The position numbers and the translations under genes were made by a program. DNA of 31,075 nucleotides from a virus. The stretch spans positions 1 to 31,075 of IMG/VR virus record IMGVR_UViG_3300036859_000033; one strand, 5' to 3'. Below, piece by piece: positions 1 to 31,075 of the stretch (the first letter of the stretch is position 1; each line of letters begins with the position of its first letter). Below the pieces are notes generated by a model. That model was not told the DNA's origin. It made no database searches and saw only the letters and a list, made by a program, of their open reading frames with translations.

Positions 1-2327
1 AGAAGATGTTCGGGGACTTCGGCGAGCGCCTGAATCTTGCCGTTGCCGCTGGTCGCGATCAGAGTGGCGTAGCCCGGTCTGCTGGTGAGCGACTTGGTCG
101 CCGTAGCAAGGGCTCGCGGAGACTGGATGCCGAAGCCCAGAAGATCGTGAGGGACTTCCGGTGTCGGTTTCTTCGGTTCTCCTATCTTCTGCGTCGTGGA
201 GTCCCCGTTCGGGCCGATGACGGAAAATTCCCCGTGGTCGATGACGATGTGGCCCTTGAATCCGGGAATCTTCAGGGCGATGCCTATGGTGAGCGAACGA
301 TCCGCCCCGCTCGGCGCAGCGCTTCCCGAAGGATGGTTGTGCATCATGTAATAGCCGTCGGCCTCGACAGCGGCCATCTGTGACTTCAACTCGGCGATGC
401 GCCCCTCGGCGCTGGTGATCTTGGGGATTCTGCCTTCCGTGACGAACGACACGGCGCCCGGCAGCCGGGAAGTCCAGCCGGTATGTCCTACAATCTGATT
501 GCCCTTCGTGAAGAATACCCGCAGCGTCTCGAAACGCGGGTCGCGAAGGATCTGCGCGGCTAGCGCGAGTTCCTGGGGACTGCTGGCGGTCTTGCCGACG
601 AGTTCTGATCCGCCCCTGGCTTGGAAATCGGCCCAGAGAGCGGAACCAAGTAGCGTGGCGCCGGCTCGACGATCCCCAGCGAATAGTCCCCGCAGGGCAG
701 CGATTCCAAGGGAACGCTGTTCGGGGGTGGTGTCGGGACGAGTTTCAACTTGGTCATAGATGAGGTCTAGCTGAACGGGATTATACGCCGGTCTGCGCTG
801 GAAAAGGACCATCCCCCGCATGGCCTTGGCTTCGGTCGCAGCGTCTTCGGCGGCTTTGGCCTTTGCTGCGTCGGCGGTGGCTTTTTCGGCCGCCGCTACT
901 TCTGACTCGGTTTCGCCTTCGAGGGATAGAGCCGGTCGAGTTTGAGCCGCGCCAGTTTCTTCGCCGCCGCCAGGACTTGGAGTGACGGGGGTTTCGCCGA
1001 AGAGGGCGTCGATTTCTGCATCTTTTGCTCCATCGGACATTGTAGCCCAATTCTCGTCCGCCTTGGATATAGCGCCTTCCGACAGGTCCAGGGCCTCTAT
1101 TTGCTCCTCGGGAGCGAGGTTTTCCAGCCCCGCCTGCTCGATCTCGGCGTTGCGCTCCGTGGCGATATGCACCAGGTAGTCCACGAACCGCTGCTCCCGA
1201 GACCCCAGTCGTTCTCCAGCAAGGGCCTTGTCGATAATTCGACGGGCGTGAGAGGCGGAAACAGGGTCGGGGCGGGCAAACCACCATCTGTGTCCCGTCC
1301 ACACGGTACGGCTTCGCCAACCGGTATCCGGGCCCTCGTTCCAGTCTTCCTTGATCATCTGGCCACCGACGTCATCCACTCCGATCTCGGACTTCATGCC
1401 GGCGACGATGGAGCGGACATCGGGATCCTGCAGCCTGGAAGGTTCCGGGTAGGCGGCTTTCAGGTCGTCCAGCGAGTATTCCCCGCTGCGGAACTTGGCC
1501 AGCACCTCGAGCCGGTCCTTCCCCTTCACCCCGGCCTTGTCGAGGATGGCCGTAACCTGTTCGTCCGGCGTTTCGACGAGCTGCGGCTCCTGCGGGCCTT
1601 TGTAGGCCACAGGCTTGTTGAGTTCGTTGGCTTGCGCTTTTCTGACGAATTGTTCGATAGGCAACTCTGTAATGGCCCCAATACGTCGCGCAGCATCATC
1701 ACTGAAAGAATCGACATAGGCTTTATGGGCCGCTTCTTCCGAAGGAAAGCCAACAAATGACTTTGTTTCGTCGAAGCTACCGTCCTCTTTTATCTGGTCG
1801 ATCACGTAGGCGTTCGGGGCTTTCAGGTCTTCGCCGATCGTGATGTCGGCCTTGTCCCCGTCAGCGCCTTCCGCAACTTGAAGGTGCCCGTAGTGTGCTG
1901 GCATGGGAGGGCTCGACCAGGAGCCGTCCCGCGCCATCCTGCGTTCACCCTTGGCGGTCTCGATGGAGACTATGCCCAAGCCTGACAACGGTTCATCAAC
2001 GAACTGGAAGTGGCCCTTGCGATTGACGCCGGCTTCGATCTGCGCTGGGGTGGGATTCTTCGCGGCGCGAACGGCCGCGGCTTCGATGTGTTCGGGGGTG
2101 GAGGCTTGGACCGGGTTTTGACGTTCTCCGGTACCGACTTCCTGAGCACTGGCAACCTGATCGTCGATGGACGCGCGTTCAGCCTTGAGGTCCTTCAGCC
2201 GCTGGCGCACCGCAGCTTTGGCTTTCTCGATGCCCGAGCCAGGTTGCTCGCGCGTGAGGGCGCGCATGATGGTGGCCTCGTGCTTCGAGAGCCCCATCTT
2301 CTTCAGGCATTTACCTAGGCTGCTCAT
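1..2327 (-). CDS. Phage polyvalent protein with InPase-like and RadC-like JAB/JAMM domains (3' end beyond the window)
   Basis: An open frame of 775 codons starts at ATG 2327 and reaches the left edge without a stop, so the C-terminus is missing. The ATG overlaps the upstream stop (ATGA). Residues about 102-242 look like the inorganic-pyrophosphatase-like domain of phage polyvalent proteins, from the KGHFQF start through a PAHYGHLQVAEGADGD stretch to NKPVAY. A charged and Ala-rich linker follows. Residues about 575-720 form a RadC-like JAB domain: FFTKGNQIVGHTGWTSRLPG, then HNHPSG at 663-668, and GHIVIDHGEFSVIGP. H663, H665 and D676 fit the zinc motif HxHx10D exactly. Polyvalent proteins are known as large multidomain proteins of phages and conjugative elements, thought to enter the cell with the DNA and act on host targets. 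Its place after the internal-protein genes fits that role. Domain calls are by motif; substrates and the missing C-terminal domains are unknown. Confidence 0.85.
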   Translation of the reverse strand, partial: MSSLGKCLKKMGLSKHEATIMRALTREQPGSGIEKAKAAVRQRLKDLKAERASIDDQVASAQEVGTGERQNPVQASTPEHIEAAAVRAAKNPTPAQIEAGVNRKGHFQFVDEPLSGLGIVSIETAKGERRMARDGSWSSPPMPAHYGHLQVAEGADGDKADITIGEDLKAPNAYVIDQIKEDGSFDETKSFVGFPSEEAAHKAYVDSFSDDAARRIGAITELPIEQFVRKAQANELNKPVAYKGPQEPQLVETPDEQVTAILDKAGVKGKDRLEVLAKFRSGEYSLDDLKAAYPEPSRLQDPDVRSIVAGMKSEIGVDDVGGQMIKEDWNEGPDTGWRSRTVWTGHRWWFARPDPVSASHARRIIDKALAGERLGSREQRFVDYLVHIATERNAEIEQAGLENLAPEEQIEALDLSEGAISKADENWATMSDGAKDAEIDALFGETPVTPSPGGGEETGAAQTRPALSLEGETESEVAAAEKATADAAKAKAAEDAATEAKAMRGMVLFQRRPAYNPVQLDLIYDQVETRPDTTPEQRSLGIAALRGLFAGDRRAGATLLGSALWADFQARGGSELVGKTASSPQELALAAQILRDPRFETLRVFFTKGNQIVGHTGWTSRLPGAVSFVTEGRIPKITSAEGRIAELKSQMAAVEADGYYMMHNHPSGSAAPSGADRSLTIGIALKIPGFKGHIVIDHGEFSVIGPNGDSTTQKIGEPKKPTPEVPHDLLGFGIQSPRALATATKSLTSRPGYATLIATSGNGKIQALAEVPEHL

Positions 2328-2545
2328 ATCACCTTCAGGAATTGACTGATGATCCGCATGATCTCACGGTCCTCGCGCTGTCGTCGGATGCGACGCTGAT
2401 CAACGTAGTCGATCTCATCGTCGGCACCGTGAGTATCTGCAGCGGCCGCCGGTCCCGCCCCCCCCAAGGAGTAGCCGATGGTCGGCAGTAACGACATGCG
2501 CCCGCCCGGCGAGAAGCCGAGCGTGACTACCGAACCCAAACTCAT
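2324..2545 (-). CDS. Small hypothetical phage protein, 73 aa
   Basis: This short gene starts at ATG 2545, four bases inside the end of the repetitive 407-residue gene (ATGA). It ends in the same kind of overlap with the polyvalent-protein gene, so it is translationally coupled on both sides. The N-terminus (residues 1-30) is Gly-rich with two similar SL-containing stretches (GSVVTLGFSPGG and LLPTIGYSLGG). The C-terminal half is highly charged (DDEIDY, then RRIRRQREDRE) and probably helical. There is no signal peptide or membrane segment. Small proteins with a GSVVTLGF-type start are familiar beside late genes of other phages, but no function is known to me. A minor virion component is possible. 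Confidence 0.7.
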   Translation of the reverse strand: MSLGSVVTLGFSPGGRMSLLPTIGYSLGGAGPAAAADTHGADDEIDYVDQRRIRRQREDREIMRIISQFLKVI

Positions 2546-3765
2546 GCGTGCGAGATGCCGGTGGGCAGCGTAGAGGTATCGACCTGAATGGCGAAGCGGG
2601 CGGCCGACGAAGTACCATCAACCTTGAAGAGGTTCTTGCTCGCCACGGTGGTCGTGGAGGTGATGGTGTGTTCGCCAAGATGAGCAATGGCTTCGTATCC
2701 GAGCTGCGCCAGGGAAGCCCCGGCCCCGCTTCCGCGATAGGATTCGGCTTGGGACGCCGTTCCGACGGCGCTCGCGATGAGCAGATGCTGCGCCGCGGTC
2801 AGGGTGTACCCGGTCTTGTCGCCACTCGTCTGCGTGATGTTGACCGTCGGTATCACCGCCCCCGTATGAGTCCCGGTGGAAAGCGTGACCGGAGGAATCC
2901 CGGAAGCCGTGCCGACCGCATTCGCCGTCAACGCAACACTGGCGGTCTGCACCACAGGAACAACAGCCCCGGAGTGTGTGCCTGACCAGAGCATGACGGT
3001 GCCGGTCCCGAACGGCGCCCAGACCGCTGTCGCCACTGCTGCCGCAGTGAGCGACCCGCCACCTGCGTTGGTGGTGATCTGCCGTACCACCGAATTCGCG
3101 GAGGAGGTGTCGAAAGTCCCCGCATCCATATTGAAAAATCTGCCAAGAGCCCCCGCAGTGAAGTCAGTGACGGTGGATGTCCGCACCGTATCGACCACCG
3201 CTACGGCGCCGACCGACGAAGCCGTTCCAACCGCCATCGCAAGGCTCGCTGTTTGGACGATGGGCACCACGGCACCGGCATGAGTTCCGGCGGCCAGTAT
3301 CACCGTCGCCGTTCCCCGCACGTTGCTGACCGAACCCAGCGTCCCAGTAGATGAAATCCCGGTCATGCCGCCGGTAACGCCGTCCTGGTTGTTCCAAGCC
3401 GTGAGTTCAATCTCGAGCGGGAGCGGCGCCATGTTCGCGGCACCACCAATCCCTATAGCGCAGGACCGGATATTTGCACCAGTAGCGAACGCGGTATCCG
3501 GAGGATCAAATCGGTAAAAGCCCTGCAGTCCGGTAGCCGTGGCGTTGACCTCTACGAAGAGACCAGTCGTGTAGGCTTGAGTGAGCGAGCCCGTCGTCAA
3601 CGTGATGGAAACTGCCGTGCTTCCCGGCCGGTAGAACCACGCCTGCAGCCCGGCTGATGTTCCAAGGAGACCGGTAAGACCGAGTCCAGTAGTAGAAGTA
3701 GATGCCTGAATGAAGACAGGGAGACTAACACTCGTAGCGCCAGCCTGGATACTGAGTTTAGCCAC
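2542..3765 (-). CDS. Repetitive beta-rich virion protein, 407 aa
   Basis: The start is GTG 3765, eight bases inside the preceding gene and behind a G-rich stretch that could act as a ribosome site. The N-terminal 125 residues form a compact beta-rich block (LSIQAGATSVSLPVF, later FYRFDPPD and NMAPLPLEIEL). The rest is Ala/Thr/Val/Gly-rich. It contains a motif repeated three times: GTHAGAVVPIVQTASL at about 160, GTHSGAVVPVVQTASV at about 262 and GTHTGAVIPTVNITQT at about 298. Low charge, absence of Cys-rich or catalytic motifs, and repeats of this kind fit an extended virion surface or fibre protein. I recognise the style from uncharacterised phage structural proteins. The function is inferred only from composition and position. 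Confidence 0.75.
   Translation of the reverse strand: MAKLSIQAGATSVSLPVFIQASTSTTGLGLTGLLGTSAGLQAWFYRPGSTAVSITLTTGSLTQAYTTGLFVEVNATATGLQGFYRFDPPDTAFATGANIRSCAIGIGGAANMAPLPLEIELTAWNNQDGVTGGMTGISSTGTLGSVSNVRGTATVILAAGTHAGAVVPIVQTASLAMAVGTASSVGAVAVVDTVRTSTVTDFTAGALGRFFNMDAGTFDTSSANSVVRQITTNAGGGSLTAAAVATAVWAPFGTGTVMLWSGTHSGAVVPVVQTASVALTANAVGTASGIPPVTLSTGTHTGAVIPTVNITQTSGDKTGYTLTAAQHLLIASAVGTASQAESYRGSGAGASLAQLGYEAIAHLGEHTITSTTTVASKNLFKVDGTSSAARFAIQVDTSTLPTGISHA
2870..3290 (-). repeat. Three degenerate copies of a GTHxGAVVPxV coding repeat
   Basis: Within the 407-residue gene, a block coding for about 16 residues (GTH-A/S/T-GAVVP-x-V-x-x-x-S) occurs at about 3288-3241, 2982-2935 and 2874-2827. 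The first two copies agree at nearly all residues and the third has diverged in its second half. The copies are separated by unequal spacers, so this is an internally duplicated domain rather than a simple tandem repeat. Confidence 0.7.
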
Positions 3766-4921
3766 GGAATCCCCCCGTCATGCCAGGATGTACGATCATT
3801 CCGCCGCCGCCACTGCCCGCCGGAGCCGTCAAATCCGACAGGATCAGGCTCACCCACGGCCTGCGCGTAGCAGTAACAGCGACGAAACTGGCGGTATCGG
3901 TATCCGGCGGATAGCTCGTGAGCGTGCGAGAAGTCAGGGCGAATTTCTGCCCACCGTCGAAGGCGTCCATATCTCCAGCCGCGCCGGTTTCCAGGTAGTA
4001 AAGCCCGCCGGCGGAGGCCGTCGTCGTGGCAAAGCCGAGCACATAGTCCTCACCCGCGTTCAAGGCCGGCAGCGTGTAGGACGTATCGAACGTGGCCCTG
4101 AGCAAATGGATCGTGTTGTTGACGACCGCCGTCTGATCCACGTCCCACGCCGCGCTTTGCTGCTGGATGGTGACGGTGCCCGACAGCGGATTCGAGTAGA
4201 GGGTGATGATGTGCGTGCTGGTGCCAGTCGGCGGGTCATCGGCCATGAATTCCACGCCGACGACCTTGAAGGTCGAGCAGAAATTAGTGGGAATGTTGAA
4301 CCAGAAACCCGCCTCCGTAGTTGAGCCGTAGTCAGCCACGCCAGCCACAGTCAGGATCGGATAGCCGTAGACAGCGGTTGCGGATTTGACCGCAAGAGAC
4401 GGGACCATATTGGCTACTTTGGCGAACGCGGCAGCCGTGTTGGTAAGAACGTAGGGCAGAGTCTGCCGGCCAACGGTGGTCCATGTATGCTGTATCTGGA
4501 TGTTGTTGCTCGCCGTGATGTTGGCGTTTGCCCGCACCATGGGGCAAATCGCTACGTCCCGATTGACGGCCAGGGCATTGCCCAACGCGATCCACTGCAA
4601 GGTATTCGCGTTGGCTGAGAGCGGCGTGAAAGTCGTAAGCGTTGGCGAGACCCCGCCCAGGTCGGTGCCGTCGTTCAGGCCGTCAGCCCCGACGCCCTGA
4701 ATCATTACCTCGTAGGAATTGGCAGCCGGTGTTCCAGTGGTGGTCCCCTGACGGAAACCGACATGCGTGATGGTGTCGGAAGTCCCCGCTGGGTCGAAGC
4801 GATAGACCATCGCCACGCCTTCGCCGTCGGCGTCCGCCAGAGTAGAAGCCGCCCCGGTAGCAGATGACCCCTGAATCACGGGCATCGGCGAGCCGATGCG
4901 ATGCAGTAGAGAGGTAGCCAT
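3758..4921 (-). CDS. Beta-rich virion protein, 387 aa (hypothetical)
   Basis: It starts at ATG 4921, directly beside the stop of the previous gene (4922-4924). The protein is rich in Thr, Ala, Gly and Val, with regularly alternating hydrophobic strands and no membrane segment. The middle reads like a jelly-roll or lectin-like sandwich (for example HIITLYSNPLSGTVTIQQ and YVLGFATTTASAGGLYYLE). The C-terminus is a Gly-rich tail ending MIVHPGMTGGFRG, a kind of ending I associate with uncharacterised phage structural proteins. It lies among other beta-rich genes after the internal-protein block. A receptor-binding, decoration or tail accessory role is possible; nothing in it is catalytic. Confidence 0.75.
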   Translation of the reverse strand: MATSLLHRIGSPMPVIQGSSATGAASTLADADGEGVAMVYRFDPAGTSDTITHVGFRQGTTTGTPAANSYEVMIQGVGADGLNDGTDLGGVSPTLTTFTPLSANANTLQWIALGNALAVNRDVAICPMVRANANITASNNIQIQHTWTTVGRQTLPYVLTNTAAAFAKVANMVPSLAVKSATAVYGYPILTVAGVADYGSTTEAGFWFNIPTNFCSTFKVVGVEFMADDPPTGTSTHIITLYSNPLSGTVTIQQQSAAWDVDQTAVVNNTIHLLRATFDTSYTLPALNAGEDYVLGFATTTASAGGLYYLETGAAGDMDAFDGGQKFALTSRTLTSYPPDTDTASFVAVTATRRPWVSLILSDLTAPAGSGGGGMIVHPGMTGGFRG

Positions 4922-5263
4922 TTAGAAGAAGCTGATCGTCCCGATCGTGGCCGAAATATCCAGTTGGAAGCTCTTGCCTTTGAAGTTGAGCGGATTGGAG
5001 AACGTCACGTCGTTCGTCGCGTCCACCCGGTTAGAGAGCAAGATCATCGCCATTTCCATGTCGGTCAGGCCCTGCTCTGCTTCGGCCATGCGAAAGCCCA
5101 ACTGTCCCAAGTCGGTGAAGTTCAGCACCAGTCCCTGAGGCGCAAGCGGCAGCGGCGGTGAGCCAACAGTAATGTGAACGTCCACCGTCCCATCGGGGTT
5201 CTTTACGAAATCATCAATTCTCACGACTTTTGCCACGGGCCTACTCCTCGGTTGAAGTGCCAT
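4922..5263 (-). CDS. Small hypothetical virion-associated protein, 113 aa
   Basis: ATG 5263 is preceded by a good ribosome site (GGAG about seven bases upstream), which supports this start. Residues 10-50 look like a short beta domain with a KNPDGTVDVHITVGS hairpin and a following LVLNFTDLGQLG segment. A short helix (MAEAEQGLTDMEMAMILLSNR, about residues 59-79) and a C-terminal beta segment follow. No membrane segment or known motif is seen. It sits 18 bases after the 102-residue gene and directly before the 387-residue virion protein, so it probably belongs to the same accessory structural set. The function is unknown. Confidence 0.7.
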   Translation of the reverse strand: MALQPRSRPVAKVVRIDDFVKNPDGTVDVHITVGSPPLPLAPQGLVLNFTDLGQLGFRMAEAEQGLTDMEMAMILLSNRVDATNDVTFSNPLNFKGKSFQLDISATIGTISFF

Positions 5264-5281
5264 TTAGTTACTCCATCATCG

Positions 5282-5590
5282 TCACAATGCCGTCGCCCGG
5301 ACTTTTTCCAAGTCTCCGTTGGGGTGCCGGAACATATCGAATTCCCACTGGCGAACATCTTTCTTCGTCTTCAGCAGATCGAGGATCGCCGCTTGCCCAG
5401 CGACGATCTTTCCGAGCAGCGCAGTCAGGTCCGGATTCTTGTTGAGGCCGCCGGACAATTGCGAGAGCGCGTTGATGGTCCGGTTGAGTTCCGCCACCGC
5501 GTCCAGCATATCGCTGGCGTCTTCCGGCAGCAGCATCAAAGGTGGCTCACCATCCGGTTCACCGACACCGGCAGGAACTATCCGAGGCAT
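5282..5590 (-). CDS. Small hypothetical phage protein with helical core, 102 aa
   Basis: ATG 5590 lies 13 bases inside the end of the 873-residue gene; the ribosome site is poor, so coupling to that gene is likely. The N-terminal 25 residues are Pro-rich and flexible. Residues 25-75 form an amphipathic, probably coiled-coil helix (DAVAELNRTINALSQL, later KIVAGQAAILDLL). The last 25 residues contain WEFDMFRHPNGDLEKVRA, a Trp-x-Phe plus Arg plus Asn-Gly pattern that I have seen at the C-terminus of small phage proteins of unknown role. A chaperone or minor virion function is a guess. Confidence 0.68.
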   Translation of the reverse strand: MPRIVPAGVGEPDGEPPLMLLPEDASDMLDAVAELNRTINALSQLSGGLNKNPDLTALLGKIVAGQAAILDLLKTKKDVRQWEFDMFRHPNGDLEKVRATAL

Positions 5591-8199
5591 TCGAGGAGCG
5601 CCTCCATGGTTGCGATTTGATGATTCACGTCACGCAAAGCCGCATCAGCTCGTTCGGTGACAACTACTCGTTTTCCGGTAGCGTCGATCGCCCGGGTCTT
5701 CACCATGACGGCTGAGAGTATCTCCTTGGTCTTTTTCTCCGCGGCTATTTGGGACGCTCGGGAGACATCTTCACCGGGCCGTCCTTGAGTAACTGCTTCG
5801 GGTTGAGCGCCCGCTTCACCGCTTCTCTCACGAACGGGTTGTGCGTTGCCAGCGTTGCGAGCTTCAACAGGGCCGGGTACGCCGACTGTGCCTGCTTTCT
5901 CTGCTCGGCCAGATTCGACAGCCCCGCCTTCAGTGCCGCCTGTCTTTGGACCTTGTACTGCTCCTGCAACCTTGGACTTTTCACGTTTTCCCTTCAGTGG
6001 TTTCGCCTGTTTGAAGGCAAGCGCTATCGCAGTAGCTGGGGCTTCACCGCCGGCAGCCGCTTCACCGATGGCAATGTGCCGCGCCGCCCGCTCTTCCGTC
6101 TGTTGCTTGCGCGCCGCGGCTTCCTCGACTCGCTTCTGGCGCTGGGTGGTGGCCTCACCCGCCTCGAAGGCTTTCTGCTTCACCTCGGCCGTGGCCTGAA
6201 TCTCGGCTTGGCGCCTGGCCGCCCCCCGCTCCTGGATGATGTCGAAAGTTCGTCCCCTGACCGACGAAGGGGCTCCACCCATGTCCTCCACGATCTCGAG
6301 GTAGCGCTCCATGAAGCCAGCAAGAGCTTGGGGATTGCCTTGGTTCTCGTCCAGAAACTGCAGGAGCTGCTGGGACTCGTAGGAGAGATCGTGCCGGACC
6401 CCGTGGGCCAGGGCTTGGGCAGGATCCTGACCACCAGCCCGGATGACGGCGAGCTCGTCGACCGCGTTCACCAGGTCCTGCGTAATGTCCCGGTTTTCCT
6501 GTCCCTGCTTGATCGTGGCTCGCACCCGTTCCACGGTGGGCGCCACGGCCAGCATGGCATCTCCGATGGCGGATAGCTCAGGGGACTCGATGGCGTGGCG
6601 TACAGCGGCGTTCTCGCCATATACAGCCACCAGGGTGGCGTTCCTGACCCTGTCCGGGTCTACTCCTGCCAGAGAACCACCGGATTGCAGGATCTTGGCG
6701 TCCAGCCGCGCCTGCTCGAGCGGGGAGGCCCCCTCGGTTGCTGGAAGGACCGGCTCGTAGGGTATGCCTCCGGCTACAGCCTGGGCGGTCAGAGCGTCCT
6801 GGCGACTCTGTTCTGCCCCTGTAGCCCCTTCCGCGCGCCCGAGGTGTATGTCCTCCGGGGTGAAGGGAACCGCTGGTATTTGGCTCCCAGGAGGGGGTTC
6901 CATGTGGAACCCTGCGGCGACGTCGCGGCCGGCTGGGATAGGTGGTGGCAGGGCGGATGCTGGCGCCAGCTCTTCCGCCCCGGGAGCCGTGGACGGGGCT
7001 GCCACCGGTGCCGGACCTCCCGGCGTTGGTTCTGCTGTTGGTGCCGGTTGAACTCCCGGTCGCTGCACCGCCCCAGCGGCACCACCGGTTACACCGCCAC
7101 CAGCCATCCCCCCGATGGCATTGTCCGCCACCGAGATCGCGGCATCCGCAAGGCTCTTGTCGCTCCCCAGAGCCTGCTGCACGGCCTCGGACATGATTTG
7201 CTGCAGACCCTCCGTCGGGCCCTCGCGCAGCCCCCCACGAGCCATCTCGGAGAAGATTCTGGCGTAGATGGCCTTCTTCGCAGGACCGGTAAGGGCAGAC
7301 CCGAATCTCCCCATGGACCAGGAATCCAAGGCCGTGATGGGCACCGCGGCCATGGCCGTGATGCGGGCGACGTCCTGATCTGTCAACTTTCCGTCCTTGA
7401 CCGCCTGCTGAATGCCCTTGTCATCCAGGGCGTCGGAGTAGATGTCCCCGTAATTCAGAGGGTAGCCGGTCAGCACGACCCCGGCCATACCGCCAGCAAT
7501 AGCCCCCGGCGGTCCCGCTGCGGCGCCGCCGGCCGCCGCCCCGATGAGACCCGAGGCGATAGTCGGCGCCATCGAGGCCAACGCATTGCCGGTCTGGTAC
7601 GGCAAGTATTTCACGAAGAAGTCAGACAGAGCATTGCCTACGCTGTCGGTGCGGACATTGGCGATACTGCCGACGGCCGGCTGATAGCCCTTCAGGGTCT
7701 CTTCGCCCGCCTTGGCGAGGCTGGCACCTTGTTCCTTCAGCCAGTCGATTCCAAGGGCGGTACCAGCGCCCTGTGCTGCGGCCCCGAACATCTTCGGGTT
7801 GCCACCGGTCAGGCCACCGACCAAGCCCTTGGAGAACTCGCCCCGTTCCTCCGGCGCCCCGGCAAAGGGATCGCCCTCAACCGGGACGAGCCTGATCTTG
7901 GGCGCCTCCGAGCTGACCGGGAAAATCGGTCCGCGCTTGCCTCTCGTCTCGGACGCGATCTGAGCGCCGCGGGACGGGGCGGTGCGCTCCAAGTTTGCAA
8001 TTTCCTGCAGAAGCTCCGGCTCGGTCGCCTTGTTGCGGTTCGGGTCTCCCAACTGCTCCTTTAGGATGAGCAGTTTTTGCGCGTTGCTGAGTGTGCGCTT
8101 GTCGCCGACGAAACTGCCAACGCTGTTGGCTTCAGCCAGGGCACCGCTCTGACCGGCAAACGGATCGAAGTCTACCGGCCGCAGCGTGATGTCGGCCAT
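5578..8199 (-). CDS. Large internal virion / DNA-ejection protein candidate, 873 aa
   Basis: It starts at ATG 8199 in a TAATG overlap with the preceding gene. The N-terminus carries a DPFAG motif that recurs near residue 110. Residues about 200-250 are a strongly hydrophobic Ala/Gly segment (GLIGAAAGGAAAG and neighbours) that could insert in membranes. Next comes a helical region with GLREGPTEGLQQIMSEAV, typical of big phage ejection and polyvalent proteins, then a Pro/Ala linker at about 375-430. The C-terminal 250 residues are charged and helical, ending in VTERADAALRDVNHQIATME. Size, composition and position after two other such genes fit the internal proteins that short-tailed phages eject to form a DNA conduit. 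No lytic transglycosylase or polymerase motif was seen. The role is inferred. Confidence 0.75.
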   Translation of the reverse strand: MADITLRPVDFDPFAGQSGALAEANSVGSFVGDKRTLSNAQKLLILKEQLGDPNRNKATEPELLQEIANLERTAPSRGAQIASETRGKRGPIFPVSSEAPKIRLVPVEGDPFAGAPEERGEFSKGLVGGLTGGNPKMFGAAAQGAGTALGIDWLKEQGASLAKAGEETLKGYQPAVGSIANVRTDSVGNALSDFFVKYLPYQTGNALASMAPTIASGLIGAAAGGAAAGPPGAIAGGMAGVVLTGYPLNYGDIYSDALDDKGIQQAVKDGKLTDQDVARITAMAAVPITALDSWSMGRFGSALTGPAKKAIYARIFSEMARGGLREGPTEGLQQIMSEAVQQALGSDKSLADAAISVADNAIGGMAGGGVTGGAAGAVQRPGVQPAPTAEPTPGGPAPVAAPSTAPGAEELAPASALPPPIPAGRDVAAGFHMEPPPGSQIPAVPFTPEDIHLGRAEGATGAEQSRQDALTAQAVAGGIPYEPVLPATEGASPLEQARLDAKILQSGGSLAGVDPDRVRNATLVAVYGENAAVRHAIESPELSAIGDAMLAVAPTVERVRATIKQGQENRDITQDLVNAVDELAVIRAGGQDPAQALAHGVRHDLSYESQQLLQFLDENQGNPQALAGFMERYLEIVEDMGGAPSSVRGRTFDIIQERGAARRQAEIQATAEVKQKAFEAGEATTQRQKRVEEAAARKQQTEERAARHIAIGEAAAGGEAPATAIALAFKQAKPLKGKREKSKVAGAVQGPKTGGTEGGAVESGRAEKAGTVGVPGPVEARNAGNAQPVRERSGEAGAQPEAVTQGRPGEDVSRASQIAAEKKTKEILSAVMVKTRAIDATGKRVVVTERADAALRDVNHQIATMEALLECLG

Positions 8200-9830
8200 T
8201 ACCGTCCCGCCGTCTGCGGCTTGATGGTCTGAAGCATCGTCTGCGCCATACGCTGCTCGTCAGCCGACAGTTTCCCGGACGAGATCGCATCCTCGATGAT
8301 CGAAGCACTCGCCCGGGTGTAGGTTCCCTGCCGCACGAGTTGTCGGAAGCCGGATACCGCGCGCTCCGCCTCGTCCGGCGATAGCTTCTTGGCTACGCCT
8401 TTGACCGCCTCCGCGACCTTCCCGATGCGCTCCGCGCGCCGCGCCTGATTCGCCGCAAGCCGTCCTTCTGGTGCTGCCGACGCTGGCTCGACCAGCGTCG
8501 GGCCCGGCTCTGCATCCGCCACCAGTTTCGGTGCCGCCGCGGGTGCCGGTGCCGGCTTTGGTGCTGGCGCCGGGGCGGGTTGCGGACCGGGTCTGTCGGG
8601 CTGGCCGACGACGACCTCAGCCCAGCCATTGCCGTGCCTCACGTACCACTTTCCGTCAGGAGCCTTCTGCGCGCCCTGCACGGGGGCCTGTTCTGGCGGA
8701 TTGACCGGTTGCAGGATGGCTGGTTGTCCCGGCACGCCAGGTTTTGCCCCGAACCCGAGTACTCCACTGGAGGGTGGTTTCGCCTCCACCGCCGGCTTGA
8801 ACTCGGAAATCTGTCCGCCCGGCAACTCGACCATGATGCGCTGGCCGTCTGGCGAAAACTTCACATCTGCCTTCAGTCCGGTTCGCACCCCGCCAGGGCC
8901 AAGCTGTTGAATCTCGCCGGTCTTGGAGTTGATCGAGACCGGGACCTCCATGTTTCCGTGGGTGACGTTTCCCAATTTCCACTCGCCTTGGCCAACCTGC
9001 TGCCAAGTGCCTTTCCCCTTGTTGAAGAGAATGCCGTCCTTGATGTCGAACTGATCAGAGGACGGGACTTCGGCGATATTCCGCCCGCTGCCTTTCTCGA
9101 TCAGTCGTTCTCCGGGTTTCAACACCTGGGTCTCGGGCTTCTTGACGAGGCCGAGCGCCATTGCCGTCTTTCCCACGAACATGGAGATCGGCGCGCCGGT
9201 CTTCGCGTCCACCGAACTCAGGACGCGGTCCCCGGACTTGGGGTCGACCTCGAGCACGGTCTTGTCCGGCAACACCGCATGAGTGCCTTTCTGATTCCAG
9301 ACCGAAGCGAGGTCAGGTCTTTTCCCGACGGCATCATTCTGCATGACCGCGCGAACGATGTCAGCCGCCCCCTCATCGACGAGCTTTCGTTGCGCCTGAC
9401 GAATCTGCATCGCCTTCATGGGGTCGCCGGCCTGTTCGGCCGCCTTCGCCATCGCTTCCAGCACGCCGATCTGGCCATAGGGGACCTGAGCCTCGATGCC
9501 GGAGAGTCTTCCCCCAAGCGGTTCCGGTGGTCCCTCGACTCCTTCGCCAAGCTCAGCCCCGGCGGTGGCTTGCCGCGCGGCAGCCGGAAACCCAGACTGA
9601 CGCCTGGCGTCTTCAGCCGCAGCGCCCGCGCCCGCTCTGCGCACCGCCTCATCCACGCCCCGAGCTCGCGTGACATCCTCCAGCCCCATCTGGCCCAGCC
9701 GCTCCTGTTGCAAGCGGAGCCTGGCTTGCTGCTGTCGCGCCCGAATGTCCTCCGCGCGAAGGTCGGACTCGTACATCGTGTCGTTCATCGACTTCGAAAC
9801 GATGCCGGCGTTTGCGAGCCAGTCAGCCAT
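8199..9830 (-). CDS. Internal virion protein candidate, 543 aa
   Basis: ATG 9830 has a good ribosome site (AGGAGAT) and ends in TAATG overlap with the next gene. Residues about 20-60 form an Arg/Gln-rich coiled-coil helix (RARQQQARLRLQQERLGQ). The centre (about 150-370) is a mixed domain with repeated KPGERLIEKGSG-like turns. Residues about 415-455 are a Pro/Ala linker with PAPAPKPAPAP, and the end is helical (VRQGTYTRASASIIEDAISS). There is no transmembrane segment and no enzyme motif. It is the middle member of a three-gene block of large Ala-rich proteins, which fits an ejected internal core protein; a tail-assembly role cannot be excluded. Confidence 0.72.
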   Translation of the reverse strand: MADWLANAGIVSKSMNDTMYESDLRAEDIRARQQQARLRLQQERLGQMGLEDVTRARGVDEAVRRAGAGAAAEDARRQSGFPAAARQATAGAELGEGVEGPPEPLGGRLSGIEAQVPYGQIGVLEAMAKAAEQAGDPMKAMQIRQAQRKLVDEGAADIVRAVMQNDAVGKRPDLASVWNQKGTHAVLPDKTVLEVDPKSGDRVLSSVDAKTGAPISMFVGKTAMALGLVKKPETQVLKPGERLIEKGSGRNIAEVPSSDQFDIKDGILFNKGKGTWQQVGQGEWKLGNVTHGNMEVPVSINSKTGEIQQLGPGGVRTGLKADVKFSPDGQRIMVELPGGQISEFKPAVEAKPPSSGVLGFGAKPGVPGQPAILQPVNPPEQAPVQGAQKAPDGKWYVRHGNGWAEVVVGQPDRPGPQPAPAPAPKPAPAPAAAPKLVADAEPGPTLVEPASAAPEGRLAANQARRAERIGKVAEAVKGVAKKLSPDEAERAVSGFRQLVRQGTYTRASASIIEDAISSGKLSADEQRMAQTMLQTIKPQTAGR

Positions 9831-9832
9831 GG

Positions 9833-12217
9833 CTATCTCCTGAGACCGTAGGAGGCGTGGCTCACGCGACCGCCGCGGTTATAGGACATGACCCCGGGAT
9901 TCATCGACATCCCTCCCATCGTGTCCAATCCGTTGGATCGCCGCTTCATCCCGGCCTGATTGATGGCCTCGAAGATTTCCTTGCCGGAGAGTTCCACCGC
10001 ATCGGCGTTCATCACGACCTCGCCAGTGGAAAGCGCAGCGGGTTGTTGTCCGTCTATCACGGCCGGGATACTGTCCGACGTTTCCGTGCCTGGCCCCATC
10101 ATCTCGCCCATGTCACTCGCGTCGGGCATCGCCATGCCCTGCCGTCCGACACCACCACCATCGGCGTACATCGATGGCGGTTTGAATCCCCTCATGTGCG
10201 GAGTGATGGGCTTCTTCACCAACCCACCTCTGGCGTACCGTCGAGTCACGGCCATGCGGCTTTGACGTTCCGCCTCTTCGTCCGACATGCCACGTTTCAT
10301 GAGGAGCACCTTCAGGCGCATCCGCTTCTCGGCTTCGGGTTGTTCCGTCCCGACGATGCCGCCCTTGGCGAATCCCCAGTCAGTTGAACCGCCATACGGA
10401 TCCATACTCGCGCTTCCGTAGGGCGTTTGAAATGGCGCATAGCTTGCACCGCCTGGAGAGCTTTCGCCAAACCAGCTCGAGGCCGTCTTACCCAGGGCAT
10501 TCACGATCGGCGCAACGAATTGCCCGCGCGCCTGCATGTTCGATTGATTCTGCAAGAACTGATTGCGCGAGGCGTTTGTCGCCGCGTTCGATGCCGCCCC
10601 AGCACTGGCCGCAGATTGCGCCGGGATGTTTCTACCCAGCCCCACGACGTCTACCGCCTTGGAGTAAGCCAGGTCCCGAACACGATCGGCAGCGGTCGTT
10701 TGCGCCCCGGCCATCGTCGCCCCCTTCGCCAGATCGGTGCTTCCCATCGCAGCCTGATACGCAGGAGCTGCAGGGTTGATCCCGTAGCTCTGAAGTCTTG
10801 ACTCGGTTTGCTTCTGCGCCTGATTGAAAGCTCCCGTGACATCCGCATTTGCCTTGCCCGAAGCCCGAGCGAACTCTTCCGGAGATCCAGCAGTCATGGC
10901 CTGGTTGATAAGATTCGTCTCCAACGGCTGGTAGTGCGTCTTGTAGTAGTTCCACTGGTCCGCGGCGATGGCCGCCATCTGGTTCGCCGAATTCACGCCC
11001 GCCGCAGGGTCGCCGCCATCGCCTCCGCTGCCCATCAGAGCCGAGACGATGGTTCCGATAACCGACGGACTGATGCCGAGACTGCTCAGGAAATTGGTGA
11101 GGCCAGCGGTTCCCGTTGGCGGCGTGGAAGGCGGGGTCGCTGGGGCGGCACCCCCCGGCGCATTGCTGCCGCTAGGATTACCCGGAGGCGTAGGCGGTGT
11201 CTGCGGCCACGTCGATGGGTCTGTGGGATTGAATGGCGCCGTGGCGTCAAAGCCGGATCCGGTGCCAATACTCGTCCCCATCCCGGAAGTCCCAGTAGCC
11301 ACCCCCTCTCCAATGGCAGCGGCCGCCTCTGCATTCGCGGCAGCGATCTCTGCCGCCGTAGCGGGGAAATTGCCGGTCGCCCCCCCAAGGGCGGCATCGA
11401 ACCCGCCAGTAGTCGTAAACGTTGACGGGGCAGTGGTGGACCAGCCAGCCACGCCGCCAGCCTCAGCGGCCCCAATGCCACCCGAAGCAAAACCAGCCTC
11501 GCCGAGCGAGCCAGCAGGGAAGGCTGAACCTGTCGCACCACCCGCCGCCCCAGCACCGCCTCCGACTCCCGCCGCTGCCGCAGCGCCCGTCAGGGCCATG
11601 AAAATCTCGGGGCCGTAATCAAATGCTTTCTCAAGTCCTTTGGGGGCGTTCTTGGCCGTTACCGCATCACCCATTTGCCTGTGGTCGATCAGCCAGCCAT
11701 ATTCGGGGTGATAAAACGGAGTAGGCGCACCCGGCACAAATTCCTGAGCGCGACTCATGTCCATATCGCCAATGCGGAGGTACTGACGGCCCCCGATTGT
11801 TACTCTATCGAAGCCCTCACCGAAGCCGCGCATCGAGTCAGCCATCGTCTCATCCATGCCGAGTTCGCCGGTTTCGGGATCTCGGCGCAGATTAAACGGC
11901 CGCTGGACAGGATTGCCATCGTCGTCCACGCCCATCGTGTAGTAATAGTCCTCCATCTCATCCAGAGTTTCTTCAGGGTTTGCTGGCTTGGCTCGTCTCT
12001 GCCCGATCTGGATGCCCTGCGCCTGCCGGTAGGCTTCAGCCAGCGATTGCGGGGTGGCGCGAGTCCCCCAAGGATTCTGCGGTGCCGCCGCCTGCACGCC
12101 AGCCAGCGCGCCGGTTGGCTGTACCTGAGGCGTCCCCGAGGATGACGCGATAAGCGCCTGCACCTGAGCAGGAGTGATGCCCAGTTGCTGGGCGAGTGCG
12201 TTGATGTCGATTGCCAT
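9833..12217 (-). CDS. Internal virion protein candidate, 794 aa, Gly/Ala-rich
   Basis: It starts at ATG 12217, overlapping the previous stop (TAATG). The N-terminus (LAQQLGITPAQVQALIAS) is a small helical module. Residues about 205-300 are very Ala/Gly-rich and hydrophobic (FMALTGAAAAAGVGGG), and a Pro-rich stretch follows at about 335-370. Residues about 400-600 are helical and Gln/Ala/Asn-rich, like phage internal core proteins. Short Gly-Gly-rich motifs (FAKGGIVG, RRYARGGLVKKP, MYADGGGVG) lie in the last 200 residues. DSIPAVIDGQQPAALSTGEV at about 715-734 resembles a motif of tape-measure and internal virion proteins. The role in DNA ejection is inferred from size, composition and neighbours. 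Confidence 0.75.
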   Translation of the reverse strand: MAIDINALAQQLGITPAQVQALIASSSGTPQVQPTGALAGVQAAAPQNPWGTRATPQSLAEAYRQAQGIQIGQRRAKPANPEETLDEMEDYYYTMGVDDDGNPVQRPFNLRRDPETGELGMDETMADSMRGFGEGFDRVTIGGRQYLRIGDMDMSRAQEFVPGAPTPFYHPEYGWLIDHRQMGDAVTAKNAPKGLEKAFDYGPEIFMALTGAAAAAGVGGGAGAAGGATGSAFPAGSLGEAGFASGGIGAAEAGGVAGWSTTAPSTFTTTGGFDAALGGATGNFPATAAEIAAANAEAAAAIGEGVATGTSGMGTSIGTGSGFDATAPFNPTDPSTWPQTPPTPPGNPSGSNAPGGAAPATPPSTPPTGTAGLTNFLSSLGISPSVIGTIVSALMGSGGDGGDPAAGVNSANQMAAIAADQWNYYKTHYQPLETNLINQAMTAGSPEEFARASGKANADVTGAFNQAQKQTESRLQSYGINPAAPAYQAAMGSTDLAKGATMAGAQTTAADRVRDLAYSKAVDVVGLGRNIPAQSAASAGAASNAATNASRNQFLQNQSNMQARGQFVAPIVNALGKTASSWFGESSPGGASYAPFQTPYGSASMDPYGGSTDWGFAKGGIVGTEQPEAEKRMRLKVLLMKRGMSDEEAERQSRMAVTRRYARGGLVKKPITPHMRGFKPPSMYADGGGVGRQGMAMPDASDMGEMMGPGTETSDSIPAVIDGQQPAALSTGEVVMNADAVELSGKEIFEAINQAGMKRRSNGLDTMGGMSMNPGVMSYNRGGRVSHASYGLRR

Positions 12218-13308
12218 TATTCGTATCCTCTGACGACTACGTGAATTTTGCTGCTCGCGGTGAAGTTACCGGCGGCGGTGACGATGACGGTCGTGGTCGT
12301 CGTTGCGACCTTGAGCGCAACGATGTCGGTATCGCTGTTTGCTACGGCAGCGGGAGCATTGGTAAATGCGTTGGCGAACGTGACGGTGAATGTTAGCGTG
12401 CCTATCGTCGTGCCGATAGTGACCGTGAACGCTTCGTCTTTACCGGCTATGGCTGAACCTGTGCCGCCGCCGCCGCTGGTGAGCGTGGGGGTGGTGCCCA
12501 TGTGGTTAAAATGTTTTTCTGTCCCGTTCAGCTTCGCGTGTGATGTTCCAGCAATTTGAAGGAGCACGCTATTTTGCGTTCCAGCGGACGGAGTTCCAGT
12601 ATTGAGCGTCACACCGCCAGCGGTTCCTGTTGCGGCATTACCTCCTGTAATGCTTATAGTTCCACCAGCAGCATTTCCAGTAGCTGTTCCACCAGACACA
12701 AATAGCAAGCCACCAGCACGGTTTGTGCCTACCCCACTGCCTGCTGTAATATTTAATTGTCCGCCGACGCCGTTTCCGGATTCGCCTCCTACTAACTGTA
12801 TTATCGGTGGGGTGCCAGTTACTACAACAACTCCTTTTATGCTTTTCGTTCCCGCGCCGACCGCCTGTAACGTGTGTGCTGAAATCTGCCATGTAAGAAC
12901 GCCACCAACAGTTAGCCCTAGTGTGTCCGCGTCAGCAAGATATAGGCCGTTCGTGGGATCACTGGCAAACGAATAACTCGGGGCAGCGGCACTTCCATCC
13001 CCAAGCAACAACGGATCAGGCACAGGCACCGCCCCGAACGTCTCATCCCCGAGCAGGACATGCGTGCCGTCACCGTCACCGACAACGACCGTCCGGGAGG
13101 CGGGATCCTCCTGGAGCCGGTTGATGAGTTCGTTGAGCTTATTCGCCATCCCGGTCAGGGTGGCGTGAGAGCCAAGAAGATTGATCGGCGAAATCAGCGG
13201 CAGTCTTCCGGTGGCCGCTTCCACCACCGCCTTGATCTCGCGGAAGTGCTGGGCAGCCAGCGAATCCTGCCAGCCTTGCGGATCGGAAATCTGGCGTTTG
13301 ATGGTCAT
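12217..13308 (-). CDS. Tail fibre / adhesin-like protein with Gly repeats, 363 aa
   Basis: The start ATG 13308 overlaps the upstream stop (ATGA). Residues 1-70 are helical and could attach to the tail or form a trimer. Residues about 108-150 contain PSYSFASDPTNGLYLADADT and GLTVGGVLTWQIS, a pattern common in phage fibre shafts. Residues about 182-247 hold four Gly-Gly-led repeats of 15-17 residues, suggesting a beta-solenoid or trimeric shaft. The C-terminal domain (about 290-363) is Thr/Val-rich beta structure and may be the tip. The DNA for the repeat region is visibly lower in GC than its surroundings, which suggests exchange of the shaft. No chaperone domain or hydrolase motif is seen. 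Confidence 0.78.
   Translation of the reverse strand: MTIKRQISDPQGWQDSLAAQHFREIKAVVEAATGRLPLISPINLLGSHATLTGMANKLNELINRLQEDPASRTVVVGDGDGTHVLLGDETFGAVPVPDPLLLGDGSAAAPSYSFASDPTNGLYLADADTLGLTVGGVLTWQISAHTLQAVGAGTKSIKGVVVVTGTPPIIQLVGGESGNGVGGQLNITAGSGVGTNRAGGLLFVSGGTATGNAAGGTISITGGNAATGTAGGVTLNTGTPSAGTQNSVLLQIAGTSHAKLNGTEKHFNHMGTTPTLTSGGGGTGSAIAGKDEAFTVTIGTTIGTLTFTVTFANAFTNAPAAVANSDTDIVALKVATTTTTVIVTAAGNFTASSKIHVVVRGYE
12567..12767 (-). repeat. Four tandem ~16-codon Gly-Gly repeats in the fibre gene
   Basis: Successive units begin GGQLNITAG, GGLLFVSGG, GGTISITGG and GGVTLNTG and are 15-17 residues long. Each has alternating hydrophobic residues followed by a Gly/Ala/Thr turn. The regular period implies one coil or strand-turn per unit. 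Confidence 0.7.
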
Positions 13309-15518
13309 ACCGCTATCTTCCCAAGTTCCCTTTCGGTCTCAGCGACCTTGAAGTAGCGCACATTGATATTCCCCGAGAGCCTGAATTCGAAACTATCGCT
13401 CTTGAAGCCGCCGGGCATCCTGACCGGATCGCGCGTCGTCAGATTCTTCGAGAACACCAAACTCGTGTCCTGGCCCGTGGCGGTGGAGAGCGTGGTGATG
13501 GCATACACCTGGAGGAGCAGATTTCGGTCGTCGTAGTTTCCGCCCGTGCCGCCGACGAGAAGACTGCCGCGCAATGGGAATCCCCACTGGTTCCCGGCCG
13601 TGCCGTCGATAAACGGATCGGCGGTGCTCTGCTGAATATAGCCGCGCGTGATGTGCCCCCGCATGCTTCCTTTGGTGACGCCGGACTGTTCCCAGATGCG
13701 CTTCCACACCACCGTCCCATCGGTGGCTGTTCCTCCGACCGTCCCAGGAAAGGCGAACTGCGTACTCGATGACGTTCCCATCGCAAGACAGATCGCCATC
13801 ATCCGGCTGTCCGTGCTCTTGATGATGGATGCCAATGACGCTGTCCCTGCCGAAGTCGTATAGGACGTGCTCGCAGACCACAGGACGATGTTGGCGGTGT
13901 CGATCTCGCCTGTTCCGAGAATCCCCGAATTCACTGCGACGTTGGAAGCAGATGATTCCACCAAGGCTGAAGTGTTGAGCGCCAAGGCGGAGTAGTCCGC
14001 ATCCACCTGGATCGCGCCGAAGTTGACCGGCTTCGGTAGCACGAAAATCTTGCTCTTCCAGTCGAACGGAGAATTGTTGAACGTGTCCGAGTCCCACTGG
14101 TAGATCACGCTGTTTTGCAGCAAGTAGAGTTTCGAGGTCTCCGGGTCCAGCCAGACCCCCTGGACACTATAGTTCCCGAAGGTCAGCGGCCCCTGCGGAT
14201 TTGTCTTGTCGAAGATGAAATTCGCTCCATCCTCGTCGTCATTCAGGAAAAACCCGAAGTACGTGTCCAGATAACTGTGCGCTATGATCGTGTCCGGGAA
14301 GCACTGCGCCCTCCACTCATCGCGCTTCATGAAGGGCTCGATCGCGTTCACCACCCCGCCGACCCCGGCCAGAGCCAGCCCGTCCGAGGTAGGCCACGCC
14401 ACGCCGAATGGGAAACTCACCGTACCGCGCTTGGACACGCACGGATGATTTTCCTCGATCCGCGCCATGCTCATCGTGTCGGGCCTGGCTCCGACTATCG
14501 CGTACGGGAATCCCTTGGTCGTCACGATCATGGTCTGGCCGTAAGCACCTAGGCTCACGATGTCGAAGTTCGCCACGAGCTGGTAGCGCGTCGGCCAAGC
14601 ATGCGGCCGGAACGGCTCGGAAAAGCAAATCCGATTCCCGGAGAACCCAGCGAGGATCCCGTTCGGAAGGGCGATCAATCCCATCATGTCAGAGGGCGGG
14701 GCTATCCACTCCGAGCCTGCCACGCCAGGAATGAACGTCGGGCAGATCGCCCCCAGATTCCCATCGGCTACCGTATCGTTGGTGCTGGTCGTAACCATCG
14801 GCACGTTATCCAGCGCCAACTGGTAGTTCGTGTTGCCGGCGGAATCCGTCAGCGTCCGGTATATGCGCTTGATCGCGGCACCAGTTCCCAGAGCGTACAA
14901 ACCAGCCGTCCCGGTGGAAAGCGCGGCGATCACCCACGTCGCATCGGACTTTCCCGTCCCCGTTCCCAACGGGCTCGGCGGGCCCTCCTCCGCCCAGCTC
15001 GCGGTCGAGGTCACATAGGTATAGGTGTAAATCCTCGTAACGCTCGTGGTCGAAGTCCCGCCGGTTCCTATGACCGTCGGCTGAGATCCAGGGGCAGGAA
15101 CCCCCATCTCAAGATAGGAGTGCGGGTAATTCGTGCTGCCCACCGTCGCCAGGTTGAGATCAGACTTTTTCGGGCCACCAGCGAAAGTTCCGGTGCCGGC
15201 AGAGTCCCCGGTGTAGTAAATCTTGAAATGGGTATCACCCGCAATCGGCCCCTTCACCACGTCAACATCGTCGGTCCAGGACAGCCAGAAGTCCCCGGTC
15301 GCGGTGGTAAAGGTCGTGGCCGTGGCGTACATCCGATACATCGACTTCAGCGCCCCGCCCTTGGTGGGGGTGTTGATGAGGGCCGGTTTCTTCCAGGAAC
15401 GCAGCTCGCCGGAGAAAAGCTGTACATTGTCCGCAGTCTGAGCACCGTTCGTGGGCAGCAAACGAGGACCCAGCCTCGGGGTGACGCCGCCGAAGTTGTT
15501 GATAGCCATTCCGGTCAC
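13305..15518 (-). CDS. Large tail / virion structural protein (stabilisation or nozzle-like), 737 aa
   Basis: The frame begins at GTG 15518; an ATG three codons on (15509) is the alternative, and neither has a strong ribosome site. The N-terminus (FGGVTPRLGPRLLPTNGAQ, then DNVQLFSGELRSWKKP) is a layout known from podovirus tail or DNA-stabilising proteins near the head-tail junction. The centre is rich in beta strands with aromatic turns, for example IYTYTYVTS, NRICFSEPFRPHAWP and YFGFFLNDDEDG, and may be propeller-like. The C-terminal 150 residues end in FEFRLSGNINVRYFKVAET, which resembles the closing part of many tail proteins. A nozzle-like role is inferred; the family is recognised only by style. 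Confidence 0.72.
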   Translation of the reverse strand: MTGMAINNFGGVTPRLGPRLLPTNGAQTADNVQLFSGELRSWKKPALINTPTKGGALKSMYRMYATATTFTTATGDFWLSWTDDVDVVKGPIAGDTHFKIYYTGDSAGTGTFAGGPKKSDLNLATVGSTNYPHSYLEMGVPAPGSQPTVIGTGGTSTTSVTRIYTYTYVTSTASWAEEGPPSPLGTGTGKSDATWVIAALSTGTAGLYALGTGAAIKRIYRTLTDSAGNTNYQLALDNVPMVTTSTNDTVADGNLGAICPTFIPGVAGSEWIAPPSDMMGLIALPNGILAGFSGNRICFSEPFRPHAWPTRYQLVANFDIVSLGAYGQTMIVTTKGFPYAIVGARPDTMSMARIEENHPCVSKRGTVSFPFGVAWPTSDGLALAGVGGVVNAIEPFMKRDEWRAQCFPDTIIAHSYLDTYFGFFLNDDEDGANFIFDKTNPQGPLTFGNYSVQGVWLDPETSKLYLLQNSVIYQWDSDTFNNSPFDWKSKIFVLPKPVNFGAIQVDADYSALALNTSALVESSASNVAVNSGILGTGEIDTANIVLWSASTSYTTSAGTASLASIIKSTDSRMMAICLAMGTSSSTQFAFPGTVGGTATDGTVVWKRIWEQSGVTKGSMRGHITRGYIQQSTADPFIDGTAGNQWGFPLRGSLLVGGTGGNYDDRNLLLQVYAITTLSTATGQDTSLVFSKNLTTRDPVRMPGGFKSDSFEFRLSGNINVRYFKVAETERELGKIAV

Positions 15519-15559
15519 AGTAAGAACCCCCTGCTTTGCATGAACTCCACCGGTGTCCT

Positions 15560-16315
15560 TCAGTCTGAGGGTGAGGTCGATGCGGTTGCCAGCGTCCCGG
15601 TAATACTGAAGTCCCCGCCCGTGCCGCGGTTCGTGGCAAAGTTGGCTGCCGCCTCGCCCTCATCAAGATGGAGGTAGACGAGCGGCGCGGTTCCTGTAGG
15701 AGCCGAGCCGTCAGAGCCAAGATTTACTGGTTTCCCGCTCGATGAAATGAACTTCCGGCGATTTCCATCAGAGGAGAAATCAAGGTATTGGCCTGGCGCG
15801 AAAAATATCTCCGCCATGCACCCGTTGAACTTTGATGTACCGGTGGTTCGCGCACCCACCGCCCAGTCGGTCTCCTCATACGCAATGGTGTCGTTGGTGA
15901 ACACGTTTACGTCCATGTCACTGACATCGGTGATGTAGATGTGGCGCGCAGCGGCTGCCATGTCCCACGAGGACAGGACGTGAAGCCAAGTGGCGCTAGT
16001 AAGATAGGTGTTTACCGTTCGTAGGTCGAGAATCTGCACCGCGCTCGTATTCACCGCGAGAATGGCAAACGTATTGCTGTTGTCTCTGGCAAATTGCAAG
16101 TTCAAAAGCACGCTCGACATCATTTGCATGGTGCCGCCATCGTCACCGTCTATCCTGACCCATCCTGAAAAAATCCCCTGCTTGGAGTTCGCCTGCCCGG
16201 TCAGGCCGGCGCCACGAAGCATGAAATCATTTGTGCCGTCGAAATCAGCCGCATCGCAAACTAATTCTGACGAGAAACGAAACGGATTCAGCAGAAACCC
16301 GCGCTGCCGTCTCAT
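15560..16315 (-). CDS. LamG / concanavalin A-like lectin-domain protein, 251 aa
   Basis: It starts at ATG 16315, overlapping the stop of the fibre-like gene (ATGA). Residues about 22-200 read as a LamG or concanavalin A-like sandwich. There is an early DFDGTNDFM strand-turn, GIFSGWVRIDGDDGG, a mid-domain TWLHVLSSWDM (the usual W-H-V strand) and FNGCMAEIFFAPGQYLD, equivalent to the typical 'G-x-h-a-e-h' strand. This fold usually binds carbohydrate. The last 50 residues resemble the end of such phage proteins (APLVYLHLDEGEAAANF). With fibre genes on both sides, it is probably a receptor-recognition protein. No glycosidase residues were identified. Confidence 0.75.
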   Translation of the reverse strand: MRRQRGFLLNPFRFSSELVCDAADFDGTNDFMLRGAGLTGQANSKQGIFSGWVRIDGDDGGTMQMMSSVLLNLQFARDNSNTFAILAVNTSAVQILDLRTVNTYLTSATWLHVLSSWDMAAAARHIYITDVSDMDVNVFTNDTIAYEETDWAVGARTTGTSKFNGCMAEIFFAPGQYLDFSSDGNRRKFISSSGKPVNLGSDGSAPTGTAPLVYLHLDEGEAAANFATNRGTGGDFSITGTLATASTSPSD

Positions 16316-17241
16316 GGCCTTCCGATCAGATAGACCTTTAGTCCCTTCGCCGCCGCTCCAGCCCCATCCACGTTGATCGTCATGATTGCGTCATCGCTCA
16401 ATGCGGTAGCCGCAAGCACCGACGGCACGGCAGCGGACTCAGTCGTGGATTCGCTGGTGTCGAAGGTCATCTTGGTCGAGAAGATGCTCGTGCCAGCGTG
16501 GGTGATGTCCACCGTCAATCCGGTCGCGGTCGAGACCGAAGTGAGCGATCCCTTGACTCTGGAGAGAGTCATCGCGTGCGGCATCCGGAACGTGACCTTG
16601 GCGCTACCGGTCGTGATCGTGGTCGTCTCGTCTCCCACCGCAACAGGGAGCGAAACCACTGCGCCGCCGATGATGCGAAAAGCCGTGCCGTCGTAGCGGT
16701 AGAGCCCGGAGAGCGGCATCTGGCCAATCGACAAGGCATTTCCGTCTTGGGTCTTGACGGTTGCCGTGCTCAAGGCATTGAGCGCAATCGTCGGGGCCGA
16801 TGTTCCGTTGCTGGTCGTGATGGTCAGGGGGTAGAGCAGGTTCGTCACCAGGCCCAAAGGGGCTGGAGTGAACGTGCCCTGGTAGGTGCGCCCGGTGTCA
16901 GTGGTGACGATGGAGACGCTTTTCAGGGCTTCCTGCTGGAGCTTGAGCAAGACCTCGCTCGATACCCGGGCCTCGATCCGGTCTCCGGCGGCCCATGCCT
17001 TGGCCGTCGTGCCGTTTGCCGCGCGCGAGATCGTCGCCGTGTCCGCCCCCGCGGTATGCGCCGTGACGATGATCTCCTCCAGCACGTTGCTGGTGTTCAG
17101 CAGGCAGCAGTAGAGGGAATCGCCCGCGGCGACGGCAGGGAAGCGGGCGCCGTGGCCGGCAGTGAAAGTGAGCGCCGTATCACCGGCAGCCAGCCCGGAG
17201 GCCAGTGTCCCGTAGGAATTGTCTTCGAGGATCAGCGCCAT
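16312..17241 (-). CDS. Tail fibre-like protein with conserved C-terminal beta module, 309 aa
   Basis: ATG 17241 lies 29 bases after the HNH gene stop, without a strong ribosome site. The N-terminal 100 residues (LILEDNSYGTLASGLAAGDT and a later AANGTTAKAWAAGDRIEARV) resemble an anchoring domain of phage tail proteins. Residues 100-200 are a linker with TVKTQDGNALSIGQMPLSG. The C-terminal 95 residues contain RMPHAMTLSRVKGSLTS, VDITHAGTSIFST and a closing AAAKGLKVYLIG, a module shared by fibre and appendage proteins of many unrelated phages. It probably acts at the tail or capsid surface in adsorption. The downstream lectin gene is translationally coupled to it, suggesting that the two products work together. 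Confidence 0.78.
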   Translation of the reverse strand: MALILEDNSYGTLASGLAAGDTALTFTAGHGARFPAVAAGDSLYCCLLNTSNVLEEIIVTAHTAGADTATISRAANGTTAKAWAAGDRIEARVSSEVLLKLQQEALKSVSIVTTDTGRTYQGTFTPAPLGLVTNLLYPLTITTSNGTSAPTIALNALSTATVKTQDGNALSIGQMPLSGLYRYDGTAFRIIGGAVVSLPVAVGDETTTITTGSAKVTFRMPHAMTLSRVKGSLTSVSTATGLTVDITHAGTSIFSTKMTFDTSESTTESAAVPSVLAATALSDDAIMTINVDGAGAAAKGLKVYLIGRP

Positions 17242-17270
17242 GTCAGTTCTGTTTCACCTGTAGTTGACGG

Positions 17271-17771
17271 TTATTTAACGGCTTCGATCAGCCCAGCGTG
17301 CCGGCGGGCGCGGACCCACGCCGCAACCCGCTCTATTTCCTCAGCGGTAGCGTTACTCTTTATGATGTTTGCCCTCCGCGAGATCACAGCAATATTGCCG
17401 CGCACATACCCTAGTTCCGGGAGAATGCGATCCAATGTTGGCGAGCAATCCGTCGCGCATCCAACTCCTACCACGAGAGGAATTCCCAACACGGGGCAGA
17501 GCGAAGGTATAACAATATCGCTCAGGGTTAGATTGAACGGTAGCCCTTTTTTCTCGGCCCGAGTGCGGGCCCCTTTTAGCAAATCAAATTCGAGATGCGC
17601 CCTTCTCCATGCGTTATTTTGCTGACGCCGCTTTGCTTTACTTTTTTGATGGAGGGCGGCGTTGATCTCCCCGATCCGGGCACGGTTTTTCTGATAGTAG
17701 CCAGCCTTATACGCCCGTATTTGATCCTTGTGTTTCGCCCGATATCGTGCGCTGCATTCCACAGCGCTCAT
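17271..17771 (-). CDS. Putative HNH / endonuclease VII-like nuclease, 166 aa
   Basis: The start ATG 17771 overlaps the Rz1 stop by four bases (ATGA). The N-terminal 60 residues are a Lys/Arg/Tyr-rich helix (YRAKHKDQIRAYKAGYYQKN), as at the front of endonuclease VII-type proteins. The core has CPVLGIPL at 92-99, then SPTLDRILPELGYVRGNI at 110-127 followed by ISRRANIIKSNAT. This is the 'SxSLDRI...GY..GN' pattern of phage HNH-fold nucleases, with the Asp and Asn likely in the active site. The usual CxxC pairs are incomplete (single Cys at 92, Cys at 105 and 109). The DNA is lower in GC than the flanking genes, as expected for a recently gained homing-type gene. A Holliday-junction or packaging-linked nicking role is equally possible. 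Confidence 0.72.
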   Translation of the reverse strand: MSAVECSARYRAKHKDQIRAYKAGYYQKNRARIGEINAALHQKSKAKRRQQNNAWRRAHLEFDLLKGARTRAEKKGLPFNLTLSDIVIPSLCPVLGIPLVVGVGCATDCSPTLDRILPELGYVRGNIAVISRRANIIKSNATAEEIERVAAWVRARRHAGLIEAVK

Positions 17772-18151
17772 CTAACCGCCTCCGCCAATCCTGAGTGTTT
17801 CCGTTGACAATCGTAGTACAACTCCGCGATCTCCACCAATTTCCGCAGAACGCTCACCCCAGACCCGTCCTGCAGGGACGTCAGATCCGGGCACGGGGCG
17901 GTCAGGCTTGGGGGCAGCTGGGTCCGCTCCGCCGTTGAGGGCGGCATTGGCGATGCGCAGGCCGTCAGCATCCAAGCACACGTTGCGATACACGTCGCGC
18001 GTGATAACGCGGTCCACGTCCTGGGTGATGGTGCGGTACACGACTCGGGATTTTGCACGGCTGACCTCCAGTTTTTGCGCGGCGCCAGCCGCCTGCTGAG
18101 CTTCCTTGGCCCGCTGCTCGCGGTTCGCCTTTTCCCACTTCGCCGTGACAT
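17768..18151 (-). CDS. Rz1: o-spanin (Rz1-like outer-membrane lipoprotein), nested in Rz; start uncertain
   Basis: This frame lies wholly inside the Rz-like gene except for its last four bases. It carries a lipobox-like LTAC with the Cys at residue 65 of the longest version, then a short Pro-rich stretch (SPMPPSTAERTQLPPS) and a C-terminal helix (LRKLVEIAELYYDCQRKHSG), as in outer-membrane spanin subunits. The nested arrangement is that of classical Rz/Rz1 pairs. The start is unclear: ATG 18151 leaves an unusually long leader, while GTG 18058 would place the Cys about 34 residues in. Its partner is the inner-membrane spanin, and together they fuse the two membranes at lysis. Its stop overlaps the start of the HNH gene (ATGA). 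Confidence 0.75.
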   Translation of the reverse strand: MSRRSGKRRTASSGPRKLSRRLAPRKNWRSAVQNPESCTAPSPRTWTALSRATCIATCAWMLTACASPMPPSTAERTQLPPSLTAPCPDLTSLQDGSGVSVLRKLVEIAELYYDCQRKHSGLAEAVR

Positions 18152-18281
18152 TGGCCTCGCCCTTCTTCACCCCGGCGCTCGTCGCAATGTTCGCGTCCGC
18201 CCACCAGATCAAGCCGGCGACAGCGCCCAGGATGGCGAGCGCCAGCACCAAGTAGACGATGATCGAGCCGCGCTGCCTCAC
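17772..18281 (-). CDS. Rz: i-spanin (Rz-like inner-membrane spanin), 169 aa
   Basis: It begins at GTG 18281, overlapping the preceding stop (GTGA). Residues 7-27 form an uncleaved N-terminal membrane anchor (IIVYLVLALAILGAVAGLIWW). Residues about 38-80 are a periplasmic coiled coil rich in Lys, Glu and Gln. A CLDADGLRIAN stretch follows at about 102-112, a sequence often seen near the end of phage Rz-type proteins, and then a Pro-rich C-terminal region. It forms the spanin complex with the nested Rz1 across the periplasm in the last step of lysis of a Gram-negative host. The longer open frame upstream of the GTG runs into the neighbouring gene and is not used. Confidence 0.85.
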   Translation of the reverse strand: MRQRGSIIVYLVLALAILGAVAGLIWWADANIATSAGVKKGEANVTAKWEKANREQRAKEAQQAAGAAQKLEVSRAKSRVVYRTITQDVDRVITRDVYRNVCLDADGLRIANAALNGGADPAAPKPDRPVPGSDVPAGRVWGERSAEIGGDRGVVLRLSTETLRIGGGG

Positions 18282-18439
18282 AGCATGATCGCTCCGGCCA
18301 CGAACGCCACGAGCGTCCATGCGACCAAGGACACAAAGGTCCACGGCGCCGGCAGTTGGACGGCCCACAGCAGCGCCTTTTCGGCGGGGGATTCCGCCCA
18401 GATCAGTAGTTCCTTCGCTCGTTCTCGGATGCTGCTCAT
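18278..18439 (-). CDS. Small membrane protein in the lysis cassette, 53 aa
   Basis: ATG 18439 has a good ribosome site (AAGGAGAA) and overlaps the stop of the holin candidate (ATGA); the end overlaps the Rz start (GTGA). The 53 residues begin with an amphipathic helix (SSIRERAKELLIWAESPAEK) and end with one membrane segment (about 33-51, TFVSLVAWTLVAFVAGAI). Small single-pass proteins next to a holin and endolysin often act as antiholins or class III-type holins. That is inference from position, because no sequence signature decides it. Confidence 0.72.
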   Translation of the reverse strand: MSSIRERAKELLIWAESPAEKALLWAVQLPAPWTFVSLVAWTLVAFVAGAIML

Positions 18440-18807
18440 GGGTTCTCCTTGCGTGGTGGTGGCGCTGGCGGTAGCCGCCGACCGTGTCGGTAGTCGTCCT
18501 CGCGCTCGTCCTTGTCGCCCTTGGTGCGCAGCCATGCAGAGTAGGCGGCGCGCAACACGAAAGCCCCGACGAAGATGGTCACGAACCACTCCGGTAGCTT
18601 CCGGTCGTTCACGAACACAACGAACGCCCAGACCATGAGGGCGAAGGCAATGATTTCCTGAATCGCCGGCCGGTCAGGCTGGCCCTGCTTGTTCGTAATC
18701 AGCGCCATCAAGTCGAAGTTTTCGTACCGCTTCGATCGGTGCGCCCACAGCACAATCAAAAGCGCTAGGACCGTGGCGCCAGCGAGCGCCAGGTTGAGTA
18801 GGCTCAC
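18436..18807 (-). CDS. Holin candidate, 123 aa, three membrane segments
   Basis: Translation most likely starts at GTG 18807, which overlaps the endolysin stop as GTGA; the longer frame upstream only runs inside the endolysin gene. Hydrophobic segments lie at about residues 3-21, 50-67 and 73-91, separated by a charged loop with NKQGQPDRPA. The C-terminal 30 residues are very charged and Pro-rich (RTKGDKDEREDDYRHGRRLP), as in many class I holins. Immediate coupling to the endolysin supports a role in timing membrane permeabilisation. The order of holin after endolysin is less common but known. Confidence 0.78.
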   Translation of the reverse strand: MSLLNLALAGATVLALLIVLWAHRSKRYENFDLMALITNKQGQPDRPAIQEIIAFALMVWAFVVFVNDRKLPEWFVTIFVGAFVLRAAYSAWLRTKGDKDEREDDYRHGRRLPPAPPPRKENP

Positions 18808-19415
18808 GCCAGTACCGCCAGCGCCCTCTCGTAGTAGGCGGTGCGCTCCTTGAGCCCGTTCAGCCCGCCGTTGATGCGCTTGCAGATCGCCCGCTGGTCC
18901 CCGATATCCGCCAGTTCGTTGAGTCCGTTGCGCCGCCAGAACCACCCCGCCGATCGGCTGGCGCCTTCCGGGGTCCGCATCCAGTCCCCGACCTCGCCCG
19001 CCGGTATCACCAGGCTGCTCGCAACCTCGTGGTGATTGTCGGCCCCGGTGACCTGGATGAGACCCGCCCCGCGGTAGCGCCAGCCATCCCCGCTCGCCTC
19101 GTCCCCGTTGCCCATGCGGTTGGCGTAGACCAAGTTGGCGATGCGCTCCGGCTGCCGGGCATACTCACGGGCGAGCTCGGCAGTGAAGCGGCTCGGCCAG
19201 GTGCGCCTCAGCCCCTCGGCCGAATAGTTCAGATTCTCGGACACCGCCAGCAAACTGTTGGATTCGTGCGCCACGTTCGCCAGGAACGCGCTCTCCCGCT
19301 GCACGTTCTCGTCGATTTCGAATTCACGCATCGCGTTGTGAAGATGCGGCAGGAACTCCGCGGCCCGCTCCGGTTCGGCGTGGGGCATGACCGCCCGCAA
19401 CTCCTCCAGCGTCAT
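18804..19415 (-). CDS. Endolysin, GH19 chitinase/lysozyme-like family, 203 aa
   Basis: The protein matches the single-domain phage endolysins of glycoside hydrolase family 19. Residues 43-52 (AFLANVAHES) hold the first catalytic Glu (E51), the second candidate is E60, and RYRGAGLIQVTG at 113-124 is the family's substrate-cleft motif. WMRTPEGASRSAGWFWRRNGL near 145-165 and the closing INGGLNGLKERTAYYERA are also typical. It would cut the glycan chains of peptidoglycan. There is no signal peptide, so release depends on the holin encoded next. ATG 19415 has only a weak ribosome site, but MTLEELRAVMPHA is a usual start for this family. Confidence 0.92.
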   Translation of the reverse strand: MTLEELRAVMPHAEPERAAEFLPHLHNAMREFEIDENVQRESAFLANVAHESNSLLAVSENLNYSAEGLRRTWPSRFTAELAREYARQPERIANLVYANRMGNGDEASGDGWRYRGAGLIQVTGADNHHEVASSLVIPAGEVGDWMRTPEGASRSAGWFWRRNGLNELADIGDQRAICKRINGGLNGLKERTAYYERALAVLA

Positions 19416-19421
19416 ATGCGC

Positions 19422-19763
19422 TTACTTGCGCCGTATCTCGTCGCGCAGCCCGTTCATGCCGGCATTGAGATCGTCGCGCAGATCATCCAGGCGTTTCATC
19501 ACCGCCTCCGCCTTGGCGTCAACGTGCTCGCGCATGCGCTCGTCTCGACCATAGAGTTCCTTGATGTCCTCGCGCCAGGTCGAGCGGGCCTGATCCCACT
19601 CAGCGCGCGGGAGTGCGGCATCCGCTTTCGTCTTGATCTCTGCCAACTGCGTGTCGTGCTGCTTGATCGCTCGGGAGAATAGCCACGCGATTACCCCGAG
19701 TACCGTGCTCGCGCCAATGCTGATGAGCTCGGCAAATCCCCGTGGATCGGCTTCTGCTGCCAT
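19422..19763 (-). CDS. Small membrane protein with coiled coil, 113 aa
   Basis: ATG 19763 follows the stop of the previous gene at once (TGAGATG). Residues about 12-31 form one N-terminal membrane segment (ELISIGASTVLGVIAWLFS), followed by a long, strongly charged helix to the end (QLAEIKTKADAALPRAEW, then LDDLRDDLNAGMNGLRDEI). This shape recalls the XhlA-type accessory lysis proteins and other phage inner-membrane coiled-coil proteins. The position directly before the endolysin suggests a lysis role such as holin accessory or antiholin. Sequence alone does not prove it. Confidence 0.75.
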   Translation of the reverse strand: MAAEADPRGFAELISIGASTVLGVIAWLFSRAIKQHDTQLAEIKTKADAALPRAEWDQARSTWREDIKELYGRDERMREHVDAKAEAVMKRLDDLRDDLNAGMNGLRDEIRRK

Positions 19764-19764
19764 C

Positions 19765-20094
19765 TCACAGCCACCAGCCCATCAGGCGACCGCCGAACAG
19801 GACACACAGGCTCGCCACGGTCGAGGCGACGACGCTCGTCACCACCGTGCGCAACTCCCGATACAGGTGATACTGCTCCAGCGCAGCAACCCGGGCCGGT
19901 ATATCACCACCCAGTGCCCGGTCGAGCAACGCCTCCATCAAGGAGACCAGATCGCTTTTCAGGCCGCCGATTTCGCTCTTGATGACCGCGCGAAAATGCT
20001 CGTCGAGCCACTCGATCTGGCCGTCCGAGTGATCGCCCTTGCGGCGACCCAGTAACTGCGGGTCGCGCTTCTCCTCGATTCCTTCCTGGCTCAT
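19765..20094 (-). CDS. Small tail-anchored membrane protein, 109 aa
   Basis: ATG 20094 overlaps the stop of the connector candidate (ATGA). The N-terminal 80 residues are hydrophilic (RRKGDHSDGQIEWLDEHFR, then a helix with IKSEIGGLKSDLVSLMEALL). One membrane segment lies at the C-terminus (about 85-106, TVVTSVVASTVASLCVLFGG). It forms a pair with the next gene, which has the opposite design (membrane segment first, coiled coil after). Both stand before the endolysin and may regulate lysis. No named family was recognised. Confidence 0.73.
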   Translation of the reverse strand: MSQEGIEEKRDPQLLGRRKGDHSDGQIEWLDEHFRAVIKSEIGGLKSDLVSLMEALLDRALGGDIPARVAALEQYHLYRELRTVVTSVVASTVASLCVLFGGRLMGWWL

Positions 20095-20966
20095 CGCAGA
20101 CCGTACACGGTGTGTGTGCGTAACGGCGCCCGCGTTGCGCCCCTCGCGGTAATCACCCGGGCTTCCCCGATCTCGTCATCGAACTGCCGTTGATAGTAGG
20201 CACCGAGCTTCAAATCACTCCACGGCTTTTTCGGCTCCATCAGGAGCTTCGCCTTCGCTCCGATGGCAATCGCCGAGTCGTAGCGATCCGCGATCCAGTC
20301 CGGAAAGGTCGTCGATTGGTGGCTGGGCTTGAGCGCGGCGTTGATCCGCAGCACGCCCTGACTATCGGGTGGCATGACAAGCCCGACCGTGGTGTCGTCA
20401 GGGAAGTAGAAGCGGGTGGGGAGATTGACATCGGTTCGCCAGTTGACCCCGACCCAGCCGAAGGAGGTGTTGTTGAACTCGTTGTCGAGGTCGTCCTGGG
20501 AGATCGGGTCAAGCGGCGCGTCGTTCAGCCAGGCTTGAAGTCCCTTGACGAACGAGGTATTGGCGGGAAGCGTGATGGGATAGAGGTAGACCAACTTGGT
20601 GAGAGTAGCCCCGGAGTCGGCCGCCGACGGCAGCGCGCCATCGAGGGTGACCGTCAAGGCCACCGGAGTGCCGCTGATATGGCCGCGCCACTTGGTCGTG
20701 TCGGCCAGCTCGATGGTGATGGTGTCGTCATCAGCCAGGTCGGTGATGGAGGCCACCGTGACGCTCGTGGCACCCGAGGCGGCCGCTGCGGTCAGGGTAG
20801 TGGAGGTAGGGGCCAAGACCAGAATCTGCTGGAGCTCCTGGCGATAGATGAGCGCCTTGGAGCAGAGATCGATGACGGCGTCGCGGATGGCGAACTGGAC
20901 GAGGGTGAGGGGGGCGGCCGGGACGGTGGGGACGACCCAGTCGTAGAAGTGGGTGTAATTCGCCAT
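20091..20966 (-). CDS. Head-tail connector / tail structural protein candidate, 291 aa
   Basis: The start is taken at ATG 20966, overlapping the upstream stop (TGATG); an alternative TTG lies one codon earlier. The N-terminus (TLVQFAIRDAVIDLCSKA) is helical like phage adaptor proteins. The centre carries an inserted beta domain at about 55-125 with SVTVASITDLADDDTITIEL. The C-terminal part (PDWIADRYDSAIAIGAKAKL and YYQRQFDDEIGEAR) is the helical core seen in head-completion and tail-tube-proximal proteins of short-tailed phages. Its place between the 118-residue adaptor-like gene and the lysis genes fits a role at the portal vertex. The exact family is not certain. Confidence 0.72.
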   Translation of the reverse strand: MANYTHFYDWVVPTVPAAPLTLVQFAIRDAVIDLCSKALIYRQELQQILVLAPTSTTLTAAAASGATSVTVASITDLADDDTITIELADTTKWRGHISGTPVALTVTLDGALPSAADSGATLTKLVYLYPITLPANTSFVKGLQAWLNDAPLDPISQDDLDNEFNNTSFGWVGVNWRTDVNLPTRFYFPDDTTVGLVMPPDSQGVLRINAALKPSHQSTTFPDWIADRYDSAIAIGAKAKLLMEPKKPWSDLKLGAYYQRQFDDEIGEARVITARGATRAPLRTHTVYGLR

Positions 20967-21322
20967 CAAGCCTCCAGCAGTTCCTTGAGGTACATCGTGT
21001 AGGATGCGGCCGCGGTCTGGTCGTTGACGAACTGGTCGTCCGCAGATTGCCAGCCGAAGATCACGAACAAGCCGATCTTCTCCACGTATTCCCGGGGAAG
21101 GGGAAAGGACGAGGTGGCTGTCAGGTCAATCCACGGACCGTAGCCGAACCCGCCGGAAGGCGAGCCCGTCCCGGTCCCCATCCTGAGATCGGGCCGTATC
21201 TCCAGGGCCCGGGCGCAGGCATAGTTCGCGTACTTGATGCCGTTCGCGTTGGTGTAACGAGCCGAGGCGGTATCGTTGACCGTCAGGCGCGCGTAGTCGA
21301 GCGCGTCTTGCAGCGTGGCCAT
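20966..21322 (-). CDS. Head-to-tail adaptor-like protein (DUF6682-like), 118 aa
   Basis: ATG 21322 is three bases from the stop of the upstream gene. Residues 1-45 are helical with TVNDTASARYTNANGIKYAN and ALEIRPDLRMG. The C-terminal half has FPLPREYVEKIGLFVIFG and a terminal helix ending YTMYLKELLEA. This order (short helix, 'LND..yRYtd.e...y.n.A', then 'PLP.ey...l...v') is that of adaptor proteins (DUF6682-type and gp6-like) that bind under the portal. It would join portal and tail. It is shorter than full-length members, and the following 291-residue gene may provide the rest of the connector. Confidence 0.72.
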   Translation of the reverse strand: MATLQDALDYARLTVNDTASARYTNANGIKYANYACARALEIRPDLRMGTGTGSPSGGFGYGPWIDLTATSSFPLPREYVEKIGLFVIFGWQSADDQFVNDQTAAASYTMYLKELLEA

Positions 21323-21325
21323 GCG

Positions 21326-21739
21326 CTACGCTGCCTGCTTGTCCCGCTTCGCCGCCTTTTCCTCCTGGGCCTTCTTCCACTTGGCGAAGGCTTCGGCATC
21401 CGCCGGCGTGACGAAAAGCGCCATCAGTTCCTCCGAGCGCAGCTTCGCGAAGACATCCTTGTCCACGGTCAACCGCAGCGGCTCCCAGTGCTGGCTGACG
21501 AACTCCCCGCCTGTGGGCAGGATCTCCACCCGCGGCTCGATGCCGGGAGCGATGATCTTCAACTCCGGCACCATCTGGTAGGGCTTGTCGGCGTTCGCCC
21601 ATACCCCGGTATGCTCGAGGAGCTTCAGCGCCTTCTTCTCGTCCGCGACTTCGTGAATCTCGCCCGGCTTCCAGATGAGGCCGGTCTGCGCGACGTTGTC
21701 GCCCTTCTGGTCCTTGTGCCCGATATACACCACTCTCAT
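21326..21739 (-). CDS. Small virion-associated protein, 137 aa (hypothetical)
   Basis: The start at ATG 21739 is supported by a strong ribosome site (AGGAGGT) just upstream; a much longer in-frame reading continues through the capsid region but is an artefact. Residues 1-60 contain an SH3-like beta set (MRVVYIGHKDQKGDN, IWKPGEIHEVADEK, LLEHTGVWANA) of the kind found in small phage head proteins. The last 40 residues are a charged helix (AEAFAKWKKAQEEKAAKRD). It follows the capsid and its small partner, so a head-completion or capsid-vertex role is plausible. The family is unrecognised. Confidence 0.75.
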   Translation of the reverse strand: MRVVYIGHKDQKGDNVAQTGLIWKPGEIHEVADEKKALKLLEHTGVWANADKPYQMVPELKIIAPGIEPRVEILPTGGEFVSQHWEPLRLTVDKDVFAKLRSEELMALFVTPADAEAFAKWKKAQEEKAAKRDKQAA

Positions 21740-21765
21740 GTCGACCTCCTGAAATAAGCCTTCAG

Positions 21766-21787
21766 GACCCCGGACGAATCCGGGGTC
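21766..21787 (-). other. Strong intergenic RNA hairpin (9-bp stem, no T-run)
   Basis: In the 56-base gap between the 157- and 137-residue genes, GACCCCGGA and TCCGGGGTC form a perfect 9-bp stem with a CGAA loop. On the transcribed strand it is not followed by a T-rich tract, so it is not a typical terminator. It may be a processing, stability or attenuation element that lowers expression of the genes after the capsid. Confidence 0.55.
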
Positions 21788-21795
21788 GAGACGGC

Positions 21796-22269
21796 TTACT
21801 TCGTACCTTCCGCTACCCCTTGAACGACCGCCGTCAACGCCGCCTTGGATGTGTCGCCCGAGGGAGCCCCGGGAGATAGCCACGTAATGTAGACGATGGT
21901 GTCGACGTCGTTCACGAACGGTTGCTCGAACCGGAAGTCGTAGCGCGTCAGTGCCGCCACGATGGCCGAGGCGGTGCCGCCGACGAGAATCGCCGTTCCC
22001 GTAGTACCTCCGGTGGAAGTGCCGTCCGCATAGCGAATGCCCACCACCACGGTGGAGGTGGCGATGGCGAAGGTGCCGGTCTGAAGGTAACCGCTGCAGA
22101 CACGGAAACCGCCGGGGACCTTGAAAAGATCGACCGTGTCGCCGTTTGCGTAGCCCGCATCTCCGTTGACCTGCGAGATATCGTTGATCTGCGCCACGAT
22201 ATCGGTGACGTTCCCGTAGACGCCGTTGTGCGGGATTTGGAGCCAGTTGTCGCTGAAATACTGTGCCAT
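21796..22269 (-). CDS. Small beta-rich capsid-associated protein candidate, 157 aa
   Basis: ATG 22269 has a good ribosome site (AAAGGAGAA), and the gene lies 12 bases after the major capsid protein. The sequence is hydrophobic beta structure with Thr/Gly turns (VDLFKVPGGFRVCSGYLQTG, FAIATSTVVVGIRYADG, RYDFRFEQPFVND, TIVYITWLSPGA). There is one Cys, no membrane segment and no catalytic motif. Position and its own strong ribosome site suggest a protein made in quantity, such as a head decoration or capsid-stabilising protein. The family is not known to me. Confidence 0.75.
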   Translation of the reverse strand: MAQYFSDNWLQIPHNGVYGNVTDIVAQINDISQVNGDAGYANGDTVDLFKVPGGFRVCSGYLQTGTFAIATSTVVVGIRYADGTSTGGTTGTAILVGGTASAIVAALTRYDFRFEQPFVNDVDTIVYITWLSPGAPSGDTSKAALTAVVQGVAEGTK

Positions 22270-22281
22270 GTTCGTTCTCCT

Positions 22282-23559
22282 TTACACCAGCAGCGCCTTG
22301 CCGGCCGCGGATTGCGGGTCCGGAGCGTAACTGTCGAGAACAGCCACCCCGTAATCCGTATCCACATCGGCGAGACCGTCGTAGACCTTGAAGCGGGTCT
22401 TGGCGACACCGCCCATCATCGCGACCGATGTCTCGACCGCGTTCTGGTGGTCCACCAGCTCCTCGTGCCACGAGTAGTAGTACTCGCTCGACTTGTGCTG
22501 CCCGTAGCACTTGAGCAGCGCCTGGGCGCCCACGATGATGCACCGATCGGTGGAGACCGCCGCGGCCGATGTTGCCGCCGTGAAGGTCTTGCCGTTCGAG
22601 CCCCCGCTGTCGATGTTGACCGTGTCCCCCGCGTTGAAGCGGATGGCCAAGCGGTTCATCGGGCGGATCAGGATCCCGGCCCACATCCCAACGTCACCGT
22701 AGAACAGGGGGTGACGCATCCCGCTCGAGCGCCGTTCGTAGGCGTTCTGCAGGAAGGTCCTCCAGCTCTTCTCCCCCGTGCGCGTCTGGAGGTAGAGCCA
22801 CTGGCGGTTGGTGACGAACGCGCACCACAGCGGATCGTTCCAGGCGTAGACGTCGCCCTTGATCTTGATCGTCTGCATCGGCACGATCGAATCCTTCAAA
22901 ACCGAAGCGATCCGGTCGAAATCCGTCAGCGTCAGGATGTCGGTCGTGTCCAGCGTGGCTGGCGACGTGGCGTCGTTCGCGTAGAACTGCCGATTGCGGG
23001 TCGGTGCCAGGACGGAGTTCACCATGATGGTGGCGAAATCCGAGTCGGTCGAAAGGGGAACAACCCAGTCGGCCGTGTCCTGCGAGCCCCGGCCTCCGGC
23101 CATATGGACGAGACAGAGCTGATCTTCCAGCCGCCCCGACCAGTTGGTGAGCCCCGCCATCGCGATGCCGCGCAGGTTCCACACGGTGCGCTGCTGGGTC
23201 ATCTTGCCACCCGCGTCAGCACCACCGCGATACTGGTTGATCTGCACGTCCATCGAGGAGTAGGTCAGGCTCATGAGCTTGCCCGCGATGCGCTTGTCGC
23301 CCATCACCGGTTTGCCCTGGAGGTTGTTGAAGAGGTCCACCGAGACGGACGCACCAGCACCCTTGGAAAGGTCGGTAACGCGCACGATCGGATACTCCGC
23401 CGAGGTCTGGCCCTTCAACTTGGCCTCCGCCTCGGCTTGCTTGGGCGCCGGCCCAGTGAGCAGGTTCATGAAACCCGGCTCGATCTGGACCGCAGCGAAC
23501 AAGGCTGCACCGTAAACCTTGCGGGCCAGTGCGGACCCGTAGGGGATATTGGTAGCCAT
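22282..23559 (-). CDS. Major capsid protein, N4-gp56 / DUF4043 type, 425 aa
   Basis: ATG 23559 has a clear ribosome site (AGAAGGAAG) 17 bases after the scaffold gene. The sequence matches the N4-gp56/DUF4043 capsid family known from N4-like and 933W-like short-tailed phages. Signatures are IVRVTDLSKGAG at about 58-69, SVSVDLFNNLQGKPVMGD at about 71-88, LTYSSMDVQINQYRGGAD at about 98-115, and KMTQQRTVWNLRGIA followed by LEDQLCLVHMAGGRGSQD. The usual family length is about 400-430 residues. It builds the icosahedral shell on the scaffold encoded upstream. No N-terminal delta domain or protease is seen, so maturation by cleavage is not evident. Confidence 0.92.
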   Translation of the reverse strand: MATNIPYGSALARKVYGAALFAAVQIEPGFMNLLTGPAPKQAEAEAKLKGQTSAEYPIVRVTDLSKGAGASVSVDLFNNLQGKPVMGDKRIAGKLMSLTYSSMDVQINQYRGGADAGGKMTQQRTVWNLRGIAMAGLTNWSGRLEDQLCLVHMAGGRGSQDTADWVVPLSTDSDFATIMVNSVLAPTRNRQFYANDATSPATLDTTDILTLTDFDRIASVLKDSIVPMQTIKIKGDVYAWNDPLWCAFVTNRQWLYLQTRTGEKSWRTFLQNAYERRSSGMRHPLFYGDVGMWAGILIRPMNRLAIRFNAGDTVNIDSGGSNGKTFTAATSAAAVSTDRCIIVGAQALLKCYGQHKSSEYYYSWHEELVDHQNAVETSVAMMGGVAKTRFKVYDGLADVDTDYGVAVLDSYAPDPQSAAGKALLV

Positions 23560-23575
23560 GTGGCTTCCTTCTCAG

Positions 23576-24613
23576 TTACAAACTCGCGAGGTAGGCGTCC
23601 CGCTGCTCAGGAGTCATGTGCATGAACTTCTCGCCGAGAGACACAATGCTCATGCCCTCGACGGCCTCACGCTCGTCCTGCGCCGGCGGTGCTCCACCGG
23701 GGATATCGGATAGCGACCGAGGCGTTGTCGGCGTCTTGGCCAACTTCGCTGCGGCAGCCGCCTTCACTTTGGCTGGGTCTGGCTTGGGAGCTTCCGCAGG
23801 GGCGGGCTGAGTCCTGAGACCCATCGCGTCCTCGGTCATCTCCACCACCTTCGCGAATCGCTTCTCGAAGGGAACGTCTGCGTACAGGGGATTCTCGCGA
23901 AGCAACTTGTCAATCTTGGCGGCCTCGTTCCACAACGTCTGGTCTTGGGCTACCTGCCAGGCGGCCATCTTCGGGTTGGCGTCGATCGCGGTCTGAATTT
24001 CCGACTTGATCTCCGACTCCGTCTGTTCCACCTGAACTTCCACGCGCTCGTTCACGCCTTTGAGGGCGGTCTTGAGCCCGCTGATCTCGGTCTGCTGGGC
24101 GCGCAGCAACTTCGCCAGGGTCGGCGAATCCTGCTCCAGCGTCTTCAGCTCTTCCTCGGTCAGCGCAGCGGCATCCTGCTCGGCCCGCACCGTCTTACCG
24201 GCTTCGGCCTGCTTCAACCGCTCGATCTCGGCGGCCTGACTGACCGCCAATTCCGTGGCTTCCCGCTCACGGCGCCGTGATGCTTCGAGCACCGCATAGG
24301 GAATGACGTTCTTTCCGTCTTTCGCGAGCACGCCCTCCGGCTTCGCCTCTTTCTCAGGCTCTTCCTTGGGCGCAGCCTCCTTGGATTCGACTTTCGCCTC
24401 CTCCTTCGGGGCCTCCTTCACCTCTTTCTTCGGTGCCGGCGACGACTCCGACTTTTCGTCCATTTCCACGAAGTCTTCCACCTTGACTTGCTCCTTCCCC
24501 GATTCCAGGGCCTGGGCGATCTGCTCGTTCGCAAGCCGTTCCAGTTCCTTCGGGTCCTCGGGCATTTCGTCCGGGTGGGCGAGGTAGTACTTCAGATCCT
24601 TGGTATCAGCCAT
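23576..24613 (-). CDS. Capsid scaffolding protein, 345 aa
   Basis: ATG 24613 has GGAGAAAG about nine bases upstream. The protein is extremely rich in Glu, Lys and Ala, with no Cys. Residues about 45-95 are a disordered acidic/Lys linker (KKEVKEAPKEEAKVESKEAA). Residues about 115-215 form long coiled coils (EIERLKQAEAGK, EISGLKTALKGVNERV). Residues about 275-320 are a Pro/Ala/Lys linker, and the C-terminal helix (MSIVSLGEKFMHMTPEQRDA) may bind capsid. Position directly before the capsid gene and this composition are those of phage scaffold proteins, which guide shell assembly and then leave. No protease motif is fused to it. Confidence 0.87.
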   Translation of the reverse strand: MADTKDLKYYLAHPDEMPEDPKELERLANEQIAQALESGKEQVKVEDFVEMDEKSESSPAPKKEVKEAPKEEAKVESKEAAPKEEPEKEAKPEGVLAKDGKNVIPYAVLEASRRREREATELAVSQAAEIERLKQAEAGKTVRAEQDAAALTEEELKTLEQDSPTLAKLLRAQQTEISGLKTALKGVNERVEVQVEQTESEIKSEIQTAIDANPKMAAWQVAQDQTLWNEAAKIDKLLRENPLYADVPFEKRFAKVVEMTEDAMGLRTQPAPAEAPKPDPAKVKAAAAAKLAKTPTTPRSLSDIPGGAPPAQDEREAVEGMSIVSLGEKFMHMTPEQRDAYLASL

Positions 24614-24676
24614 TGCCAGCTTTCTCCAGTTGTCGCATGGATGCGAGGGTAAATCTGCCCGTATCGGGGGCCGCCG

Positions 24677-25036
24677 TTACCGCCACGCCGCTCCGTTGAA
24701 CGTGATGACTGTGTCGCGCTGCACACCGCTCGAGGTGGCAACCACAGCCCCGCCAGTAGCGGCGTTCACGACCTGCAATACGGAGGTGCTGCCGGCGCCA
24801 GTGCCACGACGAATCGTGAACTGCGCACCGTGATAGGCGTTCACCACTTCGGCAACGATGTTGACCGTTACCGCCGTCTGCACGCCTCCGAGAACGTAGA
24901 CCGGAGCGTCCCGGCCAACCCTGAGAATCGGAACTCCTGCGAGCCCGGTCCCCACGTAGACAGCGGTGTCGATCTGCACGCCCGCTATCGTGTTGGCGTT
25001 CTGCTCCGTTGCCGATTGCAACTTGACTGTCGCCAT
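24677..25036 (-). CDS. Small beta-rich head protein candidate, 119 aa
   Basis: The start is set at ATG 25036 because AGGAG lies just upstream; the longer frame from 25081 would overlap the previous gene and has no such site. The product is beta-rich with many Val, Thr, Gly and Ala (VYVGTGLAGVPILRVGRDA, QTAVTVNIVAEVVNAYHG, AQFTIRRGTGAGSTSVLQVV) and no long helix. It precedes the scaffold by a 63-base gap that shows no terminator. A head decoration or fibre protein is likely, but the family is unrecognised. Confidence 0.72.
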   Translation of the reverse strand: MATVKLQSATEQNANTIAGVQIDTAVYVGTGLAGVPILRVGRDAPVYVLGGVQTAVTVNIVAEVVNAYHGAQFTIRRGTGAGSTSVLQVVNAATGGAVVATSSGVQRDTVITFNGAAWR

Positions 25037-25052
25037 GATGCTCTCCTCACCC

Positions 25053-25418
25053 TTACGGGATCTGTTGAGCGATCGAGGCAACCATCGGGGCCGTGGTGCC
25101 CGTGCCGCTTGTGGCGTGAGCGGTGACGTTCAGCCGCCAGAATGGCACGACCGAATCCACTTCCCACACCGCGCTCGAGTTGGTGCTGAGAATCACGCTG
25201 AACCAGTTCGTCTTGTCCAGCGAGTTCTGCACGGCGAGCGTCACGGTGGCCGAGGTCACCAGCGATATCTGCACGGCCTTCTTGCCGGGCGGAAGCGCAA
25301 CGAGACCGTATGCCCCGGTGCCGGTCTGCGTGCCGAATCCCACGTTCTCCGTATTGGTGCCGGAGGTGCCGCGGAAAAGATCGAACACCGTAGCCATCTT
25401 GCTTGGGTCCATGCTCAT
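25053..25418 (-). CDS. Small beta-sandwich virion protein candidate, 121 aa
   Basis: ATG 25418 has an AAAGGAG ribosome site eight bases upstream; ATGs at 25412 and 25397 are alternatives. This is the first gene after the terminator. The sequence is a beta sandwich: YGLVALPPGKKAVQISLV, TVTLAVQNSLDKTNWFSVIL, then VDSVVPFWRLNVTAHATSG. The 'QNS.D.tNW..v' and 'vpfwRlNVt' pair resembles small phage proteins thought to sit on the capsid or tail. With the next gene it makes a pair before the scaffold. The function is inferred. Confidence 0.72.
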   Translation of the reverse strand: MSMDPSKMATVFDLFRGTSGTNTENVGFGTQTGTGAYGLVALPPGKKAVQISLVTSATVTLAVQNSLDKTNWFSVILSTNSSAVWEVDSVVPFWRLNVTAHATSGTGTTAPMVASIAQQIP

Positions 25419-25439
25419 AACAAACTCCTTTGACCCATT

Positions 25440-25460
25440 AAAAAAGGGCCTTGCGGCCCT
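25440..25460 (-). terminator. Rho-independent terminator after the methyltransferase-glycosyltransferase gene
   Basis: Read on the minus strand, AGGGCC-GCAA-GGCCCT forms a six-pair GC stem with a four-base loop and runs straight into a T-rich tract (TTTTTTAA, using the A-run at 25440-25445). It lies 37 bases after the stop at 25497 and before the ribosome site at about 25427. It should end or reduce transcription from the packaging genes. No clear promoter was found between it and the next gene. Confidence 0.8.
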
Positions 25461-25496
25461 GCCTGTTTTGTCCTTCTCGCCGGACTAGCGAAATCG

Positions 25497-26972
25497 TTAC
25501 GCGACCGCCCTCAAGAGCGCCCGCGGTAAAGCCTGTTCCACCTGATCCATGACATCAGCCACCGAGATCGCGGCCTGGCACTTCGCTGCCCCGGTCTTTT
25601 CCTCACGGTGGCAAAAGGTCCAGTCGTAGTGAAGTCTGTGGCACGCCGTCTTCCCGCACTCCGGCGGGGGCTTGCCGATTGAGGCTGTGTTCGGCCAGTC
25701 GCGCGTCAGGTTCTCGTGCGAGGAATGGGAGAGCAGCACGATCTTGGCCACCTCCTTCTCGAAGGCGACGCAGTTCAAAAGACCTGTTTCCTGCCCGATC
25801 ACCAAGTCCGAGAGCTGGCACATGGTCATGGCTTGCCTGACATTCCACTTCAACCCGGCATTGATGAACCGCGGCTCCTGAGCGAATTCCTCCCACTTCA
25901 TGCCCCTGTCGTCACCCAGGGCGATCACGGTAACGTCCTCGCGCATGCGCAGGAGCTCCCGCGTGAACTCCGCGGCGTGCGGCCACATCTTGGTGACGCT
26001 CGATCCGTTGGGCACGAGGATCACCAGCCGCGGCGTGTGCATCCCCATCCGCAGGCTGTTGGCCCACACCTTCTCCTCTTCCGAGGGGTAGAACTTCTGT
26101 CGCGGTTCGTACGGTACTCGGGCTTGAAGATGATGAAACTCCAGGTAGTTGAAGTTCATCAGCTTCTCCCGGATAGGGATCGGGAAGTGATACTGGATCT
26201 TCGCGGGCGCCGGTAGCAGCGTCCCCTCCACCACCTCGACCAGCAGCCGGGAGTGCTTGTAGCGCTGCTCGATCCACTGGAAGAGCTCGCCCAACTGCCC
26301 CATCGGCACGCGGGACTCGAACTTGATCAGCTTGTCGATGTGCGGGTCGTGCCTCAAGACCTCTTCCCCTGTGTCCTGGGTGTAGAGCACGGTGTAGTAG
26401 CCCTGCTCTTTCAGGTGCGGGAAAACCGAGGATGACCACAAGGCATCCCCATGAGCCCCCAGCTTCACCACCGCGCACACCTTGTCCGGCAGCGGGGCTT
26501 TGTCCAGCACCGTGGGCAGGTCGGCCTTGCGATAGCACTGAATGAACTGCGTGCCGCCGGCGCCGGTCTTCGCCTCGCACAGCTGCCACGGCCTCAAGGC
26601 CGCCATGGCATCGATCACCATCTTGGGCGCGCACTTCTCGGTCACCGGCAGGAAAAGGAAGAGATAGCCCATCGGCTTGATGAGCCGCCACCACTCGGTG
26701 AGCACCGCGGTGAGGTCGTTGCCCTGCTCCACGAGCTCGTTCAGCAGGTAGGACGAGAACACGTAGTTCTGCGACTCCGAGGCGATCGTCGAGAGCTTCC
26801 GGGCGTCCATGATGAGGTTCGGCCCGCGGCCGGTCGTCCCGGCCTTGACGTCGATCCCAACGAACCAGTCGTGAGGTCTGGCGTCCCCGCATCCCAGATC
26901 CAGCCCATCCCCGTTCACGTACTCCAAGCACTCCCACCGCACCTGTGCGGCGAAATCAGTCTCTCCGGCCAT
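25497..26972 (-). CDS. Fused SAM methyltransferase and family-9-like glycosyltransferase, 491 aa
   Basis: ATG 26972 follows a strong ribosome site (GGGGAGGG). Residues about 20-150 are a class I methyltransferase: LDLGCGD at 24-30 (SAM motif I), VGIDV at 38-42 with the acidic D41, and LNEL and WWRLIKPMGYLFLFLP as later motifs. From about residue 165, KVCAVVKLGAHGDALWSSSV starts a two-lobed glycosyltransferase of the GT9 (LPS heptosyltransferase) style. It shows VPNGSSVTKMWPHAAEF at 320-336 and DLVIGQETGLLNCVAFE at 389-405, the nucleotide-sugar-binding region. A Cys/His cluster (CGKTACHRLHYDWTFCH, 439-455, and C465) follows. The acceptor may be host surface sugar or a virion protein; the sequence does not say. 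The gene ends at a terminator. It is an unusual presence between portal and head genes. Confidence 0.85.
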   Translation of the reverse strand: MAGETDFAAQVRWECLEYVNGDGLDLGCGDARPHDWFVGIDVKAGTTGRGPNLIMDARKLSTIASESQNYVFSSYLLNELVEQGNDLTAVLTEWWRLIKPMGYLFLFLPVTEKCAPKMVIDAMAALRPWQLCEAKTGAGGTQFIQCYRKADLPTVLDKAPLPDKVCAVVKLGAHGDALWSSSVFPHLKEQGYYTVLYTQDTGEEVLRHDPHIDKLIKFESRVPMGQLGELFQWIEQRYKHSRLLVEVVEGTLLPAPAKIQYHFPIPIREKLMNFNYLEFHHLQARVPYEPRQKFYPSEEEKVWANSLRMGMHTPRLVILVPNGSSVTKMWPHAAEFTRELLRMREDVTVIALGDDRGMKWEEFAQEPRFINAGLKWNVRQAMTMCQLSDLVIGQETGLLNCVAFEKEVAKIVLLSHSSHENLTRDWPNTASIGKPPPECGKTACHRLHYDWTFCHREEKTGAAKCQAAISVADVMDQVEQALPRALLRAVA

Positions 26973-26981
26973 GCCCTCCCC

Positions 26982-27194
26982 TCAGTTGATCGTCGGCTCG
27001 AAAAATCTCGGCGGCCCAGCCAGCTCGCACCGGGTATGCCCGCAGTTCCCGCACCTCGCGTCAGTCCAGGTCTCGCCCACCTGACGCACCAGGATCCACT
27101 GGTAGCCGCACCTCACGCACTCCACCCGGTCGTTGGTCCATGGCACGGCCTCGTCCAAGGCGTCTGCGACGTAGAACTTAACCGGGAGGAACAC
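26982..27194 (-). CDS. Small zinc-ribbon protein, 70 aa
   Basis: The start is GTG 27194, 17 bases inside the portal gene, with GGAGG about eight bases upstream. Two Cys pairs, CVRCGY at 26-29 and CGNCGH at 48-51, are spaced as in a zinc ribbon, and a further Cys is at 56. The N-terminus is hydrophobic and aromatic (FLPVKFYVADALDEAVPW). It ends ten bases before the methyltransferase-glycosyltransferase gene and is probably co-translated with it. Zinc ribbons may bind nucleic acid or a protein partner; the role here is unknown. Confidence 0.77.
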   Translation of the reverse strand: MFLPVKFYVADALDEAVPWTNDRVECVRCGYQWILVRQVGETWTDARCGNCGHTRCELAGPPRFFEPTIN

Positions 27195-29289
27195 TGGGCT
27201 GCCCTCCCTCTGGCCCCGGCTGCCCCATCGACTGATCGTGCGCGAGAAGCGTGTCCATCACGGCAAGGTCCGATTTGATCTCCACGTCGAGCCGCTTGGT
27301 TCTGGCGTCGTACTCCTTCACGTCAACCTCGCGCATCTTGATCTCGATACCGGCGTCCTTGAGCGCCTGCTCTACCGCTTTCTGGATCATCCCTTGAGCC
27401 TGCTGGGTCGTGATCTTTTCGTCACCGGACCCGATGCCCAGCGCCTGCCTGACCTGGTCGGCAACCTCCCGACGGTGCGGCATCTCGGAGGACTCCAGAA
27501 TGAACGGCACGACAAACGCCTGAACTTGAGGCGGCAGGGACTTGGTCAACTCCGACATCATCATCATCTGCTGCGCGCGGTAAGCTGGGGTGCTCGGCAC
27601 GTCTTCCAGTGCGACCTTGACCAGAGACCGCTGGACATCGTTGTCCAGCATGTCCATTCCGGCGCGCGTCACCGGCTTGTTGAGATTGATCTGCCTCTTC
27701 TTGGTCCCGAACTTCTCGTCTACGTTGACCACTGCTGGCTCGCTCCCCAGGTCTTCCCGAATCAACTCCACCAGCCGTTCCCCGACCTCCCGCCTGGCGA
27801 AGCGGAAGTTGTCGTTGATCTCGGCAAGCGTCGTCGTCCCCTGCTCGACCAAGCTGTTGATCGCAATACCCGATCCCACTCCAGGCTGCTTCTGTCCCAG
27901 CATCGCCTGATACACGCCAGCGGTCTTTTGGATGGCCGCCATCGCATCGGTCATGACCTCGAACTGCTCTTTCGAGAGTTGCATCTGGTCATCGACCTTG
28001 AAGACGCCGCCCGCATTGTCGGGTCTGCGGGTCCTCGAGAGCACGATCATGGCGTCCGGCCGGCCGATCTCGCGCCTCAACTCGTCCACGTCATCGACTT
28101 GCGTGGCATCGAGGATCACCCGCTTGGCGCTCATCAGCCACATCATCTTCGCCAACCGGGCGTTGATCTCGTCCTGCGGGCTTCTCATGGACCGGATCAA
28201 CCCGTATGGAATCTGCGTCAGGTCCTCCCGATAGCCCCAGAAGGGGACATAGGGAAAATTCTGATGCCGGTACGGCGTGGGCAGATCAGCCAGCCGGTGC
28301 GGTCCTATCCACCACGACAGCCGCATCTTCGGGTAGATAGCCGGTATCGCGTCTGTCACCCCGCCGGCTATGGCCTCGGCGTGCATCGGGTTCTCGAGGT
28401 CCACCTCGACCGTGCGACCGTCCGGGGTCCGGATGACGTGCCCCCTCACCCACACTCGATACCACACCTCGTAGAGACACAGCCGCTTGCGGGTCGAATC
28501 CCGCCAGTCCGACTCCGGGATCGTCACGTCGCGCTCGTAGAGCCAGGTCCGACCGTTCACCGCCGGGAAGTCGGTCAGCGGCGTGTCCCAGTTCGCCTTC
28601 GACCAGCCGATGAAACCGATCATGTCCTTGTGCTCGGGGAACATGAGCTCGAGGATGTCCACGTCGAGCCAGCGCCGGCGCACCAGATACCGGGCATCCT
28701 GCAGACTGGGGTCTTTGGCCCGCCAGTCCCAGAAAATCTCCCTGCGGCTCACCGCCTCAGTCCGATACGGATACCGGAAGGGATTCATCTCCCTGGACAC
28801 CTCAACCCATGCCATGCCGGTCTTCAGCATGCCGGCGTAGGCATCCGAACACGCTCTGTCAGCCCGGGTCTCGCGCTCCGCTTCGTGCAACTTGGCGGAG
28901 AGCGCTTCAGCAACGTCTTGATGCTTCTCGTTGTCGGCCTGCACCCGCCAATCCGACCGGGTCTTGGCCTCCATGCCCAAGGCCACGTCGATCGTGGGCT
29001 TGATGAGGTTCCTGATGAGGGGCGCCAGGCCCAGCCGCTGCATGTCGTCTAGCGTCTGGTGATCGAGCTGGTTGCCATCGTAGTACTCGGCGTCGAGATC
29101 AGCTTCCCGGCGCCACATCGGCTGCAGCCTGATCTCGTAGAGGAACTTGTCCAGGCGGTCCACCGACATGCCACCGCCACCGATGTCCACCGAGCTATTG
29201 ATGGCGCCACGCACCGCCTGCTGCATCAACTCAGGCCGCTGCAACTCCAGCGGATCGACGTGATCGATCGGATACTCTGCCAAGCTCAC
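27178..29289 (-). CDS. Portal protein, P22-like, 703 aa
   Basis: It starts at GTG 29289, overlapping the large-terminase stop (GTGA). Length and layout match P22/933W-type portals of about 700-725 residues. The front has LDKFLYEIRLQPMWRREADL, YYDGNQLD and an NLIKPTIDVALGMEAKTRSD stretch. The stem and wing region carries SGIAINSLVEQGTTTLAEIN at about 473-492 followed by NFRFARREVGERLVEL. The C-terminus (about 620-690) is a charged helix with EIKMREVDVKEYDARTKRL, likely a barrel or tail-side helix. It forms the dodecameric ring for DNA entry, nucleates head assembly and binds the terminase. Adjacent terminase and adaptor genes support this. Confidence 0.9.
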   Translation of the reverse strand: MSLAEYPIDHVDPLELQRPELMQQAVRGAINSSVDIGGGGMSVDRLDKFLYEIRLQPMWRREADLDAEYYDGNQLDHQTLDDMQRLGLAPLIRNLIKPTIDVALGMEAKTRSDWRVQADNEKHQDVAEALSAKLHEAERETRADRACSDAYAGMLKTGMAWVEVSREMNPFRYPYRTEAVSRREIFWDWRAKDPSLQDARYLVRRRWLDVDILELMFPEHKDMIGFIGWSKANWDTPLTDFPAVNGRTWLYERDVTIPESDWRDSTRKRLCLYEVWYRVWVRGHVIRTPDGRTVEVDLENPMHAEAIAGGVTDAIPAIYPKMRLSWWIGPHRLADLPTPYRHQNFPYVPFWGYREDLTQIPYGLIRSMRSPQDEINARLAKMMWLMSAKRVILDATQVDDVDELRREIGRPDAMIVLSRTRRPDNAGGVFKVDDQMQLSKEQFEVMTDAMAAIQKTAGVYQAMLGQKQPGVGSGIAINSLVEQGTTTLAEINDNFRFARREVGERLVELIREDLGSEPAVVNVDEKFGTKKRQINLNKPVTRAGMDMLDNDVQRSLVKVALEDVPSTPAYRAQQMMMMSELTKSLPPQVQAFVVPFILESSEMPHRREVADQVRQALGIGSGDEKITTQQAQGMIQKAVEQALKDAGIEIKMREVDVKEYDARTKRLDVEIKSDLAVMDTLLAHDQSMGQPGPEGGQPSVPPG

Positions 29290-30764
29290 AACGTGCGCCA
29301 GTTCCCGCCGCGGTTCGGATCGGGCCGGTTCATCTGTCGGCTGGACTCGGCAAAACGCAGGCTCATGATCAGGTAGCGCGTCGCACTCATCAGGTCATCG
29401 TTCAGCTCTACCACTTTCCCCTCCTGTCGATGATAGAGACGGAACTCCTCGAACCACTCCGTCAAGTGCGATGCGACCTTCAGCCGCCCGGTCTGAAAGC
29501 GCGTCAACATATCCATGAGTCCCGCTTCCCGTGAGGTTTTGGAAAGCCGCGGGTTGTCCTTCGAATCTCCGGGTACGACCTCGTATTGGGCGTGTTGCTG
29601 GAGCATGTTGACGCCCATGTCCCGATACTGCTTGGAAAGCTGTGGGCCTACAGCGGTCTCGTTCAGCCCATCCCGCGGCCACGCCATCGGAATCCACGCG
29701 CCGCGCGCCAGTATCGCGCCGGCGTGAACCGGGACCAGGCCGTGACGCTGCCGGTAGGCATCGTAGATATAGACGATGTCGGTATCGGCATCGTAGTAGG
29801 CCCACACCGCCGCCGTCGGATGCTCGTAGCCAAAGTCCAGGGCCGCTATGCGCCGCCACACCGGAGGAGGACTGGCGATCATCGCTATCGAGACCATTTC
29901 ATCCGGAATCGGAAAGATGCGCCCGGACCCCAACTGCGGATCGCCCTTGGTCCTGGCGTCCCGCTCGTGCTCGGGGTAGGAGAGACGGATCGTCTCCCGC
30001 TCGGCCTCGGTGTAGTGGTTGGCGTCTTCCAGCGCCATGCGCGTCACACTTGTCCCCGGGGGCTTCTCGATGACGAACCGCATGACCGTCTTGCTCATGC
30101 CGAGCAACGGCGTGAAGGTCATGAACAACGACCCGCCGGTCGTGTTGGTGCGCGTCAGGAACTCGGTGTAGACCTCGAGATCGGGTTCCTCATCGCACCA
30201 TCCCAAGTCGATGGCGTCCGAGGAAAAGGCCATCGAGCCCTGGTCGTAGGACTTCTGCGTGACCATCGACACGTCGGACTGGACGTCACCACCGCCACCC
30301 CACTGCACGTAAGCGACCTCGATAACATCCGAAGCGCCGCGGCGGTAACTGTAGTCCTTGATGGACTCCTTCGGGATCATGCCAGTGCCGATCTGATTCG
30401 GGCGCCCGAAGAGCCACTTCTGCACGCCATCCTTCAGCTTCTCGATGGTGAGCGCAGCAGCCCACCCCACAATCGGCCGATGCCAGACCCGGCCAGCCCA
30501 CCACGATGGATACCGACCGGTCAGGTGCATGGCGAATTCGGCGCCACCGCATAGCGTTTTTCCCACTTGGTTGGCTGCCATCAGCAGCCGTTCGCGATCG
30601 TGCGCGCCGGCGCGGTGGAACTCGAGTTGCTTCAGGTACGGCTTGTAGTAGGCGAGCCGATTGCCCTTAATGCGTCGTAGTTCTTCCTGCTTGAGCAGCG
30701 TCTTGGCCAACAATGGACGCTGCATCATCATCGAGTCGAGAGAGGTAGCTCTTAAGCTGGTCAT
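29286..30764 (-). CDS. terL: Terminase large subunit, 492 aa
   Basis: The ATPase domain shows AANQVGKT at 63-70 (Walker A), AIDLGWCDEEP at 184-194 (Walker B with catalytic Glu after Asp191) and TFTPL at 216-220 (coupling motif). The nuclease domain starts with ALDFGYEHPTAAVWAYY at 308-324, where D310 is the first metal ligand, and carries NDDLMSATRYLIMS at 455-468, with Asp456/457 as the last ligand. This motor packages DNA into the prohead through the portal and cuts the concatemer. ATG 30764 lies 98 bases inside the small-subunit gene; three ATGs at 30731-30725 are alternatives and also overlap it. The length is normal for the family. Confidence 0.95.
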   Translation of the reverse strand: MTSLRATSLDSMMMQRPLLAKTLLKQEELRRIKGNRLAYYKPYLKQLEFHRAGAHDRERLLMAANQVGKTLCGGAEFAMHLTGRYPSWWAGRVWHRPIVGWAAALTIEKLKDGVQKWLFGRPNQIGTGMIPKESIKDYSYRRGASDVIEVAYVQWGGGGDVQSDVSMVTQKSYDQGSMAFSSDAIDLGWCDEEPDLEVYTEFLTRTNTTGGSLFMTFTPLLGMSKTVMRFVIEKPPGTSVTRMALEDANHYTEAERETIRLSYPEHERDARTKGDPQLGSGRIFPIPDEMVSIAMIASPPPVWRRIAALDFGYEHPTAAVWAYYDADTDIVYIYDAYRQRHGLVPVHAGAILARGAWIPMAWPRDGLNETAVGPQLSKQYRDMGVNMLQQHAQYEVVPGDSKDNPRLSKTSREAGLMDMLTRFQTGRLKVASHLTEWFEEFRLYHRQEGKVVELNDDLMSATRYLIMSLRFAESSRQMNRPDPNRGGNWRTL

Positions 30765-31074
30765 CGGTCAGGTCCTGCAACGGCTGGCGTTCGTTCCGAC
30801 GTTCCTCGACGAGAAGGCCGTTCAACCTGGAACGCAGCTGGACGGCAGACACAACAGCGCTCGACTGCCCGGTCAACAGGGCCATCTTCATCCCCATTTC
30901 CGCCTCTTTCATGGCCTCTTCCAGCCCGTAGCGGACCTTTTCGATCACCGGGCGCCTGAGCTCTTCGACCCTTGACCTTACCTTGCTGGCCAAACGAGAA
31001 GCCTTCTCATGCACAGACTTTGCTTTCATGCCCTTGCATGGGAACGCTTCTCGATAGGCTGGAGACTGATTCAT
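30667..31074 (-). CDS. terS: Terminase small subunit (5' end probably beyond the window)
   Basis: The visible 135 residues begin at an ATG at the very edge (31074). The sequence AYREAFPCKGMKAKSVHEKA followed by SRLASKVRSRVEEL is the helix-turn-helix region of terminase small subunits. In that family it normally lies some 30 residues from the start, so the true N-terminus is probably missing. Residues 40-75 form the coiled oligomerisation helices, and the acidic C-terminus (LTDDQLKSYLSRLDDDAAS) would contact the large subunit. It recognises the packaging site and brings the large terminase to the DNA. The 98-base overlap with the next gene points to coupled synthesis of the motor. Confidence 0.85.
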   Translation of the reverse strand: MNQSPAYREAFPCKGMKAKSVHEKASRLASKVRSRVEELRRPVIEKVRYGLEEAMKEAEMGMKMALLTGQSSAVVSAVQLRSRLNGLLVEERRNERQPLQDLTDDQLKSYLSRLDDDAASIVGQDAAQAGRTTTH

Positions 31075-31075
31075 G

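Follow-up and report, generated by a model that had tools for sequence, protein, structure and literature searches.

A fused methyltransferase–GT9 glycosyltransferase encoded among phage head genes, a candidate enzyme for virion decoration in phages of Gram-negative bacteria

The closest precedent for the gene described here is found in the Cluster O mycobacteriophage Corndog, in which genes gp35–gp38, encoding an O-methyltransferase and glycosyltransferases, lie between those for the portal and the capsid protease. It has been proposed that this block puts methyl and glycan groups on the capsid (PMC4351075), and capsid or virion glycosylation has since been reported for mycobacteriophages, as cited in PMC12363180 and PMC12619734. 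TibC, a bacterial autotransporter heptosyltransferase, uses ADP-D,D-heptose to glycosylate protein; its GD motif contains the catalytic-base Asp, and four cysteines bind a ferric ion that is required for assembly and activity (PMC4358343). HldE and glycosyltransferase genes are also carried by environmental phages, and in PMC7029224 and PMC11671562 they are read as auxiliary genes of the LPS type.

The protein P0001 has features in common with each of these systems. As in Corndog, a methyltransferase and a glycosyltransferase are encoded among portal and capsid genes. The Corndog enzymes are the products of separate genes in a phage of a mycobacterial host, whereas P0001 is one fused chain and belongs to phages of Gram-negative bacteria; moreover, the Corndog enzymes are described as glycosyltransferases and an N-acetylglucosaminyltransferase, not as GT9 enzymes, whilst some phages of the P0001 type carry heptose-nucleotide genes. 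With the LPS enzymes WaaF and WaaC (PF01075), P0001 shares its fold, an alignment over most of the domain and the GD and GSxxxK motifs, but the identity is only ~11–16%, and P0001 differs in its fused methyltransferase, in an ETG in place of D(S/T)G and in its location in a phage head operon. TibC has a similar GT9-like catalytic domain and a four-Cys iron finger, to which four cysteines of P0001 correspond in approximate place though not in spacing. TibC is a dodecamer with an N-terminal beta-barrel; in P0001 a methyltransferase occupies the N-terminus and there is no beta-barrel. HldE-type genes are common to the phages with LPS-type auxiliary genes and to relatives of P0001, but the available portions of PMC7029224 and PMC11671562 link none of them to a head-operon GT9–methyltransferase fusion.

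P0001 is encoded in an IMG/VR record of 31,075 bases, the whole of which was analysed and is referred to here as the window; open reading frames were called by a simple script, and this contig and those compared with it are fragments. A preliminary description had presented the gene as a single 491-residue chain carrying both domains, which is correct, LDLGCGD included. The frame it gave is indeed open, but on the minus strand, the plus-strand frame being interrupted by stops. The order of genes, all on the minus strand, is TerL, portal, P0001, two small proteins, scaffold-like protein and major capsid protein (Table 1). Since portal, scaffold-like and major capsid genes flank P0001, with phrog_156 on one side and phrog_479 and phrog_334 on the other, its placement between portal and head genes was also right. 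The phrog_479 match is taken to be a scaffold from its place, its function being listed as unknown in PHROGs. The 121-residue protein next downstream has no PHROG match, and is a possible decoration protein and candidate acceptor. Elsewhere in the window (5578–8199, minus strand), an 873-residue protein gives a partial match to a DarB-like antirestriction protein (phrog_10089, E 6.8e-10).

Table 1. Features of the window in and around the P0001 gene
Feature	Position	Strand	Basis
Methyltransferase–GT9 fusion P0001, 491 aa, CDS	25497..26972	-	Frame reading and homologues
Class I SAM-dependent methyltransferase domain, residues 1–160	26493..26972	-	Pfam and fold
SAM-binding motif I LDLGCGD, residues 24–30	26883..26903	-	Conservation in 63 members
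GT9-fold heptosyltransferase-like domain, residues 161–491	25500..26492	-	Fold and profile
Four-Cys cluster C439, C444-H445, C454, C465	25578..25658	-	Conservation and GT9 alignment
Shine-Dalgarno-like GAGGGGAGGG ahead of the P0001 start codon	26974..26983	-	Sequence reading
Short conserved RNA element that may fold as an H-type pseudoknot, 3' of the P0001 stop codon and 5' of the hairpin	25469..25493	-	
Terminator-like hairpin AGGGCC-GCAA-GGCCCT and T-run, 3' of P0001	25445..25460	-	Scan and relatives
Portal protein, upstream neighbour	27178..29289	-	phrog_156, E 1.7e-157
Small Ser/Thr-rich protein (121 aa, 24.8% S+T), next downstream	25053..25418	-	Role inferred
Scaffold-like protein	23576..24613	-	phrog_479, E 9e-39
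Major capsid protein	22282..23559	-	phrog_334, E 1.9e-99

The gene does have a ribosome site of its own, as had been suggested, with GAGGGGAGGGC-ATG immediately 5' of the coding sequence. The proposed terminator fares less simply: the hairpin and T-run are present, and a GC hairpin and T-run recur at the matching position in most close relatives, but the scan of the window returned such structures at the frequency expected by chance (4 found against 4.3 expected from shuffles). The idea of an isolated cargo gene is not supported. The gap between portal and P0001 is filled, up to the ribosome site, by a short Zn-ribbon-like frame alone, the scan found no promoter-like site, and none of the close relatives examined lacks the gene. 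The term 'cargo' is misleading, because the gene is conserved within its lineage and has its place in the head-connector region of backbones from three unrelated kinds of phage. The Zn-ribbon-like frame itself (~26982–27180, minus strand) contains two CxxC pairs (VECVRCGYQW...ARCGNCGHTRC) and lacks an ATG start.

Between the stop codon of P0001 and the hairpin lies a small noncoding element, TTTCGC-n-GACC-A-GCG-ATA-GGTC-AACAGG, which recurs at the matching place in eight relatives (L003, L004, L006, L007, L008, L012, L017 and L020). In a pseudoknot fit, 98.4% of cells are paired, with a covariation of 0.198 compared with 0.034 for shuffled alignments, and one pair covaries over AU, UA, CG and GC. 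A search of Rfam with the element gave nothing above threshold. In two relatives a tRNA-Met (CAT) gene lies directly 3' of the fusion gene (L003 6895–6969 and L018 8514–8588); the window has no such gene.

Seven relatives identified by a search with the portal gene have the fusion at the corresponding position (55–63% identity); their capsid proteins, where available, are 87–96% identical to that of the window. In six further portal relatives (39–53% identity), no fusion was found in the stretches examined. All close relatives carry the fusion in the same slot, and an origin of the fusion as a chimera or assembly artefact is rejected because it recurs there. In L017 and L018 the scaffold gene is followed by two capsid-matching frames (89% and about 80% identity) with a 267-residue frame between them, and the capsid gene of these relatives is interrupted or duplicated.

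More distant relatives were collected by searching viral sequence with conserved stretches of the protein. This matched 333 stretches, at least 306 of which encode relatives; the best 80 of the 306 were kept, which biases the sample toward full-length fusions, and an alignment of 63 members was built from these, selected for coverage. Head or connector genes are present in 71 of 76 non-redundant loci. Nine loci have the phrog_156/334 genes of the window (type A), 34 have phrog_1216/1357 (type B) and 11 have phrog_21/617 (type C), whilst a further 17 show connector-side genes or the small protein p131 only. The distance from the last codon of the fusion to the next connector gene is at most 7 nt in 26 loci, overlaps included. 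The gene tree has three deep clades that match the three capsid/portal types, which are unrelated to each other; the gene thus appears to have entered three lineages long ago, each time in the head-to-connector region. Comparison by hhalign of the small neighbours p121 and p134 with p131 of the other backbones revealed no homology. Other genes found in the slot in relatives encode sugar-modification enzymes, namely TylF and FkbM methyltransferases and a GT2 glycosyltransferase. In L240 (5481–7377), methyltransferase and glycosyltransferase are two frames separated by ~200 bases, a spacer that resembles a homing-endonuclease remnant.

The fusion was not found in 50,697 phage records; by tblastn against INPHARED, P0001 itself had no match and two other members matched methyltransferase domains only, as was also the case for plasmids. 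A scan of bacterial genome contigs with a narrow alignment returned nothing, and a wider alignment gave fourteen contigs that encode a full or nearly full fusion, including those of the isolates Paraburkholderia sp. C35 and P. rhynchosiae WSM 3937. Where a genome contig names the host, it is a Gram-negative bacterium, in many cases from the Burkholderiales. Of five genomes tested, four have an integrase gene on the contig of the fusion at a distance of ~27–38 kb, which is about 37 kb for the two Paraburkholderia isolates, and we infer that the fusions in cultured Paraburkholderia sit in prophages.

The N-terminal domain was correctly described as a SAM-binding methyltransferase. P0001 scores just above the cut-off for Pfam Methyltransf_11 (21.5 bits against 21.2), a family matched by all 63 members (E <= 0.01), and its predicted fold is that of class I methyltransferases over residues 1–150, with a Z score of 15.9 to 3dli over residues 1–149 (AF2 model, VIA-align). 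Motif I is accompanied by the expected acidic residue after beta2 (D41), and D25, G27, D41, S73 and S74 are invariant in the 63 members, with G29 at 98%. A loop, typically HKDFYPNIGQPGANPDHKHDFLPED, is present in 51 of the 63 and is a trait of the phage fusion family rather than of Methyltransf_11. The ten members of the clade that includes the window, together with two others, lack this loop (YPNIGxxGANPDHKHDF), and in the window clade SSHLLEHI is replaced by SSYLLNEL. On the gene tree, presence of the loop requires two changes, and the window clade may have lost it or may never have had it. In class I methyltransferases this region often faces the acceptor. Thus, the methyltransferase of the window may have another methyl acceptor, or may be inactive.

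The latter possibility can be extended to a reading in which, in the window clade, the glycosyltransferase half alone is active and the methyltransferase half survives as a remnant that binds SAM and has a structural or regulatory part. The missing loop and the altered SSHLLEHI segment are consistent with this, as is the existence of a relative, L242, with a glycosyltransferase only in the same slot. Motif I and D41 are nevertheless kept throughout the clade, apart from a single G29A, and the methyltransferase fold is predicted with high confidence; we regard a remnant as quite improbable. In near pairs of relatives, dN/dS is ~0.07–0.30 and similar for the two halves, so both domains are under purifying selection in the relatives; these pairs all come from outside the window clade, which contributed none within the limits on identity and dS.

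For the C-terminal half, structure prediction and profile comparison with GT9 agree, and the heptosyltransferase-like assignment made earlier is upheld. A single-sequence AF2 model of P0001 (pLDDT 36.7) was discarded in favour of one built with the 63-member alignment (pLDDT 94.4, pTM 0.91). In VIA-align comparisons of residues 163–485, GT9 enzymes head the list of PDB matches: 3tov (Z 23.5, rmsd 3.7 over 280 residues), WaaF 1psw (Z 22.0, rmsd 4.1 over 275), TibC 4rap (Z 19.1) and WaaC 2h1h (Z 18.9). The domain thus has a GT-B fold that is nearest to GT9. In a single hhalign comparison, the family aligned with bacterial GT9 sequences over 306 columns (E 2.3e-17), and with E. coli WaaF alone at E 1.2e-6. 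PF01075 is matched by 24 of the 63 members (E <= 0.01; best 8.4e-8). P0001 on its own gives no PF01075 match, and Pfam returns nothing for its C-terminal half; NCBIfam gives a weak match to lipopolysaccharide heptosyltransferase I.

Residues G172, G175, D176, E249, G323, S324, K328, G353, R379 and E395 of this domain are invariant in the 63 members, as are the NLT and W of NLTRDW, C444, H445, C454 and C465. In alignment with WaaF and other GT9 enzymes, D176 falls on the catalytic Asp of the GD motif and G323, S324 and K328 on the GS-xxx-K motif. We infer that D176 would be equivalent to the catalytic-base Asp of the TibC GD motif, and the four-residue spacing of S324 and K328 is that of T226 and K230 in TibC. 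The D(S/T)G donor-binding motif of GT9 reads E395-T-G, a conservative change in which the Glu is invariant.

The Cys/His cluster near the C-terminus had been singled out as an extra feature that might bind metal. It is real and invariant in the family, but it is not extra: in the profile alignment, the four cysteines fall on or beside the CxPC...C...C cluster of ordinary Burkholderiales GT9 enzymes, and a comparable cluster is found in 7 of 17 members of a bacterial GT9 panel. Its standing as a new feature was accordingly rejected. The cluster is probably a metal site.

In some relatives of the window there are also genes that could supply a heptose donor. A PfkB kinase is encoded by 6 of 15 carrier contigs, among them L003 (63.9 kb) and L012 (62.7 kb), which at about 63 kb are the two longest close relatives, and the genes around these kinases form a cluster. 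Typed by the best-scoring named family, and in every case below the curated equivalog cut-offs, three contigs match NCBIfam rfaE_dom_I (E 2e-93, 5e-92 and 9e-56) and rfaE_dom_II (4e-16, 2e-30 and 6e-19), two match gmhA (5e-31 and 2e-28) and one matches GmhB (7.5e-39). Of 24 viral contigs with the fusion, 6 have both the HldE kinase and the adenylyltransferase (rfaE_dom_II) domains, small counts without a backbone-matched control, and the kinase is also encoded by the contig of L063, a seventh. HldE kinases are present in 5 of 50,697 phage records (E <= 1e-20), one of which is a bacterial contig, a base rate that is not matched for habitat; at least 566 stretches in IMG/VR encode such kinases. 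Reciprocally, among 47 viral contigs with an HldE kinase, the glycosyltransferase was found in 4 at E < 1e-120, and in two of these it is part of the full single-frame fusion. L153 and L159, meant as controls, carry the fusion, which leaves only L010 and L013 without a detected one, too few for this purpose. Against a heptose reading, there is no HldE gene in the 31 kb window record, and none was found in the sequence of most fusion-bearing contigs, which are fragments.

No HldD epimerase could be clearly typed, an epimerase of L144 being closer to other sugar epimerase families; this would leave the donor as ADP-D,D-heptose, the donor of TibC. In the sugar clusters of L144 and L145, acetolactate-synthase-like TPP enzymes, radical SAM/SPASM proteins, an SDR and DJ-1/PfpI are encoded beside the HldE and GmhA types, and carrier sugar clusters also contain GT2. 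Because of the TPP, radical SAM/SPASM, SDR and GT2 enzymes, the end product may be a heptose with further modification. One radical SAM protein of the L144 cluster (425–2713, minus strand) is split by an intein-like domain (Pfam Intein_splicing, E 2e-12).

The main rival to modification of the virion is the addition of heptose, and of a methyl group, to host LPS or another envelope glycan, which would keep released virions or competitors from binding and so lead to receptor masking or superinfection exclusion. WaaF and WaaC, among the nearest relatives of known structure, are LPS-core enzymes, phage rfaE and glycosyltransferase genes have been interpreted as LPS-related in PMC7029224 and PMC11671562, and relatives of P0001 are found in contigs of LPS-bearing bacteria. 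The position of the gene argues otherwise, as a slot in the head operon, often abutting a connector gene, implies expression at the end of the infection cycle and probably little in lysogens. The GtrA flippase of serotype-conversion (gtrABC) systems was detected in none of the 15 carrier contigs, which may be partial, P0001 has no hydrophobic segment (maximum 19-residue KD 1.15), and TibC, a relative by fold, glycosylates a protein (PMC4358343). The earlier suggestion that host LPS is altered to block other phages is thus the less likely of its two proposals, the other being glycosylation and methylation of capsid or tail proteins, given the late structural operon, the few nucleotides to the connector gene and the lack of the flippase, and we judge it unlikely while still deserving attention. 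Lineages with little else in common have the gene beside head genes, which speaks for a virion target rather than LPS.

It might also be supposed that P0001 acts on the phage DNA, producing glycosylated or hypermodified bases that protect against restriction. Viral DNA glycosyltransferases are known, as cited in PMC12619734, and packaging genes lie near P0001, but a thymidylate synthase/hydroxymethylase family protein is encoded by just 1 of the 15 contigs, the slot is in the head operon and not among replication genes, and the enzyme combines a GT9 fold with a methyltransferase that resembles small-molecule methyltransferases. A role in DNA modification therefore seems very improbable.

Modification of a virion protein is the reading that we prefer. 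P0001 would be a bifunctional soluble enzyme whose synthesis coincides with that of the head proteins, late in infection. The GT9 domain would move a sugar, most likely D-glycero-D-manno-heptose from ADP-heptose, onto a head, decoration or neck protein from the same operon, and its methyltransferase domain, using SAM, would methylate the added sugar or a nearby residue. A protein acceptor is supported by the existence of a solved protein heptosyltransferase of this fold, TibC, and heptose as the sugar by the heptose-nucleotide genes of related phages. In a good fraction of these the donor would be at least partly phage-made, by enzymes of the GmhA, HldE and GmhB types; elsewhere it would be drawn from the pool of the Gram-negative host. 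We give about an even chance to this picture, in which a heptosyl- and methyltransferase made late acts on a protein of the virion and often draws on ADP-heptose from phage enzymes.

With the fusion found among the head genes of many little-studied viruses, some of which have sugar-making genes, its carriers probably attach a sugar of the heptose type to their own virions. More tentatively, and with somewhat less than even confidence, it can be proposed that widespread phages of Gram-negative bacteria run a protein-heptosylation pathway of their own, in which phage enzymes of the GmhA, HldE and GmhB types would make ADP-D,D-heptose and the head-operon GT9–methyltransferase would add methylated heptose to capsid or neck proteins in three unrelated capsid lineages. 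In the open-access literature searched, most of the documented cases of sugar-decorated phage particles are mycobacteriophages. Heptosylation of the virion in phages of Gram-negative hosts can be tested directly, since the conserved fusion lies at the head-connector junction of three backbones, co-occurs with heptose-nucleotide genes and is found in apparent prophages of Paraburkholderia that can be cultured. If true, it would provide a new reading for some of the phage HldE genes that are now filed as LPS-related auxiliary genes.
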